Shown here one piece after another: positions 1-64,000 of a stretch of DNA of 64,000 bases (the stretch's first letter is position 1; every line of letters starts with the position of its first letter). The notes under the pieces are model-generated. The model worked only from the letters and a program-made list of their open reading frames with translations. It had not been told where the DNA came from and ran no database searches. The position numbers were made by a program, and so were the translations under genes. This DNA comes from an uncultured Kiritimatiellota bacterium (lineage in GTDB: Bacteria; Verrucomicrobiota; Kiritimatiellia; RFP12; DVOR01): assembly GCA_944389545.1 (NCBI GenBank), contig CALXMT010000010.1, positions 1-64,000 of the forward strand, in the 5' to 3' direction.

Positions 1-77
1 AGGACCAATAGGACATATAGGACCAATAGGACATATAGGACCAATAGGACATATAGGACCAATAGGACATATAGGAC
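1..77. repeat. 9-bp tandem array, AGGACNNAT unit
   Basis: Eight back-to-back 9-bp units alternate AGGACCAAT and AGGACATAT, ending in a final AGGAC. The array starts at the window edge, so its true left end is unknown. Shorter arrays of the same unit lie at 27688-27720 (opposite orientation) and 32219-32250. All three adjoin related GC-rich modules, so they belong to one dispersed intergenic repeat family. Confidence 0.9.
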
Positions 78-300
78 GCGGCTTCGCCGCTTGGGCTCCC
101 CAAAACCAAAGCGTGGCGTGCGAAGCCCGCCATGCCCTTACAGGCCCCCGGGCCGTGCGTTGCCTTCCTTTGTGCCCCTTTGTGGCCCTTCGTGTCCTTA
201 GCCGTGGAAGGTTTGGCCCTTTGGGCCTGCACGGTAATAGCCGCGCAGCGTGAGACCTGTCCAAGCTTCCAAGCCTCTAAACTTCCAAGCCTCCAAAAAA
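78..300. repeat. Intergenic repeat mosaic upstream of fusA
   Basis: No credible gene is visible. The stretch holds modules seen elsewhere in the window: a CTTTGTG/CTTCGTG 9-10 bp periodic tract (about 163-200), a GCCGTGGAAGGTTTGG module with a small GC hairpin and TGCACG (about 201-233), and an 8-bp CTTCCAAG-type array (about 261-298). A reverse-oriented near relative of 120-215 lies at about 27530-27655. Confidence 0.7.
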
Positions 301-303
301 GTC

Positions 304-332
304 TTGCTTTTTGGAATGGGTTTTGGTATTTT
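304..332 (+). promoter_or_regulatory. Putative promoter of fusA and the S10 operon
   Basis: A TTGCTT -35 (304-309) is followed by a 17-base spacer and a TATTTT -10 (327-332) preceded by TTTGG. It is the only good sigma70-like signal before fusA. Transcription from about 339 would give a leader of about 70 bases. Confidence 0.5.
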
Positions 333-341
333 ATGTGCGTT

Positions 342-361
342 TTGCCCCTAGGTGGGGGCAA
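342..361 (+). promoter_or_regulatory. Hairpin in the fusA leader
   Basis: TTGCCCC (342-348) can pair with GGGGCAA (355-361) around a 6-base loop, just after the predicted transcription start. There is no U-tract, so it is not an obvious terminator. It may be a leader structure for autogenous control or RNA stability; nothing in the sequence decides between these. Confidence 0.35.
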
Positions 362-407
362 TGCTCTTTGACATCATCCGGTCCTTTTGGACGCATTCGA
401 GGAATAC

Positions 408-2477
408 ATGGCCACTGACCTGGCAGAGATTCGGAATATCGGCATCGTCGCCCACATCGACGCGGGCAAGACGACGACGACCGAGCGTATCCTCTTTTAT
501 GCGGGAATGACGCACCGCCTCGGCAATGTGGACGAGGGGAACACGGTGACGGACTGGATGGTGCAGGAGCGTGAGCGTGGCATCACGATCACTTCGGCGG
601 CGATCACCTGCGCTTGGCGCGGGACGCAAATCAACCTTATCGACACGCCCGGACACGTGGACTTCACCATTGAGGTGGAGCGCGCGTTGCGTGTGTTGGA
701 TGGTGCGGTGGGCGTCTTCTGCGCGGTGGGCGGGGTGCAGCCGCAGTCGGAGACGGTGTGGCGCCAGGCGAACCGTTATCACGTGGCGCGCATCGCGTTC
801 GTCAATAAGATGGACCGGATGGGGGCGAACTTTGAGCGCGTGGTGGCGGAGATGAAGGGGAAGTTGGGGGCGAACGCGGTGCCGGTGGTGTTGCCGGTCG
901 GGGCCGCGGAGAGCTATGCGGGTGAGATCGATTTGATTGCCATGAAGCAGCGGCGTTACCTGGACGCGGAGGGCAAGGCCTTCGAGGACGGGGCGATCGA
1001 CGCGGCTTTGGCCGATGAGGCGCAGGCGGCGCATGAGGCGTTGCTGGAGGCGCTGGCCGAGGCGGACGATGCTTTCATGGAGGCTTACCTGGAGGATCCG
1101 GAGCAGCCGGCGGAGGCGGTGCGGGCGGCGGTTCGCCGTTGCGTGATCGCGCAGACGCTGGTGCCGGTCTTCTGCGGGTCGTCCCTGAAGAACAAGGGCG
1201 TGCAGGCGTTGCTGGACGGGGTGGTGGATTATCTGCCCGCGCCGAGCGAGCGCAAGGCGCCGGTGGGGACGAACGTGAAGACGGAGGAGGCGACGGAGAT
1301 CGAGATGTCGCCGACGGCGCCGCTCTCGGCGCTGGTCTTCAAGATCGCGACGGATCCTTATGTGGGCCGGCTCTTCTTTGTGCGTGTCTATGGCGGCACG
1401 TTGAAGAAGGGGCAGAATGTTTACAATCCCCGGACGCGGCAGCGTGAGCGCGTGATGAAGATTCTGCGCGTGAAGTCCGACGAGGAGGAGGAGCTTGAGC
1501 TTCTCCAGGCGGGCGACATCGGCGCGGTGGTGGGCCTGAAGCAGGCCACGACGGGCGACACGCTGTGCGCGGAGAACAAGCCGGTGGCGCTGATGGGCAT
1601 CACGGCGCCGGAGCCGGTGATGTTCATGGCGATCGAGCCCAAGAGCACGGCCGAGAAGGACAAGCTGGCCGACGCGCTGGACCTGCTGGCGGCGGAGGAT
1701 CCGACCTGCCAGGTGCGGACGGACGCGGAGACGGGGCAGAAGATTTTGAGCGGTATGGGCGAGCTCCACTTGGAGATTCTCGTCGACCGCCTGAGACGTG
1801 AGTTCAATGTGACGGCGAACACGGGCAAGCCGATGGTTTCGTACTGTGAGACGGTGACCACGGCAGCCCGCCGGACGTACACCTTTGACAGGGAGATCGC
1901 GGGTAAGCGGCATTACGCGACGCTGACGATCGAGGTCTCCCCGCTGAAGCGTGGCGAGGGCCGGCAGGCGGCGGTCAGCAGGGCCGCGGAAAAACGCTTG
2001 CCTCGGCCCGAGGTTTGTGCTATCATAAAGGACGCTTTATTTGACGCAATAGCCACCGGCGTTTTGGCACGTTTCCCGATGACGGACGTGCGTGCGGAGG
2101 TGACCGATTGCGCCATGCTGGACGATGAGACGGCTTCGGACGTGGCTTTCAGGAGCGCGGCCGTAATGGGCTTCCGGGAGGCGGCGTTGGCCGCCGGGCC
2201 GGAGTTCCTGGAGCCGATCATGTCCCTCGACATCGTGACGCCGCCCGAGTACGTGGGCGACATCATGGGGGACATCAACGGCCGCCGCGGCCAGGTGCGC
2301 GACATGGAGATGAAGGGCGACCTTCAGGAAGTGCGCGCGTCGGTGCCGTTGGCGGAGCTGTTTGGGTACGCCACGGCGATCCGCTCGCTGTCGCGTGGGC
2401 GGGCCGGGTACACGATGGAGCCCGGCGCGTTTGCGGTGGCGCCCAAAACGGTTAAAGAAGAACTACTCAACAGGTAA
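408..2477 (+). CDS. fusA: Elongation factor G family GTPase
   Basis: EF-G family GTPase acting on the ribosome in translocation or recycling. All G motifs are present: AHIDAGKT (residues 15-22), [17 protein letters not shown] and GSSLKNKG. Domain III carries GMGELHLEI and a recognisable domain V follows. ATG 408 is preferred to TTG 387 because GAGGA lies 4-8 bases upstream and the protein then starts [13 protein letters not shown]; 689 aa is normal. Both domain IV tip loops are unusual: the family SGGxGQY loop reads [10 protein letters not shown] (about 495-504) and the SYHxVDSS loop reads LDDETASD (about 571-578). It sits directly before rpsJ with no tuf gene between, and rpsL/rpsG are not within 400 bases upstream. 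It may be a specialised EF-G paralogue; family assignment is secure, exact role less so. Confidence 0.92.
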
Positions 2478-2484
2478 TGTGAGC

Positions 2485-2793
2485 ATGCAAAGTCAACGCA
2501 TACGCATTCGCTTGCAGGCGTACGACCACAAGGTGCTGGACCAGGCCGTGGGCGCAATCCTCGACACGGCGCGGAGCACCGGCGCGCAGATCGTCGGCCC
2601 CATCCCGCTGCCGACGCGCATCGAGCGCTTCACGGTGAACCGTTCGCCGCACGTGGACAAGAAGTCGATGGATCAGTTCGAGATGCGGACGCACAAGCGT
2701 CTGCTGGACATCGTGGGCCCGACGTCGAAGACCGTCGATGAGCTCAAGAAGCTGAACCTGCCGGCCGGCGTGGACATCACCATTCGCATCTAA
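2485..2793 (+). CDS. rpsJ: 30S ribosomal protein S10
   Basis: S10 of the small-subunit head, also NusE in antitermination complexes. 102 aa, family length, with the typical [14 protein letters not shown] start and a [20 protein letters not shown] segment. ATG 2485 is chosen; an in-frame GTG at 2479 is possible. No strong ribosome binding site is visible and the fusA stop is only 7 bases upstream, so translational coupling with fusA is likely. First gene of the S10 operon. Confidence 0.97.
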
Positions 2794-2803
2794 GGAGGGG
2801 ACC

Positions 2804-3430
2804 ATGCAAGGCTTGATTGGCAAGAAGATCGGCATGACCCAGATTTGGGACGAGAACGGCGTGGCCGTGCCCGTCACGGTGGTCGAGGTTGGCCCCTGCC
2901 CGGTGGTCCAAGTGAAGACCGTCGAGAAGGATGGCTATGTGGCCGCCCAGCTCGGGTTTGAAGAGCAGAAGGCGCAGCGCCTGAGCAAGGCCGAGCGCAC
3001 GCGTTTTGAGAAGGCCGGCGTGCCTGCGCAGCGCGTGATCCAGGAATTCCGCTGGGATGGCGCGGCCGAGGTCAAGGCCGGCGACACGCTCACGGCGAGC
3101 GTCTTTGAAGGCGTGGCGTACGTGGACGTGCAGGCGACGACGAAGGGCCGCGGCTTCGCGGGCGTGGTGCGTCGCTACGGCTTCCGCGGCGGCCCCCATG
3201 GCCACGGCGGCCACAGCAAGCGCCGCCCCGGCGGCATCGCGGCACGCGACCTGCCCGGTTGGGTCGAGAAGGGCAAGAAGATGCCCGGCCACATGGGCAG
3301 CGTGACGCGCACCACCCAGAACATCCGCGTGGCGAAGGTGCTGGCCGATGAGAACCTCATCCTCCTGCACGGCGCGGTCCCCGGCCCCAACGGCGGCATC
3401 GTCCGTGTGACGAAGGCGCTGAAGAAGTGA
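2804..3430 (+). CDS. rplC: 50S ribosomal protein L3
   Basis: Early-assembly large-subunit protein near the peptidyl transferase centre. 208 aa, starting MQGLIGKKIGMTQIW, with the GRGFAGVVRRY and GHGGHSKRRPG stretches typical of the L3 extension. AAGGAGGGG just upstream of ATG 2804 is a strong ribosome binding site. Canonical S10 order. Confidence 0.97.
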   Translation: MQGLIGKKIGMTQIWDENGVAVPVTVVEVGPCPVVQVKTVEKDGYVAAQLGFEEQKAQRLSKAERTRFEKAGVPAQRVIQEFRWDGAAEVKAGDTLTASVFEGVAYVDVQATTKGRGFAGVVRRYGFRGGPHGHGGHSKRRPGGIAARDLPGWVEKGKKMPGHMGSVTRTTQNIRVAKVLADENLILLHGAVPGPNGGIVRVTKALKK

Positions 3431-3440
3431 GGCTTGAGCA

Positions 3441-4112
3441 ATGAGCACGATCAAAGTTTACGACAAGACCGGCGCCGCGGCGGGCGAGAAGACCGTCGAC
3501 GAGGCGCAGCTGGTGCTTGACCGCGGCGAGCAGGCCGTGAAGGACACCGTGGTGGCGATCCTGAACGGGATGCGCGCCGGGACGGCGAAGACGAAGAACC
3601 GCAGCGAAGTCTCCGGCTCGGGCAAGAAGCCCTGGAAGCAGAAGGGGACCGGCCGCGCGAGCTTCGGCGGCAGCCGCAACCCTGTGTGGCGTGGCGGCGG
3701 CGTGGCCTTCGGCCCCGTGCCCCGCGATTACGCGCAGAAGATCAACAAGAAGGTGGCGGCGCTGGCCTTCGCCCGCGCGCTGAGCGACAAGATCGCCGCC
3801 GGCGAGCTGTGCGTGGTGGACTCCCTGAACTTCGAGGAGCCCAAGACCAAGCAGGCCGCCGCGATGTACAAGGCCCTGGGCGCGACCCGCTCCTGCCTGA
3901 CCGTCATCGCGGACGACGCCTTGGCCGGCGACGCGAACGAGAACTTCATCCTCGCGGTGTGCAATCTGCCGAACGTGGATTTGGCCACCGTGGCGGAGAC
4001 GGACGTCTACATGCTGTGCCGCTACAAGCAAATCGTGGTCACGCCCCAGGCCCTTGAGGGCTTGATGGCGCGTCTGGCCCGTGCGACCACCGGAAAGGCG
4101 GTGCAGGAATGA
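3441..4112 (+). CDS. rplD: 50S ribosomal protein L4
   Basis: L4 lines part of the peptide exit tunnel and represses the S10 operon in some bacteria. The 223-aa protein has the exit-tunnel loop region (KKPWKQKGTGRASFGGSRNP, about residues 56-75). Its stop overlaps the rplW start as ATGA, implying coupled translation. No L4-binding leader could be recognised before rpsJ. Confidence 0.96.
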   Translation: MSTIKVYDKTGAAAGEKTVDEAQLVLDRGEQAVKDTVVAILNGMRAGTAKTKNRSEVSGSGKKPWKQKGTGRASFGGSRNPVWRGGGVAFGPVPRDYAQKINKKVAALAFARALSDKIAAGELCVVDSLNFEEPKTKQAAAMYKALGATRSCLTVIADDALAGDANENFILAVCNLPNVDLATVAETDVYMLCRYKQIVVTPQALEGLMARLARATTGKAVQE

Positions 4113-4381
4113 AGACGATTATCCGCAAGGTCTCCGTGACCGAGAAGGGCACCCTGATCGGCGCGAAGAACCAATACATGCTCGAGGTCGCCCCGGAGGC
4201 GACGAAGCCCCAGATCCGCGCGGCGGTGGAGGAGCAGTTCGGCGTGCACGTGAAGAGCGTGAACACGGCGAACTACCGTCCCCGCACGGTGGCGACGCGC
4301 ACGCGCCGCACCACCCAGACGCCGGCGTGGAAGCGCGCGTATGTGACGCTGCGCGAGGGTGAGCGCATCGAGCTTGCCTAA
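4109..4381 (+). CDS. rplW: 50S ribosomal protein L23
   Basis: L23 sits at the tunnel exit and docks trigger factor and SRP. 90 aa, with the family pattern [17 protein letters not shown] near the N terminus and GVHVKSVNT in the middle. It starts inside the rplD stop (ATGA overlap). Operon position between rplD and rplB agrees. Confidence 0.95.
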
Positions 4382-4409
4382 ACAGAAAGAGCCAAAGGAC
4401 ACCCTATCT

Positions 4410-5234
4410 ATGGCACTGAAGAGTTACAAACCCCGCAGCCCGGGCATGCGCTTCCGCGTTTCCCAGGTGCGCACGCATCTCTCGAAGGAGAAGCCGGTCG
4501 CGCACTTGACGGTCGCGAAGAACGGCAATGCCGGGCGCAACAACCAGGGTCGCATCACCGTCCGCCATCGTGGCGGCGGCGTGCGTCGCCGTTTCCGCAT
4601 CGTGGACTTCCTGCGCGACAAGCACGGGATCCCCGCGAAGGTGGCGGCGCTCTGCTATGACCCGAACCGCACGGCCAACCTGGCCCTGCTGAACTACGCC
4701 GACGGCGAGAAGCGCTACATCCTGGCCCCCGAAGGCCTGAAGCCCGGCATGACCGTGGTCTCCGGCCCCGACGCGGAGCCGACCGTCGGCAACGCGCTGC
4801 CCTTGGAGAAGATCCCGCTGGGCATGGCGGTCCACAACATCGAGCTGGTGCCCGGCAAGGGCGCGCAGATGGTGCGCAGCGCCGGCACGAGCGCGACGCT
4901 GATGGCCCGCGCGAACGGCATGGCGACGCTCCGCCTCCCCTCCGGTGAAGTCCGCATGGTCTCCGTGCTCTGCATGGCGACGGTCGGCGTGGTGGGCGAA
5001 GGCGATTGGTCGGGCGTGAAGTTTGGCAAGGCCGGCCGCAAGCGCCTGTTGGGCATCCGCCCGACGGTCCGTGGTGTGGCGATGAACCCTGTCGACCACC
5101 CGATGGGCGGCGGTGAAGGCCGCACGTCCGGCGGCAGCCACCCGCGCAGCCCCTGGGGCAAGCTCGCCAAGGGCGGGAAGACGCGCAACCGCCGCAAGAA
5201 CAGCAATCGCTTCATCGTCAAGCGGAGGAAGTAA
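4410..5234 (+). CDS. rplB: 50S ribosomal protein L2
   Basis: L2 is needed for subunit association and peptidyl transfer. ATG 4410 gives 274 aa starting [15 protein letters not shown], the usual length; AAAGGA lies about 12 bases upstream. The near-invariant C-terminal block is present, including [17 protein letters not shown] with the functionally important His. The frame stays open to 4359 but the added residues are not L2-like. Confidence 0.97.
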
Positions 5235-5239
5235 CGTTT

Positions 5240-5518
5240 ATGGCACGTTCCATTAAGAAGGGCCCGTATGTTGAGGCGTCTCTTCTCCGCAAGGTGGAGA
5301 AGATGAACGCGTCGGGCAAGAAACTGCCGATCAAGACGTGGTCGCGCCGTTCGATGGTGCTCCCTGAGTTCGTGGGGCACACGTTCGCGATCCACAACGG
5401 CAAGCAGCACATGCCGGTGTTCATCACCGAGAACATGGTCGGGCACCGCCTGGGCGAGTTCTCGAACACCCGCACGTTCAAGGCCCACGGCGGCCTGACC
5501 GAGAAGGCCTCGAAGTAA
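5240..5518 (+). CDS. rpsS: 30S ribosomal protein S19
   Basis: S19 forms a head complex with S13 near the A site. 92 aa, starting [16 protein letters not shown], with [20 protein letters not shown] and [12 protein letters not shown] as in the family. GGAGGAAG ends the rplB coding region and acts as the ribosome binding site. Confidence 0.97.
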
Positions 5519-5530
5519 AGGAGACGGATC

Positions 5531-5863
5531 ATGGAAGTGAAAGCCATCACCCGCAATCTCCGCATCTCCGTGCGCAAGGCGCGCCCGATCGCCCGTCGCG
5601 TGCAGGGTCTGAAGCTCTCCGACGCCCTTGCGGTGGCGGATTTCAGCCCGCTGAAGGCGGCGCGTTTCCTGGCTGCGACGCTGCGCTCCGCTGCGGCGAA
5701 CGCGCAGAACAACAACAACCTCGACCCCGAGACGCTGACGGTGAAGAAGGCGGTTTTCGACGAGGGCACGCGCATGAAGCGCTACTGGTGCGGTGCGCGC
5801 GGCAGCGCCAAGCCGATCCAGAAGAAGCTCAGCCACCTCACGGTGGTGTTGACGAACGAGTAA
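5531..5863 (+). CDS. rplV: 50S ribosomal protein L22
   Basis: L22 contributes a beta hairpin to the exit tunnel constriction. 110 aa; the rRNA-binding core reads ARPIARRVQGLKLSDAL and the C-terminal hairpin contains GTRMKRYWCGARG. AAAGGAGA sits before ATG 5531. Standard S10-operon position. Confidence 0.96.
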   Translation: MEVKAITRNLRISVRKARPIARRVQGLKLSDALAVADFSPLKAARFLAATLRSAAANAQNNNNLDPETLTVKKAVFDEGTRMKRYWCGARGSAKPIQKKLSHLTVVLTNE

Positions 5864-5878
5864 AACGAGGAGCCTACC

Positions 5879-6565
5879 TTGGGACAGAAAGTCAACCCTA
5901 TCGGCTTCCGCATTGCCCTGAACAAGCAGTGGCAGTCGCGTTGGTTCGCGAAGAAGCAGGATTTCGGCCTGAACCTGGCCGAGGACAACGCCATCCGTGA
6001 GACGGTCCGCAAGTCCATCGAGGGCGCGGCCATCACGAAGATCGGCATCGAGCGTTACGCCAACCGCGTGCGCGTGGTGATCTTCACGGCCCGCCCGGGC
6101 ATCATCGTCGGGCGCAATGGCCAGGACGTGGAGAAGCTGAAGACCGCCCTGGCGAAGAAGACGGGCAAGGAAATCTACCTGGACATCCAGGAGGTCCGCA
6201 CGCCCGACGCCGACGCCCAGCTGGTGGCCGAGAGCATCGCCCAGCAGATCGAGCACCGCATTGCCGTGAAGCGTGCCATCAAGCGCGCGGAGAAGACGGC
6301 GATGGAGCTTGGCGTGGACGGGATCAAGATCCGTTGCGCCGGGCGTATCAACGGCGCCGAGATTTCCCGCGTGGAGTGGAGCAAGAAGGGCAAGGTGCCC
6401 CTGCACACCCTCCGCGCCAACATTGACTATGGCTTTGTGGAGGCCAACACCACCGCCGGCAAGATCGGCGTGAAGGTGTGGATCTGCAAGCGCGAAGACT
6501 TCCAGCCCACGCGCCAGGCGCGCGGCGGCGACCGCGGAAGGAGGAACTATGCCTCTCATGCCTAA
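5879..6565 (+). CDS. rpsC: 30S ribosomal protein S3
   Basis: S3 is part of the mRNA entry helicase. The 228-aa protein starts at a TTG codon (5879) giving [12 protein letters not shown], the invariant S3 N terminus, with ACGAGGAG upstream, so the rare start codon is well supported. A KH domain carries [11 protein letters not shown]. The last 17 bases overlap rplP. Confidence 0.96.
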
Positions 6566-6956
6566 ACGCGTGAAGCACCGCAAGGTGTCGAAGGGCTCCC
6601 GCAAGGGGTTCGCGACGAGCGGTGACAAGCTCGCCTACGGCGAGTTCGGAATCAAGGCCCTGGGCCGTGGCTGGGTGACGAACACCCAGATTGAGGCCTG
6701 CCGCGTGGCGATCAACCGCCACATGAAGCGCAAGGGCAAGCTCTGGGTCCGCATCTTCCCGGACAAGCCGGTGACGAAGAAGCCGATCGAAGTCCGTATG
6801 GGCTCCGGTAAGGGCAATCCGGAATTCTGGGTGGCCGTGGTGCTCCCCGGCAAGGTGCTCTTTGAGGTGGGCGGCATCCCCGAGTCGCTGGCGCGTGAGT
6901 GCCTGCGCCTGGCCGACACCAAGCTGGGCATCCGCACGCAGCTCGTGAGCCGCTAA
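6549..6956 (+). CDS. rplP: 50S ribosomal protein L16
   Basis: L16 helps position tRNA in the A and P sites. 135 aa, starting [20 protein letters not shown], with AAGGAGG before ATG 6549. The start lies inside rpsC, so the two are coupled. The conserved [12 protein letters not shown] and [15 protein letters not shown] stretches are present. Confidence 0.97.
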
Positions 6957-6966
6957 GGAGGACGCC

Positions 6967-7164
6967 ATGAAGATCGCAGAAATCAAAGACCTCAGCGCCG
7001 AGGAGCTCGCCGCCCAGATCCGCGACAAGGAGACTGAGCTGCGCGGGCTTCGCCTGAAGCACAACTCCACCACGGGCATCGAGGCCCCCGGGCGCCTCGC
7101 CAAGCTGCGCAAGGACATTGCCCAGCTCAAGACGGTGGCCAACCAGAAGAAGGTGAACAAATGA
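6967..7164 (+). CDS. rpmC: 50S ribosomal protein L29
   Basis: L29 is a small helical protein near the tunnel exit. 65 aa with two predicted helices, including [20 protein letters not shown], which matches the family pattern. TAAGGAGGAC precedes ATG 6967. The stop overlaps the rpsQ start as ATGA. Confidence 0.93.
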
Positions 7165-7424
7165 GCGAAACTACTGTCGAGCGCGGTTCGCGCAAGGTGC
7201 GCAAGGGCACCGTCGTCAGCAAGTCGGGCGACAAGTCCATCACCGTGCGCGTCGAGCGTCGCCTGCTCCACCCCATCTACGGGAAAGTGGTGAAGACGAG
7301 CAAGAAGTTCCACGCGCATGACGAAGCGAACGTGGCCAAAGTGGGCGACACGGTGACCATCATGGAAACCCGCCCCCTGAGCAAGACCAAGCGCTGGCGC
7401 CTGGTCTCCGTTGAGGAGAAGTAA
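7161..7424 (+). CDS. rpsQ: 30S ribosomal protein S17
   Basis: Primary 16S rRNA binder. 87 aa with [33 protein letters not shown] and [18 protein letters not shown], the family signature order. Starts within the rpmC stop. Last gene of the classical S10 operon; rplN follows after 3 bases, so no break between S10 and spc genes is visible. Confidence 0.96.
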
Positions 7425-7427
7425 GCC

Positions 7428-7793
7428 ATGATCATCGAAGAGAGCAAGCTTGTGGTCGCGGACAACACCGGCGCGAAGATCGCCAAGTGCTTCCGCATCC
7501 TGGGTCAGCGCAAGGGCACCGCCGGGGTGGGTGACATCATCCGTGTCTCCATCCAGGAGGCCAGCCCCACCGGCGCGGTGAAGAAGGGGCAGGTCTGCCA
7601 CGCCCTCATCGTGCGCACGGCGCACCCCATCGCGCGTCCCGACGGCTCCTACGTGCGCTTCGACCAGAACGCGTGCGTGATCGTCGACGCGAAGCACAAC
7701 CCGATGGGCACCCGCATTTTCGGGCCCGTGGCGCGCGAGCTGCGCGACAAGGGCCAGATGAAGGTCATCTCCCTCGCGCCCGAAGTGGTGTGA
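7428..7793 (+). CDS. rplN: 50S ribosomal protein L14
   Basis: L14 forms an intersubunit bridge and binds the silencing factor RsfS. 121 aa with [38 protein letters not shown] and [14 protein letters not shown], all family signatures. A 116-base gap to rplX follows, the longest inside the cluster before the alpha promoter; I could not identify a promoter or terminator in it. Confidence 0.97.
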
Positions 7794-7909
7794 GGCGAGA
7801 TGCCGTCCGGACCGCGCAGGTAATACGTAAGCGTAAGCCGGGAACCCACAGGACGAACGGGACGTTTGCGAACTGCGTTTGTTACAACGGCGAGTTACGG
7901 AACAGAACA

Positions 7910-8224
7910 ATGAGCATCGCAAGAATCAAGAAGAACGACACGGTGATCGCGATCGCCGGCGCCGACAAGGGCAAGACGGGGAAAGTCGTCTCCGTGAACC
8001 CCAAGCAGGGCACCGCGATTGTGGAAGGCCTGCGGAAGGTCAAGAAGACCGTCCGCCGCACCGAGCAGAACGAAGGCGGCATCATCGAGGTCGAGGCGCC
8101 CATCCAGCTCTCGAACCTGATGCCTTATGACGCGGACAAGCAGTGCGGCAGCCGCATTGCCCGCACGCAGAACGGCGAGACCAAGGTGCGCACCCTCAAG
8201 GTCTCCGGCAAGGCGTTGGACTAA
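7910..8224 (+). CDS. rplX: 50S ribosomal protein L24
   Basis: Assembly initiator protein with a KOW motif (IKKNDTVIAIAGADKGKTGK, about residues 6-25). ATG 7910 gives 104 aa, the expected size; the frame remains open further upstream into rplN but that part is not L24-like. The ribosome binding site is weak. Confidence 0.94.
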   Translation: MSIARIKKNDTVIAIAGADKGKTGKVVSVNPKQGTAIVEGLRKVKKTVRRTEQNEGGIIEVEAPIQLSNLMPYDADKQCGSRIARTQNGETKVRTLKVSGKALD

Positions 8225-8236
8225 GGAGCAGCGAAC

Positions 8237-8767
8237 ATGGCCAATCTGAAAGAGACCTACGCCAAGGAAATCGTCCCCGCGCTCGAGAAGAAGCTTGGGG
8301 TCACGAACCCGATGTTGGTGCCCCGCCTGACGAAGATCGTCATCAACATGGCGTTCGGCATCCAGGAAAAGGACGTCCAGAAGCAGTTGGTGCAGGACCT
8401 TGAGGCGATCACCGGCCAGAAGGCCGTCCTCTGCAAGGCCCGCAAGAGCATCTCCAACTTCAAGCTCCGCGAGGGCATGCCCATCGGCGCGAAGGTGACG
8501 CTGCGCGGCAACCGCATGTACGAGTTCGCCGACCGCTTCTTCAACGTCACCCTGCCCCGCATCCGCGACTTCCGCGGCGTGCCGAATCGCGGCTTCGACA
8601 AGGCCGGCAACTACACCATGGGCATGAAGGAATACGTGACCTTCCCCGAAATCACCGCCGTCAGCACGGCTTCGGGCCTGGACATCACCTTCGTCACCAC
8701 CGCCAAGGACAAGGACGGCGCCAAGGCCCTCCTCGAGGCCCTCGGCATGGCGTTCATGGGCCGCTAA
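8237..8767 (+). CDS. rplE: 50S ribosomal protein L5
   Basis: 5S rRNA-binding protein of the central protuberance. 176 aa with [39 protein letters not shown] and [16 protein letters not shown], typical of L5. TAAGGAG precedes ATG 8237. Standard order rplX-rplE-rpsN. Confidence 0.97.
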
Positions 8768-8784
8768 GGATAAGGAGAGAGAAA

Positions 8785-8970
8785 ATGGCTAAGACCTCCC
8801 TGATCGTCAAAGCGGCGCGCAAGCCGAAGTTCGGCGTCCGCGCGTACACCCGCTGCTCCCGTTGCGGCCGCCCCCACAGCGTCATCCGCAAGTTCCGCCT
8901 CTGCCGTCTCTGCTTCCGCGAGATGGCCCTCAACGGCGAAATCCCCGGCGTCACCAAGGCCAGCTGGTAA
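8785..8970 (+). CDS. rpsN: 30S ribosomal protein S14, zinc-binding short form
   Basis: 61-aa type Z S14, with a four-cysteine zinc site: CSRC at residues 24-27 and CRLC at 39-42. The zinc-independent form would be about 100 aa. AAGGAGA lies upstream of ATG 8785. Possession of the zinc form suggests a separate zinc-free copy could exist elsewhere, which cannot be seen here. Confidence 0.95.
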
Positions 8971-8986
8971 GAAAGGGCACACGACT

Positions 8987-9379
8987 ATGATGACCGACCC
9001 CATTTCCGACATGCTGGTGCGCATCCGCAACGCGCAGAAGGCGCGCCACCCCGAGGTGTCCATGCCCGGCTCCCGCATCAAGGGCGAGATCGCCCGCGTG
9101 CTCAAGGAAGAGGGCTACATCGCCGACTACTCCATGGTCGGCGAGACCAAGCGCACCCTCACCATCGAGCTGAAGTACAGCGACCGTGCCGAGCCCGCCA
9201 TCCGCGGCCTTGAGCGCGTCTCCCGCCCCGGCCTGCGCCGTTTCTGCGGCTACACCGACATCCCCAAAGTCCTCGGCGGCCTGGGCATCGCCGTGCTCAG
9301 CACCTCCGGCGGCATCATGAGCGGCAAGACCGCCCGCGAGCGTCGTCTCGGCGGCGAGCTGCTCTGCACCATCTGGTAA
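8987..9379 (+). CDS. rpsH: 30S ribosomal protein S8
   Basis: 16S rRNA platform binder and, in Escherichia coli, translational repressor of spc. 130 aa starting MMTDPISDMLVRIRNAQKA; C-terminal LGIAVLSTSGGIMSGKTARE is the S8 signature. AAAGGG lies upstream of ATG 8987. Confidence 0.97.
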   Translation: MMTDPISDMLVRIRNAQKARHPEVSMPGSRIKGEIARVLKEEGYIADYSMVGETKRTLTIELKYSDRAEPAIRGLERVSRPGLRRFCGYTDIPKVLGGLGIAVLSTSGGIMSGKTARERRLGGELLCTIW

Positions 9380-9391
9380 AGGAGAGCACAC

Positions 9392-9931
9392 ATGTCTCGT
9401 ATCGGCAAACAGCCCATCACCATCCCCGCCGGCGTCACCGTCACGGTGGCCAACGGGAACGAGGTGACGGTCAAGGGCCCCAAGGGCGAGCTCTCCCGCT
9501 CCCTCCAGAAGGGCATCACCGTCGCCGTCGAAGGCTCCCAGGTTCTCGTCTCCCGCGCGGATGACAGCCGCGCCCAGAAGAGCTACCACGGCCTCTCCCG
9601 CACCCTCATCAAGAACATGATCGAGGGCGTCACCCAGGGTTACACCAAGGAGCTCGTCATCGAGGGCACCGGCTTCAAGGCCGCCGTCCAGGGCCGCAAG
9701 GCCGTCCTCACCCTCGGCTTCGCCTCCCCCAAGGAATACCTCATCCCCGACGGCTGCACCGTCACCGTCACCGCTGACGTCAACGTCAAGGTTGAGGGCA
9801 TCGACAAGCAGGTCGTCGGCGAGGCTGCCGCCCGCATCCGCTCCTACTACCCTGCCGAGCCCTACAAAGGCAAGGGCATCCGCTACAAGGACGAGAAGAT
9901 CCGCCGCAAGGAAGGCAAGACCGTCGCCTAA
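9392..9931 (+). CDS. rplF: 50S ribosomal protein L6
   Basis: Large-subunit stalk-base protein. 179 aa, starting MSRIGKQPITIPAGVTV, with the two L6 repeats and the C-terminal PAEPYKGKGIRYKDEKIRRK signature. TAAAGGAGA precedes ATG 9392. Confidence 0.97.
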   Translation: MSRIGKQPITIPAGVTVTVANGNEVTVKGPKGELSRSLQKGITVAVEGSQVLVSRADDSRAQKSYHGLSRTLIKNMIEGVTQGYTKELVIEGTGFKAAVQGRKAVLTLGFASPKEYLIPDGCTVTVTADVNVKVEGIDKQVVGEAAARIRSYYPAEPYKGKGIRYKDEKIRRKEGKTVA

Positions 9932-9954
9932 CCCCGGCCAGGAGAATCGCAACC

Positions 9955-10323
9955 ATGAGTCTCAAGAATCGCAAAGAACAACGCGTGGCGCGCCACAAGC
10001 GCATCCGCCGCCACGTCAGCGGCACCGCCGAGCGTCCGCGCATGGCCATCTTCGTCTCGAACCGCTACATGTACGTGCAGTTCATCGACGACGTGGCCGG
10101 CACCACCCTCGCTTCCGCCTCCACCCTCAAGGGCGGCTGGAAGTGCAACCTTGAGGGCGCCAAGGCTCTCGGCGAGGCCGCCGCCCAGGCCGCCCAGGCC
10201 AAGGGCCTCAAGACCATCGTCGTTGACCGCGCCGGCTACAAGTTCCACGGCCGCGTCAAGACCATCGTCGAGTCCGCCGTTGCCGCGGGCCTTTCCATCA
10301 GCGCCAAGACGGAGGAAGCGTAA
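9955..10323 (+). CDS. rplR: 50S ribosomal protein L18
   Basis: 5S rRNA-binding protein. 122 aa; N-terminal basic region [20 protein letters not shown] and C-terminal [18 protein letters not shown] are family features. CAGGAG lies upstream. Its stop TAA shares one base with the rpsE ATG. Confidence 0.95.
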
Positions 10324-10811
10324 TGTTCGACCGCAACAACCGTGACCGCGACGCCGGCCCCGAGCTCGATGAGAAGACCGTGTTCGTCAACCGTTGCGCC
10401 AAGACCGTGAAGGGCGGCCGCCGCTTCAGCTTCTCCGCCGTCATCGTCGTCGGCGACAACAACGGCAAGGTCGGCCTCGGCATCGGCAAGGCCAACGAAG
10501 TCGGTGACGCCATCCGCAAGGGCGGCGACGCCGCCCGCAAGGCCATGCGCCCCGTCTGCATGAAGGGCACCACTATCCCCCACGAGGTCACCGGCGTCTG
10601 CGACGGCGGCAAGGTCCTCCTCAAGCCCGCGCCCGACGGCACCGGCATCATCTGCGGCGGCGCCATGCGCCCCGTCCTTGAGGCCGCCGGCATCCGCGAC
10701 GTCGTGGGCAAGAGCCTCGGCTCCAAGAACCGCCTCAACGTGGTCAAGGCCACCATCGACGCCCTCCACCAGCTCCGCTCCGCGGAGGCCATCGCGGCCC
10801 TCCGCGCCTGA
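10323..10811 (+). CDS. rpsE: 30S ribosomal protein S5
   Basis: Decoding-fidelity protein. 162 aa with the double-stranded RNA-binding part ([20 protein letters not shown]) and the C-terminal [20 protein letters not shown] region. It begins in the rplR stop codon, so translation is coupled. rpmD (L30) normally follows; here rplO comes next after 58 bases and no L30-like frame is present. Confidence 0.96.
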
Positions 10812-10869
10812 CGGCGCCGCGCGGGCGGCTAACCCCCGCCCGCGCGCCACTTACGAAAGGATTTCCGAA

Positions 10870-11316
10870 ATGGATCTTTCCAACCTCACCAACACCCCCG
10901 GCGCTCGCAAGAGCCGCAAGCGCGTCGGCCGCGGCATGGGCTCGGGCATGGGCAAGACCTCTACCCGCGGCCACAAGGGCCAGGGCGCCCGCAAGGGCCA
11001 CAAGCAGAAGCTCGGCTTCGAAGGCGGCCAGATGCCCCTCATGCGCCGTCTGCCCAAGCGCGGCTTCAAGAACCCCAACCGCATCCCTTACTACGGCGTC
11101 AACGTCAGCCAGCTGAACTGCTTCGATGACGGCACCGTCGTGGACATCGATGTGATGCTCGCGGCCGGCTTCGGCTACCGCCCGGCCAAGGACGCCGGCA
11201 TCAAGATCCTCGGCACCGGCGAGCTCACCAAGAAGCTCACCGTGAAGGCCTCCGCCTTCTCCGCCGCCGCCAAGGCCAAGATCGAGGCCGCCGGCGGCAC
11301 CTGCGAGGTCATCTGA
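10870..11316 (+). CDS. rplO: 50S ribosomal protein L15
   Basis: Late-assembly large-subunit protein. ATG 10870 (AAAGGA upstream) gives 148 aa starting MDLSNLTNTPGARKSRKRVG, with the Gly/Lys-rich RGHKGQGARKGHK tract and FEGGQMPLMRRLPKRGFKN signature. The frame is open earlier, inside rpsE, but that part is not L15. Confidence 0.96.
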   Translation: MDLSNLTNTPGARKSRKRVGRGMGSGMGKTSTRGHKGQGARKGHKQKLGFEGGQMPLMRRLPKRGFKNPNRIPYYGVNVSQLNCFDDGTVVDIDVMLAAGFGYRPAKDAGIKILGTGELTKKLTVKASAFSAAAKAKIEAAGGTCEVI

Positions 11317-11330
11317 CTCTCGCCCTCCCC

Positions 11331-11364
11331 GGCCCGACACCCCGTCGGGCCGGGCCCCTTTTTT
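11331..11364 (+). terminator. Intrinsic terminator or attenuator between rplO and secY
   Basis: GGCCCGAC (11331-11338) pairs with GTCGGGCC (11344-11351) around a 5-base loop, followed after a short G/C spacer by six T residues (11359-11364). No fresh promoter is evident before secY, so it may only lower downstream expression. Confidence 0.65.
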
Positions 11365-11418
11365 CATTCCGGGGCCAAGCCCCCGCGACGTTGAGCGCCC
11401 TGCACCCAGAGGACCCCC

Positions 11419-12777
11419 ATGCTCAAGACCTTCGCCAACCTCTTCAAGATCCCCGACCTCCGCGCCCGCATCTTCTTCACCATCGCGCTGGTCGCCGTGG
11501 CCCGTCTCCTCGCCATGATCCCGACCCCCGGCGTGGACTGGTCCGCCATTGTTCAGCTCCAGGAGAGCCTGAAGGCGGATGGCGGCCTGCTCAACTGGTT
11601 TGACACCTTCACCGGCGGCGCCCTCACCCAGTGCTCCATCGGCACCCTCTCCATCTGGCCTTACATCTCCGCCCAGATCATCATCCAGCTGATGACCGCC
11701 GTCATTCCCACCCTGGGCCGCCTCCAGCGCGAAGGCGACGCCGGCCGCAAGACCCTCAACCTCTACACCCGCTGGCTCACCATCGGCATCTGCGTCTTCC
11801 AGGCCTGCGCCCTCGCCGCCACCATGCTCAACTCCCAGGAAGTCTTCGGCATCGGCGGCCTCGTCACCATGAGCCCCCTCTTCTTCTATATCAACACCGT
11901 CATCGCCATGACGGGCACCTCCATGTTCGTCATGTGGCTGGGCGACCAGATCACCGATCGCGGCATCGGCAACGGCGTCTCCCTCCTCATCATGATCAAC
12001 ATCACCTCCCGCCTCCCCGCGGCCGTCTCCGACGCCGCCCGCCGCTACTTCAGCGTCGGTGGCGCCGAGGCCCAGGGCCAGATCTGGGAGCTCGCCCTCC
12101 TCCTCGTCTTCTTCTTCGCCGTCCTCCTCGGCACCGTGGCCCTCACCCAGGCCCTCCGCAAGATCCCGATCCACTCCACCCGCGCCATCTCCCGCGGCTC
12201 CGCCTACGGCGGCGGCGTCACCTACCTCCCCCTGCGCGTCAACTACGCCGGCGTCATGCCCATCATCTTCGCCGGCCCCATCCTCCAGCTCGTCGGCTTC
12301 CTCTCCCGCCTCAACGGCTCCAACGCCGTCACCCTCTTCCTCAAGCGCGTCGGTGAGCAGGTCGCCAACGTCACCACCCCCACCCACATCATCCTCTACG
12401 CCGTCCTCATCCTCTTCTTCACCTTCTTCTGGGTCGCCACCCAGTTCAACGCCATGAACATCTCCGACGGCCTCAAGCGCGACGGCTCCTACATCCCCGG
12501 CATCCGCCCCGGCCTCGCCACCGCCGAATACCTCGATGGTGTCATGACCCGCGTCACCTTCATCGGCGCCCTCTCCCTCCTCGCCATCGCCATCATCCCG
12601 CTCCTCCTCGTCTCCTTCCGCGACATCCCCTGGAGCATCTCCACCTTCTTCGGCGGCACCTCCCTGCTCATCATCGTCGGCGTCGCCCTCGACACTCTCC
12701 GCCGCCTCGAGTCCCAGCTCGTCATGCGCAACTTCGACGGCTTCCTCAAGCATGGCCGCATCACCGGCCGCCGCTAA
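11419..12777 (+). CDS. secY: Protein translocase channel subunit SecY
   Basis: Pore-forming subunit of the Sec translocon in the inner membrane. 452 aa with about ten hydrophobic segments, N-terminal IPDLRARIFFTIALVAVARL, the plug-region neighbourhood GGALTQCSIGTLSIWPYISA and the loop VATQFNAMNISDGLKRDGSY. Codon choice is strongly C-ending. It partners with the SecDF and YajC encoded at 45-49 kb. Confidence 0.97.
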   Translation: MLKTFANLFKIPDLRARIFFTIALVAVARLLAMIPTPGVDWSAIVQLQESLKADGGLLNWFDTFTGGALTQCSIGTLSIWPYISAQIIIQLMTAVIPTLGRLQREGDAGRKTLNLYTRWLTIGICVFQACALAATMLNSQEVFGIGGLVTMSPLFFYINTVIAMTGTSMFVMWLGDQITDRGIGNGVSLLIMINITSRLPAAVSDAARRYFSVGGAEAQGQIWELALLLVFFFAVLLGTVALTQALRKIPIHSTRAISRGSAYGGGVTYLPLRVNYAGVMPIIFAGPILQLVGFLSRLNGSNAVTLFLKRVGEQVANVTTPTHIILYAVLILFFTFFWVATQFNAMNISDGLKRDGSYIPGIRPGLATAEYLDGVMTRVTFIGALSLLAIAIIPLLLVSFRDIPWSISTFFGGTSLLIIVGVALDTLRRLESQLVMRNFDGFLKHGRITGRR

Positions 12778-12798
12778 GCACAGAAGGGCCCCCTCACC

Positions 12799-13449
12799 AT
12801 GAACGTCGTCATCCTCCTTGGCGCTCCCGGCTCCGGCAAAGGCACCCTCGCCGCCGAGCTCGCCCGCGTCCCCGGCATCCGCCACCTCTCCACCGGCGAC
12901 CTCCTCCGCGCGGCCGTCAAGGCCGGCACCCCCGCCGGCCTCAAGGCCAAGACCTACATGGAGGCCGGCAACCTCGTCCCCGACGCCGTCATCGCTGAGC
13001 TCCTCGCCGAGAATCTCGACGCCGACCCCTCCACCAACGTCCTCCTCCTCGACGGCTTCCCGCGCAACGTCGCCCAGGCCGACATCTTGGCCGACCTCCT
13101 CGAGCGCAAAGGCATCCACCTCCGCGGCGCCCTCCTCCTCGAAGTCCCCGACGACATCCTCATCGCCCGCATCGCCGGCCGCCGCGTCTGCCCCGCCTGC
13201 TCCGCCACCTTCAACGTCACCACCCTCCCCCCCAAGGTCGAGGGCGTCTGCGACGCCTGCGGCGCTACCCTCGTCACCCGCAAGGACGACGACCCCGCCA
13301 CCGTCCGCCACCGCCTCGAAGTCTACGCCGAGCAGACCTTCCCCCTCATCGATTACTACCGCCAGCGCGGACTCCTCCACGCCGTCGACGCCTCCGGCCA
13401 CGACCTTGAGCCCAAGATCGAGGCCGCCCTCCGCAAAATCCATGATTAA
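12799..13449 (+). CDS. adk: Adenylate kinase
   Basis: Converts ATP plus AMP to two ADP. 216 aa; P-loop GAPGSGKGT at residues 8-16, AMP-site LSTGDLLRAAV, and DGFPRNVAQA. The LID carries four cysteines (CPAC and CDAC pairs), so it is a zinc-structured long form. It overlaps the map start by 8 bases. secY-adk-map order is classical. Confidence 0.96.
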   Translation: MNVVILLGAPGSGKGTLAAELARVPGIRHLSTGDLLRAAVKAGTPAGLKAKTYMEAGNLVPDAVIAELLAENLDADPSTNVLLLDGFPRNVAQADILADLLERKGIHLRGALLLEVPDDILIARIAGRRVCPACSATFNVTTLPPKVEGVCDACGATLVTRKDDDPATVRHRLEVYAEQTFPLIDYYRQRGLLHAVDASGHDLEPKIEAALRKIHD

Positions 13450-14245
13450 CGTCCACACGCCCGCAGAGCTCGACGCCATGCGCCAGGCCGGCCGCCTCAT
13501 GGCCGACCTGCTGAACGCGTGTTGCGACTTCATCCAGCCCGGCATCACCACCGCCGAAGTCGACGCCTTCTGCCGCGCCACCCTCCGCACCCTCGGCGAC
13601 GGCACCGCCCAATCCGGCTCCCTCGGCTACATGGGCTATCCCGCCTCCCTCTGCGTCTCCGTCAACGAAGAGGTCATCCACGGCATCCCCGGCGACCGCA
13701 TCCTCCAGCGCGGCGACCTCGTCAGCCTCGACGTCTGCGGCTTCTACCACGGCTTCGTCGGCGACAACACCCGCACCATCGTCGTCGGCGGCCCCGAACA
13801 CCTCGACGCCGACCGCCGCCGCCTCCTGCGCGTCACCCGCCAATCTCTCGAAGAAGCCGTCCGCGCCATCCGCCCCGGCATCCACCTCGGCGACATCTGC
13901 CACCTCATCGAGCGCATCGTCACCCAGGGTGGGTGCACCGTCGTCCGGGAATACACCGGCCACGGCGTCGGCCGCAAGCTTCACGAAGACCCGCCCATCC
14001 CCAACTACGGGAAACCCGGGCGCGGCCCCATTTTACACGAAGGCATGACCTTGGCCATCGAGCCAATGGTCAACCTTGGCAAGTCCGCCATCCGCGTCCT
14101 CCCCGATGGTTGGACAGTCGTCACGCGCGACGGCCTCCCCGCCGCGCACTTTGAGTACTCCGTGGCTGTGCTCAGCGACCGAGCGGAAATCCTCACACCC
14201 TGGTTCGAAAAGGACCCCTGGTCCGACGATTGGATGAAGGAGTGA
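13442..14245 (+). CDS. map: Methionine aminopeptidase, type I
   Basis: Removes the initiator methionine from nascent proteins. ATG 13442 gives 267 aa; the long upstream open frame is antisense-like shadow of adk. Metal ligands are recognisable: Asp in SLDVCGF, Asp in VGDNTRT, His in GHGVGRKLHEDP, Glu in AIEPMV and Glu in FEYSVAV. infA, which often follows map, is absent; rpmJ follows after its own promoter. Confidence 0.95.
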   Translation: MINVHTPAELDAMRQAGRLMADLLNACCDFIQPGITTAEVDAFCRATLRTLGDGTAQSGSLGYMGYPASLCVSVNEEVIHGIPGDRILQRGDLVSLDVCGFYHGFVGDNTRTIVVGGPEHLDADRRRLLRVTRQSLEEAVRAIRPGIHLGDICHLIERIVTQGGCTVVREYTGHGVGRKLHEDPPIPNYGKPGRGPILHEGMTLAIEPMVNLGKSAIRVLPDGWTVVTRDGLPAAHFEYSVAVLSDRAEILTPWFEKDPWSDDWMKE

Positions 14246-14265
14246 AGATTTTTGCTTTTTAACAG

Positions 14266-14295
14266 TGGACAGCGCACACAGAAATGTGTTATACT
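14266..14295 (+). promoter_or_regulatory. Promoter of the alpha operon
   Basis: TGGACA (-35, 14266-14271), an 18-base spacer and TATACT (-10, 14290-14295) preceded by TGTGT. It lies in an AT-richer gap after map and 30 bases before rpmJ. This is the best promoter match in the window. Confidence 0.65.
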
Positions 14296-14324
14296 GAACC
14301 ACTCATTTTAAGAAGGAACAGGCC

Positions 14325-14438
14325 ATGAAAGTTCGTAGTTCTGTCAAACGCATTTGTGAGCAGTGCCGCATCGTCCGGCGCAAGGGCGTCGTTCGTGTCA
14401 TCTGCTCGAACCCCCGCCACAAGCAGCGTCAAGGTTAA
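14325..14438 (+). CDS. rpmJ: 50S ribosomal protein L36
   Basis: 37-aa zinc-ribbon ribosomal protein starting [19 protein letters not shown]. Zinc ligands are the CEQC pair (C11, C14), C27 and H32. AAGGAAC lies upstream of ATG 14325. First gene of the alpha operon, placed directly before rpsM as in many bacteria. Confidence 0.95.
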
Positions 14439-14453
14439 TCGGAGAACACAGAC

Positions 14454-14825
14454 ATGCCGAGATTGATGGGTGTGGATGTCCCCGGCAACAAGCGCATCGA
14501 GTATGCCTTGCGGTACATCCACGGAATCGGCCCCAAACGGGCCATGGACATCGTTGAAGCCTGCAACATCGAAATCGGGAAGAAGGCCGACGCCCTCACC
14601 CCCGACGAGATCCGTCAGGTCGTCACCTACATCCAGGAAAACTACCGCGTTGAGGGCGACCTCCGCCGCGAGGTCTCCGGCAACATCCGCCGCCTCATGA
14701 GCATCGGCACCTATCGCGGTTACCGCCACAAACGCGGTCTCCCCTGCCGCGGCCAGCGCACCAAGACCAATGCGCGCACCCGCAAAGGCGCCAAGAAGAC
14801 GGTCTCCACCGTCCGCGAAAAGTAA
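14454..14825 (+). CDS. rpsM: 30S ribosomal protein S13
   Basis: Head protein contacting the P-site tRNA. 123 aa: VDVPGNKRIEYALRYIHGIG at the start and RGLPCRGQRTKTNARTRKG near the C terminus are family signatures. CGGAGA precedes ATG 14454. Confidence 0.97.
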   Translation: MPRLMGVDVPGNKRIEYALRYIHGIGPKRAMDIVEACNIEIGKKADALTPDEIRQVVTYIQENYRVEGDLRREVSGNIRRLMSIGTYRGYRHKRGLPCRGQRTKTNARTRKGAKKTVSTVREK

Positions 14826-14840
14826 TCCCAGGAACCCCAA

Positions 14841-15341
14841 ATGAGCGAAGAAAACACCGAACAGCAGGCCGTCTCCGCCGAGGAGCAACAGAAGCCTGCC
14901 CTCAGCGAGGCCCAGCAGATCCTCGCCGCCGATACGGCCGCCGCCAACGCCGCCGCCGACGCAGAGGCTGCCAAGAAGAAGTCCAAGGTCAAGGCCATGC
15001 CCGCCGGCATCGCCTTCATCCGCGCCACTTACAACAACACCCTCGTCTCCATCGCCGACGCCCGCGGTGGCGTCATCTCCTGGAGCTCCTCCGGCAAGGC
15101 CGGCTTCAAGGGCTCCCGCAAGTCCACCGCCTTCGCCGCCACCATGGTCGCGCAGGACGCCGCCCGCACCGCCTACGCCCGCGGCATGCATGAGGTCGAA
15201 GTCCGCATGCAGGGCGCCGGCGCCGGCCGCGAATCCGCCGTCCGCGCCATCCAGTCCGTCGGCATCCACGTCACGTGCATCAAGGACTGCACCCCCGTCG
15301 CCCACAACGGCTGCCGTCCCCGCAAGCGCAGGAGGGTTTGA
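14841..15341 (+). CDS. rpsK: 30S ribosomal protein S11 with N-terminal extension
   Basis: Platform protein near the mRNA exit. The S11 core begins near residue 48 and is complete, ending with [11 protein letters not shown]. Residues 1 to about 45 form an Ala/Glu/Gln-rich acidic tail followed by a KKKSK stretch, not found in ordinary 125-130 aa S11. A later start would lose the only good ribosome binding site (AGGAAC before ATG 14841), so the extension is probably real. Its function is unknown. Confidence 0.95.
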
Positions 15342-15343
15342 TC

Positions 15344-15949
15344 ATGGCTCGTTACACCGGCCCCCGCACCAAGATTTCCCGTCGTTTTGGCGAGCCCATC
15401 TACGGGCCCGACAAAATCCTCGAACGCCGCAAGAATCCCCCCGGCCAGCACGGCGCCAACCGCCGCCGCAAACTCTCCGAGTACGGCGTCCAGCTCCGTG
15501 AAAAGCAGAAGGCCAAGTACATCTACGGCATGCTCGAGCGCCAGTTCCACATCTTCTTCGAGCGCGCCAAGGCCCGTCAGGGGAAGACCGGCGACATCCT
15601 CCTCCAGCTCTGCGAGACCCGCCTCGACAACATCGTCTACCGCCTCGGCATCGCGCCCACCCGCGCCGCCGCCCGCCAGCTGGTCTCCCACCGCCACATC
15701 ACCGTCGACGGCAAGGTCTGCAACATCCCCTCCTACACCGTCAAGCCCGGTCAGACCGTCGCCGTCCGCGAGAAAGATCGCTCCATGAGCGTCATCGTCG
15801 ATTCCATCAAGAGCCCCCGCACCGCCGCCCAATCCTGGCTGCAGTGGGACGAGGCCAACATGGCCGGCACCCTCCTCAGCGTCCCCGAGCGCTCCGAGAT
15901 CCCGGAAAACATCGACGTCCAGCTCATCGTCGAACTCTACTCTCGCTAA
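15344..15949 (+). CDS. rpsD: 30S ribosomal protein S4
   Basis: Primary 16S binder and fidelity protein. ATG 15344 with GCAGGAGG upstream gives 201 aa starting [20 protein letters not shown]. No N-terminal zinc cysteines. S4 domain: [20 protein letters not shown] and [18 protein letters not shown]. The upstream in-frame extension reads through rpsK and is rejected. Confidence 0.97.
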
Positions 15950-16023
15950 ACCCACCCGTTGTCCCAGAGCCGCGCGGGAACACCACCCGCGCGGCCCCAA
16001 CACGTCAGAAAGGACGGACCATC

Positions 16024-17022
16024 ATGCCGATTCGCCTGAGTCGCTTTGAAATGCCCACCCACATCGTCCGGGACGACGCCACCGCCACCGAGACCTACGC
16101 CCGGTACACCGCCGACCCCTTCGAGATTGGTTACGGCCGCACCATCGGAAACTCCCTCCGTCGCGTCCTCCTCTCCTCCATCGAAGGCTTCGCCATCAAG
16201 GCCATCAAGCTCGAAGGCGCCGCGCACGAGTTCTGCTCCCTCCCCGGCGTCGCCGAAGACGTCACCGACATCGTCCTCAACCTCAAAAAGGTCCTCCTCA
16301 AGAGCTTCACCCGCGACACCCGCTGGATCCGCCTCAACAAGCAAGGCCCCTGCGTCGTCACCGCCGCCGACTTCGCCGTCGATAACTCCATCGAGATCCT
16401 CAATCCCGATCAGGTTATCGCCACCCTCGACGTCGACGGCAAGCTCAACCTCGAGGCCCAGGTCGGCGTCGGCCGTGGCTTCTGCCTCGCCGAAGGCAAC
16501 AAGGATCCCGCCTTTGATATCGGCGTCATCCCGATCGACTCCGCCTTCTCCCCCGTCACCCGCGTCAACTACGACGTCGTCAACACCCGCGTCGGTCAGC
16601 GCACCGACTACGAGCGCCTCATCCTCGACATCTGGACCGACGGCCGCGTCTCCCCCGACGAAGCCCTCAAGACCAGCGCCGCACTCCTGAGGCACCACCT
16701 TGACGCCTTCGTCGCCACCGCCGACGAGATCCTCGAGTTCGACTCCCCCTCCCAGGCCGACTCCACCGAGATCGAAGACCTCCGCCGCAAGCTCAACATG
16801 GGCGTCGGCGAAATCGAGCTCTCCGTCCGCTCCGCCAACTGCCTCAACGCCGCCGGCATCACCACCGTTGGCGAGCTCGTGACGAAGACCGAGGCCGACA
16901 TGCTCAAGTATCGCAACTTCGGCAAGAAGTCCCTCACCGAAATCCGCGAGAAACTCCAGGAGATGGGCCTCTCCTTCGGCATGAAGATCGACCCCAACCT
17001 GCTCGACAAGAAGAACGACTGA
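16024..17022 (+). CDS. rpoA: RNA polymerase alpha subunit
   Basis: Assembles core RNA polymerase and contacts promoter UP elements and activators. ATG 16024 (AAAGGA upstream) gives 332 aa. The N-terminal domain contains GRTIGNSLRRVLLSSIEGFA; the C-terminal helix-hairpin-helix domain begins near residue 260 with ELSVRSANCLNAAGI and includes GKKSLTEIREKLQEMGL. Length and domain spacing are standard. Confidence 0.97.
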   Translation: MPIRLSRFEMPTHIVRDDATATETYARYTADPFEIGYGRTIGNSLRRVLLSSIEGFAIKAIKLEGAAHEFCSLPGVAEDVTDIVLNLKKVLLKSFTRDTRWIRLNKQGPCVVTAADFAVDNSIEILNPDQVIATLDVDGKLNLEAQVGVGRGFCLAEGNKDPAFDIGVIPIDSAFSPVTRVNYDVVNTRVGQRTDYERLILDIWTDGRVSPDEALKTSAALLRHHLDAFVATADEILEFDSPSQADSTEIEDLRRKLNMGVGEIELSVRSANCLNAAGITTVGELVTKTEADMLKYRNFGKKSLTEIREKLQEMGLSFGMKIDPNLLDKKND

Positions 17023-17058
17023 GTCCACCCCACTCAACACCTTTAAGGAACATCCACC

Positions 17059-17454
17059 ATGCGTCACAAAAGACTCGCCAAGAAATTCGGCCGCTCCCCC
17101 GAGCACCGCGCCCAATTGATGCGCATGCTCTGCGCCGCCCTCATCACCCACGACCGCATCGAAACCACCCTTAAGAAGGCCAAGCAGGCCCGCAAGGATG
17201 CCGAAAAGCTCGTCACCCTCGCCCGCAAAGGCACCCTCGCCGCCCGCCGCCTCGTCGCCGCCCGCCTCCGCAGCCCCGAGGCCGTCAAGCGCCTCTTCGA
17301 CACCGTCGTCCCCGCCCTCGCCGGCCGCAACGGTGGCTACACCCGCATCACCAAGCTCGGCTTCCGCCGCGGCGACGCCACCGAAATGTGCGTCCTCGAG
17401 TGGGTCGACAAGGCCCCCGCCGAGGCCCCTGCGGAAACCCCCGCCGCCGAATAA
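17059..17454 (+). CDS. rplQ: 50S ribosomal protein L17
   Basis: Tunnel-exit large-subunit protein closing the alpha operon. 131 aa; MRHKRLAKKFGRSPEHRAQL start and TRITKLGFRRGDATEM near the end are typical. A short Pro/Ala/Glu tail ends in TPAAE. The 3' end and terminator closely resemble those of the 94-aa gene at 18009. Confidence 0.95.
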   Translation: MRHKRLAKKFGRSPEHRAQLMRMLCAALITHDRIETTLKKAKQARKDAEKLVTLARKGTLAARRLVAARLRSPEAVKRLFDTVVPALAGRNGGYTRITKLGFRRGDATEMCVLEWVDKAPAEAPAETPAAE

Positions 17455-17470
17455 TTCGGCCCCACGCGAC

Positions 17471-17506
17471 AAAAGCCCCCGACCTCCCCGGTCGGGGGCT
17501 TTTTTG
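17471..17506 (+). terminator. Intrinsic terminator of the alpha operon
   Basis: AGCCCCCGACC (17474-17484) pairs perfectly with GGTCGGGGGCT (17490-17500), followed by a T-run. Strong rho-independent terminator 20 bases after rplQ. Confidence 0.9.
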
Positions 17507-17970
17507 TTGTCTGGAAGTTTGGAAGTTTGGAAGTTTGGAGGTTTAGAGGTTTGGCAGTTTAGCGGTTTGGAAGCTTGGTTCCCTTGGTGGGGCTCCGCCC
17601 CACACCCCATTACCCTCCGTCGCCCGCTTGCCGGGCGCTCCTGAATCTCCTGCATCTCCTGAATCTCCTGCATCTCCTGTTGGGGCGTCCTCCAGGCACG
17701 TCCGCAGGGCGTGCCTGCGGGTGCAGGGGGTGTTTCCCCCTGCTGGGGCGTGGGGCAGCGCCCCACATTCCAATCAGCTAATCAGCCAATCAGCTAATCA
17801 GCTAATCAGCTAATCAGCTAATCAGCTAATCAGCCAATTTCCCTTTGTGTCCTTTGCGAATCTTTGCGCCTTTGTGGGTGCTCGCGCAGCGTAATCCACT
17901 CTGGCAGTCCTGCGTGCGCTAGCACGCCCCAAATCTGCACGAATCTGCGAAATCTTCGGTCCCTTACACA
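17507..17970. repeat. Repeat-filled gap after the ribosomal cluster
   Basis: No gene is visible. In order: an 8-bp GGAAGTTT array (about 17512-17579), a 9-bp CTCCTGAAT/CTCCTGCAT array (about 17638-17681), hairpin-forming modules, a GGGGCGTGGGGCAGCGCCCC hairpin (17742-17761), an 8-bp AATCAGCT array (about 17772-17837), a CCTTTGTGT 9-bp tract (about 17839-17875) and an AATCTGCGA tract (about 17931-17957). The AATCAGCT array with the same hairpin before it and the same CTTTGTG tract after it recurs at about 27903-27985. Confidence 0.85.
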
Positions 17971-17975
17971 CCACC

Positions 17976-17986
17976 TGTGCTATACT
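17976..17986 (+). promoter_or_regulatory. Extended -10 promoter of the 94-aa gene
   Basis: TGTGC directly precedes TATACT (17981-17986), an extended -10. No convincing -35 is present. The gene starts 23 bases downstream. Confidence 0.45.
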
Positions 17987-18008
17987 GCTTACGTAAAGGA
18001 ACTGGATT

Positions 18009-18293
18009 ATGAGAACGGTTATTGGGAAAGAGTCGGGGAAACCCATTGAATTGTATACGAAGGAAGAAGTCTTCGCGGATATCATCAACGATCCAGATTA
18101 TCTGAGGCGGGCGGCCGAAATCGATGCCGAGCTGGAGGCCGAGCAGGCCTTCTGGGCGAAGGCCAAGCGCGAGCTCCGCAAAATTGGCATAACCGGCAAA
18201 CTCGCCGAAGACATCCTCGACCGACTCTGGGAACTCGGCTACTACGAACACCAGACCGGCAAATCCGTTGCCGAATCCGCCCCCGCCGAGTAA
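18009..18293 (+). CDS. Hypothetical 94-aa protein
   Basis: I do not recognise this family. The protein is charged and probably helical: a Glu/Ala-rich central segment (IDAELEAEQAFWAKAKREL, about residues 38-56), then a compact region ending in DRLWELGYYEHQTG, and no membrane segment or signal peptide. AAAGGA lies upstream of ATG 18009. It has its own extended -10 promoter and its own terminator, so it is a single-gene unit. Its 3' end and terminator match those of rplQ, suggesting segmental copying or gene conversion between the two ends. Confidence 0.6.
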   Translation: MRTVIGKESGKPIELYTKEEVFADIINDPDYLRRAAEIDAELEAEQAFWAKAKRELRKIGITGKLAEDILDRLWELGYYEHQTGKSVAESAPAE

Positions 18294-18309
18294 ATCGGCT
18301 CCACGCGAC

Positions 18310-18343
18310 AAAAGCCCCCGACCTTGCGGCCGGGGGCTTTTTT
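18310..18343 (+). terminator. Intrinsic terminator of the 94-aa gene
   Basis: AGCCCCCGACC (18313-18323) pairs with GGCCGGGGGCT (18328-18338) with one mismatch, followed by six T residues. Flanking bases CACGCGACAAAAGCCCCCGA and TTTTTTGTTGTCT are the same as in the rplQ terminator. Confidence 0.85.
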
Positions 18344-18372
18344 GTTGTCTCCGCACCTCTTCTTGGCCACCC

Positions 18373-18490
18373 TTAAACCCCTCTTCCCAGACCCTTAAGG
18401 GTTTCGGGTCGGACCACTATAGGGTCTCGACCCCGACCCCTATAGAGGTTGACCTCGGACCCTTATAGGGTCTCAGAAAGGGGCCTTAAG
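18373..18490. repeat. 23-bp periodic TATAG/TTAAG palindrome array
   Basis: Core tetramers fall at 18373 (TTAAA), 18395 (TTAAG), 18418, 18441, 18464 (TATAG) and 18486 (TTAAG): spacings of 22, 23, 23, 23 and 22. Each core is the centre of a short palindrome such as GACCCTTATAGGGTC. The array sits between convergent gene ends. The same family occurs at 45168-45290 and 59551-59630. The remainder of 18344-18596 shows nothing else. Confidence 0.8.
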
Positions 18491-18596
18491 AGGCCATAAG
18501 AAGGGGTAGGGGAGGGGGCGATTTGCGAGGTGCTCTTTTCCCGCAAAGACGCTGGCGCTCCTATGGAGTGCCTGTGTCTTCGTGGAAAGAAGCCGC

Positions 18597-20171
18597 CTAG
18601 ACGAGCGGCTTGGTGGCGGTGCCGGTGAGGCGGCGGGTCGCGCCGTCGAAGGAGAGGCCGATGAGATGGACCTCTTTGCCGGAGTGGCGATAGGGCTCGG
18701 CGTAACCCTTTTCTTTAATTTGGTCGATGGCCTCTTGAGGCGTGCCGTCGACCTTGAGCTCGAAGACGAAGACGCGTTCGGGCGTCTCGGCAACGAGATC
18801 TGCGCGGCCGTGGGACTGCCGATCCTCGGCGGTCACACGGAAGAACCCGCTGGCGGTCAGCAGGACATAGAGAATACGCTGGAAGGAGAACTCCTGCACG
18901 CGCTCCTCTTTTGGTCCGTAGGTGAGGTGGGTGTAGAGGTCGGAGAGGTTGCCAAAGAAGGTGGCGAAGTCGGCCTGCTTCAAGGCGCGGCAGGTGGCGT
19001 TGCGGTATTGGTCATCCTCTTTCTTGGTGAACTTTTGGATGAGTTGGGAGTTAAAGGCGCGGCGGACCTCTTCGTCCGGGATGCCCAGCGTAAAGACACC
19101 ATCTTGGAAATCTTTGATGGTAAGGTAACCGCTTTGATAGAGCATGGCGACGGGGCGGATGTTCTCCAGTCCACAGACGTCCAGATCATCCTCTGAAACG
19201 TCCTCAACGTTTTCGTAGTCCCTCTCGATAAGTTGATTGTTCGTGAAGTAGTTGATGACGGTGGAGGTCTGTCCGGAACGGCTCCACGTGCCGATGAAGG
19301 CGGGGTCGCAGGCGCCAAGGGTCTGGCCGATGGCGAAGGGATTGTAGACCTTGGTCGTGTTCCAGCGGGCGAAACGGTAGCCATTGAACCACCACCGGAG
19401 TTGCTCGCGGTAGTCTTCGTAAGAGAGGCCCATGACCTCGGCGTGGCGGTGCAGCGTCTTGCTGAAGTTAGCCTCCAGCTCCTCATCCGTGTAACCGAGG
19501 AGCGTGGCATAGCGGTCGTCCATCGTTAGGTCGATGAGGTTGTTCAACGTCGAAAAGATAGAGTCAGGCACATAGCGCGTGATGCCGGTCATCATCGAGA
19601 AGTGGATGTTGCCGACGTTGTTCTTGATTTCGCCACAGAAATTAATGAGCTCAGAACGAATTGTCTTGGCCCTGGCGACATCATTCAGCGCGGCATTGGT
19701 CGGCGCATCGTAGTCGTCGATGAGAATAACGACGCGTTTACCGCGGCCCTGCCTAAGGGAGCGGATGGCTCTGGCAAAGTTGTCATGGGGGAAAATCGCG
19801 TCATCCCACTTACATCCAGCCTCAATTAAGACCTTCCGGACATGGTTACGGAAATCACGCTCGAACGCCTCCAAGGTCTCCACATTGAAGCCCGAGAAGT
19901 TGAAATGGAGGATGGGATAGGACTCCCAAACGTAATCCATCTTGTCAATGGCGAGGCCCTTGAAGAGTTCGCGCTCACCGCGAAAAAGACACTCCAAGGT
20001 CGAGAGCATGAGCGTTTTACCGAAATGCTCTGGCCGCGAGATGAAGTAGAAGGCGTCGCCATATCGCGTAACGAGGGGATAGAGTAACGCCGTCTTATCT
20101 ACGTAACGATAGCCCTTCTTCCGCATGACGCGGAAGTCATAGGTCCCTTGCGCGATTTTCTCTTCTTCCAT
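18597..20171 (-). CDS. AAA-ATPase-like / PD-(D/E)XK nuclease family protein
   Basis: Matches the layout of the large family with an AAA-ATPase-like N-terminal domain (PF09820 type) and a C-terminal PD-(D/E)XK domain (PF08011 type), common in gut anaerobes and of unknown function. 524 aa, full length. P-loop-like SRPEHFGKTLMLSTL near residue 45-59, where relatives usually read RPRRFGK; Walker B-like VVILIDDYDAP near 145; nuclease-like HGRADLV and VFVFELKVDG near 465-480. Monocistronic, between a 23-bp array and a repeat-rich gap. Such genes are often mobile or multicopy. Confidence 0.85.
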   Translation of the reverse strand: MEEEKIAQGTYDFRVMRKKGYRYVDKTALLYPLVTRYGDAFYFISRPEHFGKTLMLSTLECLFRGERELFKGLAIDKMDYVWESYPILHFNFSGFNVETLEAFERDFRNHVRKVLIEAGCKWDDAIFPHDNFARAIRSLRQGRGKRVVILIDDYDAPTNAALNDVARAKTIRSELINFCGEIKNNVGNIHFSMMTGITRYVPDSIFSTLNNLIDLTMDDRYATLLGYTDEELEANFSKTLHRHAEVMGLSYEDYREQLRWWFNGYRFARWNTTKVYNPFAIGQTLGACDPAFIGTWSRSGQTSTVINYFTNNQLIERDYENVEDVSEDDLDVCGLENIRPVAMLYQSGYLTIKDFQDGVFTLGIPDEEVRRAFNSQLIQKFTKKEDDQYRNATCRALKQADFATFFGNLSDLYTHLTYGPKEERVQEFSFQRILYVLLTASGFFRVTAEDRQSHGRADLVAETPERVFVFELKVDGTPQEAIDQIKEKGYAEPYRHSGKEVHLIGLSFDGATRRLTGTATKPLV

Positions 20172-20753
20172 GGCTCTGCTCCTTCCTTACAATATAGCAT
20201 AAGGGGCAAGGGGCGGCGTTGCCGCCCCGGAGAACGGCAATACGTCCGGGGAAAATGGGAACCGTAAAGACGCAACAATGGGCGCGAACCGCTTCGGGCT
20301 CCATCGGTCGCTCTGCGGCTTCGCCGCTGACCGCGACCGCCGCCCTCCGTTTCACGCTTGGGGCACTTTTCCAAGAAAATCACAGAAGCGCAAGGGATGG
20401 GCACGGTAGTGAGGCTCGGTGAGCCGAACGGTGAAGTGCCCAGGCCCTTGCGTTCCTTCGTGTCTTCGTGGAAATAGGCGTCCAAGCCTCCAAACTTCCA
20501 AACTTCCCTCTCTTTTGCTATTCTATGGGCACGCCACGGGAGAGCCGTGGCTTGATTGCGCTTTGCGCAAACAGGTTGTCTCATTGGAAATTGCGACCTT
20601 CTATGAATCCGACAACGTGTTTGGCGAGGTGCGCCGTCATTCGGCGCGCCTCCTTTCACGTATGGATTCTAGGCCGTCGCAAGCCTCCGATGAGTGCGTG
20701 AAAGGATGCGCGCTTTTTTGTGGCCTCGGCCCAGGGCGCGAAGGAGACCGGCC
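20172..20753. repeat. Intergenic region before the restriction-modification gene
   Basis: Holds a cassette palindrome GGGGCGGCGTTGCCGCCCC (about 20213-20231), a short copy of the 115-bp dispersed repeat (about 20240-20276), and an 8-bp CTTCCAAA array (about 20481-20508). A possible extended -10, TGCTATTCT (TATTCT 20519-20524), could serve the next gene, but its leader would be over 200 bases. No gene is credible here. Confidence 0.6.
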
Positions 20754-23700
20754 ATGGGCATGACGTTGGATGAGGTGTTGGCGCGCTTTCGTGAGGAGGC
20801 GCAGGGCGACAAGGCTGTGTTGGGAACCCGCTTCGAGCGCCTGGTGAAACGTCTGCTCACGCAATTGCCGCTCTATCGGACGCAGTTCTCCCGCGTCTGG
20901 CTCTGGTCGGAACTCAATCTGGGCCACGACACAGGCATCGACCTGGTCGCCGAAGACATCCACGGCGAACTCTACGGCATCCAGGCCAAGTGCTACGAAG
21001 ACGGCCACGTCGTCTCCAAGCCCGACATCGACACCTTCCTCTCCAAACTCGGCGAATACCTGCCCTTCGAGGGCGCCAAACGCACCTTCGCCCACGGCAT
21101 CATCTTCTCCACCACTGACGCCTGGGGCGACAACGCCGAGCGCACACTCGGCGACCGCCCCATCCCCGTGCAGGTGATGACCCTCTCGCGCCTACGCGCC
21201 CTCGAGGCCAACTGGGAGTCCCTCGCCGGCCTCACCGCCGGCCCCGCCGTCACCCCCAAGTCCCTCCGCGACTACCAGCAAGAGGCCCTCGAGGCCGCCG
21301 CCGCACACTATGCCACGCACGACCGCGGCAAACTCATCATGGCCTGCGGCACCGGCAAGACCTTCACCTCCCTGCGCCTCATCGTGCAAGAGACCGGCGG
21401 CAAGGGCCTCGTCCTCTTCCTCGTCCCCTCCATCGCCCTCCTCAACCAGACCCTCGTGGCCTGGTGCGACGACGCCGCCAAACCCCTCCACGCCGTCTGC
21501 GTCTGCTCCGACGCCCAGGCCAACCAGCGCATCAAGCGTGGCGAAGACGAACCCGAGGAAGACCCCAACGCCCTGGCCCTGCCCCCGACCACCCGCCCCG
21601 ACATCCTCGCCAAACGCATCCGTTACCTCCGCGAGAAATATCCCGACGCCCTCACCGTCGTCTTCTCCACCTATCAATCCATCGCCGTCATCGAGGAGGC
21701 CCAGCGCACCTACCTCGGCCGCGAGCACTTCGCCTTCGACTTCGCCGTCTGCGACGAGGCCCACCGCACCACCGGCGCCATCGCCAAGGAAGAGGAAGAA
21801 CCCGCCTTCACCTACATCCACGACGATGCCCACGTCCTCGCCCGCCGCCGCCTCTACATGACCGCCACCCCGCGCCTCTACGCCGAGTCCGCCAAGGTCA
21901 AAGCCAAAGAGCGCTCCATCGAGCTCTGCTCCATGGACGATCTGGCCCTCTACGGCAAGGAGATCTACCGCATCGGCTTCGGCACCGCCGTCGCCAAGGG
22001 TTGCCTGGCCGACTACAAGGTCCTCGTCCTCACCCTCCCCGAGGGTGAACTCCCCGAAGACTCCCCCTACGAACTGCTCACCGACGAGGAGCGCAAGGCC
22101 CTCGAAAGCCGCAACGACGACGGCCGCACCACCGCCGTCAAACTCTTGGGCTGCATCAACGCCCTCGCCAAACGCCTCAAGGACTCCCCTCTCCTCACCA
22201 CTGCCGATGGCGTGCCCGCCCGCCGCGCCGTCGCCTTCTGCCGCACCATCAAGACCTCCAAGGCCACCACCGCCCTCTTCCAAAAGTTCGCCGCCGACCC
22301 GCGCTTCAACACCCCGCTGCGCGTCGAGGCCCGCCACGTCGATGGCGAGATGGGCGCCCTCGCCCGCAACGATGCCCTCGCCTGGCTCAAGGCCGACGGC
22401 GGCCCCGCCGCCTGCCACCTCCTCACCAACGTCCGCTGCCTCTCCGAGGGTGTCGACGTTCCCTCGCTCGATGCCGTCCTCTTCCTCTCCAAGCGCAACT
22501 CCCAGATTGACGTCGTCCAGAGCGTGGGCCGCGTCATGCGCACCGCCCCCGGCAAGCGCTACGGCTACATCGTCATCCCCGTCGTCATCCCCGCGGACAA
22601 GGACCCCGAGAAAGAGCTCGACAACTCCGACACCTTCGGCGTCGTCTGGACCGTCCTCAACGCCCTCCGCGCCCACGACGACCGCTTCGAGGCCACCATC
22701 AACAAGCTCCGCTTCGACAAACCCTCCATGGGCGAGACCCTCCCCGGCCCCAACGACCCCATCGACTCCGCCGAGCCCCCCGCCATCACCATCTCCTCCG
22801 GCCTCAGCGGCGACGAGGAAGGCGTCTTCCCCAACACCCTCGCCGAACCCTCCGCCATCCAAGACTCCTTCGACCTCCGCTTCCCCGAGAAGATGGAGCA
22901 ATACCGCAACCTCCTCTACGGTCGCATCGTCAAACACTGCGGCAACCGCAAATACTTCGAACACTGGGCCGCCGAGGTCGCCGAAATCGCCAAGCGCCTG
23001 GCCGAAACCCTCCAGGCCCGCTGTGCCGCCGATCCCCGCGCCGCCGACACCTTCCGCCGCTTCCACGCCCTCCTCCAGACCGCCGTCTATTCCAACGTCT
23101 CGGAAGAGGATGCCCGCGTCATGCTCGTCCAGCAGCGCATCACCGGCCCCATCTTCGACACCCTCTTCGGCGGCAACGGCTTCACCGACCACAACCCCGT
23201 CTCCCAAGCCCTCGACCACGCCACCGACCTCCTCGCCGCCCTCGACACCGAGGAGGACCGCAAGACCCTCGACCGCTTCTACCAGGACGTCCGCATCCGC
23301 GTCGGCGACATCCAGAGCGCAGACGGTAAGCTCGATATTATCCGCACCCTCTACGACACCTTCTTCGCCACCGCCTTCAAGACCACCGTCGAGAAACTCG
23401 GCATCGTCTTCACCCCCATCGAGGTCGTTGACTTCATCCTCCGCTCCGCCGATGGCGCCCTGCGCAAATACTTCGGCAAGCGCCTCTCCGACAAAGACGT
23501 CCACATCCTCGACCCCTTCACCGGCACCGGCACCTTCATCGCCCGCCTCCTCCAGAAGGACCTCGGCCTCATCCGCGACGACGACCTCTACCGCAAATAC
23601 ACCCAAGAGCTCCACGCCAACGAAATCGTCCTCCTCTCCTACTATATCGCCGCCGTCAACATCGAAAACGTCTTCCACGACCGCGCCGGCCGCAAGGAGA

Positions 23701-25601
23701 AATACTCCGCCTTCCCCGGCATCGTCTTCGGCGACACCTTCCGGATGCGCGAGGTCAAACCCGACGACCTCCTCGACGACGAGGAACTCCGCCCCAACTC
23801 CGAGCGTATTCTCGCCCAGAACAAAGCCCCCATCTCCGTCATCGTCGGCAACCCGCCTTATTCCATTGGTCAAAAGTCCGCCAACGACAATGCCCAGAAC
23901 GAAAACTATCCATGGCTCAACGCGCGTATCGAAGAAACCTATGTGGCCAATTCCCCCGCCGCCAACAACAAAGCCCTCTATGACGCCTACATCGAGGCCT
24001 TTCGTTGGGCCTCCGACATCATTGAGAACCCGCGCGGCGGGATCCTCTGCTTCATCACCAACGGCGGGTGGCTTGACACCGGCTCAGGTGCCGGTTTCCG
24101 GAGATGCCTCGTCCGCGAGTTCGACGAAATCTACTGCTATAATCTCCGTGGGAATTGCAATACCTCTGGAGAAGTTCGTAAACGTGAGGGTGACGGTCTT
24201 TTCGGCGAGGGAAGCCGTACACCCATCTCCATCCTCCTCCTTGTCCGCCTGCCCGACGGCCAACACCACGGCAACGCCGCCATCCACTACCGCGACATCG
24301 GCGACTACAAGACCCGCGAGGAGAAACTCCACGACCTCATCATGTACCGCTCCTTCCTCTCCAAGGAATGGCTCGACGGCGCCCAGACCCTCTCCCCCGA
24401 CGCCCACGGCGACTGGATCAACCAACGCAACGACACCTTCGCCGCCTACATTCCCCTTGAGCCGGAGAAGAAGTTCATCGAAAAGGGACAATCGTTCTTC
24501 TCAGCCCAAGCCCTCGGCGTCGCCACCAATCGGGACGCTTACATCCAAAACTTCTCCAAGCAAGCGGTTCTGGACTTGCAAAAAGCCGCCATTGCTTTCT
24601 ACAACGATTGTGCCGAGCAACGCCAACAAGTCCAACAACCCCAACTCATCAATTGGACGCGGTCGCTTCGAGAACAGGTGGCCAAGGGCAAGACCTCCAC
24701 GTTTTCGGAACATGCCATGCGGTTATCCTCGTACCGCCCCTTCCAAAAGCAATGGCTCTATTTCGATGCGTTTTGGAATGAGGCTCGCGGCGTCATGCCC
24801 AAGCTCTTCCCCACGGGGGAGCGCGGGGAGAATGTGGTGATTTGTACTGGAGGGCTCGGAAGCACGAAAGCACGTACTTGCCTGATAACGGATGTTACGC
24901 CAGACCTCAATATGATGGACGCGGGAACACAATGTTTCCCGCTGTATTGGTACGAAGAGAAGGACGTCGACCTCTTCGGGAAGAAGACGTTGGTGCGGCA
25001 CGATGGCGTGAGCGACTGGATCCTACGTCGGGCGGAGCGGCAGTATGGCACGACCGTGACGAAGGAGGAAATCTTCTACTACGTCTACGGTTTCCTCCAT
25101 CAGCCGAACTATCGGGCGACCTTCGCGGCAGACCTCAAGAAGTCCCTGCCGCGCATCCCGCTGGTGGAACGCTACGACGACTTCAAGAAGACCTCCGACA
25201 TCGGGCGGCAGTTGGCCGCGCTCCACCTCAACTACGAGAATCTGGAGCCCTATCCGCTGGAGGAGAAGGGCGACTTCTCCGACACGCGGGTGAAGAAGAT
25301 GAAGTTCGGCGGGAAGAGCGGCAAAGACCGCTCCACCCTCATCGTGAACGGCACGCTGACCCTGTGCGACATCCCCGAAATGGCCTATCGCTACCAGGTG
25401 AACGGGCGCAGCCCCATCGACTGGGCCATCGACCGTTATCAAGAGCGCCAAGACGACAAGAGCGGCATCGTCAACGACCCCAACCTCTGGGCCCCGGACA
25501 ACCCCCGCTACATCCCCGACCTCATCAAGCGCCTCGTCACCCTCTCCGTCGAGTCCCTCGACCTCATCAACGAACTCCCCGCCTTTGAGGTAAGCGAATA
25601 G
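20754..25601 (+). CDS. Type ISP-like single-polypeptide restriction-modification enzyme
   Basis: One chain appears to carry the whole restriction-modification system: DNA cleavage, ATP-driven translocation, and N6-adenine methylation. Start ATG 20754 has AAGGAG 7 bases upstream; 1615 aa, close to known type ISP enzymes of about 1580-1600 aa. Order: Mrr-like PD-(D/E)XK nuclease (TGIDLVAED and GIQAK, about residues 59-79), SF2 helicase with P-loop ACGTGKT (about 198-204), DEAH (about 333), MTATPR and QSVGRVMR, a linker, then methyltransferase with LDPFTGTGTF (about 919) and NPPY (about 1033), and a C-terminal region expected to recognise DNA. Base composition drops in GC around 24.1-24.9 kb, near the methyltransferase/recognition junction, which may mark exchange of the specificity part. 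No separate methylase or specificity gene adjoins it. Confidence 0.9.
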   Translation: MGMTLDEVLARFREEAQGDKAVLGTRFERLVKRLLTQLPLYRTQFSRVWLWSELNLGHDTGIDLVAEDIHGELYGIQAKCYEDGHVVSKPDIDTFLSKLGEYLPFEGAKRTFAHGIIFSTTDAWGDNAERTLGDRPIPVQVMTLSRLRALEANWESLAGLTAGPAVTPKSLRDYQQEALEAAAAHYATHDRGKLIMACGTGKTFTSLRLIVQETGGKGLVLFLVPSIALLNQTLVAWCDDAAKPLHAVCVCSDAQANQRIKRGEDEPEEDPNALALPPTTRPDILAKRIRYLREKYPDALTVVFSTYQSIAVIEEAQRTYLGREHFAFDFAVCDEAHRTTGAIAKEEEEPAFTYIHDDAHVLARRRLYMTATPRLYAESAKVKAKERSIELCSMDDLALYGKEIYRIGFGTAVAKGCLADYKVLVLTLPEGELPEDSPYELLTDEERKALESRNDDGRTTAVKLLGCINALAKRLKDSPLLTTADGVPARRAVAFCRTIKTSKATTALFQKFAADPRFNTPLRVEARHVDGEMGALARNDALAWLKADGGPAACHLLTNVRCLSEGVDVPSLDAVLFLSKRNSQIDVVQSVGRVMRTAPGKRYGYIVIPVVIPADKDPEKELDNSDTFGVVWTVLNALRAHDDRFEATINKLRFDKPSMGETLPGPNDPIDSAEPPAITISSGLSGDEEGVFPNTLAEPSAIQDSFDLRFPEKMEQYRNLLYGRIVKHCGNRKYFEHWAAEVAEIAKRLAETLQARCAADPRAADTFRRFHALLQTAVYSNVSEEDARVMLVQQRITGPIFDTLFGGNGFTDHNPVSQALDHATDLLAALDTEEDRKTLDRFYQDVRIRVGDIQSADGKLDIIRTLYDTFFATAFKTTVEKLGIVFTPIEVVDFILRSADGALRKYFGKRLSDKDVHILDPFTGTGTFIARLLQKDLGLIRDDDLYRKYTQELHANEIVLLSYYIAAVNIENVFHDRAGRKEKYSAFPGIVFGDTFRMREVKPDDLLDDEELRPNSERILAQNKAPISVIVGNPPYSIGQKSANDNAQNENYPWLNARIEETYVANSPAANNKALYDAYIEAFRWASDIIENPRGGILCFITNGGWLDTGSGAGFRRCLVREFDEIYCYNLRGNCNTSGEVRKREGDGLFGEGSRTPISILLLVRLPDGQHHGNAAIHYRDIGDYKTREEKLHDLIMYRSFLSKEWLDGAQTLSPDAHGDWINQRNDTFAAYIPLEPEKKFIEKGQSFFSAQALGVATNRDAYIQNFSKQAVLDLQKAAIAFYNDCAEQRQQVQQPQLINWTRSLREQVAKGKTSTFSEHAMRLSSYRPFQKQWLYFDAFWNEARGVMPKLFPTGERGENVVICTGGLGSTKARTCLITDVTPDLNMMDAGTQCFPLYWYEEKDVDLFGKKTLVRHDGVSDWILRRAERQYGTTVTKEEIFYYVYGFLHQPNYRATFAADLKKSLPRIPLVERYDDFKKTSDIGRQLAALHLNYENLEPYPLEEKGDFSDTRVKKMKFGGKSGKDRSTLIVNGTLTLCDIPEMAYRYQVNGRSPIDWAIDRYQERQDDKSGIVNDPNLWAPDNPRYIPDLIKRLVTLSVESLDLINELPAFEVSE

Positions 25602-25912
25602 CGGCATCCTCCACTTTCTGCGGTCCCCATTCTGGCAGTCTTTACCCCAATACTGTCCGGGGAAAATGGAGACCGCAAAGACGCAACTCTTGCAGGAAAG
25701 ATGGGGCGCTAACGCCGGGCACACGGTCGTGCGCCCTCCCGCGCCCCACTTCCCTGCGCCAAAAGGGGATAAGGGAGTTTGGAAGTTTGATCTCTTCCGT
25801 GTAGCCTCCGTCGTTCTGTAAGGCACGTCGCAGACGTGCCTGCGGGTGCAGGGGAGATTGGAAGCTTGGAAGCTTAGAGGTTTGGAGGCTTGACTGTTTT
25901 ACTCACGCCCCA
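25602..25912. repeat. 115-bp dispersed repeat and 8-bp arrays
   Basis: No gene. 25651-25765 is a 115-bp element with about six differences from 43441-43555. Bases 25614-25631 are roughly inverted to 25663-25680, so a hairpin can form just after the restriction-modification gene. 8-bp GGAAGTTT/GGAAGCTT arrays lie at about 25776-25792 and 25857-25895. Confidence 0.75.
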
Positions 25913-25977
25913 TCCGTCGCGCGCTTGTCGCGCGTTCTGTTCTCTGTTCTCCGTTCTCCGGGCGCGAAGCGCCCTCC
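25913..25977. repeat. Cassette: hairpin, 7-bp array, hairpin
   Basis: A GTCGCGCGCTTGTCGCGCG hairpin, then heptads of TCTGTTC/TCCGTTC, then a GGGCGCGAAGCGCCC palindrome next to the rarA promoter. Same module order, in either orientation, at about 27333-27403, 27830-27897, 28205-28283, 32284-32353, 41489-41545 and 61470-61517. Confidence 0.85.
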
Positions 25978-25990
25978 CCCCTGTGGGGCG

Positions 25991-26001
25991 TGTGGTATAA
26001 T
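25991..26001 (+). promoter_or_regulatory. Promoter of rarA giving a probable leaderless mRNA
   Basis: TGTGG precedes a perfect TATAAT (25996-26001). Only six bases separate it from the ATG at 26008, so normal initiation spacing would place the transcript start at or next to the A of ATG. Confidence 0.5.
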
Positions 26002-26007
26002 GGGGGC

Positions 26008-27342
26008 ATGGACGATTTGTTTGAGCGTGAGGATGAGGGGCGGGAGGCCGAGCGGGTGGACCCGGCGAAGTTGGGGCCGTTGCCGGCGCGGATGCGGCCG
26101 CGTACCCTCGAGGATATCGTGGGGCAGGACCATCTGTTGGCGCCGGGACGTCTGTTGCGGCGCGTGATTGAGAGCGACCGTTTCACCAACCTCATCTTCT
26201 ATGGGCCGCCCGGCACCGGCAAGACCACGTTGGCCGAGGTCATCGCCCGCACCACGCATCGCCGTTTCGAGCGCACGAGCGGCGTCACGAGCAATGTCGC
26301 CCAGTTGCGCGCCGTCTGCGAGCGTGCCCGCGAGGTGCGCGGCCACATCGGGACGGTCCTCTTCGTGGACGAGATTCACCGTTTCAACAAGTCCCAGCAG
26401 GATGTCCTTCTGCCCTATATTGAGGATGGCACGGTGACGCTCATCGGCGCCACCACGCACAATCCCGGCATCTTCATCAACACCCCGCTCGTCTCCCGCT
26501 CGCTCGTCTTCGAGCTCCACGCCCTCGACGCGGCGGCCATCAAGACCGTCCTGGCCCGGGCCCTTGCCGACCGCGAGCGCGGCCTGGGCGATGCGAACGC
26601 CGTGCTTGAGCCCGAGGCCGCGGATTTCCTGGCGCAGGTCTGCGACGGCGATGCCCGCCGCGCCCTCACCGCGTTGGAAATCGCCGTGCGCTCCACCCCG
26701 CCCGGGGCCGACGGCCGCATTGTCGTCACGCCCGAGGTCATGGCCGAATGCGTCCAGCGCCGCGTCATCGCCTACGACAAGGACGAGGACCAGCACTACG
26801 ACACCATCTCCGCCTTCATCAAGTCCATCCGCGGTTCCGACCCCGACGCGGCGGTCTACTGGCTCGCCAAGATGCTCGAAGGCGGCGAGGACCCCCGCTT
26901 CATCGCGCGGCGACTCGTCATCTCGGCCTCCGAGGACATCGGCAACGCCGACCCGCGCGGACTGACCATCGCCGTGGCGGCCATGCAGGCCGTCGAGTTC
27001 GTGGGCATGCCCGAGGCGCGGATCAACCTCGCCCAGGCCACCACCTACCTCGCCTCCGCCCCGAAGTCCAACGCCGCCTACCTCGCGCTGGACGAGGCCG
27101 CCGCGGATGTCCGCTCCGGACGCGTCCAGCCCGTGCCCGAGCACCTCAAGAATGTCCATGTCAAGGCGGAGGGCAAAGCCGAGGCCCCGGCCTACAAATA
27201 TCCGCACGACTTCGCCGACACCGCCGTCGCCCAAGACTACCTCACCGTCCCCAAGACTTACTATCGCCCCAAACCCGCGGGTTACGAGGAGACCATCGCC
27301 AAGCGCCTCGCCTGGCTTAAAGCGAAGAAAGAGGGGCGCTGA
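26008..27342 (+). CDS. rarA: Replication-associated recombination protein A (RarA/MgsA) AAA+ ATPase
   Basis: AAA+ clamp-loader-like ATPase acting at stalled replication forks. 444 aa; the N terminus has RMRPRTLEDIVGQDHLL, Walker A GPPGTGKTT (about residues 66-74), Walker B VLFVDEIHRF (about 117-126), sensor region GATTHNP, and the MgsA C-terminal region with LVISASEDIGNADPRGL. Start ATG 26008 lies six bases past a TATAAT. The stop TGA at 27340-27342 is the loop of a repeat-cassette palindrome. Monocistronic. Confidence 0.93.
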   Translation: MDDLFEREDEGREAERVDPAKLGPLPARMRPRTLEDIVGQDHLLAPGRLLRRVIESDRFTNLIFYGPPGTGKTTLAEVIARTTHRRFERTSGVTSNVAQLRAVCERAREVRGHIGTVLFVDEIHRFNKSQQDVLLPYIEDGTVTLIGATTHNPGIFINTPLVSRSLVFELHALDAAAIKTVLARALADRERGLGDANAVLEPEAADFLAQVCDGDARRALTALEIAVRSTPPGADGRIVVTPEVMAECVQRRVIAYDKDEDQHYDTISAFIKSIRGSDPDAAVYWLAKMLEGGEDPRFIARRLVISASEDIGNADPRGLTIAVAAMQAVEFVGMPEARINLAQATTYLASAPKSNAAYLALDEAAADVRSGRVQPVPEHLKNVHVKAEGKAEAPAYKYPHDFADTAVAQDYLTVPKTYYRPKPAGYEETIAKRLAWLKAKKEGR

Positions 27343-28283
27343 CGCGCCCCAGAGAACAGAGAACGGAGAACAGAGAACGGAGCGCCCCTGCGGGGCGACG
27401 GGTGGGGCGCTGGGAGTGTGTGGAAGGTTTGCCCTGCGGGGCTGACACGAAGGTGCACGAAGGACCACAAAGGCACACGAAGACTGCCAGAATGGATTGG
27501 AAATCACAAAGGACACCGTGCAGGCGCGAAGCGACAAACCCTCCACGGCTAAGGACACCAAGGAAGGCAACGCAGGGGGCGGGCCGTGCGTGCGCGCAAG
27601 GCGCACGTCCGGCCCGGGGGCCTGGAGGGGCATGGAGGGCTTCGCACGCCATGCTTTGGTTTTTGGGAGTCCTCCGGCGTCAGCTTCGTCCTATATGTCC
27701 TATACGTCCTATATGTCCTACCGCGCTGTCCTTCTGGCACATCGCAGACGTGCCGAGGGTGCAGGGGCAATTGGAAGTTTGGAAGCTTAGAGGATTGGAG
27801 GCTTGGCTATTTTACCCATCGCCTCACCCGTCGCCCCGCAGGGGCGCTCTCTGTTCACTGTTCACTGTTTTCTGTTCTCTAGGGCGCGTTAGCGCCCTCC
27901 CCTGCCGGGGCGTGGGGCAGCGCCCCACATCCCAATCAGCCAATCAGCCAATCAGCTAAATTCTTTGTGTCCTTTGTGATTTCTAAAGACACACTGGCAG
28001 TCCTGCGTGCGCTAGCACGCCGCCCCCCTCTGTGTCCCTCTGTCCTCTCTGTGCTCCTCTGTGTCCTCCGTAATCTGCGGTAGCCGTGGAAGGTTTGGTG
28101 CTTCGCACCTGCACGCCCCACGCTGGCAGTCTTTGTGTATCTTCGTGGTTCTTCGTGAACCTTCGTGTCGGCCCCGCAGGGTAAACCTCCCACACTCTCC
28201 CAGCGCCTTCGCCGGTCGCGCGCTTGCCGCGCGCTCCGTTTTCCGTTTTCCGTTCTCCGTTCTCTGGGCGGCGTTAGCCGCCC
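27333..28283. repeat. Mosaic of repeat cassettes between convergent genes
   Basis: About 930 bases with no gene. From the rarA end inward: palindrome with the stop codon (27333-27350), heptads GGAGAAC, hairpin GCGCCCCTGCGGGGCG, a CTGGGAGTGTGTGG module, and a CACGAAGG 9-bp tract to about 27492. From the opposite gene inward (28283 to about 28116) the same order appears in mirror image. Between lie the GCCGTGGAAGGTTTGG module, a 9-bp GTCCTATAT array (27688-27720), an 8-bp array (about 27771-27807), another cassette (27830-27897) and AATCAGCC repeats (about 27932-27955). Confidence 0.8.
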
Positions 28284-29512
28284 ACCAACAGGGCGGCGAG
28301 GGCGCGGGTCAGGGAGAGGGTGTCGGGGGCGTCGCCCAAGGGGAGGTCGGTGGCGCAGGCGACGGGCGCGTCGGCGCGGCCATGGGTGCCGCGGATGCGG
28401 GCGACGTTGGCCGAGCAGTGGAAGGGATTGGCGCCGAAGAAGAGTTCGCAGGGGTCGAAACCGGGCTTGTTGTGGATATCGACGTGGGTGGCGTAGTCGG
28501 GCGCCTCGCGCGGGTCGTCCCACCACGGCCAGGCGAACCAACAGCCGGGCTTGGCGATGAGTTCCAAATCGGCGCCGGCGATACCTTCGCGGACGGTCTC
28601 GACCTCGGGGAGGGCGGCGAGAAGGCGGCGGGCCTCCTCCTTGGCCGCGGGGTCGGCGCAGTAGACCGGGGCGACCTGGTGGTCGCAGAGGGCCAGGGCG
28701 CGGGTCTGGTAGAGGTCGGGATAGCGCATGGCGCGGACGGGGCGCGTGGCGAAGAGTCCGGCCTGTCGCAGGACGCGGTTGGGGAAGGCGACCGTGCCGG
28801 TGACGTCGGTGATGGCGTAGTCACCGAGGATGAGCAACGCATAGCCCTGCGCGCGGGCGGCCGCGACCAGTTGGTCGACCTGCGCGACGAGTTCGCGAAC
28901 CGAGGCCTCGACCTTGGGGTGGCGCGTGCCGTGGCGCTGCAGTTGGTAGTCGAGGGTGGGGAGATAGACGAACATCAGCTCGGGGGCGTCGCCGCGGGCG
29001 ATGCGTGCGGCCAGGGCGGAGGCGATGCCGCGGCCGACCTTCGGGTGGGCTAGGGGGCCCCAATAACGCCAGAGCTTGACGGGGTTGTCGCATCCCAACA
29101 CGCGCGTGGGCTTCTGATAGGTGGCCATGATCATGCCGCCGCCATGCGTGTGGATGGGCGCGGGGGAGACCAGTTCCTCGACGTCCTCGCCGAGGGATTG
29201 CTGGAAGAAGTAGACGCCCACGCGGCCGCCTTTGGCGCGGAAGGGCTCCCAAATGCGCGGGCCCCGGACCAGTCGCGACGACTGGCACCAGAACTGCGTC
29301 TGGAAGGTGTCGCGCAGGTAGAGGCCGTTGGAGGGGATGCCGTGTTCTGCGGGCGGGAGCGCGGTGCGGAGCGTGGCCTGGGCCACGCAGGTGACCGCGG
29401 GGGAGACCGGCGTCACCGGGCGCACGGGCATCCCGGCCAACCGCTCCACGCCGGCCTGGCGGAGCAACTCCGCGCCCAACGCGGCAACGCTGAGAACCAG
29501 AATCTTGCGCAT
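28274..29512 (-). CDS. Alkaline phosphatase superfamily nucleotide pyrophosphatase/phosphodiesterase-like protein
   Basis: 412 aa. Resembles type I phosphodiesterases (PF01663 type), metal-dependent hydrolases of the alkaline phosphatase fold. Visible features are MRKILVLSVAALGAELL at the start, PAVTCVAQATLRTALPPAEHG (the likely nucleophile Thr region, quoted in part), YLPTLDYQLQRHG (Asp/His ligands), LLILGDYAI and GTHGRADAP. No clear signal peptide. Third gene of a minus-strand operon, starting one base after the upstream gene's stop. Substrate cannot be read from sequence. The TAA stop lies in a cassette palindrome (28266-28283). Confidence 0.75.
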   Translation of the reverse strand: MRKILVLSVAALGAELLRQAGVERLAGMPVRPVTPVSPAVTCVAQATLRTALPPAEHGIPSNGLYLRDTFQTQFWCQSSRLVRGPRIWEPFRAKGGRVGVYFFQQSLGEDVEELVSPAPIHTHGGGMIMATYQKPTRVLGCDNPVKLWRYWGPLAHPKVGRGIASALAARIARGDAPELMFVYLPTLDYQLQRHGTRHPKVEASVRELVAQVDQLVAAARAQGYALLILGDYAITDVTGTVAFPNRVLRQAGLFATRPVRAMRYPDLYQTRALALCDHQVAPVYCADPAAKEEARRLLAALPEVETVREGIAGADLELIAKPGCWFAWPWWDDPREAPDYATHVDIHNKPGFDPCELFFGANPFHCSANVARIRGTHGRADAPVACATDLPLGDAPDTLSLTRALAALLVGG

Positions 29513-29513
29513 G

Positions 29514-29951
29514 TCAGGGCGTCACGTCGTCCGCCGAGGTCACACCGTCCGGCCCCAAGGACCGCAGGCTGTAGCCCTCGCCTTTGGGCGTGTATTGGAT
29601 GGTGCGGCCCCAGGCATCCGTGAGCGCCTTGGCGCCGAGGATCTCCTCGGTCACCAAGCGTTGCAGGGAGTCCGGGACGCGGCCCCCGTTCCCGAGGGCG
29701 TAATCCTCAATGGCCGAACGGATGCGCGTGAGGCGGTTGCGCGTGAGGGCGATCAGCTCCTCGTTCGCACTCTCCGACTCCGGCGGAAGCAGATTCTCGC
29801 CGGGGGCGACCTGCGTGTTGTCCGTGGTCGCCGTGCCGGGCGGCTTGATGCCGAAGTTCCCGCACAAGAGGCCGATGCCGACGCCAACGAGGGCGGCGAC
29901 CACCATGAGGGCACTGACGATGGCACTGGTCTTCTTGCTGGGAACTTCCAT
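29514..29951 (-). CDS. GspG-like (type II secretion pseudopilin-related) membrane-anchored protein
   Basis: 145 aa. One N-terminal membrane segment (about residues 9-30, SAIVSALMVVAALVGVGIGL), a Pro/Glu-rich linker, and a C-terminal region TDAWGRTIQYTPKGEGYSLR followed by SLGPDGVTSADDV. This tail resembles the GspG signature DPWGxPYxY...SxGxDG with its calcium-binding aspartates. A classical prepilin cleavage motif is missing, so it is probably not a processed pilin. It lies 8 bases after the rpiB-glyA stop. Confidence 0.6.
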   Translation of the reverse strand: MEVPSKKTSAIVSALMVVAALVGVGIGLLCGNFGIKPPGTATTDNTQVAPGENLLPPESESANEELIALTRNRLTRIRSAIEDYALGNGGRVPDSLQRLVTEEILGAKALTDAWGRTIQYTPKGEGYSLRSLGPDGVTSADDVTP

Positions 29952-29959
29952 GGTCGGGC

Positions 29960-31645
29960 TCAGGGGACGGGGAAACGGGCCGCGAGCGTCTTGACTTCGG
30001 CGCGGATGCGCGCGGCAAGGGCGGCATCCTCGGGGGCGCGGAGCACCTGGGCGATCCAGGCGCCGATCTGGCGCATCTCCTCGGGGCCCATGCCGCGCGT
30101 GGAGACGGCGGCGGTGCCGATGCGGATGCCGGAGGTGACGAAGGGCGTTTCGGTGTCGTAGGGGATGGTGTTCTTGTTGCAGACGATGCCGGCGGCGTCG
30201 AGCGCGGCGGCGGCGACCTTGCCGGTGATGCCGGCGGCCTTCACGTCCACCAGGAAGAGGTGGTTGTCCGTGCCGCCGGAGACCAGGCGGAAGCCGGCCT
30301 CGGTGAGCGCGGCGGCGAGGGCCTGCGCGTTGTCCACGATGCGCTGGGCGTAGGCGTGGGCGTCGCGGTGGAGCCACTCGGCAAAGCAGACGGCCTTGGC
30401 GGCGATGACGTTCTCCAGCGGACCGCCCTGCAGGCCGGGGAAGACGCTGCGGTTGATGTCCTTGGCGAACTTCTCCTTGCAGAGGATCAAGCCGCCGCGG
30501 GGGCCGCGCAGGGTCTTGTGCGTCGTGGAGGTCACGAAGTCGGCGTAGGGCACGGGGCTGGGATGGACGCCGCCGGCGACGAGCCCGGCGATGTGCGCCA
30601 TGTCCACCATGTAGTAGGCGCCCACCTTGTCGGCGATTTCGCGGAAGCGCGCGAAGTCGATGGTGCGCGGATAGGCGGAGGCGCCGGCGAGGATGAGGCG
30701 CGGCTTGCACTCCAGCGCCAGACGCTCGATGGCGTCGTAATCCAGGCATTCGGTCTCCTTGTCCACCGTGTAGGGGACGATGTTGTAGAGCTTGCCGGAG
30801 AAGTTGGCCGGGGAGCCGTGGCTCAGGTGGCCGCCCTGGTCCAGGCTCATGGAGAGGATGGTGTCGCCGGGCTTGAGGAAGGCGTTGTAGATCGCCATGT
30901 TCGCCGCGCTGCCGCAGTGGGGCTGCACGTTCGCGGCCTCGGCGCCGAAGAGCTGCTTCACGCGCTCGATGGCCAGCGTCTCCACCGCGTCCACCGGCAG
31001 GCAGCCATTGTAGAAGCGCTTGCCCGGATAACCCTCGGCGTACTTGTTGGTGAGGACGGAGCCCTGGGCCTCGCGCACGGCCGGGGAGGTGTAGTTCTCG
31101 GAGGCGATCAAGTTGATGGTCTCGTCCTCCTGGCGGATCTGCGCCACGATGGCCGCGTGCACCTCCGGGTCAGCCTTCGCCAACAGAGAGGCCTCGGCCA
31201 GACGCCCCGCGCGGTCGCACTTCGCCAGACGGCGGACGTGGCGCTCGGCGCCGGAGAAGGGCGTGTCCAACCACAGCGCCAAGGCCCGCGTGGCGGACTC
31301 GCCGTCAAGGGCGCGCGCGGAGAGGACAAAGACGTTCGCGTCGTTGTGCTCGCGGGACAGCTTCGCCACCGCCTCATCCGTCACGATGGCCGCGCGGATG
31401 CCGGTGAAACGGTTCGCGATGATGCTCATGCCGATGCCGGTGGTGCACAACAGCACACCCCGCTCGGCCTTCCCTTCCAGTACCGCCTCGCACACCGGAA
31501 CGGCGAAATCGGTGTAATCATCCGGCGCGGACGCGTCGAACGAACCCACGTCGAGCACCTCACAGCCGCGCCCCTTCAGGAACTCGACAAGTTTGGCCTT
31601 CAATGCCACGCCGGCGTGGTCGCACCCAATCGCAATCGTGCTCAT
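29960..31645 (-). CDS. glyA: Fused ribose-5-phosphate isomerase B and serine hydroxymethyltransferase
   Basis: One 561-aa frame carries two enzymes. Residues 1 to about 150 are Rpi[12 protein letters not shown], catalytic-Cys segment [15 protein letters not shown], and [16 protein letters not shown]. From about residue 165 it is Gly[38 protein letters not shown], and the PLP lysine in [13 protein letters not shown]. GlyA makes glycine and 5,10-methylene-THF from serine; RpiB interconverts ribose- and ribulose-5-phosphate. ATG 31645 has AAGGAG 6 bases upstream; an earlier in-frame start lacks a site. The usual HSGSQAN of SHMT reads HCGSAAN. rpiB and glyA are neighbours in some bacteria, so fusion is plausible; there is no stop or shift between the halves. 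Confidence 0.92.
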
Positions 31646-31675
31646 GTAATTCTCCTTGCTAAACGGATTACGCAT

Positions 31676-31686
31676 AGTATAGCACA
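31676..31686 (-). promoter_or_regulatory. Extended -10 promoter of the rpiB-glyA operon
   Basis: On the minus strand TGTGC precedes TATACT (31681 to 31676), 30 bases before the ATG. It is the same 11-base signal as at 17976-17986. Confidence 0.5.
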
Positions 31687-31689
31687 TCA

Positions 31690-32375
31690 ATGAAGGGAAG
31701 TTTGGAAGCTTGGAAGTTTGGATGCTTGGAGGAGCCCCAGAGGTTGGATCCCAAACTGCCGCCCTTGGCGGCGATGAAGCCGTAAGGGGCGCTTTGCGCC
31801 CCGGAGAACGGAGCGTGCAGCCCGAAGGGCAAACCTTCCACGGCCACGGAGAACGGAGAACAGAACGCGCGGCAAGTGCGCGACGGGCGGGGCCGCTGGG
31901 AGGGCGTGGGAGGTTTACCCTGCGGGACTGACACGAAGGACCACGGAGAACAAGGGGCGCTGACGCGCCCCGGAGAACGGAGCGTGCAGGCGCGAAGCGC
32001 CAAACCTTCCACGGCCACAGAGAACGGAGAACAGAACGCCCCTGCGGGCGACGGGCGGAGTGGTGAGCCAGGGCTTTTCGGCCTCATCGCCGCCAAGGGC
32101 GGCAGCCCAGGCTCCAATCTCTGTGGCTCCTCCAAGCCTCTAAACCTCTAAGCTTCCAAGCTTCCAATTGCACCTGCACCCCCGGCACGTCTGCGACGTG
32201 CCAGAAGGACAGCGCGGTAGGACATATAGGACGTATAGGACATATAGGACGACGGCTGACGCCGCTTGCACAGCGGCTTCTTCGTCGCGCGCTTGTCGCG
32301 CGCTCTCTGTTCTCGGTTCTCTGTTCTCCGTTCTCCAAGGCGCGCCAGCGCCTTCTCTTGCGCGGTGTGGGGTTG
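31690..32375. repeat. Repeat mosaic between the divergent rpiB-glyA and debranching-enzyme genes
   Basis: No gene. Contains an 8-bp GGAAGTTT/GGAAGCTT array (31694-31731), two long cassettes (31786-31886 and 31954-32055) whose heptad arrays are split by a GTGCAG...CCTTCCACGGCCAC insert, a CTGGGAGGGCGTGGGAGG module (about 31896-31930), another 8-bp array (about 32134-32168), a 9-bp AGGACATAT/AGGACGTAT array (32219-32250) and a third cassette (32284-32353). Confidence 0.85.
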
Positions 32376-32386
32376 TTTGGTATGAT
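32376..32386 (+). promoter_or_regulatory. Putative promoter of the debranching-enzyme operon
   Basis: GTTTGG precedes TATGAT (32381-32386), the same TTTGG plus -10 arrangement as before fusA and the topoisomerase gene. The ATG follows 42 bases later. Confidence 0.4.
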
Positions 32387-32428
32387 TGTGTCAAGTGAAA
32401 CGAGGGACATAAAGAGAGGGACTTCGTA

Positions 32429-35400
32429 ATGAGACAAGAACCTGCGGCTGGCAGCCATCTTTTGCGCTGGGTCGGCGATATTCTTGAGATTCGGGCTTTC
32501 CGCGAAGAGCGGGGCGCGGGACGTATGGTTTTCCGTACGAACCTGGGTGCGGCCTCGGTGCATCAGCGCGAGGTGTTGGCGCACGTGGATGAGGCGCGAC
32601 TGATCAGCGGCGACGATTGGCACGACATCCCGATGGAGTCCTGTGGGCGCGGAGAATGGCGCGTGCGCATCCCGCTTCTGGAGGTGGGTGTCTTTGCGGG
32701 CAAGATCTGTTTCATCCCCAACCACACGCCGATCCCGGAGTGGGCGGACGGTCAGAACACCATCATCAAGGTGGCCCCCGCGCACACGATGGCCGACAAC
32801 TCCGTCTACGCGGCCTTCACGCGCCAGTTCGGCCCCGTCATGGCCGCGCCCTTCGCGCCCACCCCCTTCGCGGACGAAGAGAAGGCGCTGGACAAGGCGG
32901 GCTACACCGTCATCCCGCCGAGCGGCACCTTCCGTTCGTTGGCGCGTCACCTCGACCACATCTTCTCGGGTCTGGGCTTCCGCAACCTGCTCCTCCTGCC
33001 CATTCATCCCACCCCGACGACCTATGCGCGCATGGGCCGCTACGGCTCGCCCTTCGCGGGACTGGACTTCCTCTCGGTGGACCCCGCGCTGGCGGAGTTC
33101 GACACCTCTGCCACGCCGCTCGATCAGTTCCGCGAGCTGGTGACGGCGACCCACGCGCACGACGGCCGCCTCTTCATGGATCTGCCCGCGAACCACACGG
33201 GCTGGGCCGCGACCTTCCAAATCCACCATCCGGAGTGGTACAAGCGCAACGTGGACGGCTCCTTCCATTCGCCCGGCGCCTGGGGCGTCACGTGGGCGGA
33301 CCTCGTGGAGCTGGACTACTCCAAGCCGGCCCTCCGCCGCAAGATCGCGGATGTCTTCCTCTATTGGTGCCGTCTGGGCGTGGACGGCTTCCGTTGCGAC
33401 GCGGGCTACATGATCCCCAAGGCCGCCTGGGACGTCATCGTGGCCCTGGTGCGCCGCGAGTTCCCCGACACCGTCTTCCTGCTCGAAGGCCTGGGCGGGC
33501 CGATGGAGACCACCGAGGCGCTCATCGGCGACTCAGGCTTGGACTGGGCCTACTCCGAAGTCTTCCAGACCTACGACCGGCGCGCCTTCGAGGCGATGCT
33601 CCCGAACACCCTGCGCCTCTCCGAGCAGCGCGGGCCCCTCATCCACTTCGCCGAAACGCACGACAACAACCGTCTGGCCGCGACCTCGCCGGCCTGGGCG
33701 CGTCTGCGCCTGATGCTCTCGGCCATGCTCGCGCAGCAGGGCGGCTTCGGCATCACCGCCGGCGTGGAGTGGTATGCCCAGGAGAAGATCGACGTGCACG
33801 GGTGCGGCGGGTTGAACTGGGGCGCGGCGGACAACGCGTGCGCCCTCATCCGCCGCTTGAACGCCATCCTGCGGTGCCACCCGCTCTTCGGCCCCGGCAC
33901 GTCGCTCGCCATGGTGCAACGCGGCGGCGGCAACGTCCTGGCCGTCACCCGTTCGCGCCCGGGCCATGAGCCGCTCCTCATCTTGGCGAACCTGGATTGG
34001 AAACAGCCGCAGAGCGTCTCCTTCGACGCCTCGGGCTTCCCTTACCGCGAGGCCTACGACCTCATCGAGGGCAAGCCCTGCCTGGTCAACCCCCTGCGTA
34101 TGCCGCTCAAGCCCGGCCAGGTGCGTTGCCTCTCCTCGCGTCCGGGCGATCTCACCGCCGTGGAAGGCGCGGCCAGCCAGCGCGGCGCCGCCCCCATCAC
34201 CGGCATGGCCAAGCGCTACCGTCTGGTCATGGCCCTGCGCACGCTCAAGTGGACGGAGCAATCCGCCGACCTCTACAAGGATGACCTGGACGCCTTGGCC
34301 AACCGCTTCATCGCGGACCCGCTGGCCTTCGCCGACCACCGCGCCATCACCCTGCGTCTGCCTTCGGACCTGCGCCGCGAGGTCATCGTGCCCACGGGTG
34401 CGCTCCTCTTCGTCACCGCGGCCTCGCCCTTCCGCGTCACGCTCTTCGACGCCGAGGGCGCCGCCATCAGCTCCGGACGCTCCATCTCGCTGGCCGATGG
34501 CGGCCAAGGCCTGATGCTCCCCGTCCGCCGCGAGTTCGACGCCTACCTCGGCCCCCAGCGCAACACCGTCCGCCTGACGCTCGACGCCGAGCTTTACGCC
34601 CCCACCGGCGCCCAACGTCACCGCTCCACCGTCTGGGCCCTCGGCCTGGGCGAGACCACCGGGCGCGTCAAGCGCCGCTTCTCCGGACTGGAGGTCAAGG
34701 ACCTGGCCACCGCCCGCGCCCTCCTCACCAACGGCACCGGCGCCATGGCCCAAATCCGCCTGAAGTGGGGCGACATCCGCTCGCAGTACGACTGCCTGCT
34801 GGCCCTCAACCGCCACCCCTCCGTGCCCGACGACCGCCAGGTCTTCCTCACCCGCTGCCGCGCCTGGATCCTCTGCAACGGCTTCTCCGCACCCCTCGGC
34901 GGCCCCTGCCTGGTCCACGTCACCGTCGCGCCCGACGGCTCGGCCGCGGAATGGCGTTTCTCCGCCCCCTGCGGCATGGGCCGGCGCGTGCCCATCACCC
35001 TGCGCGTCGCCCTCGAGCCGGGCACCAACCGCGTCGTCCTCCGCTTCAAGCGCGAGCGCAACACGGGCCCCTTCCGCGACCCCGCCGTCACCGTCGGCCT
35101 CGTCCTCCGCCCCGACATCGAGTGGCGCAACTTCCATTGCAAGACCAAGGCCTACGCCGGCCCCGAACGCGACTGGCCCAAGGCCGTGACCAACCGCCCC
35201 GATGGCTTCGACTTCGCCCCCGAGCCGGGCGTCAAGATGGCCCTCACCATGGCCGGCTCCGAGTGGAACCCCGAAGCGCAGTGGACCTACAACGTCACCC
35301 ACCCCGAGGAGGCCGCGCGCGGCCAAGAGGGCGCCAGCGACCTCTGGAGCCCCGGCTGGTTCCACATCGAGCTCGACCGCGGCCAGGAGGCCACCCTCGT

Positions 35401-36667
35401 CGCCGGCGAGCCTTCCCCCGGCGTCCCGGCCATCCCCGCCCTCCGCGGCGCGCTCCCCGGCTCCGCGCTCCCCCTGCGCGAGGCCATGGCCCTGGCCATG
35501 CGCAACTACATCGTCCGCCGCGACGCCCACAAGACCATCATCGCCGGCTATCCCTGGTTCCTCGACTGGGGCCGCGACACCCTCATCGCCCTGCGCGGCG
35601 TCGCCGCCGCCGGCGACTGGGACACCGTCTTCGACGTCCTGCGCGAGTTCGGCCGCTTCGAGCGCAACGGCACCATCCCCAACATGATCCGCGGCGAGGA
35701 CGACGCCAACCGCGAGACCGTCGACGCCCCCCTCTGGCTCGCCGTCTGCGCCGACGACGCCATCGCCGAGCACGGCGCCAAGAAGGTCCTCGGCCTCGAC
35801 TGCGGCGGCCGCACCCTCCGCGACATCCTCATCTCCATCGCCGAGCACTACATCTCCGGCACCGAGAACGGCATCAAGGCCGACCCCGAGACCGGCCTTG
35901 TCTGGGCCCCCGCCCACTATACCTGGATGGACACCAACTATCCCGCCGGCACGCCCCGCAACGGCTACGCCGTCGAGATCCAGGCCCTCTGGGTGCGCCT
36001 GCTCGACCTCCTCGGCCGCGAGGTCGCCCCTAAATGGAAACGCCTCGCCGGGCGCGTCCGCCGCGCCTTCCGCGAGCTCTTCCCCCTGCCCGAAGGCGGC
36101 CTCTCCGACTGCCTCTACGCCGAGCAGGGCGTCGGCGCCCGCCAGGCCCAGCCCGACGACGCCGTCCGCCCCAACCAGCTCTACGCCGTCACCCTCGGCC
36201 TCCTCAAGGACGACAAACCCCTCGCCGAATCCGTCCTGGCCGCCACCGAGCAACTTCTCCTGCCCGGCGCCATCCGCACCCTCGCCGACCGCCCTGTCCG
36301 CCGCGCCCTTCCCATCGTCCGCGACGGCAAGCTCCTCAACGACCCCCACAATCCCTACTGGGGCCGCTACGAGGGCGACGAGGACACCCGCCGCAAGCCC
36401 GCCTACCACAACGGCACCGGCTGGACCCTCCCCTTCCCGCTCTACGCCGAGGCCCTCTTCCGCCTCTACGGCGAGCCCGCGCGCCCCATCGCCCGCGCCA
36501 TCCTCGCCTCCGCCGAGCACCTCGTCAACCAGGACTGCGTCACCCAGCTCCCCGAGTGCGTCATGGGCGACGCCCCCCACGAGCCTTGCGGCACCGGCGC
36601 CCAGGCTTGGGGCGTCTCCGAGCTCCTCCGCGTCCTCACCCTCGTCGAGCCCCAAGAGGAGGCGTGA
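32429..36667 (+). CDS. Bifunctional glycogen debranching enzyme: GH13 domain fused to GH133 amylo-1,6-glucosidase
   Basis: Large cytoplasmic protein (1412 aa) combining two carbohydrate-active domains in the order of the eukaryotic indirect debrancher. The N-terminal GH13 domain has MDLPANHTGW, DGFRCDAGYMIP with the likely nucleophile Asp (about residue 323), FLLEGLGG with the acid Glu (about 353) and ETHDN with the third acidic residue (about 411). The C-terminal third is GH133-like: YPWFLDWGRDTLIAL (about 1041-1055), RETVDAPLWLAVC and PAYHNGTGWTLPFPLY. The middle is less conserved. ATG 32429 has AGAGAGGG upstream; no signal peptide. Two genes follow in the same direction. Transferase versus other GH13 activity is inferred. 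Confidence 0.87.
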   Translation: MRQEPAAGSHLLRWVGDILEIRAFREERGAGRMVFRTNLGAASVHQREVLAHVDEARLISGDDWHDIPMESCGRGEWRVRIPLLEVGVFAGKICFIPNHTPIPEWADGQNTIIKVAPAHTMADNSVYAAFTRQFGPVMAAPFAPTPFADEEKALDKAGYTVIPPSGTFRSLARHLDHIFSGLGFRNLLLLPIHPTPTTYARMGRYGSPFAGLDFLSVDPALAEFDTSATPLDQFRELVTATHAHDGRLFMDLPANHTGWAATFQIHHPEWYKRNVDGSFHSPGAWGVTWADLVELDYSKPALRRKIADVFLYWCRLGVDGFRCDAGYMIPKAAWDVIVALVRREFPDTVFLLEGLGGPMETTEALIGDSGLDWAYSEVFQTYDRRAFEAMLPNTLRLSEQRGPLIHFAETHDNNRLAATSPAWARLRLMLSAMLAQQGGFGITAGVEWYAQEKIDVHGCGGLNWGAADNACALIRRLNAILRCHPLFGPGTSLAMVQRGGGNVLAVTRSRPGHEPLLILANLDWKQPQSVSFDASGFPYREAYDLIEGKPCLVNPLRMPLKPGQVRCLSSRPGDLTAVEGAASQRGAAPITGMAKRYRLVMALRTLKWTEQSADLYKDDLDALANRFIADPLAFADHRAITLRLPSDLRREVIVPTGALLFVTAASPFRVTLFDAEGAAISSGRSISLADGGQGLMLPVRREFDAYLGPQRNTVRLTLDAELYAPTGAQRHRSTVWALGLGETTGRVKRRFSGLEVKDLATARALLTNGTGAMAQIRLKWGDIRSQYDCLLALNRHPSVPDDRQVFLTRCRAWILCNGFSAPLGGPCLVHVTVAPDGSAAEWRFSAPCGMGRRVPITLRVALEPGTNRVVLRFKRERNTGPFRDPAVTVGLVLRPDIEWRNFHCKTKAYAGPERDWPKAVTNRPDGFDFAPEPGVKMALTMAGSEWNPEAQWTYNVTHPEEAARGQEGASDLWSPGWFHIELDRGQEATLVAGEPSPGVPAIPALRGALPGSALPLREAMALAMRNYIVRRDAHKTIIAGYPWFLDWGRDTLIALRGVAAAGDWDTVFDVLREFGRFERNGTIPNMIRGEDDANRETVDAPLWLAVCADDAIAEHGAKKVLGLDCGGRTLRDILISIAEHYISGTENGIKADPETGLVWAPAHYTWMDTNYPAGTPRNGYAVEIQALWVRLLDLLGREVAPKWKRLAGRVRRAFRELFPLPEGGLSDCLYAEQGVGARQAQPDDAVRPNQLYAVTLGLLKDDKPLAESVLAATEQLLLPGAIRTLADRPVRRALPIVRDGKLLNDPHNPYWGRYEGDEDTRRKPAYHNGTGWTLPFPLYAEALFRLYGEPARPIARAILASAEHLVNQDCVTQLPECVMGDAPHEPCGTGAQAWGVSELLRVLTLVEPQEEA

Positions 36668-36675
36668 GGCGCGCC

Positions 36676-37641
36676 ATGCCCGCCACCCGAGGATCCGGAC
36701 TCGTCCGCTGTTGGGAGAAGGTCTATTGCCGCCTGCGCATCTGGTGGTTCACGGCCGTTGCGTGGTTCCTGCCGCGCCATTCCGTGCTGGCGCGCATCGT
36801 TCGTTCGCGCGGGTGCAAGGTGAAGCCGCGCCGAAAAGAGATGGGCTGGGTCGCGCATCTGGCAACGATGTGCAACGACTTTGCGCCAGACACGGATGTT
36901 CTGGTGCTTGGCAGTTCGCATCCATTCCATGCCATCAATCCCGCACGGGCGAAGCACTTGCGGATGTGGAATGCCTCAATCATCGCGGGCGACATCTACA
37001 CGGCCTACCATCTCTACCTCGCGTTTCGGAAGCGATGGCCTTGGCGCCCCAATCAAATGGTCTTGCTCGGCGAAGATTTTTGGCAGGTTTCGTACCAGAT
37101 GGAGTTCACCATCTACTTCACCACGTCCGTGGCGTTGCATCTGCTCGCCGGGGTGCCGTACCGCAGGCCAGCCCTGATGCGCCCGTATGAGCGTGTCATC
37201 AAGGGTATGCTAAGCGAACTGTCGGGGGCACCCCCGCCGCAGAACGTTTATCGCGGGCATGGCATATTGCGCGAGTTGGAAGGTAAGAGCGCCGCCGAAC
37301 GTTTTGCGCGGCATAGGGCGTTTGCGTCGTTTGTGCCGACTGAGCTTCAATGGCTTATCCGTCTGCGCGAGGCGGTGGAGGCCGATGGTCGCCGTCTCGC
37401 CTTGGTGCGCATTCCGCATAGATCGGATTATGTCCGTGAGGGGCATGCCGCTGGCGTGGATCTTTGGGCGACCGCCGCTTCGGCTCGCGAGGGGCTCCCT
37501 TTGTTCGACCATTTCGAGCTTCAACCGGCGGATCCAATTTGCTTTGCCAATGCCGACCACCTTTCTCCCGAGGGTGCCGATTGGTTCACCCCTATCGTGG
37601 AACGCGATTTAATCCGCTTAAACACTCACCAACAGGAGTAA
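36676..37641 (+). CDS. SGNH-hydrolase-like hypothetical protein
   Basis: 321 aa, family not firmly recognised. An N-terminal hydrophobic stretch (RIWWFTAVAWFLP, about residues 21-33) may anchor it. DVLVLGSSHPFHAINPA (about 74-90) looks like an SGNH/DltD-type nucleophile block, and NADHLSPEGADWF near the C terminus fits the Asp/His block, so an esterase or O-acyl-transfer role on envelope polysaccharide is possible. It starts 8 bases after the debranching enzyme. GC content and codon use are visibly lower than the gene before it, hinting at separate origin. Upstream in-frame extension is a shadow of that gene. Confidence 0.6.
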   Translation: MPATRGSGLVRCWEKVYCRLRIWWFTAVAWFLPRHSVLARIVRSRGCKVKPRRKEMGWVAHLATMCNDFAPDTDVLVLGSSHPFHAINPARAKHLRMWNASIIAGDIYTAYHLYLAFRKRWPWRPNQMVLLGEDFWQVSYQMEFTIYFTTSVALHLLAGVPYRRPALMRPYERVIKGMLSELSGAPPPQNVYRGHGILRELEGKSAAERFARHRAFASFVPTELQWLIRLREAVEADGRRLALVRIPHRSDYVREGHAAGVDLWATAASAREGLPLFDHFELQPADPICFANADHLSPEGADWFTPIVERDLIRLNTHQQE

Positions 37642-37647
37642 GACCCG

Positions 37648-38214
37648 ATGATCGACCCGGAGTTACAGGCGCGCGTCGAGCGAAAGCTTGACCTGAACGA
37701 ACGGCTGGTGTGGGCCGGCAAGCCCGTGCCGTGGGCCTTTTCCAAGAAGACCCTCGGCGCCATGCTCTTCGGCATCCCGTGGAGCTTCATCACGGCCATA
37801 GTGATGAGTGGGTTCATCTACGGACTCTTCTTCACCGAAGACGGACGCGGGGAACCGTTGGCGTTGAAGATAGGCCTCTGCATCTTCTTCGTTCCCTTCG
37901 TCTGCGTCGGCCTTGGCATGCTCGGCGCCCCGCTCTGGTGCCGTCTCCGCACCTCGCGGTGGGTCTACGCGGTCACCGACAAGCGTGCCCTCCTCATCGG
38001 CCTCTTTCACACGCGCGACTGGCGTGCCTCCGAGCTGAGGTTTGTCGATCGCGCCGACCACCGCAACGGCCGCTCCGATTTCTTCTTTGCCCATGACGGG
38101 GGGAACGGCAACGGCACCCGTTGCCCGACAGGCTTCCACAACCTCCCCACCGCCGAGGCGTCCGCCGCCGAATCCGCCCTCCGCACTTTGATGAAGGGAA
38201 GGAACAACGCATGA
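37648..38214 (+). CDS. PH-domain-like two-pass membrane protein
   Basis: 188 aa. Two hydrophobic segments (about residues 36-62 and 75-97) are followed by WVYAVTDKRALLIGLF, the strand pattern of bacterial PH-like (DUF304/YdbT-type) domains, and a loop rich in Gly, Asn and His. AGGAG lies upstream of ATG 37648, 6 bases after the preceding gene. Role unknown; family call moderate. Confidence 0.55.
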   Translation: MIDPELQARVERKLDLNERLVWAGKPVPWAFSKKTLGAMLFGIPWSFITAIVMSGFIYGLFFTEDGRGEPLALKIGLCIFFVPFVCVGLGMLGAPLWCRLRTSRWVYAVTDKRALLIGLFHTRDWRASELRFVDRADHRNGRSDFFFAHDGGNGNGTRCPTGFHNLPTAEASAAESALRTLMKGRNNA

Positions 38215-38321
38215 GAGGTCTGCTCGCATTCGCGGCGGGGATGGCCGCGCCCACCTCGCCTCGGTGCATTACATTGTGCGACTTTCCCTTTCATGATTTC
38301 TTGCCTTGCCCATGGTTCCTT

Positions 38322-38332
38322 TTTGGTATAGT
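38322..38332 (+). promoter_or_regulatory. Putative promoter of the GDSL hydrolase gene
   Basis: TTTTTGG precedes TATAGT (38327-38332); a TTGCCT (38301-38306) lies upstream but with a long 20-base spacer. The ATG is 84 bases downstream. The gap back to the PH-domain gene holds no other gene. Confidence 0.4.
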
Positions 38333-38416
38333 AATGGTGTCACCCTCGCCCAGTGCTTTCGTTCACTGATTGGCGGGTTTTTCTTTGCAACCGCTTTGGA
38401 AGCTAGGAGAGTAGCA

Positions 38417-39124
38417 ATGGGTAACAATCTTCAGATGAAACGAATGGTGTTCCTGCTTGCCGTGTGCGCGGCACTCGCGGGCGTCTGGGGCGCGGAGGTG
38501 GGACACCGCCTGGGTGTGCCGTGGTGGAAGGCGCGGCTGGAGGAGAAGGAGACTCAGGCGCAGACGCACCATGACACGGTCTTCATCGGCGACTCCATCA
38601 CGCACAACTGGGACAACCTCGCCCCGGACCTGCAGAAGCAATACTTCGGTGATGTCTTGAACCTGGGCTTCAGCGGCGACCGCACCCACGAGGTCCTCTG
38701 GCGCATCCGCCGCATCGACTGGGCGAAGGTCGCGCCCAAGCGCATCATGCTGATGATTGGCACGAACAACGCCGGCACGAATGTCGCGCCGGAGGAGACC
38801 TTCGAGGGCATTCGCGCCATTGTCGACCACCTAAAGGCCGAGTGCCCGGACGCCACCATCACGCTTCTCAAAATCTTCCCGCGCGGGAATGATGAGAAGG
38901 ATGGCGCCCGCCGCTTGAACGACGCCGTGAACGCCCGACTCCATGAATTGGCCGACGGCAAACGCGTCCTGTTGCGCGACGTCTCGCCCTTCTACTTCAT
39001 GCCGGACGGCAAGACGCTCAACCGCGCCTTGGTGCCCGACCTGCTCCACCCCAACCGCGAAGGCTTGCGTATCTGGGCCGCGGTCGTCGCCCCGGAGTTC
39101 ATGGGCTGGAACGCCGCCCCCTGA
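38417..39124 (+). CDS. Secreted GDSL/SGNH-family hydrolase
   Basis: 235 aa, similar to the platelet-activating-factor acetylhydrolase-like GDSL group, which includes sialate and carbohydrate esterases. ATG 38417 has AGGAGA upstream. A signal peptide follows (MKRMVFLLAVCAALAGVWGA, starting at residue 7), so export is likely. Catalytic blocks: FIGDSITHNW with the Ser, GFSGDRT with Gly, IGTNNAG with Asn, and DLLHPNREGL with Asp/His. Stand-alone. Substrate is not evident. Confidence 0.88.
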   Translation: MGNNLQMKRMVFLLAVCAALAGVWGAEVGHRLGVPWWKARLEEKETQAQTHHDTVFIGDSITHNWDNLAPDLQKQYFGDVLNLGFSGDRTHEVLWRIRRIDWAKVAPKRIMLMIGTNNAGTNVAPEETFEGIRAIVDHLKAECPDATITLLKIFPRGNDEKDGARRLNDAVNARLHELADGKRVLLRDVSPFYFMPDGKTLNRALVPDLLHPNREGLRIWAAVVAPEFMGWNAAP

Positions 39125-39142
39125 TTCTCCTTTGCAGGGAGG

Positions 39143-39964
39143 TCAGCGCGCAGGGGTGGGCTCGATCAGCGTGTAGGGAACAACGAAAGGCGTGCGTGTC
39201 TCGCCGTCGATGACGGAGAGGTAGAGTTCGCCGGAGACATACCCGAGGCCATCGATGGCCGAAGCGCGGAGCCGCTGGGGCGCAGGGAGCGCGGCAGGCA
39301 GGTCCTGCGGCTCCAAAGTCTTGGCGATGCCGACCCGACCGGGGTCGCGGGTCTGGAAGACCGTGAAATCAACCACATCACAAACCGCACCGGCATCGGC
39401 CATTAGGATAAACTGGAAGGGACGCTCCTGCAGCGTCTCCGGCAGGTCGCGCGCGACGGTTCCGGTGGACTCTCCGGCAGGCAACCCAAAGGCGCCGAGA
39501 TCGGTCAAGCGACCGGTCTCGACATCTCGGGCGAAGAGGTACACCGGACCGGCCTCCTGCGCGTCGGGACGGGCGAGCGAGAGGGAGACGAATTTGCCCC
39601 CCACGAAGAGCCGCGGCATCCACAGCCCGGTTTGCCCGCTCGTCGTCTTGCGCAGGCGCTTGGCGGCGGCGTCCCACGTCCACCCCTCCGACACGAGGTC
39701 TTCGAGACCGGCGCCGCGGTTGACAGGCTCCTTCTCGAAGAAGGCCTCGACGCCCAGATAACGCACGGAGCCCTTGGTGACGGCGGGATTCTCGACCCAG
39801 GTGAGGGACGACGGCTCCCCGCCGGCACGGGGCAGGCCGACAAGCCGTCCACCGGGAAGCGTATCGACGCTCCTCAACAGGAAGCACTCGGCATCGGCGG
39901 CGGTGACCGCGGCAAAAGTTTGGACAGCGCCCAAGAGCAGGGCAGACAACAGGACACTTTTCAT
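39143..39964 (-). CDS. Hypothetical secreted protein
   Basis: 273 aa with an N-terminal signal peptide (MKSVLLSALLLGAVQTFAAV). I do not recognise the mature domain; it looks beta-rich and has no cysteine cluster or repeats. Its ATG overlaps the stop of the antiporter gene (ATGA), so the two are co-translated, and a periplasmic or outer-membrane role linked to that transporter, or simply operon sharing, is possible. Confidence 0.6.
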   Translation of the reverse strand: MKSVLLSALLLGAVQTFAAVTAADAECFLLRSVDTLPGGRLVGLPRAGGEPSSLTWVENPAVTKGSVRYLGVEAFFEKEPVNRGAGLEDLVSEGWTWDAAAKRLRKTTSGQTGLWMPRLFVGGKFVSLSLARPDAQEAGPVYLFARDVETGRLTDLGAFGLPAGESTGTVARDLPETLQERPFQFILMADAGAVCDVVDFTVFQTRDPGRVGIAKTLEPQDLPAALPAPQRLRASAIDGLGYVSGELYLSVIDGETRTPFVVPYTLIEPTPAR

Positions 39965-41259
39965 GGTTTTCTCCTCAATGAGGTCCTAATCAACAACACA
40001 AGGGGCACGGTGACCCCCATCAAAATCGGATAAAAGAGCCACGGCAGAAGCGCGGCGGGCGTCACGCTTGCCGCCGCGGCCGCGGCCAGCAACTGTGCGC
40101 CGTAGGGCAGGAGACCCTGCCAGACCGAGGCGTAGATGTCGATGAGCGAGGCCGCACGGGCGGGGCTCACGCCGTGCCGTTGCGCCACGTCGCGCACCAC
40201 GGGCCCGGCCATGACGATAGCCACGGTGTTGTTGGCGGTCGCGACGTCCACGGCCGAGACCAGGGCCGCGATGCCGACCTGCGCCCCGCGCCGCCCCCTC
40301 ACGCGCCTAAGCACATGCTGCAGCAGCCAATCGATGCCGCCGTTCTCGCGCACCAGCCCCAGCACCCCCGCCACGACCAGCGAGATGGCCGTGATGTCGT
40401 ACATCTTCGCCACGCCGTCGCCCACCGCGCGAAAGGCCTCCGCCGCCGGCAGCTCGCCCATCCCGATGCCCACGCCCAGCGAAAGCAACGTCCCCAACGC
40501 CAGCACCAACACCACGTTCATCCCGCACAGCGCCGTCACGAGCACCGCCAGATAGGGCAGGAGCAACGGCACGCTGAAGGGGTGGGCCCCCGCCGGCACG
40601 CCGCCGCCCGGCGCCACCACGATAAAGAGCGCCACCGTAATCAACGCCGCCGGCAACACCAGACGCAGGTTCTCGCGGAACTTCGTCCGCATGTCGCACC
40701 CCTGCGTCCGCGTCGCGGCGATGGTCGTGTCCGAGATAATCGAGAGGTTGTCGCCGAACATCGCCCCGCAGACCACCGCACCCAGACAGAGCGGCGCACC
40801 CATCCCCGTGGCTTCGGCGATGCCCACCGCGATGGGCGCAATGGCCGTGATGGTCCCCACCGATGTCCCCATCGCCGTCGAGGCGAAGGAGGCAATCACG
40901 AAGAGTCCCGCCACCGTCGCCCACGCCGGCAAGACCGAGAGGCCGAAATTGACTGTGCTTGTGACGCACCCCGCCGCCTCGGCCGCGCCCGCGAAGGCAC
41001 CCGCCAACAGGAAGACCAGGCACATCACCATCACATCGGTCTGGCCCATCGCCCGCGCCACCACGTTCAGCCGCTCGGGGAAGGCATGGCGCCGACACTG
41101 CAGAAAGGCCACGCCCAACGCCGCCAGGAAGGGCACAATCGCCGGCAACGTCACCTGCTCATGAAAGGGAATCCCCACCCCCAGAAACAACGCCAACAGA
41201 ATGGCCACCGGAAGGAGGCCGGACAATCTCGGCTGCGTCTGGGAAATGGCGTCAGACAT
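39961..41259 (-). CDS. nhaC: NhaC-family Na+/H+ antiporter-like membrane protein
   Basis: 432 aa with about eleven hydrophobic segments. Signature stretches are ASFASTAMGTSVGTITAIAP, CGAMFGDNLSIISDTTIAAT and ALVSAVDVATANNTVAIVMA, as in NhaC-type antiporters, which also include lactate/malate exchangers. ATG 41259 gives MSDAISQTQPRL; TTG 41265 is an alternative. No clear ribosome binding site. It is first in a two-gene operon, and a cassette-filled gap lies upstream. Confidence 0.85.
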   Translation of the reverse strand: MSDAISQTQPRLSGLLPVAILLALFLGVGIPFHEQVTLPAIVPFLAALGVAFLQCRRHAFPERLNVVARAMGQTDVMVMCLVFLLAGAFAGAAEAAGCVTSTVNFGLSVLPAWATVAGLFVIASFASTAMGTSVGTITAIAPIAVGIAEATGMGAPLCLGAVVCGAMFGDNLSIISDTTIAATRTQGCDMRTKFRENLRLVLPAALITVALFIVVAPGGGVPAGAHPFSVPLLLPYLAVLVTALCGMNVVLVLALGTLLSLGVGIGMGELPAAEAFRAVGDGVAKMYDITAISLVVAGVLGLVRENGGIDWLLQHVLRRVRGRRGAQVGIAALVSAVDVATANNTVAIVMAGPVVRDVAQRHGVSPARAASLIDIYASVWQGLLPYGAQLLAAAAAASVTPAALLPWLFYPILMGVTVPLVLLIRTSLRRKP

Positions 41260-41269
41260 GGTCAATGTG

Positions 41270-41545
41270 AAAATCCCGAAAAAGTTATGAGAAGTAAAAG
41301 ACAGGTATTCTTACAAGGCGGCAAAAGAAATTTCCAAAAGGTGCATCGGCCATTCTCTCTTTTCGGCTAATCCGTCGCGCGCTTGCCGCGCGCTCCGTTC
41401 TCCGTGGCCGTGGGAGATTTGGCCCTCCGAACCTGCACGCGCTGTTCTCCGTTCTCTGGGCGCCAACGGCGCCCTTCCTTCCGGCCGACCCATCGCGCGC
41501 TTGCCGCGCGTTCTGTTCTCTGTTCTCCGTTCTCCGTTCTCTTTA
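41270..41545. repeat. Two repeat cassettes between nhaC and the topoisomerase gene
   Basis: Cassettes at about 41375-41475 and 41489-41545 contain CGCGCGCTTGCCGCGCG hairpins, TCCGTTC/TCTGTTC heptads and the inserted CCGTGGGAGATTTGG...CTGCACG module. The second abuts the topoisomerase stop codon at 41546. No gene. Confidence 0.8.
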
Positions 41546-43369
41546 TTAGAAATCCGTGTTGTCCACGAAGAGGTTGTCGAAGATGTAGCGGCGGCGCTCG
41601 GGGGTGTTCGAGCCCATCAGGAACTGCACGGTGTCCCACACGCGCGTGTCGTTGTGCACGTTCACGGGGGTCAGGCGGATGCCCTCGCCGATGAAGTCCT
41701 TGAACTCCTTGGCGTTGATTTCGCCCAAGCCTTTGAAGCGGGTGATCTCGGCCTTGGCGCCGCAGGCCTTGATGGCGGCCTCGCGCTCGGCGTCGTCGTA
41801 GCAATAGAAACTCTGCTTGGCGTTGCGCACGCGGAAGAGCGGGGTCTCCAGGATGAAGAGGCGGCCATCCTTGATGATGTGGTCGAAGAACCGCAGGAAG
41901 AAGGTGATGAGCAGGTTGCGGATGTGCAGGCCGTCGACATCCGCGTCCGTCGCCAGAATGACCTTGCCGTAGCGCAGGTTGTCCGGCGACTGCTCGATGC
42001 CCAGGCTCTTCACCAGGTCGTAGAACTCCTTGTTCTTGTAGATGGCGTCGCGCCGCTGGTCGCACACGTTGAGGGGCTTGCCGCGGAGCTTGAAGACGGC
42101 CTGCGTCTGGGTGTCGCGCGCGGTGCCCACGGTGCCGCCGGCGGACTTGCCCTCCACCAGGAAGATCATCGTGTCCTCACCCTTGCCCTTGGCCTTGTCC
42201 AGGTGGCGCTTGCAGTCGATCAGCTCCTCCACGCGCACGGCGCTCTGCTTGGCACGCTCGCGGATGGTCTTCTGCAGATCCTTGCTCGCTGCGCGCAGCT
42301 TCGCCGTCTCGTCGATCTTGTCGAGCAGACGCTGCGCCTCCTCGGGGTGACGGTGGAGCTCGTCCTCCACCACCTTCTTGATCTCGGCGACGAGCGCGCC
42401 GCGGATCTCGGGGTTGCCCAGCTTGTTCTTGGTCTGGCTCTCGAAGACGGGGTCCTTCAAGCGGATGGCCACGGCCGCAATGATGCCGTCGCGCGCCACG
42501 TCGCCGTCATAGCGCTTCTTCGAGAACTCCTGCACGCCGCGCAGGAAACCCTCCTTGAAGGCCGTCAAGTGCGTGCCGCCGTCGTTCGTATACTGGCCGT
42601 TGACGAAGGAGTAGTACTCCTCGCCCATGTGGTTGGTGTGCGTGAAGGCCACCTCGAGCATCTTCGAACGGAAGTGGAAGGGCCCATAGAGCTGGCCGCC
42701 GTCGGCCTCCGCCCCGATCAAATCCATCAGGCCGTTCTCAGAACGCACGGGGTCGCCGTTCAGCTCGATCGTCAGCCCCGCGTTCAGATAGGCATACATC
42801 TTCAAGCGCCGCACCACGTGCTCTTCGCGGAAGGCGAACTTCGGAAAGATCTCAATGTCTGGCAGGAAGCCCATGTAGGTCCCGTTCCGCTCCTTCGTCT
42901 CCCCCTCCTTGCGCTCCAACAGTTTCCCCTTCGCGAAGGTCGCCTCCACAAAGCGCCCCTCGCGCGTCGAACGCACCGTGAACCGCTCCGAGAGCGCGTT
43001 CACCGCCTTCGTGCCCACGCCGTTCATGCCCACCGAAAACTGAAACACGTCGTCGTTGTACTTGCCGCCCGTGTTCATCTCGCTCACGCACGCCACGACC
43101 TTTTCCAACGGGATGCCGCGCCCATAGTCGCGCACCGACACCTCGCCCGTCGCGTAATCCAGCTTCACCACGATACGCTTGCCGTAGCCCATGATGAACT
43201 CATCGATGGCGTTGTCCAGCACCTCCTTCAATAGGATATAGATGCCGTCCTCATACTGTGCGCCATCGCCCTTGCGCCCGATGTACATACCCGTGCGCAG
43301 GCGGATATGCTCCATCGGATCAAGGGTCTTGATGCTATCGGCTGTGTATTCGGCTGGGTTCTTCGACAT
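41546..43369 (-). CDS. parE: Type IIA DNA topoisomerase B subunit (ParE-like)
   Basis: ATPase subunit of topoisomerase IV or gyrase. 607 aa, short like ParE and without a gyrase-type insertion. GHKL ATPase motifs: EVLDNAIDEF, RDYGRGIPLEK and VGMNGVGTKAVNALS. TOPRIM: IFLVEGKSAGGT (the usual EGDSAGG has Lys in place of Asp) and ATDADVDGLHIRNLL. ATG 43369 has GAGGAG 5 bases upstream. No A subunit is adjacent. ParE versus GyrB is judged from length and absence of neighbours only. Confidence 0.88.
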   Translation of the reverse strand: MSKNPAEYTADSIKTLDPMEHIRLRTGMYIGRKGDGAQYEDGIYILLKEVLDNAIDEFIMGYGKRIVVKLDYATGEVSVRDYGRGIPLEKVVACVSEMNTGGKYNDDVFQFSVGMNGVGTKAVNALSERFTVRSTREGRFVEATFAKGKLLERKEGETKERNGTYMGFLPDIEIFPKFAFREEHVVRRLKMYAYLNAGLTIELNGDPVRSENGLMDLIGAEADGGQLYGPFHFRSKMLEVAFTHTNHMGEEYYSFVNGQYTNDGGTHLTAFKEGFLRGVQEFSKKRYDGDVARDGIIAAVAIRLKDPVFESQTKNKLGNPEIRGALVAEIKKVVEDELHRHPEEAQRLLDKIDETAKLRAASKDLQKTIRERAKQSAVRVEELIDCKRHLDKAKGKGEDTMIFLVEGKSAGGTVGTARDTQTQAVFKLRGKPLNVCDQRRDAIYKNKEFYDLVKSLGIEQSPDNLRYGKVILATDADVDGLHIRNLLITFFLRFFDHIIKDGRLFILETPLFRVRNAKQSFYCYDDAEREAAIKACGAKAEITRFKGLGEINAKEFKDFIGEGIRLTPVNVHNDTRVWDTVQFLMGSNTPERRRYIFDNLFVDNTDF

Positions 43370-43392
43370 GTCACTCCTCAAAATGTCTCACC

Positions 43393-43403
43393 ATTGTACC
43401 AAA
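43393..43403 (-). promoter_or_regulatory. Promoter of the topoisomerase gene
   Basis: On the minus strand ATTTGG precedes TACAAT (43398 to 43393), giving a leader of about 17 bases before ATG 43369. Confidence 0.45.
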
Positions 43404-43440
43404 TCCCCCCCACCCCCGTCTCCAAGGGACGCAGATGGAA

Positions 43441-43555
43441 TACTGCCCGGGGAAAATGGGGACCGCAAAGACGCAAATCTTGCAGGAAAGGTGGGGCGCT
43501 AACGCCGGGCGCACGGTCGTGCGCCCTCCCGCGCCCCACTTTCCTGCGCCAAAAG
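43441..43555. repeat. 115-bp dispersed repeat, second copy
   Basis: About 109 of 115 positions match 25651-25765 in the same orientation. A shorter relative lies at about 20240-20276. The left edge ACTGCCCGGGGAAA recurs inverted at about 43695-43709, so 43442-43709 could be a longer element with 14-bp terminal inverted repeats. The rest of 43556-43760 shows no gene. Confidence 0.8.
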
Positions 43556-43762
43556 ACTTCTAAAAACGGCCCAAGCGCGAAGCCGATGGGCGGGAGGGAG
43601 CGATCAGCGGTCGTTAGCCCGCAAAGCGACCGGCGTCAGCCCATCTGGCTTCGCGCACACTGGCGTTTTTGCGGGAAAAAGGAGGCTTGCCGATTTCCCC
43701 GGGCAGTGTCGTTTTCCCTTCATTGTCTTAGGGGAGGGTGGTAGGTTTTCTTGCTTCATCCC

Positions 43763-43787
43763 TTAAAGGGGCTTTCTGGACCCTTAT
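43763..43787. repeat. Left remnant of a 23-bp palindrome array split by the IS element
   Basis: TTAAA (43763) and CTTAT (43783-43787) are spaced as in the 18373-18490 array. GGACCCTTAT here joins with AGGGTCTCGG after 45171 to rebuild one intact array palindrome. Confidence 0.6.
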
Positions 43788-44020
43788 CTATTCAGAGATG
43801 GTATTCTAGTGGTGTTTTCTTTGCGTGTGCAAAGGAAGCGTCCCCCGGGGGTGGCCACCCCCGGGGGACGGCGCGGGCGACGAGAACCCTTTGGTCCGTC
43901 ACCTGTTCTGTGGCGAGGCCGTCTTAAGCTCGTTGCCCGCGTTATATTGTTCCATCCGAATAGTTGGTGGGGCTCGATAAGGCCATCGACGCCCGCAGAT
44001 AAGAACGGAGATCAATTATA
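43788..44020 (+). ncRNA. Candidate bridge RNA region of the IS110 element
   Basis: IS110-group elements encode a structured bridge RNA in the left non-coding end. This end contains a 32-bp perfect palindrome (43839-43870, arms of 16) and a GAGAACCCTTTGGTCC segment (43882-43897) sharing ACCCTT with the target half-site GGACCCTTAT. TATTCT at 43802-43807 could be a -10. Structure and guide loops were not computed. Confidence 0.4.
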
Positions 44021-44989
44021 ATGGATTCCGCCGAAAAACGTTGTTATGTAGCCTTCGATGTCTCGAAGGAGACGTTAATGATGGCGGCTCCTAAAGGGTT
44101 GCCGCAGGGTTTATTGAAGAACTCGCCGGATACTGTCGACAAGCGGTTGAAAGCGTTGCTCGATCATGCGAACAAGGTCCATGAGACGCTCTGGTTGGTT
44201 TTCGAGGCCACGGGAGGTTATCAACGGACATTGGAAGCCTGCGCGGCCAAGGCCGGCGTACCTATCAGCGTGGTACCACCCGCATGGATCTTCCATGCCA
44301 AGAAGTCTTGGGGTAAGCTTGCGAAAACTGACCCCTTGGACGCCGCCTGTATCTTGCGCTACGCGCAACAGGAAAAACCAGACGCAACTCCTTATGATCC
44401 TGGGCGTTATGATTTTCAGGAGCTGGTCTCTTCAAAGGATTTGCTTGTCCGAGAGCGTGCCAAATTGAGGCAGCGGAGTCAGACGGTGACGGTTGTTGCC
44501 GCGAAAAAGGCGCTCGCTTGCGCGGAAGCAGCTCTGGATGAACAAATTGCGGCGCTGAATGCCGAAATCGCATCCGTCTTGAACGAACGTGCCAAGACAG
44601 ACGTTCGGATTGAGGCCATTCGCCCACTTGAAGGGGTCGGGCCTGGACTTCTTGCCGTCCTACATGCCTATCTCCCAGAGTTAGGCAAAGTCGGGCGCAA
44701 ACAGATCTCCAGTCTTGCGGGGGTCGTCCCACAAGCCAGGGATAGCGGCAAACTACAAGGGAGACGATATGTTTACGGCGGCAAAAGAGTAGTCCGAACA
44801 GCACTTTATGCGGCATGCATATGTTTTCTTCGTAAGAACTCACCCTATCGTGCACGCTACGACGCCCTGCGTGCTCGAAACAAATCACACCGCACCGTCC
44901 TTATCGCGATGGCCCATGACCTCATCATCCGAATCAACGCTGTCGCCAGACAAGCACTCGAAGAAGCAAAAGGTATCGTCACCGATTAA
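44021..44989 (+). CDS. IS110-family transposase (DEDD recombinase)
   Basis: 322 aa. The RuvC-like N-terminal domain has the acidic set FDVSKETL (Asp), FEATGGY (Glu), and KTDPLDAACILRYAQ (two Asp). The C-terminal Tnp_20-type domain has IRPLEGVGPGLLA and SLAGVVPQARDSGKLQGRR with the conserved Ser near residue 240. Both domains look intact, so the element may still be active. GC content is clearly below that of neighbouring genes. ACGGAG lies about 12 bases before ATG 44021. Confidence 0.93.
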   Translation: MDSAEKRCYVAFDVSKETLMMAAPKGLPQGLLKNSPDTVDKRLKALLDHANKVHETLWLVFEATGGYQRTLEACAAKAGVPISVVPPAWIFHAKKSWGKLAKTDPLDAACILRYAQQEKPDATPYDPGRYDFQELVSSKDLLVRERAKLRQRSQTVTVVAAKKALACAEAALDEQIAALNAEIASVLNERAKTDVRIEAIRPLEGVGPGLLAVLHAYLPELGKVGRKQISSLAGVVPQARDSGKLQGRRYVYGGKRVVRTALYAACICFLRKNSPYRARYDALRARNKSHRTVLIAMAHDLIIRINAVARQALEEAKGIVTD

Positions 44990-45011
44990 ACGCTAAATCT
45001 ATCTCAGTATT

Positions 45012-45043
45012 CCAAAGGCCATTCAATCCGGATGGCCCTTTGG
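45012..45043 (+). terminator. Hairpin after the transposase gene
   Basis: CCAAAGGCCAT (45012-45022) pairs with ATGGCCCTTTGG (45032-45043) with one bulge. The following tract is T-rich but broken, so termination is likely weak. It lies within the IS right end. Confidence 0.4.
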
Positions 45044-45167
45044 TGCTTTCTCTGCTTCTCTCGAAAACCCTCAAAAAGCCCTCCTCCAGCCTCATATCCC
45101 ACCTCTCACATCTTACAATGTTACCTCATCTCAAAAATTTTCGTCTTCCACAAAAAATATAGTTGAC

Positions 45168-45290
45168 TTATAGGGTCTCGGCTCCGACCACTATAGGGGG
45201 CGGCCTTGGACCCTTATAGGGTCTCGCCTCCGACCCCTATAGTGGTTGACCTCGGACCCTTATAGGGTCTCTGGGCGGATCCTATAGGGT
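45168..45290. repeat. 23-bp periodic TATAG palindrome array
   Basis: TATAG occurs at 45170, 45193, 45216, 45239, 45262 and 45284 within about one base: a 23-bp period with a final 22. Units read roughly TATAGGGTCTCGGCTCCGAC. Palindromes such as GACCCTTATAGGGTC and ACCCCTATAGTGGT are centred on the cores. It lies between convergent transcripts and was interrupted by the IS110 element. Confidence 0.85.
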
Positions 45291-45321
45291 TTCACGGAGG
45301 GTCAGGTGGGGTGGGGAAGGC

Positions 45322-45356
45322 AAAAAAAGAAGAAGCCCCCGGGTGGGGGCTTCTTT
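45322..45356 (-). terminator. Terminator of the yajC-secDF-tRNA operon
   Basis: On the minus strand a 9-bp stem, GAAGCCCCC against GGGGGCTTC, is followed by a T-rich run (complement of 45322-45328). It starts a few bases after the tRNA 3' end. Confidence 0.85.
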
Positions 45357-45359
45357 GTT

Positions 45360-45447
45360 TGGCGGAGGGGGAGGGATTCGAACCCCCGGAACCTTGCGGC
45401 TCAACGGTTTTCAAGACCGCCGCATTCGACCGCTCTGCCACCCCTCC
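45360..45447 (-). tRNA. tRNA-Ser, anticodon TGA
   Basis: Minus-strand sequence starts GGAGGGGTGGCAGAGCGG and has a 7-bp acceptor stem, an anticodon loop CTTGAAA with TGA (reads UCA), a long variable arm of serine type, GGTTCGAATCC in the T arm, G discriminator and encoded CCA. Its 5' end is only 7 bases after the secDF stop codon, so it must be cut from the secDF transcript unless a promoter lies within secDF. Confidence 0.97.
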
Positions 45448-45454
45448 TGTGGGG

Positions 45455-48403
45455 TCACGGCGCGGTGGTGGCGGCGGCCTTGGCCTGCTCGGCCTTGCGG
45501 TCGGCGGGCATGTTGGGGCGCTTGCCGCGATACCAGGCGACGGTGACCACGGGGGCGATGAAGAGGGTGGAGAAGGTGCCCGCGACCATGCCGACGAAGA
45601 GGGCGAAGGCGAAGTCGTGCATCGCGGCGCCGCCGAAGAAGTAGAGGGCGGCGACGGGCATCAACGTGGAGAGGGTGGTCAGCACGGTGCGGCTGAGGGT
45701 CTGGTTCAGGCCGCGGCGCATGGCGGTGGGGAAGTCCAGCGTGGGCTCGCGCTCCATGATTTCGCGGACGCGGTCGAAGGCGACGATGGTGTCGTTGATC
45801 GAGTAACCGACGATGGTGAGGAGCGCGGCGACGGTGGTGAGGCTCACCTGGTTGCCGCAGAGGGAGTAGACGCCCAGGGTCATGAGCGCATCGTGCGCCA
45901 GGGCCACCACGCCGCCGAGGGCGAAGCCGAACTGGAAGCGGTAGCTGACGTAGAGGATGATGCAGATGAGGGAGGCGATGATGGACCAGACGGCCGCGCT
46001 CTTGAGCTCATCGCCGATCTGGGAGCCGACTTGGTCGCGGCTGATGGAGGCGATGTTGAAGTCGGGCGTGGCGTTGTCGATGATCACGCGGAGGGCCTCT
46101 TCGGCGTCGAGGGCGACCTGCTGGGCGGTGGTGGTGACCGCGAAGGAGAGGTCGCCGTTCTCTGCGGGGGTGACCGTGACCTTGAAGTCGTTCGGGTCGT
46201 TCGGGTCGTCCGGCAGGGAGACGATGGCCTTCTCGCCGCGGAAGGCGGCGACCAGGCGGGCATTGAGGGCGGTGACGTCGGTGGGCTCGCCGGCGAGCTT
46301 CTTGGCGGTGTAGGTGTAGGTGCCGTTCTCGGCCTTGGCGAGGGTGATGGCGTAGCCGGGGAGGATGCCGTGGCCGATGGTGCCGCGGATGACGTCCGCG
46401 ACGGGGAGGGAGACCTGGCCGACGTCAGGAATCTTGACGAGGGTCTGGGTCTTGCCGCCTTCGGCGGTGGCGTTCTGGACGGTGGGGTCGGCGATGCCGG
46501 CATCGTTGATGGCGTCGCGGATGAGGTCGGCGTCGAGGGCGATGACGGAGTCGGGATTGGCCTTTTCGGTGGCTTCGTAGGTGAGGGAGAGGCCGCCGGT
46601 GAAGTCCACGGCCATGACGTCCGCGGGCTTGCTGACGGCGCGGTAGAGGAAGAGGCCGACGGTGGCGACGATGACGGCGAAGGCGGCGATGGTGAGGGGC
46701 TTGCCGAACTTCAGGAAGTCGATGTTGATGGTCTCGGGGACCCACTGGAACATCTTGTAGGGCTTGGTGGTGTCTTGGGCCACCAGGCGGAAGATGAGGC
46801 GGGTGACGACGAGGGCCGTGAACATCGAGATGATGATGCCGCCGCAGAGGGTGACGGCGAAGCCGCGGATCGGGCCGGAGCCGAAGATGAAGAGGATGAC
46901 GCCGGTGATGAGCGTGGTGAGGTTGGAGTCCAGAATCGCCAGGAAGGCGCGGTCGTAGCCGGCGGTGATGGCGGCCTTGACGGTCTTGCCGAGGCGGAAC
47001 TCCTCACGCATACGCTCGAAGATCAGCACGTTGGCGTCCACGGCCATGCCCACGGAGAGGACGAGGCCCGCGATGCCCGGGAGGGTGAGGACGGGGAGCT
47101 GATTGATGCTGCCGGTGCTCTCGGCGCCGCTGGGATAGACGGCGTTGAGGACGCCGGCGGCGATGACCATGCCCGCGGGCCAGAGGATGACGTTGAGGGC
47201 GAGGGCAACGTCGGCGATGACGCCGCAGAAGAGGTAGTAGAAGAGCATGAAGAGGAAGACCGCGGCCACGCCGATGATGGCCGAGAGGGTGCCCTTCTGG
47301 ATGGCTTCCTCGCCGAGGGTCGGGGAGACGGAGCGAGTCTCCATGATCTTGATGGGGACGTTGAGGGCGCCCGCGTTGAAGACGCCCGCGAGGCGGGTGG
47401 CCTCGGCCCAAGAGAAGTCGCCGGAGATCTGGCAGTGGCCGCCGGTGATGGGCTCACGCAGGACAGGGGCGGAGCGGACGATGTCGTCCAGGACAATGGC
47501 CATCTGCTCGCCGGTGTGGCCGGAGGAGAGCTGGGCGAGCTTGTCGGAGCCTTCGCCGTTGAACTCCACGTTGATGACGTTGCCGCCCTTCATGGAGTCC
47601 TTGTCGGCGGTGGCCTTGACCACGGTGTCGCCGGTGATGGTGGTGGAGGCGGCACGGGAGAGGTACATCGGGCGATAAGCGTCGCGGCCGGAGCCATCGT
47701 CAGCCACGCCAACGTATTCCAGGACGCACTCGAAGAGGGCGCTGGGGGAGCCGAAGCGGGCGAGCTGGGAGGGGATGGTGGGGTCCTCGGCCAGCAGGTC
47801 CAAGTAGTTCGGAAGCTGGACAAGGGCGGGGGTGCCGCCGCAGGTCTTGCGCTCATAGCCCTTCGGGGGGCGGGTGTTGGCCATCTCCATGGCCTTCTGG
47901 GCGAGCTGCGTGTTCTCGCGGGCAACGAGGCGGAGCTCCAGGAAGGAGGCCTTGCCGACGCTGGCACGCGCGGCGTCGCGCTGCTCATCGGTGGCGCCGG
48001 GGATCTGAATGGAGAAGCGGTGGTCGCCGATGGAGGTGATGACGGGCTCGTTGGTGCCGAGGGCGTCGATACGGCGGCGGAGCACCTCGAGGACGGTCTC
48101 GTCGGCGCCGCGCAGATCCGCGGCCACCTTGGCGGAGGCCTGGGTGTTGAGCGCGTCGCGGCGGCTCTGGTCCACCTTGGAGAGGTCGGTGATTTTCTCC
48201 TTCGCGCTGATTTCGTCGAGGGCGTCGGCCTTGAGCTGCTCTTGGTCGATGGCGACGGTGAAGCTGGTGCCGCCCTGCAGGTCAAGGCCCAAGCGCACCT
48301 TGTCCTTCATCGGGAAGGTGACATAGCACGAGAAGGCGACCAGAACGGCCAAAATCGCCCACTTGATCAAGCTGGGCGTATCCATGTCCTTGAAGTTCAA
48401 CAT
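45455..48403 (-). CDS. secDF: Fused protein translocase subunit SecDF
   Basis: Inner-membrane proton-driven accessory of SecYEG. 982 aa, so secD and secF are one chain. The SecD half has VRLGLDLQGGTSF near residues 36-48 and the GMAVDANVLIFERMREE helix; the SecF half starts near residue 570 with NIDFLKFGKP and has AVDFTGGLSLTYE and VGYSINDTIVAFDRVREIME. About twelve membrane segments. The start lies 15 bases after the yajC stop. The tRNA-Ser gene begins 7 bases beyond its stop. Confidence 0.96.
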   Translation of the reverse strand: MLNFKDMDTPSLIKWAILAVLVAFSCYVTFPMKDKVRLGLDLQGGTSFTVAIDQEQLKADALDEISAKEKITDLSKVDQSRRDALNTQASAKVAADLRGADETVLEVLRRRIDALGTNEPVITSIGDHRFSIQIPGATDEQRDAARASVGKASFLELRLVARENTQLAQKAMEMANTRPPKGYERKTCGGTPALVQLPNYLDLLAEDPTIPSQLARFGSPSALFECVLEYVGVADDGSGRDAYRPMYLSRAASTTITGDTVVKATADKDSMKGGNVINVEFNGEGSDKLAQLSSGHTGEQMAIVLDDIVRSAPVLREPITGGHCQISGDFSWAEATRLAGVFNAGALNVPIKIMETRSVSPTLGEEAIQKGTLSAIIGVAAVFLFMLFYYLFCGVIADVALALNVILWPAGMVIAAGVLNAVYPSGAESTGSINQLPVLTLPGIAGLVLSVGMAVDANVLIFERMREEFRLGKTVKAAITAGYDRAFLAILDSNLTTLITGVILFIFGSGPIRGFAVTLCGGIIISMFTALVVTRLIFRLVAQDTTKPYKMFQWVPETINIDFLKFGKPLTIAAFAVIVATVGLFLYRAVSKPADVMAVDFTGGLSLTYEATEKANPDSVIALDADLIRDAINDAGIADPTVQNATAEGGKTQTLVKIPDVGQVSLPVADVIRGTIGHGILPGYAITLAKAENGTYTYTAKKLAGEPTDVTALNARLVAAFRGEKAIVSLPDDPNDPNDFKVTVTPAENGDLSFAVTTTAQQVALDAEEALRVIIDNATPDFNIASISRDQVGSQIGDELKSAAVWSIIASLICIILYVSYRFQFGFALGGVVALAHDALMTLGVYSLCGNQVSLTTVAALLTIVGYSINDTIVAFDRVREIMEREPTLDFPTAMRRGLNQTLSRTVLTTLSTLMPVAALYFFGGAAMHDFAFALFVGMVAGTFSTLFIAPVVTVAWYRGKRPNMPADRKAEQAKAAATTAP

Positions 48404-48418
48404 TGCGGAATCCTTGTG

Positions 48419-48973
48419 TTACTTCTTGGCGGGCTCGGCGGCGGGCTCATCCGCCGCGGCCATGACGGCGCCGCGCGCCACTTCAACGGTGGAGCCGGGG
48501 CAAATCTCAATCACGAAGGTCTGCTCCTTGGCCTCCTTGATGGTGCCGATCAGGCCACCGGCAAAGGAGACCTTGCGCCCGGCGCGGAGCTCGGAGATCA
48601 TCTTCTGGCGCTCCTTCTCCTTGCGCTGCTGCGGACGGATCATCATGAAATAGAAGATGGCGAAGAGCAGGATGATCATCACCAGCGGGTTGCCGAGCAC
48701 GGCGGCGATGCCGCTGGGCTGCGCCTGCTGGGGAGCCTGCGTGGAGTCCTCCACCGTGATGGTGGGCGCGCCGCCTTCGGATTCGCCGGAGGTGGGGGCC
48801 GGGGGCTGCGCGGGAGTCTGCGTGGTGGCCTGCGCGGTGGGAGTCTGCGCGGACGCGGCATCCTGCGCCATCGCGGGCGCGGCGGCGAACAACACGGTGG
48901 CGGCCGCGACGATCGCCATCATCGAGGCCAGGGAAGAAAACTTGGGCGAAACCGCCCGGGTCTGTTTGCTCAT
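48419..48973 (-). CDS. yajC: YajC-like Sec accessory protein with long N-terminal extension
   Basis: Partner of SecDF in the inner membrane. 184 aa, against about 85-115 in ordinary YajC. The YajC core is in the second half: LGNPLVMIILLFAIFYFMMI membrane helix, RPQQRKEKERQKM and LRAGRKVSFAGGLIGTI. Before it come a signal-peptide-like segment (about residues 17-36, ending AMAQ) and a Pro/Gln/Ala/Thr-rich linker, so the protein may have an additional processed or membrane-spanning part. ATG 48973 has AAAGGAC upstream. Confidence 0.92.
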   Translation of the reverse strand: MSKQTRAVSPKFSSLASMMAIVAAATVLFAAAPAMAQDAASAQTPTAQATTQTPAQPPAPTSGESEGGAPTITVEDSTQAPQQAQPSGIAAVLGNPLVMIILLFAIFYFMMIRPQQRKEKERQKMISELRAGRKVSFAGGLIGTIKEAKEQTFVIEICPGSTVEVARGAVMAAADEPAAEPAKK

Positions 48974-49013
48974 GGGGTGTCCTTTTGCCAGGTGCACTGT
49001 AAAGTAAAATGAA

Positions 49014-49022
49014 AGTATACCC
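49014..49022 (-). promoter_or_regulatory. Putative promoter of the yajC-secDF-tRNA operon
   Basis: On the minus strand AAGGG precedes TATACT (49019 to 49014), 40 bases before ATG 48973. No clear -35. Confidence 0.4.
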
Positions 49023-49329
49023 TTTTCTTGCGCGAAAAGAAAGCAAAATCGATTGGAGGCTTGGAAGGTGGATAGTGCATACTGTTTTCGCGATACTTTG
49101 CGGTCTCCTTCATTCTTTCTTTGGTCACGCAACCCCTGGGATGTTCGCCACCGCGTGCCTCCTTCTGAAAGAATTGGGCTTATTTTAAGAAGAGGGGCGG
49201 CGAATGGCGTTGCCGCCCCGGAGAACAGAGAATGGAGTGTGCAGGGCCGAAGGGCCAACCTTTCCACGACCACGGAACGCCCCTGCGGGCGACGGACAAA
49301 GCTCCGGGGAAAGCTAAGCCTTCAAGCCT
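49023..49329. repeat. Repeat mosaic between yajC and the pilus operon
   Basis: No gene. Contains short GGAGGCTTGGAAGG repeats (about 49053-49068) and a cassette (49194-49294) with a GGGGCGGC...GCCGCCCC palindrome, heptads interrupted by the GTGCAG...CTTTCCACG module, and a CGCCCCTGCGGGCG hairpin. An 8-bp array follows at about 49319-49349. Confidence 0.75.
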
Positions 49330-49419
49330 CTAGACTTCCAAACTTCCATTGAATGACAAGTCTTTGGCAAGGGTGCTGGCGATGTTTATCACTGCGATTA
49401 GGCTGAGGATTCCCGGCAT
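49330..49419 (-). CDS. Possible 29-aa hydrophobic peptide after pilT
   Basis: ATG 49419 has GGAG 7 bases upstream and encodes MPGILSLIAVINIASTLAKD plus nine more residues, one potential membrane helix. The final residues and TAG stop come from an 8-bp repeat array. An AT-rich palindrome, CCTTATATATAAGG (49429-49442), lies just upstream. It could be a small membrane peptide or chance; no family is recognised. Confidence 0.3.
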   Translation of the reverse strand: MPGILSLIAVINIASTLAKDLSFNGSLEV

Positions 49420-49461
49420 GATGGAGCTCCCTTATATATAAGGTATAAGGTGGGCTGGGGG

Positions 49462-50526
49462 TCAGAGGACGCGGAGGAGGGCTTCGCGGTCGGGGGCGTG
49501 GCGGAGGGCTTCTTCGGGGGAGACGATACTGCGCTGGACGAGTTGGGCGAGGGAGGCGGTCATGGTGGTCATGCCATGGGCGGCGCCGGTCTCGATGAGG
49601 GAGAGGAGCTGGCGTTCCTTGCCATCGCGGATGAGGGCGCGGACGGCGGGGGTGGAGACCATGATTTCGGCGCAGAGGGAGCGGCCGGCGTGGTTGGCCC
49701 AGGGGACGAGGCGTTGGGTGAGGACGACCTTGAGGTTGGCGGCGAGGCGTTCGCGGGTCTGGGCCTGCTCGATGGCCTCGAAGGCGGAGATGACGCGGGT
49801 GATGGTCTCGACGGCGCCGGAGGTGTGGAGGGTGGCGAAGGTGAGGTGGCCGGTCTCGGCGAGGGTGAGGGCGGCGTCCATACTCTCGCGGTCGCGCATT
49901 TCGCCGAGGAGGACGATGTCGGGGTCTTCGCGGAGGGCGGCGCGGAGGGCGTTGTGAAAGCCGAGGGTGTCGTGGCCGACCTCGCGCTGGGAGACGAGGC
50001 AGCCGGCGGACTCGTGGACGTATTCGACGGGGTCCTCGATGGTGAGGATGTGTTCGTGGCGGCGGAGGTTGATTTGGTTGAGGATTGAGGCGAGGGTGGT
50101 GGTCTTGCCGGAGCCGGTGGCGCCGGTGACGAGGACGAGGCCTTGGCGCATCTCGATGATGTTGCGGAGGAAGGGAAGCGGGAGGCCGAGTTCCTCGAAG
50201 GAGAGGAAGCGATCGGGAAGGAGACGGATGGCCCAAGAGAGGCGGTCGCGCTTGAAGAAGCAGTTGATGCGGATGCGTTTGCCGCCGAGGACGGAGGCGG
50301 AGGCGTCGAACTCGCGGTCGCGCATGAGGACGTCGAGGTTGCCGCGGCCGATGAGCTTGGCGGTGAGCTCGGCGAAAGGCAGGGCGCGAAGGGACTCCGG
50401 GACCTCGGCGGCGCGGAGGAAGCCGTTGACGCGGAGGCGGGGGATATCGCCCTCGCACCAATGGAGGTCGGAGGCGTTGGCCTCGGCCATGAGGGCGAAG
50501 AGCGGTTCCAGGCAGGCATCGGCCAT
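49462..50526 (-). CDS. pilT: Type IV pilus retraction ATPase PilT-like
   Basis: Hexameric ATPase that depolymerises pili. 354 aa. Walker A GATGSGKTTTLASIL near residues 128-142, Walker B-region DIVLLGEMRDRESMDAALTL, Asp box TIEDPVEYVH, His box TGHLTFATLHT; these fit PilT well, and AIRLLPDR is typical. ATG 50526 follows one base after the secretin stop, giving coupled translation; the frame open further upstream is rejected. Its presence argues that the operon makes retractable pili and not only a type II secretion apparatus. Confidence 0.93.
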   Translation of the reverse strand: MADACLEPLFALMAEANASDLHWCEGDIPRLRVNGFLRAAEVPESLRALPFAELTAKLIGRGNLDVLMRDREFDASASVLGGKRIRINCFFKRDRLSWAIRLLPDRFLSFEELGLPLPFLRNIIEMRQGLVLVTGATGSGKTTTLASILNQINLRRHEHILTIEDPVEYVHESAGCLVSQREVGHDTLGFHNALRAALREDPDIVLLGEMRDRESMDAALTLAETGHLTFATLHTSGAVETITRVISAFEAIEQAQTRERLAANLKVVLTQRLVPWANHAGRSLCAEIMVSTPAVRALIRDGKERQLLSLIETGAAHGMTTMTASLAQLVQRSIVSPEEALRHAPDREALLRVL

Positions 50527-50527
50527 C

Positions 50528-52327
50528 TCACTCGGCCTCCGGTTCGGCCATCTCGCGGAGGAGGGCGGCGTCCGCCGGGGGCGCTTGCTCAGGGGCGGTG
50601 AGGGAGCGGGCCTGATTGATGAGCAGCGGGTCGGCGTCGATGGATTCATAGAAGCCATGAGAGACGCGCTGGGCCTCGGCGGGGGTGAGGATGACGTGGG
50701 GACGGACGAGGACGATGAGTTCCTCAATGGTCTTGGTCTTGTTCTCGCGCTCGAAGAGGAGGGGGCCGATCCAGGGGATGTCGGCGAGAATTGGGACGCG
50801 GGCGGTGGTCTCCTCGTCGATAGTGGAGACAAGTCCGCCGAGTGCGAGGGTCTCGCCGGACTTGGCGACGATGGTGGAGACGATGGATTGCTTGATGACG
50901 TCGGTGGTCTGGTATTCAATGCGCTCGGCCTCGGGGCCGTAGCTCATGTTTTTGGAGGGGCCCTCCTCGGCATTTTCCTGGAGGATGCGGATGGTGCAGG
51001 TGCCGTCGGCGTGGATTTTGGGGGTGATGACGAGGGTGGTGCCGATGTCGGTGCGGTCGATCTCGGCGGAGGTGGAAGTCGTGGGCGTGGCGGTCTCGGT
51101 GCCGGTGAAGGTGGTGGAGGTCTCGACGCTAAGGATGATGGAGGTTTCCTTGCCGACGAAGATGCGGCTGGCCTCGTAGTCGGAGACCATGAGGTTGGGG
51201 GTGGCGAGGCGGCGGACCTTGCCGTTCGAGTCGAGCCACTTGAGGCGCATGGAGAGCTTTTCGGAGAGGTATTGGATGGCGGCGGCGTTGGAATTGAAGG
51301 TGCCGAGGGTGTCCATGGCGGTGGTGAGGCCGCCGATGGGGCCGTTGTCGTAGCCGCCGACGAAGCCGCCCTTGATGGGGGAACCGCCCTCCGAGCCGAA
51401 GAGGAGGTCGAGCTGGCGGTCCTTTTCATCGGTGATGTCCAGGGCGAGGATTCGGACTTCGAGGAGGACTTGGGGTTTGGGGCGGTCGAGCTTGGCGATG
51501 ACCTCGCGGACCTGGCGGAGGGTGGCTTGGTCGGAGGAGCGCAGGAGAATGGCGTTGACATCGCGGGCGACGGCGACGAAGACGACGCTGGGGCTGGCGG
51601 CGCGGGGCTCGCCGTCGGCGCCCTCGGAGACGATGGTGGCGTTGTCGCGGTTCAGGCGATCCATGTCGCGGTAGTAGTCACGGACGTTGTCCAGGCCGGT
51701 GAGGTTGCTGTTGCGACGGGAGCGGCGGGAGGAGGAGCCGCCGGAGCTGGCGGCGTCGTCCTCGACCATGGTGGCGCGGTCGGAGAGTTGGTCCATGCGG
51801 TCGAGTGCGCGGTCGATGTCGCTGGCGGGGTCGCCATCGTCCTCCTCGGGGGCGTTGTAGACGACCATGTCGTTGAAGACCTGCTCGAGGCTGGCGGCGA
51901 TGTCCTCGGCGCGCGGGTAGACGACGGTGACGACGTCGACGAACTTATGGCTGTCGCGCGAGGCGTTGCCGACGTATTCCTCGAGGGTCTCGACGTAGAT
52001 GACGCCGCTGTCTGGGTCTTCGCGGTACCAAAGGCCATGGGCGCGGCAGATGGCCTTGAGGGCGCTCATGCAGTCGATATCCTGCAGGAAGACGCGGGCG
52101 GAGATGGCCTTGGCGGCGTCGGTGACGACGATGTGGCGACCCCAGGCGTTGGAGAGGACCCACATGGCGTATTCCACGGGGGCCTCGCGCACCATGAGGG
52201 ATTTGAGGCGAGGTTCCTGCCCGAACAGTGAAAATGGAAGGAGGAAGAGCAGGAGAACGGAGAACGGAAAACGGAGAACGGAAGCGCCCCTGCGGGGCGA
52301 CGGACGGCGTTGGGGGAGCATCTTCAT
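50528..52327 (-). CDS. Secretin of the type IV pilus / type II secretion family
   Basis: Outer-membrane channel. With ATG 52327 the protein is 599 aa; GTG 52336, overlapping the upstream stop, is an alternative. An N-terminal signal peptide (RFPFSVLLLFLLPFSLFGQE) precedes an N0-like domain, an N1-like domain (VDVVTVVYPRAEDIAASLEQ), an acidic Ser-rich linker (about 170-200), an N3-like domain (RSSDQATLRQVREVIAKLD) and the secretin core (VRRLATPNLMVSDYEA, LALGGLVSTIDEETTARVPI, LIVLVRPHVI). The signal peptide coding bases 52250-52304 are a repeat cassette also found between genes. Confidence 0.93.
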   Translation of the reverse strand: MKMLPQRRPSPRRGASVLRFPFSVLLLFLLPFSLFGQEPRLKSLMVREAPVEYAMWVLSNAWGRHIVVTDAAKAISARVFLQDIDCMSALKAICRAHGLWYREDPDSGVIYVETLEEYVGNASRDSHKFVDVVTVVYPRAEDIAASLEQVFNDMVVYNAPEEDDGDPASDIDRALDRMDQLSDRATMVEDDAASSGGSSSRRSRRNSNLTGLDNVRDYYRDMDRLNRDNATIVSEGADGEPRAASPSVVFVAVARDVNAILLRSSDQATLRQVREVIAKLDRPKPQVLLEVRILALDITDEKDRQLDLLFGSEGGSPIKGGFVGGYDNGPIGGLTTAMDTLGTFNSNAAAIQYLSEKLSMRLKWLDSNGKVRRLATPNLMVSDYEASRIFVGKETSIILSVETSTTFTGTETATPTTSTSAEIDRTDIGTTLVITPKIHADGTCTIRILQENAEEGPSKNMSYGPEAERIEYQTTDVIKQSIVSTIVAKSGETLALGGLVSTIDEETTARVPILADIPWIGPLLFERENKTKTIEELIVLVRPHVILTPAEAQRVSHGFYESIDADPLLINQARSLTAPEQAPPADAALLREMAEPEAE

Positions 52328-52332
52328 TGTGG

Positions 52333-52833
52333 TCACCAGCGGAGGATTTGGGTGTCGTCGGGGCGGGTCTTGGAGTGATAGACCTCGATGTAGGTGGGGG
52401 CGATGGTCTTGACGTAGAGATAGAAGGTGTAGCGGGCGTTGGGGTCCTCCTCGGCGCGGGCGCGGCCACGGGGGATGGGGCGAGGCACGCGCACCTGGTC
52501 GCCCTCATGGACGAGGGTTGGGTCCTCCTTCTCGCCCATGCGGACGAGGGCACTGGGTTTGCCCTGCTCGGGGATGGAGATGGCAAGGATGCGGAAATCG
52601 GCAGGCAGTTCGCCGGCGGCGGTGCGCGTGAGGCCGGTGCCGGGCATATCGGGATCCTCCGCCGCGCCACGCGGGACGAAGGGATCGACAAGGCCGACCT
52701 CGGGGGTGCCATCCTCGTTCTTGAGGTCCTGGGGCGGGTCGGCAAGCGGAATCGCGGCGCGGACGGCGCAAGCCGCGAAGAGGCAGACGGCGAGCACGAG
52801 TCTGCGCGGAGCGTGTTGGATGGGGTGTGCCAT
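52333..52833 (-). CDS. PilP/GspC-like periplasmic pilus protein
   Basis: 166 aa from ATG 52833, which has AAAGG upstream; an earlier ATG at 52848 lacks a site. Signal peptide (LVLAVCLFAACAVRAAI), Pro-rich linker, then FRILAISIPEQGKPSALVRM and VHEGDQVRV, a small beta domain pattern reminiscent of PilP or GspC HR domains that bind the secretin. Position directly before the secretin supports this. Homology is inferred from layout, not a clear motif. Confidence 0.6.
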   Translation of the reverse strand: MAHPIQHAPRRLVLAVCLFAACAVRAAIPLADPPQDLKNEDGTPEVGLVDPFVPRGAAEDPDMPGTGLTRTAAGELPADFRILAISIPEQGKPSALVRMGEKEDPTLVHEGDQVRVPRPIPRGRARAEEDPNARYTFYLYVKTIAPTYIEVYHSKTRPDDTQILRW

Positions 52834-52854
52834 GGGGTTTCCTTTCATTCGTTC

Positions 52855-54081
52855 TCATCCGGCCGTGGCGTTCATGGCGGCCATGCCCATGAAGAAGGCG
52901 ATGTAGACGTAGGCGACCATGCCGCCGACGACAACGACGAGCGCGGGTTCGACCAGTTTGCCCAGCAGATCCAGGCGGCGGGCGAGGGCCTGGGCGTAGA
53001 AGTCGCCCACGTAGCGCAGGCCGTCGGCAAGGTTACCGGAGCTCTCACCCACGCGGACGAGGGCCTTGGAGAGGGGGGAGAGATGGTTGAGCGCGGAGGC
53101 GGCGATGCCCTCGGAGAGCGGTTTGCCCGCCAGGACGGCGGCGCGGACGGCGGCGATCTGACGGCGGTAAAAGGCGTTGGAGAGCGTGCCGCGGATGAGC
53201 GCGAGCGACTCAATCACCGAGATGCCGCTCTCCAGAAGGATGGCGAGGGTCTGGTTGAAGAGCGCGTTGCCGGAGAAACGGCCCACCTTGCCGAAGAGGG
53301 GAATCGAGAGGCCCACGCGGTCGAGCGCCAGGCCCACGCCCGGCACGTGGCGCAACACCGCGACGGTCACGCCGAAGAGCACAGGGCCGAGGATGAGCCA
53401 GTAGCCTTGCGTCTTGACCCAGTCGCTCGTGGTGAGGAGGGAGCGCGTGATGGGCGGGAGGGCGTCGGGGTTGCCCATGACCGAGGCGATTTGGGGAATG
53501 GCGACGGTGCTCACGTAGTAGCCCACGCCCAGGCCCATGAGCACGACGATGGCGGGATAGGTCAAGGCTCGGATGATTTCGTTACGGAGCTTGCGGCGGT
53601 TCTCCATCAACCCCACGCAGTAACTGAACATCCGCGGCAGGGCGCCATTGGCCTCGCCCACGGCGATGAGGCCCAGGTAAAGCTCGCCGACCCATGGCAT
53701 GGACGCGCGCATCGCCTTGGCCAATGAAGCGCCGCCGCGCACGGACTGAGCCGTCTCCCAGAGCGCCTGGGCGAGGTAGCCCTTGGCCAGGCCGGCGGCC
53801 GTCTCGAAGGCCTCGACCACCGCGACGTCGCCGCGCAGAAGCACCACCAGTTGCATGAAGGTCTGCTCGACGGAGGCCTTCGAGACCAGCCAGCGGCTCA
53901 AGGCGCGGTCGAAGACGTTGCGGGGACGCAACGTCTTGCCGCGCAGGGGCGCGGGTTCCACGCTCAAAGGCGTCAAGCCGCGTTCACGGAGCGTGACGCG
54001 GGCGGCTTGGGCATCGTCCGCCTCGATGAAGTCCGCGACCTTTCGGCCGGCATGGAAAGCGATGTACTTGAAGCGCGTCAC
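52855..54081 (-). CDS. pilC: Pilus / type II secretion inner-membrane platform protein (PilC/GspF)
   Basis: Polytopic platform protein for pilus assembly. 408 aa with two GspF domains (about residues 70-190 and 270-395) and three membrane segments; AVGEANGALPRM and RVGESSGNLADGL are the paired GE-type signatures. Starts at GTG 54081 overlapping the PilB stop as GTGA. Belongs to the coupled pilus operon. Confidence 0.93.
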   Translation of the reverse strand: MTRFKYIAFHAGRKVADFIEADDAQAARVTLRERGLTPLSVEPAPLRGKTLRPRNVFDRALSRWLVSKASVEQTFMQLVVLLRGDVAVVEAFETAAGLAKGYLAQALWETAQSVRGGASLAKAMRASMPWVGELYLGLIAVGEANGALPRMFSYCVGLMENRRKLRNEIIRALTYPAIVVLMGLGVGYYVSTVAIPQIASVMGNPDALPPITRSLLTTSDWVKTQGYWLILGPVLFGVTVAVLRHVPGVGLALDRVGLSIPLFGKVGRFSGNALFNQTLAILLESGISVIESLALIRGTLSNAFYRRQIAAVRAAVLAGKPLSEGIAASALNHLSPLSKALVRVGESSGNLADGLRYVGDFYAQALARRLDLLGKLVEPALVVVVGGMVAYVYIAFFMGMAAMNATAG

Positions 54082-55523
54082 GTCAGAAGCTCGTTGTCGA
54101 TGACGTCGGCGATTTCGTCGAGCGTCGTTTCGCCCTCCAAGACCTTGCGCAGGCCGTCGCCGCGCAGGGTGAGGGCGGAATCGGAGATGACCGGCGGGCG
54201 ACCGGCCATGAGGGCCTCGCGCGCCGCGGCGTCCACGGGAAGCATCTCATAGACGGCGGTGCGGCCGGCGTAACCCGTGCCGCCGCAGTAGGGGCAGCCC
54301 TTGGCGTGGGGGATGTTGGGCGGATGCGTGGCGTCCCACCCGCAAGCGGCGCACTCCTCGGGCGTGGCCGGGGCCCACGCCATGCACTCGGGGCAGGGCC
54401 GACGCACCAGGCGTTGGGCCATGGCCAAGCGCAACGTGCCGGCCACGAGGTAGGGCGGCACGCCGAGGTCGGTCAGGCGCGTGAGGATGGCGGGGGCGCT
54501 GTTGGTATGCAGGGTGGTGAGCACCAGGTGGCCGGTGAGGGCCGAGCGCAGGGCGGTGGTGGCGGTCTCGCCGTCGCGGATCTCGCCCACCATCACCACA
54601 TCGGGGTCGTGGCGGAGGACGCTGCGCAGGGCCTTGGCGAAGGAGACGCGCTCCTGGCGGCCATCGACCTTGATCTGCGTGACGCCGGCGACAGGCTTCT
54701 CGACGGGGTCCTCGATGCTCACCAAGTGACGGTCGTCGGGGGCGGCGAGGGCGCGGAGCGCGGCGTAGAGGGTGGTGGTCTTGCCGCTGCCGGTGGGGCC
54801 GGAGATGATGATGACGCCGTTGGGCGCGCGCAGGGCCTTGCGGAAGAGGGCGAAGGCCTCGGAGTGCATGCCGAGGTCCTCCAGACGCTCCAACTTCTGC
54901 GTGCGGGCGGTCTGGCTGAGGAGGCGGAGGGTGACATGCTCGCCGTAGAGCGTGGGAACGGTGGCGACGCGCAGAGAGACGGTCGCGCCGTCGAGCTCCA
55001 GGTCGATGTTGCCGTCCTGCGGGGCGCGGCGCTCAGCGATGTCGAGCTTGGCCTGTACCTTAATATAGGAGACGAACTCGGCGGCGGCCTCGGGCGGCTC
55101 GCGGCGGTCGGTCACCAGGCGGCCATCCACGCGCAGACGGATGCGGGAGCCGCGCTCGTCGGGCGAGACATGGATGTCGCTGGCGCCGCGGGCGAGGGCG
55201 CGGCGGAGCATATAGGCGAAGAGCTCCTCCGGGCGGTCGAGCGTACCGTTGAGGGCGGCATCGGGATAGTTCTCGCGGAGGGCGGCGGCAAAGGCCGCGG
55301 GGTCGCTCGCCTCGGCGAGGCGCACGGCGCGCCCTTCGAGCAAGCGTTCCAGACGGTCGCGCAGGGCAAAATCCGTGGCGTCGGACACGCAGACGGTCAC
55401 GGCGCCATCGGGCGCGACGGAGACAGGCAGGGCGCCGAGTCCGCGCGCGACACGCGGCGGGAGCAGGCCCAACACCGATTGCGGGGGGCGGATACGTGCG
55501 ACGTCAAGCTTGTCCATGCTCAT
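54078..55523 (-). CDS. pilB: Pilus assembly / type II secretion ATPase (PilB/GspE)
   Basis: Extension ATPase. 481 aa; N-terminal domain, then ASDIHVSPDERGSRIRLRVD, Walker A ISGPTGSGKTTTLYAALRAL (part of the P-loop near residue 245), Asp box SIEDPVEKPVAGVTQ, Walker B DVVMVGEIRD, His box TGHLVLTTLHTN, and a four-cysteine zinc site (CPEC, CAAC, CPYC pairs region). ATG 55523 overlaps the previous stop as ATGA. Confidence 0.94.
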   Translation of the reverse strand: MSMDKLDVARIRPPQSVLGLLPPRVARGLGALPVSVAPDGAVTVCVSDATDFALRDRLERLLEGRAVRLAEASDPAAFAAALRENYPDAALNGTLDRPEELFAYMLRRALARGASDIHVSPDERGSRIRLRVDGRLVTDRREPPEAAAEFVSYIKVQAKLDIAERRAPQDGNIDLELDGATVSLRVATVPTLYGEHVTLRLLSQTARTQKLERLEDLGMHSEAFALFRKALRAPNGVIIISGPTGSGKTTTLYAALRALAAPDDRHLVSIEDPVEKPVAGVTQIKVDGRQERVSFAKALRSVLRHDPDVVMVGEIRDGETATTALRSALTGHLVLTTLHTNSAPAILTRLTDLGVPPYLVAGTLRLAMAQRLVRRPCPECMAWAPATPEECAACGWDATHPPNIPHAKGCPYCGGTGYAGRTAVYEMLPVDAAAREALMAGRPPVISDSALTLRGDGLRKVLEGETTLDEIADVIDNELLT

Positions 55524-56323
55524 CGGTAGTTCGCCTGCAGGGTGAAGGAGAGACGGAGCGTGCCGGTGTCCGAACGCGTCACCGCGATGTCCTTGAAATG
55601 ATAGGGCGGCTTCTTGAAGGTCTCGCCCACGAAGAAGAGGAAGATGTCGCGGAAGTTCCCCGCCACGGCGTACTCCATCTCCTCGGTTTTGAAGGGGAGA
55701 CGCGCGGGGGCGGCCTTGGGTTTGGCGGCGGCCGCGGCGGGAGTTTTGGCGGCGCGCTTGGCGGCGCGGGCCTCGGCGGCCTTGAGCTGGGCGATCTTCC
55801 GTTGGGCGTCGCGCAGGAAGTCGTCGCGCATGTTGGCCGGCATCTTGGCTGCGGCGCGCTGGACCTCGCGGGCGTAGGCATCGGCGCTCACGGGCTGGGC
55901 GGCGGCCTTGGCGGCAGACGGGGAGGTCTTGCCGCGGGCGGTCGGCTCGGGGGCGGCGGCGAAGGCGGAGGAGAGGACACGCAGACCGCGCGCGGCCATC
56001 GCCTGTTCGACGGCGTTCTTCGTGGCGAGCACCGCGTCGGCCCCTTCGGGGATCGGCGCGAAGCCAGCGTCGGCGACCTCTTGGCGCAAGGCCTCCAGCC
56101 GCGTCTTGAGCGAGGCGGTCTGGGTATCCAGGGTCTCGGGGCCTTCGGGCAACAGGGCGCGGAGCGCCTCCAAATGCGCACTCATGCGCGCCAGGGCGGG
56201 GTCACGTTCGGCACGGACGGCCTCGATTTGTCGGTTCCAGAGAAAGGCTGAGACGGTCCCGCACACGACGAGGGCGGCAACGAGCCAGTGCCAGCTGTTG
56301 GTCTTGGCGAGGAAATCCTTCAT
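55520..56323 (-). CDS. PilO-like inner-membrane alignment protein
   Basis: 267 aa. One membrane segment near residues 11-28 (WHWLVAALVVCGTVSAFLW), a coiled-coil-prone stretch (about 35-85), a long Ala/Lys/Pro-rich spacer (about 125-205), and a C-terminal ferredoxin-like part (EEMEYAVAGNFRDIFLFFVG). Layout fits PilO or GspM. ATG 56323 overlaps the previous stop (ATGA). Confidence 0.65.
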   Translation of the reverse strand: MKDFLAKTNSWHWLVAALVVCGTVSAFLWNRQIEAVRAERDPALARMSAHLEALRALLPEGPETLDTQTASLKTRLEALRQEVADAGFAPIPEGADAVLATKNAVEQAMAARGLRVLSSAFAAAPEPTARGKTSPSAAKAAAQPVSADAYAREVQRAAAKMPANMRDDFLRDAQRKIAQLKAAEARAAKRAAKTPAAAAAKPKAAPARLPFKTEEMEYAVAGNFRDIFLFFVGETFKKPPYHFKDIAVTRSDTGTLRLSFTLQANYR

Positions 56324-57651
56324 TTGGCGCCCCCCATGCGCGAGCAATCGATGGTATAGGTGAAGTTCGTGATCGGAAGGCCTTCGGCGTTGACCGTGGT
56401 CACGTCCTTGGTGTCGGCCAGGCGGAGTCCCTCGGACTCGGCGAAGGCGGCGAGCGCCTCGCGCAGGCGCAGTCCCTCCTCGTCGTCCACGTAAGTGCCG
56501 GAGACCGAGACGATGCCGCCGCGCTCGGTGAGCGAGTCGACGACAAGAGAGGGTTCCGCGTTCCGGCAGAAGAAGTAGGCCACCTGCACAAAGGCCGCGA
56601 GGGGCAGACGACGCGTGGCGAGGGCCTGCTGGGTGGAACGTTCGGAGTCGTAGGCACGCTGGGCTGCGGCCTTGCGTTTCTGGGCGGCGTCGGTGGCCTT
56701 TTCCAAAGGCAGATACTGTGCGGCCTCGGCCTGATAGCGCGCGGTCGCGGCCTTCAGCAACCGTCCCTCATGCCACGTGTAGAGATAGGGCAGGGCCAGG
56801 AGGACGATGCAGGGGAGAACAATCCAGGCGTTGGAGAAACGCTTGCGCGGCACCCAGGGATTGGCCACCGGGAGATCGGTGCGCAGACTGTTCACCTTGG
56901 CGGCGGCGGCAAGCGCGGCGGCGGCCTTGAGGGTCTGGTCGACGGCCAAGGGCAGGGCATCGGTGAAGCCGCCCTGCTCGCGGAGGACCGCGGCCAGGGG
57001 CTCGGCCTCGCCGCCAAGGGCCAAGAGACGCAAAGGCGTATCGGCCCCCAGCCCACGCGTCCCGTGCGTGAAACGTTCCAGCCAAGCCTCGGGGGCGACC
57101 GCGGCATGGCGGAGGCCGGCGGGCACGGGTTGGGGCGCGGCCGGCGCGGGCGGCACCACGAGCGCCTCGCCCTGCCCCACGACGACAAGCGTCTGCTTGG
57201 CGGCGGGTTGGGCGCGCCAGACGGCGGCCACGGCCAGGCTCAGCGCCGCGGCGCCATCGAAACGGAGCCCGGCCTCATCGGCGGCATCGCGCAGGGCGGC
57301 CAGACGCCCGGCCTCGAAGACACCCGCGAGAAGCGCGGCGCCGCGGCCTTCGCCGTAGGAGCGGCCGGCGATCACCCATGCCGTGGGGTCACCACCCGTC
57401 TGGTCGGCGAGTTCCTGGGCCATCAGGTTCTGCGCCTCGGCCCACTTGGTACGCGGGGGAAGGGCGACGTCCTGCCGGCGAAGGTCGCACGCGAGAAGAA
57501 AACGCACGGCGGTATGGGTCTTGGCGAGGTCGTTGAGCCACGCGGCGGGCGGCGCGTCGGGCGGGGCGGCCACGGGCGCCTGCCCGGGCAGACGCCACTG
57601 TGCGCCGTCGTGGATCAAAATGGCCGGAATCTTGGAACGTTTCGGTTTCAT
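56320..57651 (-). CDS. PilM/PilN-like (GspL-like) pilus alignment protein
   Basis: 443 aa. About 265 cytoplasmic residues resemble the actin-like PilM/GspL part, followed by one membrane helix (NAWIVLPCIVLLALPYLYTW, about 272-291), a coiled coil, and a PilN-like periplasmic end. The gene therefore seems to combine PilM and PilN as GspL does. ATP-site motifs could not be confirmed. Start ATG 57651 overlaps the preceding stop. Confidence 0.6.
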   Translation of the reverse strand: MKPKRSKIPAILIHDGAQWRLPGQAPVAAPPDAPPAAWLNDLAKTHTAVRFLLACDLRRQDVALPPRTKWAEAQNLMAQELADQTGGDPTAWVIAGRSYGEGRGAALLAGVFEAGRLAALRDAADEAGLRFDGAAALSLAVAAVWRAQPAAKQTLVVVGQGEALVVPPAPAAPQPVPAGLRHAAVAPEAWLERFTHGTRGLGADTPLRLLALGGEAEPLAAVLREQGGFTDALPLAVDQTLKAAAALAAAAKVNSLRTDLPVANPWVPRKRFSNAWIVLPCIVLLALPYLYTWHEGRLLKAATARYQAEAAQYLPLEKATDAAQKRKAAAQRAYDSERSTQQALATRRLPLAAFVQVAYFFCRNAEPSLVVDSLTERGGIVSVSGTYVDDEEGLRLREALAAFAESEGLRLADTKDVTTVNAEGLPITNFTYTIDCSRMGGAK

Positions 57652-58634
57652 GGGGAGGTCAGAGGATAGTCGGTGGCGGTGTGGAGGGGCAGGGTCACGG
57701 CGTTGGCGCCGGGACGCAGGAGCACGCGCCGCGGCGGGGCGGCCATCGCGCCGGAGTCGGTCTCGGCCAACACGAAGACGACGCGCTCGCCCAACGTGAG
57801 CCCCTCATTGAGGAGGACGGAATCGGCATTCTCGAAGCGATAGTAACGGCACGCCAGCCCCACCGAGGCCGAAGTCGCGCCCACCGTCAGCGCCGGCTGA
57901 TGGACGAAGACGTGCAGCAGCTGGACGACGGCGTCGCCCTCGGGCTTCACGGTGAGGGAGAGCGTGGGCGCGGGCGCGGACACGGCGAACGTTCGGTCGC
58001 GATCGCGCCAGTCGACGGCCGCGGCGTCGGGGCGGAGCGCGTCGTCCATGCGGTCGCGGCCGCGGGAGACGAGCGTCTCGCCGTCGAACTCCCACGGACC
58101 GCCGAAGCCGTCGACGACATACGGGATGGGGTTGTCCGGGTCGGAATCGTCGGCGGCCAGGGCGTCACCGGCGCAATAGGGCCCGCGCCAGCCCGCGCCG
58201 AGGGTGACGGCGGCGAAACGGTTGGTGATGGCCGCGACGGCGGCGACCTCGGCGGCGGTGTACTGCGGCGCGGTCGTGGCGGGGATGAGCGGCGCGGAGC
58301 GGAGGGCCCACGCGGGAACGTCGAGGACGGCGACGGAGGCGACGGTCTCGCCGGGGTTCTCCGGGTCCGGCGTCACGGTCTCGGTGGGCAGGCGCGCGCC
58401 GAAGAGGAGGCAGAGCGCCTCGGCGGAATCCGGCGCGAGGCCGAGGTCGGAGACGAGGCTCAGCCCATCGGCGCGGGTGAGCGCCTCGGCCATCGCCTCG
58501 GCATCACGCGCGGTCTGCTCGTAACGTCCCTTCTCGCGGGTAGCCGCCGCACCGGTCATCACCGCCGCCGTCAGCCCGGCCAGGATAACTAAAACGACGA
58601 GCAACTCCACCAATGTCATGCCACGGGCGTTCAC
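57648..58634 (-). CDS. Prepilin-like protein (class III signal), 328 aa
   Basis: Starts at GTG 58634, overlapping the upstream stop as GTGA. N terminus MNARGMTLVELLVVLVILAG has a Gly cleavage site, Glu at +5, and a hydrophobic helix, the hallmark of type IV pilins and pseudopilins. The long C-terminal domain is not recognised and is probably a minor pseudopilin head. Requires a prepilin peptidase not seen in the window. Confidence 0.85.
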   Translation of the reverse strand: MNARGMTLVELLVVLVILAGLTAAVMTGAAATREKGRYEQTARDAEAMAEALTRADGLSLVSDLGLAPDSAEALCLLFGARLPTETVTPDPENPGETVASVAVLDVPAWALRSAPLIPATTAPQYTAAEVAAVAAITNRFAAVTLGAGWRGPYCAGDALAADDSDPDNPIPYVVDGFGGPWEFDGETLVSRGRDRMDDALRPDAAAVDWRDRDRTFAVSAPAPTLSLTVKPEGDAVVQLLHVFVHQPALTVGATSASVGLACRYYRFENADSVLLNEGLTLGERVVFVLAETDSGAMAAPPRRVLLRPGANAVTLPLHTATDYPLTSP

Positions 58635-59473
58635 GGATTTCTCCAGATGTCGAGGTTGAGGAGTTCGATGAAGGTGAGGCCGCGGGATTCATCACGCTGG
58701 CGGAGGGCCCCGGTGGCGAGGTCGAGCGGACCGCTGTCGGCGCCTTGGCGGCGGTTGCCGGTGAGGGCATCGAGCTCGTCGTCGAAGGCGTCCCAATCCT
58801 CCGGGTTTTCGGCGCAGACGAGGAAGAGCCGGCGGTAAATGGGTTGGGTGAGGTCGGCTTCGTCCTCACAGTGCTCCAAGTAGAGCACGCGGTAGAAGCC
58901 GTCCCAGCGCGTGCCGATCTGGGGGAAGAGCGGGGCGGTCGCGTCCGCCTCGGCGCGGACGAGCGTGCCGTAGTCGTCGCCCTCGATGCACGCGACGCGG
59001 CTGGGTGCATCGGCATAGGGGCCCTGCCAGCCTTCGCCCGTGAGGGGGTCGGGGTCGCCGAAGACGACGAAGTCGGCGTTTTCTAAGCGTTCGCCGTTCT
59101 CGGAGACGGAAGGCTGCAGGAGCGGCCAGAGACCGTAACGCTCGTAGAACTCGAGCATGCCGTAGGTGCGGTCGCTCGCGACGGGGCGGTCGCCGCCCGA
59201 AAAGGTGAGGCGGAAGTCCGACGAGGGGAACACCTCGCTGTCGTTTGGCGCATGGACGCCAGAGAGAAGGCGCGGGGCGTTGTCGGCATGGAAGCGGGCA
59301 AAGGCGTCGCGGAGCTGGCCCATCTCGTGGAGCGTGGTCTGGCGGCGGGCCTGGACGACGACGCTGCGGCCATAAGTGACGGCCACACCCGCGCCCACCA
59401 CCGCAACGATGGCGATCACAACCAACAGTTCCACCAAGGTGAAGCCGCGGCGTCTGGGCGTGGGTGTGGTCAT
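58631..59473 (-). CDS. Prepilin-like protein, 280 aa
   Basis: ATG 59473 gives MTTPTPRRRGFTLVELLVVI, a textbook prepilin leader. The soluble domain is specific to this protein and ends with GLTFIELLNLDIWRNP. The 23-bp palindrome array (59551-59630) lies between this gene and the preceding pilin. The frame is open further upstream, but there the array would be translated, so that part is rejected. Confidence 0.85.
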   Translation of the reverse strand: MTTPTPRRRGFTLVELLVVIAIVAVVGAGVAVTYGRSVVVQARRQTTLHEMGQLRDAFARFHADNAPRLLSGVHAPNDSEVFPSSDFRLTFSGGDRPVASDRTYGMLEFYERYGLWPLLQPSVSENGERLENADFVVFGDPDPLTGEGWQGPYADAPSRVACIEGDDYGTLVRAEADATAPLFPQIGTRWDGFYRVLYLEHCEDEADLTQPIYRRLFLVCAENPEDWDAFDDELDALTGNRRQGADSGPLDLATGALRQRDESRGLTFIELLNLDIWRNP

Positions 59474-59550
59474 CGGGTTTTCTTTCTTTGGAGGTTCGGG
59501 TGGAGGGCGGCGGAAGGTCCTTTCGCCCCTGTCCACCCCTTCATAACTGA

Positions 59551-59630
59551 CCCTATAGTGGTCCGAGGTCAACCACTATAGTGGTCGGAGGTGAGACCCT
59601 ATAGTGGTCCGTGCGCGACCCTTATAGGGT
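59551..59630. repeat. 23-bp periodic TATAG palindrome array
   Basis: TATAG cores at 59554, 59577, 59600 and 59623, exactly 23 apart. Includes the perfect palindrome ACCACTATAGTGGT and CCCTTATAGGGTT. Lies between two co-directional pilin genes, so it would be transcribed within the operon. Confidence 0.85.
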
Positions 59631-59665
59631 TCCCGGAGCCCCCCGCAGGGGGCCCTGGCGGGAGA

Positions 59666-60844
59666 TTAATCCTTCAGCTTGGCTTCGTCGTCGATGTAGT
59701 TGTCGCGGAGCGCGGCGGCAGAGTAGCCCTGCGGGGAGAGAACGGCGGCGACGGAGGCGCCTTCGCCGACGTTGGTCATGCTGTTGGCGTTCTCCAGGGG
59801 CACCTTGATGACGACAAGGTAGCGGCTGTAGATAGTATCGTTCTGGTCTTGGCGCTTGCCGTAGGCAGGATTCTCCAGGCGAACGGCCTTGCCATCATTG
59901 ATGGAGGCGAAGCGACCCAGGCCCATCACCACGAGGTAATAGCGCTTGCCGTCCTCAAGTTCATCCTGATACGACGCCGTGGGATCCGCCACTTGGTCAG
60001 GGGTGAGGCCGCAGTTGGAGATAATCTCATCGGTGAGATTCATCGGCATGGTCACGCTCATGGGGCCCATAGACATTTGGGCGCCGCCACCCGGGTAAAT
60101 GAAGCACAGGCGGTTGAGCGTCTCACCATTGACGATAGCGTTGGCTGCTTCGATGGCCGTGTTCAGATTAGTAAGTCTCTCAAATGTCAGAGAACCTTCA
60201 TCGGTGCCGATATCCGCACCGTTGACGGTCAACGGGAATGGGCCAGCACGAAGTGTCGAAGCATTGTCCACGAGATATTGCGCCTGTGCCTGGGAATAAC
60301 CACCAGCATCGGCATCAAGCGTGCGCACGGTGTCCTCGGTATTCACCTCGGCGCCCATCATATTGGTCTCGAAGGTGGAGTCATTGGCACTCGTAACATC
60401 TTTGTCCACGCGATGAATGTAAACGTGGCTGAGGCCGGCGGAGGCAAGTGCGGAGAGAACCTCTTTAGGGGCGACTTCGGCCATGGCGGTGTATCCCATG
60501 GGGCCGCTCAGACCCATGCCGGAGTCAGACATCGGCGTCACGTTGCCCAGCGTGGTGTCGTCAACCGTGGCGGGCATCTGGTGGTACATGTCGCCATTTT
60601 CGTCGATCAGGGAGTCGAGGCCGTCGGGGAGTTTGCCGTCATTGATGAAGCTCCAGTGGGCGATGGTCTTCTGGATGGTGCCGATGTCCGACATTTCCAT
60701 GGCGGTCTTCGCCTTGTCGTCCATGTTGCGATAGACGACAGCGACGCCGGCGCCGATGACGGCGATGATGGCGACGACGACCAAGAGCTCGATGAGCGTG
60801 AAGCCCGCGTGGCGCTTGGTGCGGTTGAGGTGGGTGTGTTTCAT
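59666..60844 (-). CDS. Prepilin-like protein, 392 aa (probable major pilin of the cluster)
   Basis: ATG 60844 (AAGGAA upstream) gives a leader ending KRHAGFTLIELLVVVAIIAV, a class III prepilin motif with Glu +5. The head domain is large and includes repeated Met/Gly-rich stretches (MSDSGMGLSGPMG, GGAQMSMGPMSVTMPM). Codon use is less GC-extreme than neighbours, consistent with high expression or different origin. First gene of the pilus operon. Upstream in-frame residues are non-coding shadow of the flavodoxin gene. Confidence 0.85.
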   Translation of the reverse strand: MKHTHLNRTKRHAGFTLIELLVVVAIIAVIGAGVAVVYRNMDDKAKTAMEMSDIGTIQKTIAHWSFINDGKLPDGLDSLIDENGDMYHQMPATVDDTTLGNVTPMSDSGMGLSGPMGYTAMAEVAPKEVLSALASAGLSHVYIHRVDKDVTSANDSTFETNMMGAEVNTEDTVRTLDADAGGYSQAQAQYLVDNASTLRAGPFPLTVNGADIGTDEGSLTFERLTNLNTAIEAANAIVNGETLNRLCFIYPGGGAQMSMGPMSVTMPMNLTDEIISNCGLTPDQVADPTASYQDELEDGKRYYLVVMGLGRFASINDGKAVRLENPAYGKRQDQNDTIYSRYLVVIKVPLENANSMTNVGEGASVAAVLSPQGYSAAALRDNYIDDEAKLKD

Positions 60845-60915
60845 AAGGATTGGTTCCTTGTGGGTGTTTGTGTTCGGGTTTCGCGGACGCTGGAGACCCG
60901 CACGTTGGGTGCCGT

Positions 60916-61425
60916 TCAGGCCTGGACCTTGGCGAGAGCCTCGGCGGCGGCCTGGGCGGCGTGCTGGAGATCGGTTTCGTCGGGGTGCTTGGCGGCTTCG
61001 GCCCAACGGGCCTCGGCCTCGGGGGTGGGCGCGTGGGGGTTGCCGGCGGGCATCTTGCGCATCCAGTCGATGAGCACGGGGTCGATGGCGCCCTGGCACC
61101 AGAAGGCGGCGACCTGCTCGGTGCCTTCGCCATAGGCCTTGGGGGCGGCCTCGGCGCAGGTGCGGGCGTGCATGGAGTCGGGGTTGGCGCCAAGGGTGAA
61201 GAAGGTGAAGACCTTCTTGCCGCTAATGGTCTTCATGTAGTCGGCGGCTTCCTTGTTGGGGCCGCCCTTGTCGACCCAGAAGCCCATGGCGATGAAGTCG
61301 TAGGCGTCGGGGGCGGGGGCGGTCTTGACGTCGTGAAGCTCGGCGCCGGGGAGGGCCTGGGCGATAGCCTCGGCGACCTTCTTGGTGTTGCCGGTCTTGG
61401 TGGAGTAAACGACGAGGATTTTCAT
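60916..61425 (-). CDS. Flavodoxin-family protein
   Basis: 169 aa FMN-binding electron carrier or associated reductase. The phosphate-binding loop YSTKTGNTKKVAEAI lies at residues 7-21; IAMGFWVDKGGPNKEAADYM and FFTLGANPDS line the flavin site as in flavodoxin-like (Flavodoxin_3/4-type) proteins. AAGGAGA lies 6 bases upstream of ATG 61425. Redox partner is not evident; it lies downstream of the importer ATPase gene. Confidence 0.85.
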   Translation of the reverse strand: MKILVVYSTKTGNTKKVAEAIAQALPGAELHDVKTAPAPDAYDFIAMGFWVDKGGPNKEAADYMKTISGKKVFTFFTLGANPDSMHARTCAEAAPKAYGEGTEQVAAFWCQGAIDPVLIDWMRKMPAGNPHAPTPEAEARWAEAAKHPDETDLQHAAQAAAEALAKVQA

Positions 61426-61469
61426 TTGGAATCTCCTTGATGAGGTGTGATGGAGGATGAGGATGTAGG

Positions 61470-61517
61470 GAGAACGGAAAACGGAGAACGGAGAACGGAA
61501 CGCCCCTACGGGGCGAC
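61470..61517. repeat. Cassette at the end of the importer ATPase gene
   Basis: Heptads GGAGAAC/GGAAAAC (about 61470-61499) adjoin a CGCCCCTACGGGGCG hairpin (61501-61515). The ATPase stop codon TAG (61508 to 61506) is in the hairpin, so the cassette supplies the end of the protein. Confidence 0.85.
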
Positions 61518-62975
61518 AGGCGGAGACTCGCCTCCCGATTGCAGTTTCCCTTCAATACGAAGTTGGCACTGGGCGACAAGCTCGAGGAGTTCGAGGTCGT
61601 GGGTGATGAGGAGGGCGGCGCCGCCATCGAGGGCAAACTGCGCCAGCTGAGCGGCGATGACGCGCATGTTGCGGCCGTCGAGTCCGCTGGTGGGCTCGTC
61701 GAGGATAAGGAGGGAGGGGCGCTTCATGAGGGCGCAGGCGATGACGAGGCGCTGCTTCTCGCCGCCGGAGAGGGACTGCGGGTGGCGTTCGGCCAGGTGC
61801 ACCAGGCCGAAGAGGGCCAGCAGGCGGTCGGCCTCGGCCTCGCGGACGGCGCGGGGGACGGCGCGCGGCGCGGAGAAGAGGAGTTCCTCGCGGACGGTGC
61901 GCATGAAGAGCTGGATGTCCATCTGCTGCATGACGAAGGCGGCGCGTTCGCGGATGTCGCGGCGGCGAAGGGCACGGCCTTCGTGGAGGATCTCGCCGGC
62001 CTGGGGTTTGGCGAGTCCGCAGAGGAGTCGGGCGAGGGTGGTCTTGCCCGCGCCGTTGGCGCCGACGATGGCGGTGACGGCGCCGCGCGGGACGTTGGCG
62101 GAGAAGCCGTCGAAGATGAGGCGGGACTTCTTGGAGTGGCGGAAGGTGAGGCCGCGAATCTCGACGGCGGGGGCGCCGAAGGTGTCGCAGGCGGGGAGCT
62201 CGGGGCGGGAGACGTCCACGCGGCGGAGGCCCCATTCGGCGACGCGCGGCTGGGCGGCGAGGAGGTCGAGCAGGTCTTCGCCGCCGGGCATCTTCTCGGC
62301 GTTGAAGACGGCGCGGCCGCGCTCGAGGACAAGGAGGCGGTCGAGTACGCCGCGAAGCCAGTAGAGGCGGTGATCGACGATGACGAGGGTGACGCCGTGG
62401 GCCTTGAGGCGGAGGATGAGGCGAGCGAGCTCGTCGGTGGCCTCGGGAGAGAGGTTGGCCGTCGGCTCGTCCATCACCACGAGGTCGGCCTCGGCGGCGA
62501 GAACGGCGGCAAGGGTGGCTTTCTGCTTCTCGCCGGAGGAGAGGGTGAAGACGGAGCGGCGGGCGAGATCGGTGAGGTCGAGCACGCGCAGGGCGCCATC
62601 GACGCGCTCGCGGATTTCGTCGCGGGGGCGGCACTGCCATTCGAGGGTGAGGGCCACCTCCTCCTCGACGGTGGTGGCGAAGAACTGCTCGTCGGGATTC
62701 TGAAGGACGGTGCCGACGCGTTTGGCGAGGGTCTCCATCGGCACGGGGCAGACCTCTCCGGCGACGCGGAGCGCTCCGGTGAGGGTGCCTTTATAGTGGT
62801 TGGGGATGAGGCCGTTGAGCAAACGCAGGAGGGTGGACTTACCGCAGCCGCTGGCGCCGGTGACGAGCAGGGCCTCGCCCTTGCGCAGGCGGAATGAGAT
62901 GCCTTCGAGCGCGGGCGCCTCGGTGAAGGGATAGCGGTAGGCCACGTCGCGGGCGTCGATCATCCACTCACTCAT
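61506..62975 (-). CDS. Energy-coupling factor importer ATPase, two fused ABC domains
   Basis: 489 aa with two complete ABC ATPase domains, equivalent to EcfA1 and EcfA2 in one chain. First domain: Walker A GASGCGKST (about 40-48), signature LSSGEKQK, Walker B LVVMDEP. Second: GANGAGKTT (about 292-300), LSGGEKQR, LLILDEP. The Q-loop stretches are VLQNPDEQFF and MQQMDIQLF. Overlaps the EcfT gene by 8 bases. Powers uptake of an unidentified vitamin or small metabolite. The last residues (SPPVAP) are encoded by a repeat cassette. Confidence 0.92.
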   Translation of the reverse strand: MSEWMIDARDVAYRYPFTEAPALEGISFRLRKGEALLVTGASGCGKSTLLRLLNGLIPNHYKGTLTGALRVAGEVCPVPMETLAKRVGTVLQNPDEQFFATTVEEEVALTLEWQCRPRDEIRERVDGALRVLDLTDLARRSVFTLSSGEKQKATLAAVLAAEADLVVMDEPTANLSPEATDELARLILRLKAHGVTLVIVDHRLYWLRGVLDRLLVLERGRAVFNAEKMPGGEDLLDLLAAQPRVAEWGLRRVDVSRPELPACDTFGAPAVEIRGLTFRHSKKSRLIFDGFSANVPRGAVTAIVGANGAGKTTLARLLCGLAKPQAGEILHEGRALRRRDIRERAAFVMQQMDIQLFMRTVREELLFSAPRAVPRAVREAEADRLLALFGLVHLAERHPQSLSGGEKQRLVIACALMKRPSLLILDEPTSGLDGRNMRVIAAQLAQFALDGGAALLITHDLELLELVAQCQLRIEGKLQSGGESPPVAP

Positions 62976-63798
62976 GGGCGGCCTCCTGTTGCTGGTCGGA
63001 CTTCATGGCGCTGGGGCCGTAGGGCGTGGCGGGGATGGCGGCCTGCCACGCGCAAATGGCGGCCAGGAGGCACGCCGCCACGGCAAGGACCGCGAAGTCG
63101 ACCCGGCGGAACCGCAACGCAAGGAGCTGGGTGGGCCGTTTGGCGTAGCCCACGCGCTTCATCTCGGCGGCCACGGAGAGATGGTCGGCCATGCGGAGTG
63201 TGCGCACCGTCAGCGGCACGACCGTCAGGCGGATGGCCTGGATGGGATGGATGAGCGCCGCTCCCAGGTTCATGGAGAAGCCGCGCATCCGAACCGCGTC
63301 GCGCAGCTGCCGGATGACGTCGATGAACTCCGGCACGAAGCGGCAGAAGACCATCAGCGGCACCAGGGCCACGCGCGGCAGATGCAGGCTCTTCATCGCG
63401 CCCACGAAACGCTGCACCGAGAAGTCGAGGCCGATGGCGAGCAACACGTTGAGCGCGGGAATCATGCGCAAGAAGGGCGTGTGGAAGTTACCCAACAAGG
63501 CCGGCTTGAGCATCGCCACGCCCTGTTCCCACGACGTGCCGGCCGCGAACCATTCGCCGATCTTGAAGGAGAGGAGGATGACGCCGACCGTAAGGGCCAT
63601 CATGGCGCAGACAGCGAGATAGGCGACAAGGATGACCTTGTAACGCCCCGAGGCAAGCACGTAGAGCAACGTCGCCGCGCCGAGCGCCAGCAGGGGCCCC
63701 GTGCCGCTCAGGTAGATGCTCACGCCGGAGACGACCAGCGAGAGAAGCAGACGCGTGCGGATGTCCAGCGCCTCAGAGCTCACGGATAATGCCCGCAT
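62968..63798 (-). CDS. ecfT: Energy-coupling factor transmembrane protein EcfT
   Basis: Membrane scaffold linking the ATPase to an S component. 276 aa with about five to six hydrophobic segments. Cytoplasmic coupling helices with the charged motifs RDAVRMRGFS and VAAEMKRVGYAKRP resemble EcfT AR[AG]-type motifs. Overlaps both neighbours, so the three genes form one operon. Confidence 0.85.
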   Translation of the reverse strand: MRALSVSSEALDIRTRLLLSLVVSGVSIYLSGTGPLLALGAATLLYVLASGRYKVILVAYLAVCAMMALTVGVILLSFKIGEWFAAGTSWEQGVAMLKPALLGNFHTPFLRMIPALNVLLAIGLDFSVQRFVGAMKSLHLPRVALVPLMVFCRFVPEFIDVIRQLRDAVRMRGFSMNLGAALIHPIQAIRLTVVPLTVRTLRMADHLSVAAEMKRVGYAKRPTQLLALRFRRVDFAVLAVAACLLAAICAWQAAIPATPYGPSAMKSDQQQEAAHE

Positions 63799-64000
63799 GG
63801 CGAAGCTCCTTCACGAATTTGGCGCCGCAGGGCAGCCCCACCAGGAGGCACCCCAGATAACCGAAGGCCACAATGACCGCGCCCACGCCGACCATGCCGA
63901 TGTTTTCGCGCGCCATCAGGAACGACATCGCCAGGCCGATGAGGCGGCCAAAGGCGTCGTAAATCGCCACGCCCAAGAGCACGGCCCAGAGTTTGCGGTA
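63773..64000 (-). CDS. Partial membrane protein, probable ECF substrate-binding (S) component
   Basis: Only the C-terminal part is present; the frame is open to the window edge, so the start is outside. Visible hydrophobic segments include LLGVAIYDAFGRLIGLAMSF and MVGVGAVIVAFGYLGCLLVG, followed by a basic tail KFVKELRHAGIIREL. Position before ecfT, with a 26-base overlap, suggests the S component; the tail recalls Trep_Strep-type S proteins, which is a weak match. Confidence 0.6.
   Translation of the reverse strand, partial: YRKLWAVLLGVAIYDAFGRLIGLAMSFLMARENIGMVGVGAVIVAFGYLGCLLVGLPCGAKFVKELRHAGIIREL

Follow-up and report, generated by a model that had tools for sequence, protein, structure and literature searches.

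Why should six short palindromes follow one another at an almost constant distance between two convergent genes, and is it their sequence or their spacing that matters? This question is raised by a locus in the window analyzed here, a stretch of 64,000 nucleotides from an uncultured Kiritimatiellota bacterium. An earlier note on this DNA had described a periodic palindrome array between facing genes, and this array is real and was correctly placed. It occupies positions 18372-18490, with cores CTTAAA (18372-18377), CTTAAG (18394-18399), CTATAG (18417-18422), CTATAG (18440-18445), TTATAG (18463-18468) and CTTAAG (18485-18490), giving successive steps of 22, 23, 23, 23 and 22 bp. The cores run TTAA-TTAA-TATA-TATA-TATA-TTAA, that is, TATA in the three inner ones and TTAA in the three outer ones, and each palindrome is imperfect and has a direction. 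When the minus strand is read, the segment 18394-18468 is a canonical four-site core with TATA, TATA, TATA and TTAA at 0, 23, 46 and 69, as defined by an alignment of 58 copies, and weaker outer sites flank it. On one side lies a plus-strand ORF of 94 aa without a Pfam family (18009-18293), separated from the array by an intrinsic terminator-like hairpin on the plus strand (18312-18345) that is kept in a congeneric genome according to sequence and alignment. On the other side, a minus-strand ORF (18597-20171) encodes a protein of an amplified family with AAA-ATPase_like and PDDEXK_9 domains (PF09820, PF08011).

The genome-wide search for TATAG cores that the note had proposed was carried out in the window's own genome (G000), where the pattern TATAG-N16-20-TATAG gave 214 + 200 matches (414), against 0 for a reversed-pattern control. 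In a lag scan, lag 23 was recorded in 27 scan windows of G000 and in 35 of G003, a genome of the same genus with mostly ~94-98% identity to G000 over the longest aligned stretches, while the other lags tested gave 0-5 each, including a single scan window for lag 22 in G000. Because of the 414 matches against none in the control, together with this lag spectrum, the pattern at 18372-18490 is not a product of chance. Nor is it limited to one locus, since the window itself contains two further arrays, one at 45168-45287 with six TATA cores at steps of 23, 23, 23, 23 and 22 bp, and one at 59552-59627 with four TATA cores at a 23-bp pitch (none of the three is assigned to a strand). An 851-kb sample of the window's genome held 34 arrays with at least three TATA cores, in which 103 of 114 steps were exactly 23 bp, and extrapolation from this sample gives a total of about 100 arrays per genome. 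When distances between neighboring cores of up to 75 bp were counted in 1.6 Mb of G000 and G003 with no chain imposed, 284 of 311 were exactly 23 bp and 9 were 22 bp. A search of G000 for equally spaced strict palindromes returned none, with criteria too stringent to be informative.

Alignment of the copies showed that the array is an ordered element. The sites follow the consensus GACC-N-CTATAG-N-GGTC and are nevertheless directional: one arm reads GGTCTC or TGGTT and the other TGGTC or GGGTC, and arms of the same type almost never share a core. Sites of 16 bp and spacers of 7 bp recur at ~100 loci, and most arrays keep a single direction throughout. The canonical polar element, derived from 58 copies, reads ccttTCT-GAGACCCTATAGTGGTC-CGAGGTC-AACCACTATAGTGGTC-GGGGTCG-AGACCCTATAGTGGTC-cgaccCG-AAACCCTTAAGGGTCC-rgaaagg-CCCTTTtGGGG, with conservation from about -45 to +95 relative to the first TATA. 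Its commonest form has four strong palindromes (TATA, TATA, TATA, TTAA) and weaker sites one step beyond; outside the array, degenerate sites stay in the 23-bp phase, and the information falls off outward in 23-bp waves. With TTAA sites counted, four strong sites were found in 45 of 106 arrays, which is the mode, and five in 32. The spacers of G000 and G003 are partly common to different copies (CGAGGTC, GGGGTCG), which shows that a whole element was copied. Array ends share a weak outward motif, AGAAAG, but within an element the ends are unlike each other.

The comparison with relatives bears directly on the claim that the spacing, rather than the whole sequence, is best conserved. G000 and G003 have many arrays of the TATA palindrome family and G005 has few; searches of most congeners and of 42 other genomes of the order found none. 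In the congener G013 (~80% identity over the rpoA region), arrays are built on a different palindrome, ACCCTATAGGGT, and in all eight well-matched arrays, defined by zero-mismatch hits throughout, the sites number exactly four and follow one another at precisely 23 bp; a few further, more degenerate arrays exist. The spacers of these arrays are hypervariable, with 0.1-0.4 bit at the central positions, and their identity is 0.41 within arrays versus 0.38 between arrays when one array with duplicated spacers is left out. Since the spacers are no more alike within than between arrays, the G013 arrays are not copies of a 23-bp unit. Further palindromes of G013 are arrayed at 22-23 bp (TTCATACCAGTATGAA, GGCTATAGCC and GGGTATACCC), and G016 and G002 contain 22-bp arrays around GATAT. 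Thus sequence-unrelated palindromes in congeners hold the 22-23 bp pitch, the period is retained in close relatives, and the claim that spacing is best conserved is upheld. On the sequence comparison, the pitch is kept across species and the sequence is not, which is the strongest evidence for a constraint on spacing itself, and the site number is conserved along with the pitch between G000/G003 and G013. Other repeats of similar period were seen in these genomes. In G016 the GATAT arrays at loci L281, L283, L284 and L349-L353 lie within a larger, MITE-like repeated element with conserved flanks (...AGCTGCTACTTGTTGATAACTTTTC). G013 has a GATTCAAAAGTGGGCGTAAACC-like 22-bp array in which a palindrome is not obvious (L277:7292, L339:10630 and L340:10836). 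G+C-rich hairpin repeats with tandem units of 22-23 bp (AAAGCGGCGTTAGCCGCCGTCC and GGGGCGCGTCAGCGCCTACTCAC), located near 6157 of L070 (G003) and at 10410-10471 of L287, have no sequence kinship with the TATA arrays.

Between G000 and G003, the array at 18372-18490 has an orthologue at G003 C3:14561-14664 with 93% identity. It forms a conserved island; the neighboring ORF and terminator are also kept, and the remaining intergenic DNA is unalignable. Other arrays are likewise shared by the two genomes, but at several orthologous positions the array is missing, is down to one site, or has a site count that differs by whole units (1, 2 or 4). In six orthologous pairs, substitution was 1.7% at the TATA positions, 10-18% at positions 3-4, and 18% in the flanks. 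These rates carry two reservations: some of the flanking sequence lacks true homology, and gene conversion could likewise keep the core constant. One exceptional array carries about ten changes despite near-identical flanks, which indicates that arrays can also evolve fast within allowed variants. Array density is about two-fold apart between closely related species, and this difference, together with the arrays absent or cut at orthologous positions, implies that single arrays are not essential. Likewise, the patchy distribution in the genus (many arrays in G000, G003 and G013, few in G005 and none found in most congeners) implies that the system is dispensable.

All 100 classified arrays are intergenic, none lying within a gene, and 40 of the 100 (40%) are in convergent gaps, compared with 82 of 490 gaps of at least 100 bp (17%); these gene-context figures come from a simple gene caller and are approximate. 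Along the chromosome, the coefficient of variation (CV) of the gaps between arrays was 0.55 in G000, versus 0.86-0.87 under a null of random choice among intergenic gaps (p about 0.01), and 0.49 in G003, versus about 1.0 (0.99), with none of 3000 nulls as even; this evenness was first noticed post hoc, during a test of random insertion. It was replicated on independent contigs of G003 with a CV of 0.59 versus 0.92 (p 0.0002) and with 4% of gaps below 6 kb versus 30% expected, using a uniform null, a hand-assembled list of pattern positions, in which some arrays are missed, and assumed lengths for contigs C11 and C13. None of seven control repeat families in the same gaps, scored in one or both genomes and some of them small, was significantly even. 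Neighboring arrays had the same orientation in 37 cases and the opposite orientation in 41 (14 and 13 below 12 kb), and evenness through deletion between close direct repeats was rejected because the two kinds of neighbors are equally common. Random placement with an exclusion of several kb fits the gaps, and this exclusion could represent either selection on spacing or insertion immunity.

We consider it an even chance that ~100 such arrays, this one included, serve as docking strips on the DNA for a putative protein that recognizes its sites as a sequence-specific dimer and lines up beside further dimers of the same kind. As a rule, four dimers would sit on the four palindromes at their spacing of 23 bp (2.2 helical turns), and looser contacts would reach one site position further on either side. 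We infer a protein that reads the sites, and its nature as an oligomer of dimers, from the lattice; side-by-side assembly is suggested because the pitch is fixed while the spacers are free, a certain site number is preferred, the weaker outer sites are in phase, and the palindromes are interchangeable. A swap of the palindrome between species with retention of the ruler would be expected if the recognition surface changes but the assembly geometry stays. The task may be of chromosome scale: domains of DNA might, for instance, be anchored or insulated at quiet intergenic places, once every 10-25 kb. Because the arrays are evenly spaced, intergenic and often between convergent genes, chromosome organization, in a manner that resembles supercoil barriers or gyrase-binding REP arrays, is the most economical role, and it is probably their role, along a chain that we infer to lead from lattice to protein to domain function. 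The earlier note had offered a bound oligomeric protein as one of two possibilities, and this one is favored by the fixed pitch and site number, the hypervariable spacers, the low core substitution and the even spacing, although no such protein was found. ParB/Noc-like paralogues were rejected as the binder, the copy number of ParB_N not following the arrays. A bolder version, which we put forward tentatively, is a sequence-encoded chromosome ruler: the genus would set marks on its chromosome quasi-regularly, about every 10-25 kb, each mark being a four-site array of 23-bp pitch to which a dedicated architectural protein complex docks, the recognition sequence being replaced between species while the geometry stays fixed. 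If the arrays are protein-bound, they would offer candidate domain boundaries whose positions on a bacterial chromosome are fixed and can be mapped, and the nature of bacterial supercoiling-domain barriers would become directly testable.

Against docking, insertions that are kept away from existing copies could also produce the evenness, and a mobile element is the main rival. According to this explanation, which we regard as possible but rather doubtful, the array is a selfish miniature element, a non-autonomous MITE- or REP-like repeat copied by a putative transposase that, as an oligomer, contacts sites at 23-bp intervals, and target immunity generates the evenness. A defined polar element in dozens of copies, its presence or absence in close relatives, its patchy distribution in the genus, the rarity of gaps shorter than 6 kb, which an exclusion zone would explain, and the random relative orientation of adjacent arrays are all consistent with it. 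MITEs have terminal inverted repeats and a target-site duplication at a clean empty site. However, the genome comparisons revealed neither a clean empty site nor a target duplication; where an array is missing, the surrounding intergenic DNA is wholly different. In addition, the G013 arrays share only palindromes and pitch and not the sequence between sites, contrary to what whole-element copying predicts. Furthermore, the one transposase family searched, the RAYT Y1 transposase (PF01797), had no match in G000, G003, G005 or G013 (drafts of 92-96% completeness), whereas control genomes were positive. If the arrays were mobile instead, they would represent a striking insertion exclusion without a known transposase.

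The other possibility raised earlier, regularly placed RNA hairpins, is disfavored. Tandem hairpins with a 23-nt pitch in 3' untranslated regions would terminate transcription or protect mRNA ends, and, when single-stranded, the palindromes do fold favorably (z of about -4 to -6.5). The arrays also favor convergent gaps and are closer to facing 3' ends (median 150 bp) than to facing 5' ends (306 bp). Nevertheless, no covariation was detected in G000/G003 within cores, between neighboring arms or one site apart, and none in G013 either; thus, no compensatory change supports pairing within cores or between neighboring arms. At 56 of 124 facing 3' ends, the locus at 18372-18490 among them, a crude detector found a terminator in the stretch from the gene to the array. 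Where genes lie in tandem, arrays point either way about equally often (by inspection), and their direction seems unrelated to gene strand. An end-to-end long hairpin, hinted at by the minimum free energy (MFE) of the 18372-18490 region, was rejected, because the ends of an element match less within than between elements, which makes this MFE a by-product of the repeated palindromes. On this evidence, we judge an RNA element improbable. A neutral satellite, in which a functionless palindromic 23-bp unit expands and contracts by replication slippage, would explain why orthologues differ by whole units (1, 2 or 4), but is just as improbable, given that G013 arrays keep four sites although their spacers are hypervariable, that the canonical element has ordered unit types, and that neither the even chromosomal spacing nor the low core substitution would be expected from slippage.

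Among known systems, REP/BIME/REPIN sequences are the closest in habit: they are species-specific, lie mostly downstream of genes or between convergent genes, and sometimes form regular arrays (PMC2817692, PMC3116915, PMC3733652), and REP arrays of E. coli are bound by DNA proteins such as gyrase (PMC1525189). Like them, the arrays described here are intergenic, high-copy and palindromic; unlike them, they have a strict 23-bp lattice, usually four sites and an even chromosomal spacing. REPs are defined by GTAG/CGTC tags (PMC3733652) and RAYT (Y1_Tnp) transposases (PMC2817692), and REPINs are inverted doublets that fold into one hairpin (PMC3116915). By inspection of the 58-copy consensus, no GTAG or CGTC tag is conserved at a palindrome end, and inverted doublets were not observed, the element ends mismatching and the units running mostly in one direction. 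Together with the lack of a Y1 transposase match in the four draft genomes, these results led us to reject the REP family.

The docking model has partial counterparts among DNA-binding proteins. Regulators of the Lrp/AsnC type bind as dimers to palindromes whose centers are two or three helical turns apart, form octamers and wrap ~100 bp of DNA (PMC2995911). The palindromes of the arrays are about two helical turns apart, which by analogy would suit a similar assembly, but Lrp sites are mainly in control regions, whereas the arrays are mostly away from promoters and number ~100 per genome. Supercoiling domain barriers, or topological insulators, split the chromosome into domains of at least 10 kb, and those of E. 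coli have a seemingly random placement and an unsettled identity (PMC6907758). The between-gene location of the arrays would suit such barriers, whereas, unlike in E. coli, the arrays are fixed DNA and evenly placed. Noc, SlmA and matS sites are palindromes of ~14-20 bp dispersed over the chromosome, mostly singly; the arrays are also dispersed palindromes, but are four-site lattices. CRISPR arrays consist of 24-48 bp repeats with regularly sized unique spacers and cas genes, and differ from the present 16-bp sites and 7-bp spacers, for which no Rfam CRISPR model matched at the gathering threshold. No Rfam family matches the arrays at threshold, and neither the tag nor the RAYT of REPs accompanies them. 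A phage or plasmid origin was rejected, with no match in either collection, and the matches in viral contigs and unrelated genomes are single and chance-like. The open-access literature yielded no paper on such repeats in Kiritimatiellota, and our claim of novelty is limited to that scope. Dispersed intergenic palindromes are familiar, but we know of none that sit on a strict 23-bp lattice, come preferably in fours, exchange their palindrome from species to species and are also placed evenly along the chromosome.

Several features of the neighborhood were recorded as well. The gene with AAA-ATPase_like and PDDEXK_9 domains has many copies in G000 and G003, with a tandem run at G003 C3:161-175 kb, and no match in several congeners. 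A tie between the arrays and this amplified gene was rejected (7 of 106 arrays versus 22 of 490 gaps, not significant). In the congener G006 (L363:4322-4785), the orthologue of the 94-aa ORF comes after a short ORF that by eye resembles a RelE/HigB-type toxin, and the ORF at 18009-18293 may be an orphan antitoxin here. Positions 20754-25601 of the window encode a single-chain Type ISP restriction-modification enzyme (Mrr-like nuclease, helicase, methylase and specificity domain), and a similar-looking gene at G000 C1:149783-154622 adjoins an array. Entire intergenic stretches of the window's genome are unlike those of close relatives. Finally, short tandem repeats with 7-, 8-, 9- and 10-bp units (GGAGAAC, AATCAGCT, TTGGAAGC, AGGACATAT and ACACGAAGGA) crowd its intergenic gaps, and in the window they are located at 17512-17578, 17638-17679, 17772-17838, 25858-28264, 31696-32335, 41512-41711 and 61439-61499.

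What the first reader, a model, noticed from the sequence alone, without database searches (positions are those of the whole stretch)
43763..45290. IS110-type element inserted into the centre of a periodic palindrome array
Left flank GGACCCTTAT (43778-43787) and right flank AGGGTCTCGG (from 45172) join to make GACCCTTATAGGGTC, exactly the unit of the 23-bp arrays. CTTAT is present at both junctions. This defines both ends of the element (about 1384 bp) and a palindromic target. IS110 elements are known to favour repeated palindromes such as REP sites, so these arrays may be the native target of this element.
Basis: partly seen in the sequence, partly recalled or inferred. Interest (0 to 1): 0.75.

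Follow-up and report, generated by a model that had tools for sequence, protein, structure and literature searches.

The report
RNA-guided IS110 element in palindrome array
A small jumping gene that very probably chooses its landing site with its own guide RNA sits inside one of the many dispersed palindrome arrays of an uncultured bacterium, and relatives of the element in sister species occupy the same kind of array, so this is a clear new example of a known kind.

Summary
A complete 1384-bp IS110-group element lies between CT cores at 43783-43784 and 45167-45168. Joining its flanks gives GGACCCTTATAGGGTC, a palindrome found intact 49 times in this genome. The hit is mid-palindrome, but that palindrome is the first of about six, not the array's centre. 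"CTTAT" is not a target duplication: copies in other sites share only CT.

The transposase keeps the IS621 catalytic residues, and the left end folds like a bridge RNA. Its donor guides match the element's ends. Its target guides spell AACC-CT-TAAG, exactly the sites of near-identical copies in sister genome G003 (4 of 4 right ends, 2 of 2 left ends). A relative in G015 hits the same kind of palindrome in at least 12 of 14 right ends. So the arrays are the native target, as proposed. This copy's own site fits less well (3 mismatches), although exact sites are free in the genome. Sibling elements here share the 13-bp donor end but use two other repeat families.

IS110 insertion into REP-like palindromes through a bridge RNA is known: new member of a known kind. 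No empty allele was found, and only one full guide RNA could be read.

The parts
43783..45168 (+). Whole IS110-group element including both CT cores (1384 bp counted with one core)
   Evidence: junctions and copies elsewhere
43778..43784 (+). Left half of the target palindrome, GGACC-CT
   Evidence: intact unit 49 times in the genome
45167..45177 (+). Right half of the target palindrome, CT-TATAGGGTC
43783..43788 (+). Right donor (CTTATC) at the left end
   Evidence: matches GATAAG guide
43802..43807 (+). Predicted -10 box TATTCT, 17 bp from TTGACT once the ends are joined in a circle
   Evidence: spacing kept in G015
43839..43870 (+). 5' stem-loop of the predicted bridge RNA
   Evidence: fold
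43871..43942 (+). Target-binding hairpin of the predicted bridge RNA
   Evidence: fold
43885..43891 (+). Left target guide AACCCUU
   Evidence: matches G003 sites 7/7, window site 6/7
43921..43928 (+). Right target guide GUCUUAAG
   Evidence: matches G003 sites CTTAAG plus one G-U; window site CTTA only, plus one G-U
43960..43967 (+). Left donor guide AUAGUUGG
   Evidence: matches right-end ATAGTTGA with one wobble
43976..43981 (+). Right donor guide GAUAAG
   Evidence: reverse complement of left-end CTTATC
44021..44989 (+). IS110 recombinase, 322 aa; D13, E62, D104, D107, S242
45156..45168 (+). Conserved right end AATATAGTTGACT: left donor, core and -35 box TTGACT (45163-45168)
   Evidence: identical in six lineages
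45188..45291 (.). Rest of the palindrome array, five units

Best explanation
This is a complete, probably functional IS110-group insertion sequence that works like IS621. Shown by sequence: a 322-aa DEDD recombinase, both ends, the CT core, and a left-end RNA whose loops match the lineage's target and the element's donor ends. Inferred from the IS621 work: the element excises as a circle, the joined ends form a sigma-70 promoter (TTGACT-17 bp-TATTCT), and that promoter makes a bridge RNA. The recombinase then uses the target loop (AACC-CT-TAAG) to find a palindromic array unit and the donor loop to hold its own ends. It recombines at CT without duplicating the target. Because the target is a palindrome dispersed across the genome, the element has many intergenic landing sites. 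The copy in this window landed on a related array unit with three mismatches to its guides.
For: Family: Pfam and NCBIfam above cut-off; IS621 recombinase 8wt6 at 1.6e-13, with D13, E62, D104, D107, S242 in place of IS621 D11, E60, D102, D105, S241. RNA: 5' stem-loop, target hairpin and donor region, -100 kcal/mol, z = -6.8. Exact paired guides for the donor and for the G003 target each occur in 0 of 20,000 shuffles of the RNA. Targets: G003 4/4 right ends CT-TAAGGGT and 2/2 left ends AAACC-CT; G015 12/14 right ends with CTTAGGGTTT, CTTAGGGGTT or CTTAAGGGTT, one more CTTAGGCTTT, and 9/9 left ends RACCC-CT; G008 1/1. An intact neighbouring unit lies one repeat away from the junction in both G003 left flanks, 4 of 9 G015 left flanks, 3 of 14 G015 right flanks, the G008 flank and the window; none occur in 21.8 kb further out. 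The 17-bp promoter spacing is kept in the diverged G015 ends.
Against: The window site itself fits the guides poorly: mismatches at -4, +3 and +4, a score reached by about 5% of all CT sites in the window. Exact AACCCTTAAG sites are common and free in this genome (42 strand hits), one of them in this window at 18394. Only one full-length element with its RNA could be read, so guide-target covariation across copies could not be tested. RNA expression and activity are unproven.
Confidence: 0.9

Rival explanations
1. The mismatched site in the window was chosen by another sibling's bridge RNA acting in trans. Sibling elements in this genome have the same donor end, so a different target loop could have delivered this copy to a CCCTTATAGGG unit.
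For: Types B and C in the same genome share the last 13 bp of the right end, and type C the first 60 bp of the left end; the guides fit this site poorly.
Against: No sibling guide for TATAGGG is known and no other right end in the genome is followed by TATAGGG.
Confidence: 0.1
2. The target guides of this copy, or the target, changed after insertion, so the match was once perfect.
For: Mismatch here against an exact match in G003.
Against: The two target halves join to a unit identical to 49 intact units, so the target has not decayed; the guides still match the G003 sites exactly, so they have not drifted from their lineage.
Confidence: 0.05
3. The element recognises the palindrome through the protein or a DNA hairpin rather than through a guide RNA.
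For: All array sites are palindromes; the window site is palindromic but poorly matched to the guides.
Against: Siblings with the same donor end sit in non-palindromic repeats; guide sequences are present in the left end; IS621 uses an RNA (PMC11208160).
Confidence: 0.04
4. The target association is an assembly artefact: repeated flanks joined to repeated elements.
For: Most copies are seen only at contig ends and the genomes are MAGs.
Against: The window copy is assembled through both junctions in a 74.7-kb contig; the same flank type recurs in four genomes with unique sequence beyond it.
Confidence: 0.02

Closest known systems
IS621 (E. coli, IS110 group; PMC11208160, PMC11208158)
   Same: DEDD/Tnp20 recombinase with the same catalytic residues, long left end with 5' stem-loop, target loop and donor loop, CT core, promoter formed at the circle junction, target in dispersed extragenic palindromes
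   Different: Only remote protein similarity (phmmer E 1.6e-13); the target guides look more symmetric (about 4 left and 4-5 right non-core positions, where IS621 has 7 and 2); the host repeats are regular 23-bp arrays, whose relation to E. coli REP was not tested
REP-targeting insertion sequences such as ISPpu9, ISPpu10, ISPa11, ISPsy8 (PMC1525189)
   Same: Specific insertion into dispersed extragenic palindromes
   Different: Different hosts and repeats; their guide RNAs were unknown in that study
ISEc21 / ISMch6 (PMC11187229)
   Same: Upstream non-coding region gives the guide RNA, no target duplication, natural redirection between relatives
   Different: ISEc21 targets a conserved site in IS3-family genes; here the targets are dispersed intergenic repeats, and lineages with the same donor end use three repeat families within one genome

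Membership tests
IS110 family, IS110 group | Transposase with DEDD (PF01548) and Transposase_20 (PF02371) domains | tested here: met
   both above gathering score; NF033542 above cut-off
IS110 family, IS110 group | Catalytic D, E, D, D and Ser-Gly | tested here: met
   D13, E62, D104, D107, S242-G243 against IS621 D11, E60, D102, D105, S241-G242
IS110 family, IS110 group | Left non-coding end longer than right, holding the bridge RNA | tested here: met
   LE 236 bp, RE about 178 bp; RNA fold in LE
IS110 family, IS110 group | Bridge RNA with separate target and donor guides | tested here: met
   donor guides and guides for the lineage target both present, 0 of 20,000 shuffles each; one sequence only, no covariation test
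IS110 family, IS110 group | Guides match the copy's own target with 0-2 mismatches | tested here: inconclusive
   3 mismatches at the window site; at the G003 sites all guide positions from -4 to +4 match and +5 is a G-U
IS110 family, IS110 group | Core dinucleotide, no target duplication | tested here: met
   only CT is shared by both junctions across copies
IS110 family, IS110 group | Promoter formed in the circular form and RNA expressed | not testable with these tools
   TTGACT-17-TATTCT predicted by joining the ends; expression needs RNA data
IS1111 group | Guide RNA in the right end | tested here: not met
   predicted guide RNA with matching guides is in the left end
IS1111 group | Sub-terminal inverted repeats of 7-17 bp | not tested
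   not searched for
REP/BIME-like repeats (the target arrays) | Many dispersed palindromes in regular spacing, more than 100 per genome | tested here: met
   about 50 array places and 190 strand hits of one unit type in G000
REP/BIME-like repeats (the target arrays) | Associated RAYT transposase | not tested

The most novel reading that the evidence does not exclude
Several IS110 lineages in one genome share interchangeable donor ends but carry different target guides, each aimed at a different dispersed repeat family. They could act as a network in which one sibling's bridge RNA sends another's DNA to a new class of sites, which would explain the guide-mismatched copy here.
Probability: 0.1. 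Interest if true: 0.65.

Novelty: new member of a known kind. Interest (0 to 1): 0.42.

Why it matters
It extends bridge-RNA-type targeting of extragenic palindromes to an uncultured bacterial genus related to Kiritimatiellota and shows element lineages following palindrome variants from species to species. The same 13-bp donor end paired with three different dispersed targets in one genome is a natural retargeting experiment: the donor side stays fixed while the target side changes. It also points to a compact, naturally occurring bridge recombinase with a palindromic target.

Tried and rejected
Target site duplication CTTAT: rejected, other copies share only CT. Insertion at the centre of the array: rejected, it is the first unit. 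Orthologous empty allele in 16 congeners: not found; only G003 keeps an array beside tRNA-Ser among those whose flank could be read, and its outer flank differs. Full-length close relatives: none in 346 genomes of the class beyond a 3' fragment in G015, none in viral contigs; pattern hits in viral contigs were unrelated. The genome-contig scan found only that same fragment, in an uncultured Kiritimatiellaeota MAG. Rfam has no bridge RNA hit here. IS110 proteins at 27-33% identity in other genomes and the second IS110 on G000 C20 were not worked out for ends. No held paper joins Kiritimatiellota and IS110.

Full report
What is there. The window lies on contig C10 of a 2.53-Mb, 61-contig genome. 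The only named record found with the same element, a 3' fragment, is an uncultured Kiritimatiellaeota MAG. Between a gyrB/parE-like gene (41546-43381, minus) and tRNA-Ser plus secDF (45360-48403, minus) stands a 1384-bp element. Its 322-aa protein has both IS110 domains, passes the NCBIfam IS110 cut-off and matches the solved IS621 and ISCro4 recombinases. The catalytic residues named for IS621 (PMC11208158) are in place: D13, E62, D104, D107 and S242.

Ends and core. The left junction is GGACC-CT-TATCTATTC and the right junction ATAGTTGA-CT-TATAGGGTC. Five bases are shared here, but copies elsewhere settle the core. Type C copies in this genome have GCGCAAT-CT|TATC on the left and GACT|GCGG on the right, sharing only CT. 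The last 13 bases of the right end, AATATAGTTGACT, are identical in six lineages whose further sequence has diverged. Joining the ends as in a circle gives TTGACT, 17 bp, TATTCT; the diverged G015 ends give TTGACT, 17 bp, TATTAT. A promoter at the circle junction is described for IS621 (PMC11208160); here it is inferred.

Guide RNA. The left end folds into a 5' stem-loop and two further structured regions, z = -6.8, in the IS621 order. The second has an internal loop with AACCCUU on its 5' side and (G)UCUUAAG on its 3' side. By the IS621 rules these predict the target AACC-CT-TAAG, with a G-U possible at the next position. The third region has AUAGUUGG and GAUAAG, which match the right end (ATAGTTGA) and the left end (CTTATC). 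Exact guide pairs in the right order occur in none of 20,000 shuffles, for target or for donor.

The target family. About 50 places in the genome match the array, and there are 49 intact GGACCCTTATAGGGTC units. Units are spaced about 23 bp. In many arrays an outermost unit is AACCCTTAAGGGTY, while inner units are CCCTATAGTGG-like. The window element is in the first unit of its array. Other arrays start after similar sequence, such as CCTAAAGGGGCCTTTTTGG in L003, which fits an array edge.

Other copies. Because repeated copies collapse in assembly, they appear at contig ends. G003 has four right ends, all followed by CT-TAAGGGT, and two left ends preceded by GAAACC-CT with three intact units upstream. 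Its ends are 70/70 and 68/69 identical to the window's. G015 has fourteen right ends: ten CTTAGGGTTT, one CTTAGGGGTT, one CTTAAGGGTT, one CTTAGGCTTT and one CTTAGAAGC. It also has nine left ends at RACCC-CT. G008 has one right end, CTTAAGGGTTTG, followed by two further units. So the lineage targets the palindromes, and the guide of the window copy spells the G003 site exactly.

The odd fit. Scored against the window element's guides, the G003 site reaches 14 of 15. Only 1 of 6,585 CT sites in the window does as well, and that one is the unoccupied array unit at 18394. The element's own site scores 11, reached by 5% of CT sites. Exact sites are plentiful. The insertion is best read as an imperfect hit within the preferred repeat family, or as delivery by a sibling's RNA. 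The data cannot decide between these.

Siblings. The other ten right ends in this genome carry the same 13-bp donor end. Six (type B) sit at CT-GCATCTYCTG, the sequence of a 9-bp CTCCTGAAT/CTCCTGCAT repeat with an empty example at 17638-17679. Four (type C) sit at CT-GCGGT. The three remaining left ends (C21, C43, C44) are at GCGCAAT-CT. That the type C left and right flanks belong together is inferred from a similar uninterrupted stretch in G003 locus L126. The target loops of B and C are not assembled, so their guides are unknown.

Standing. Bridge-RNA-guided IS110 insertion into extragenic palindromes is established for IS621 (PMC11208160), and REP targeting for several IS (PMC1525189). This is a well-supported new member with two points of interest: palindrome preference that differs by species, and shared donor ends with different targets in one genome.

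Noticed in passing
G000 contig ends C12, C17, C34, C47, C48, C56 (type B) and C12, C13, C27, C49 (type C); loci L040, L044, L047, L049-L054, L073: Sibling IS110 lineages with the same last 13 bp but different right ends and two other repeat families as targets; their insides are missing from the assembly, so contigs break at each copy.
   Followed up: partly
window 18391-18472, 45188-45291, 59549-59631: Palindrome arrays with 22-24 bp spacing, often with AACCCTTAAGGGTY at an edge and CCCTATAGTGG-like units inside. What the arrays do is unknown.
   Followed up: partly
window 17638-17679: Tandem 9-bp repeat CTCCTGAAT/CTCCTGCAT, an empty form of the type B target.
   Followed up: partly
window 17772-17838 and 17512-17578: Tandem 8-bp repeats AATCAGCT and TGGAAGTT.
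   Followed up: no
window 43839-43870: 32-bp palindrome at the start of the guide RNA; several contigs of this and sister genomes end at it.
   Followed up: no
G000:C20:31938-32915 (L024): A second, distant IS110-family gene (33% identity) in the same genome; ends and target not determined.
   Followed up: no
window 44021-44986: The recombinase shows a match below cut-off to the TIGR-Tas endonuclease model (E 7e-7, 29 bits against a cut-off of 100).
   Followed up: no
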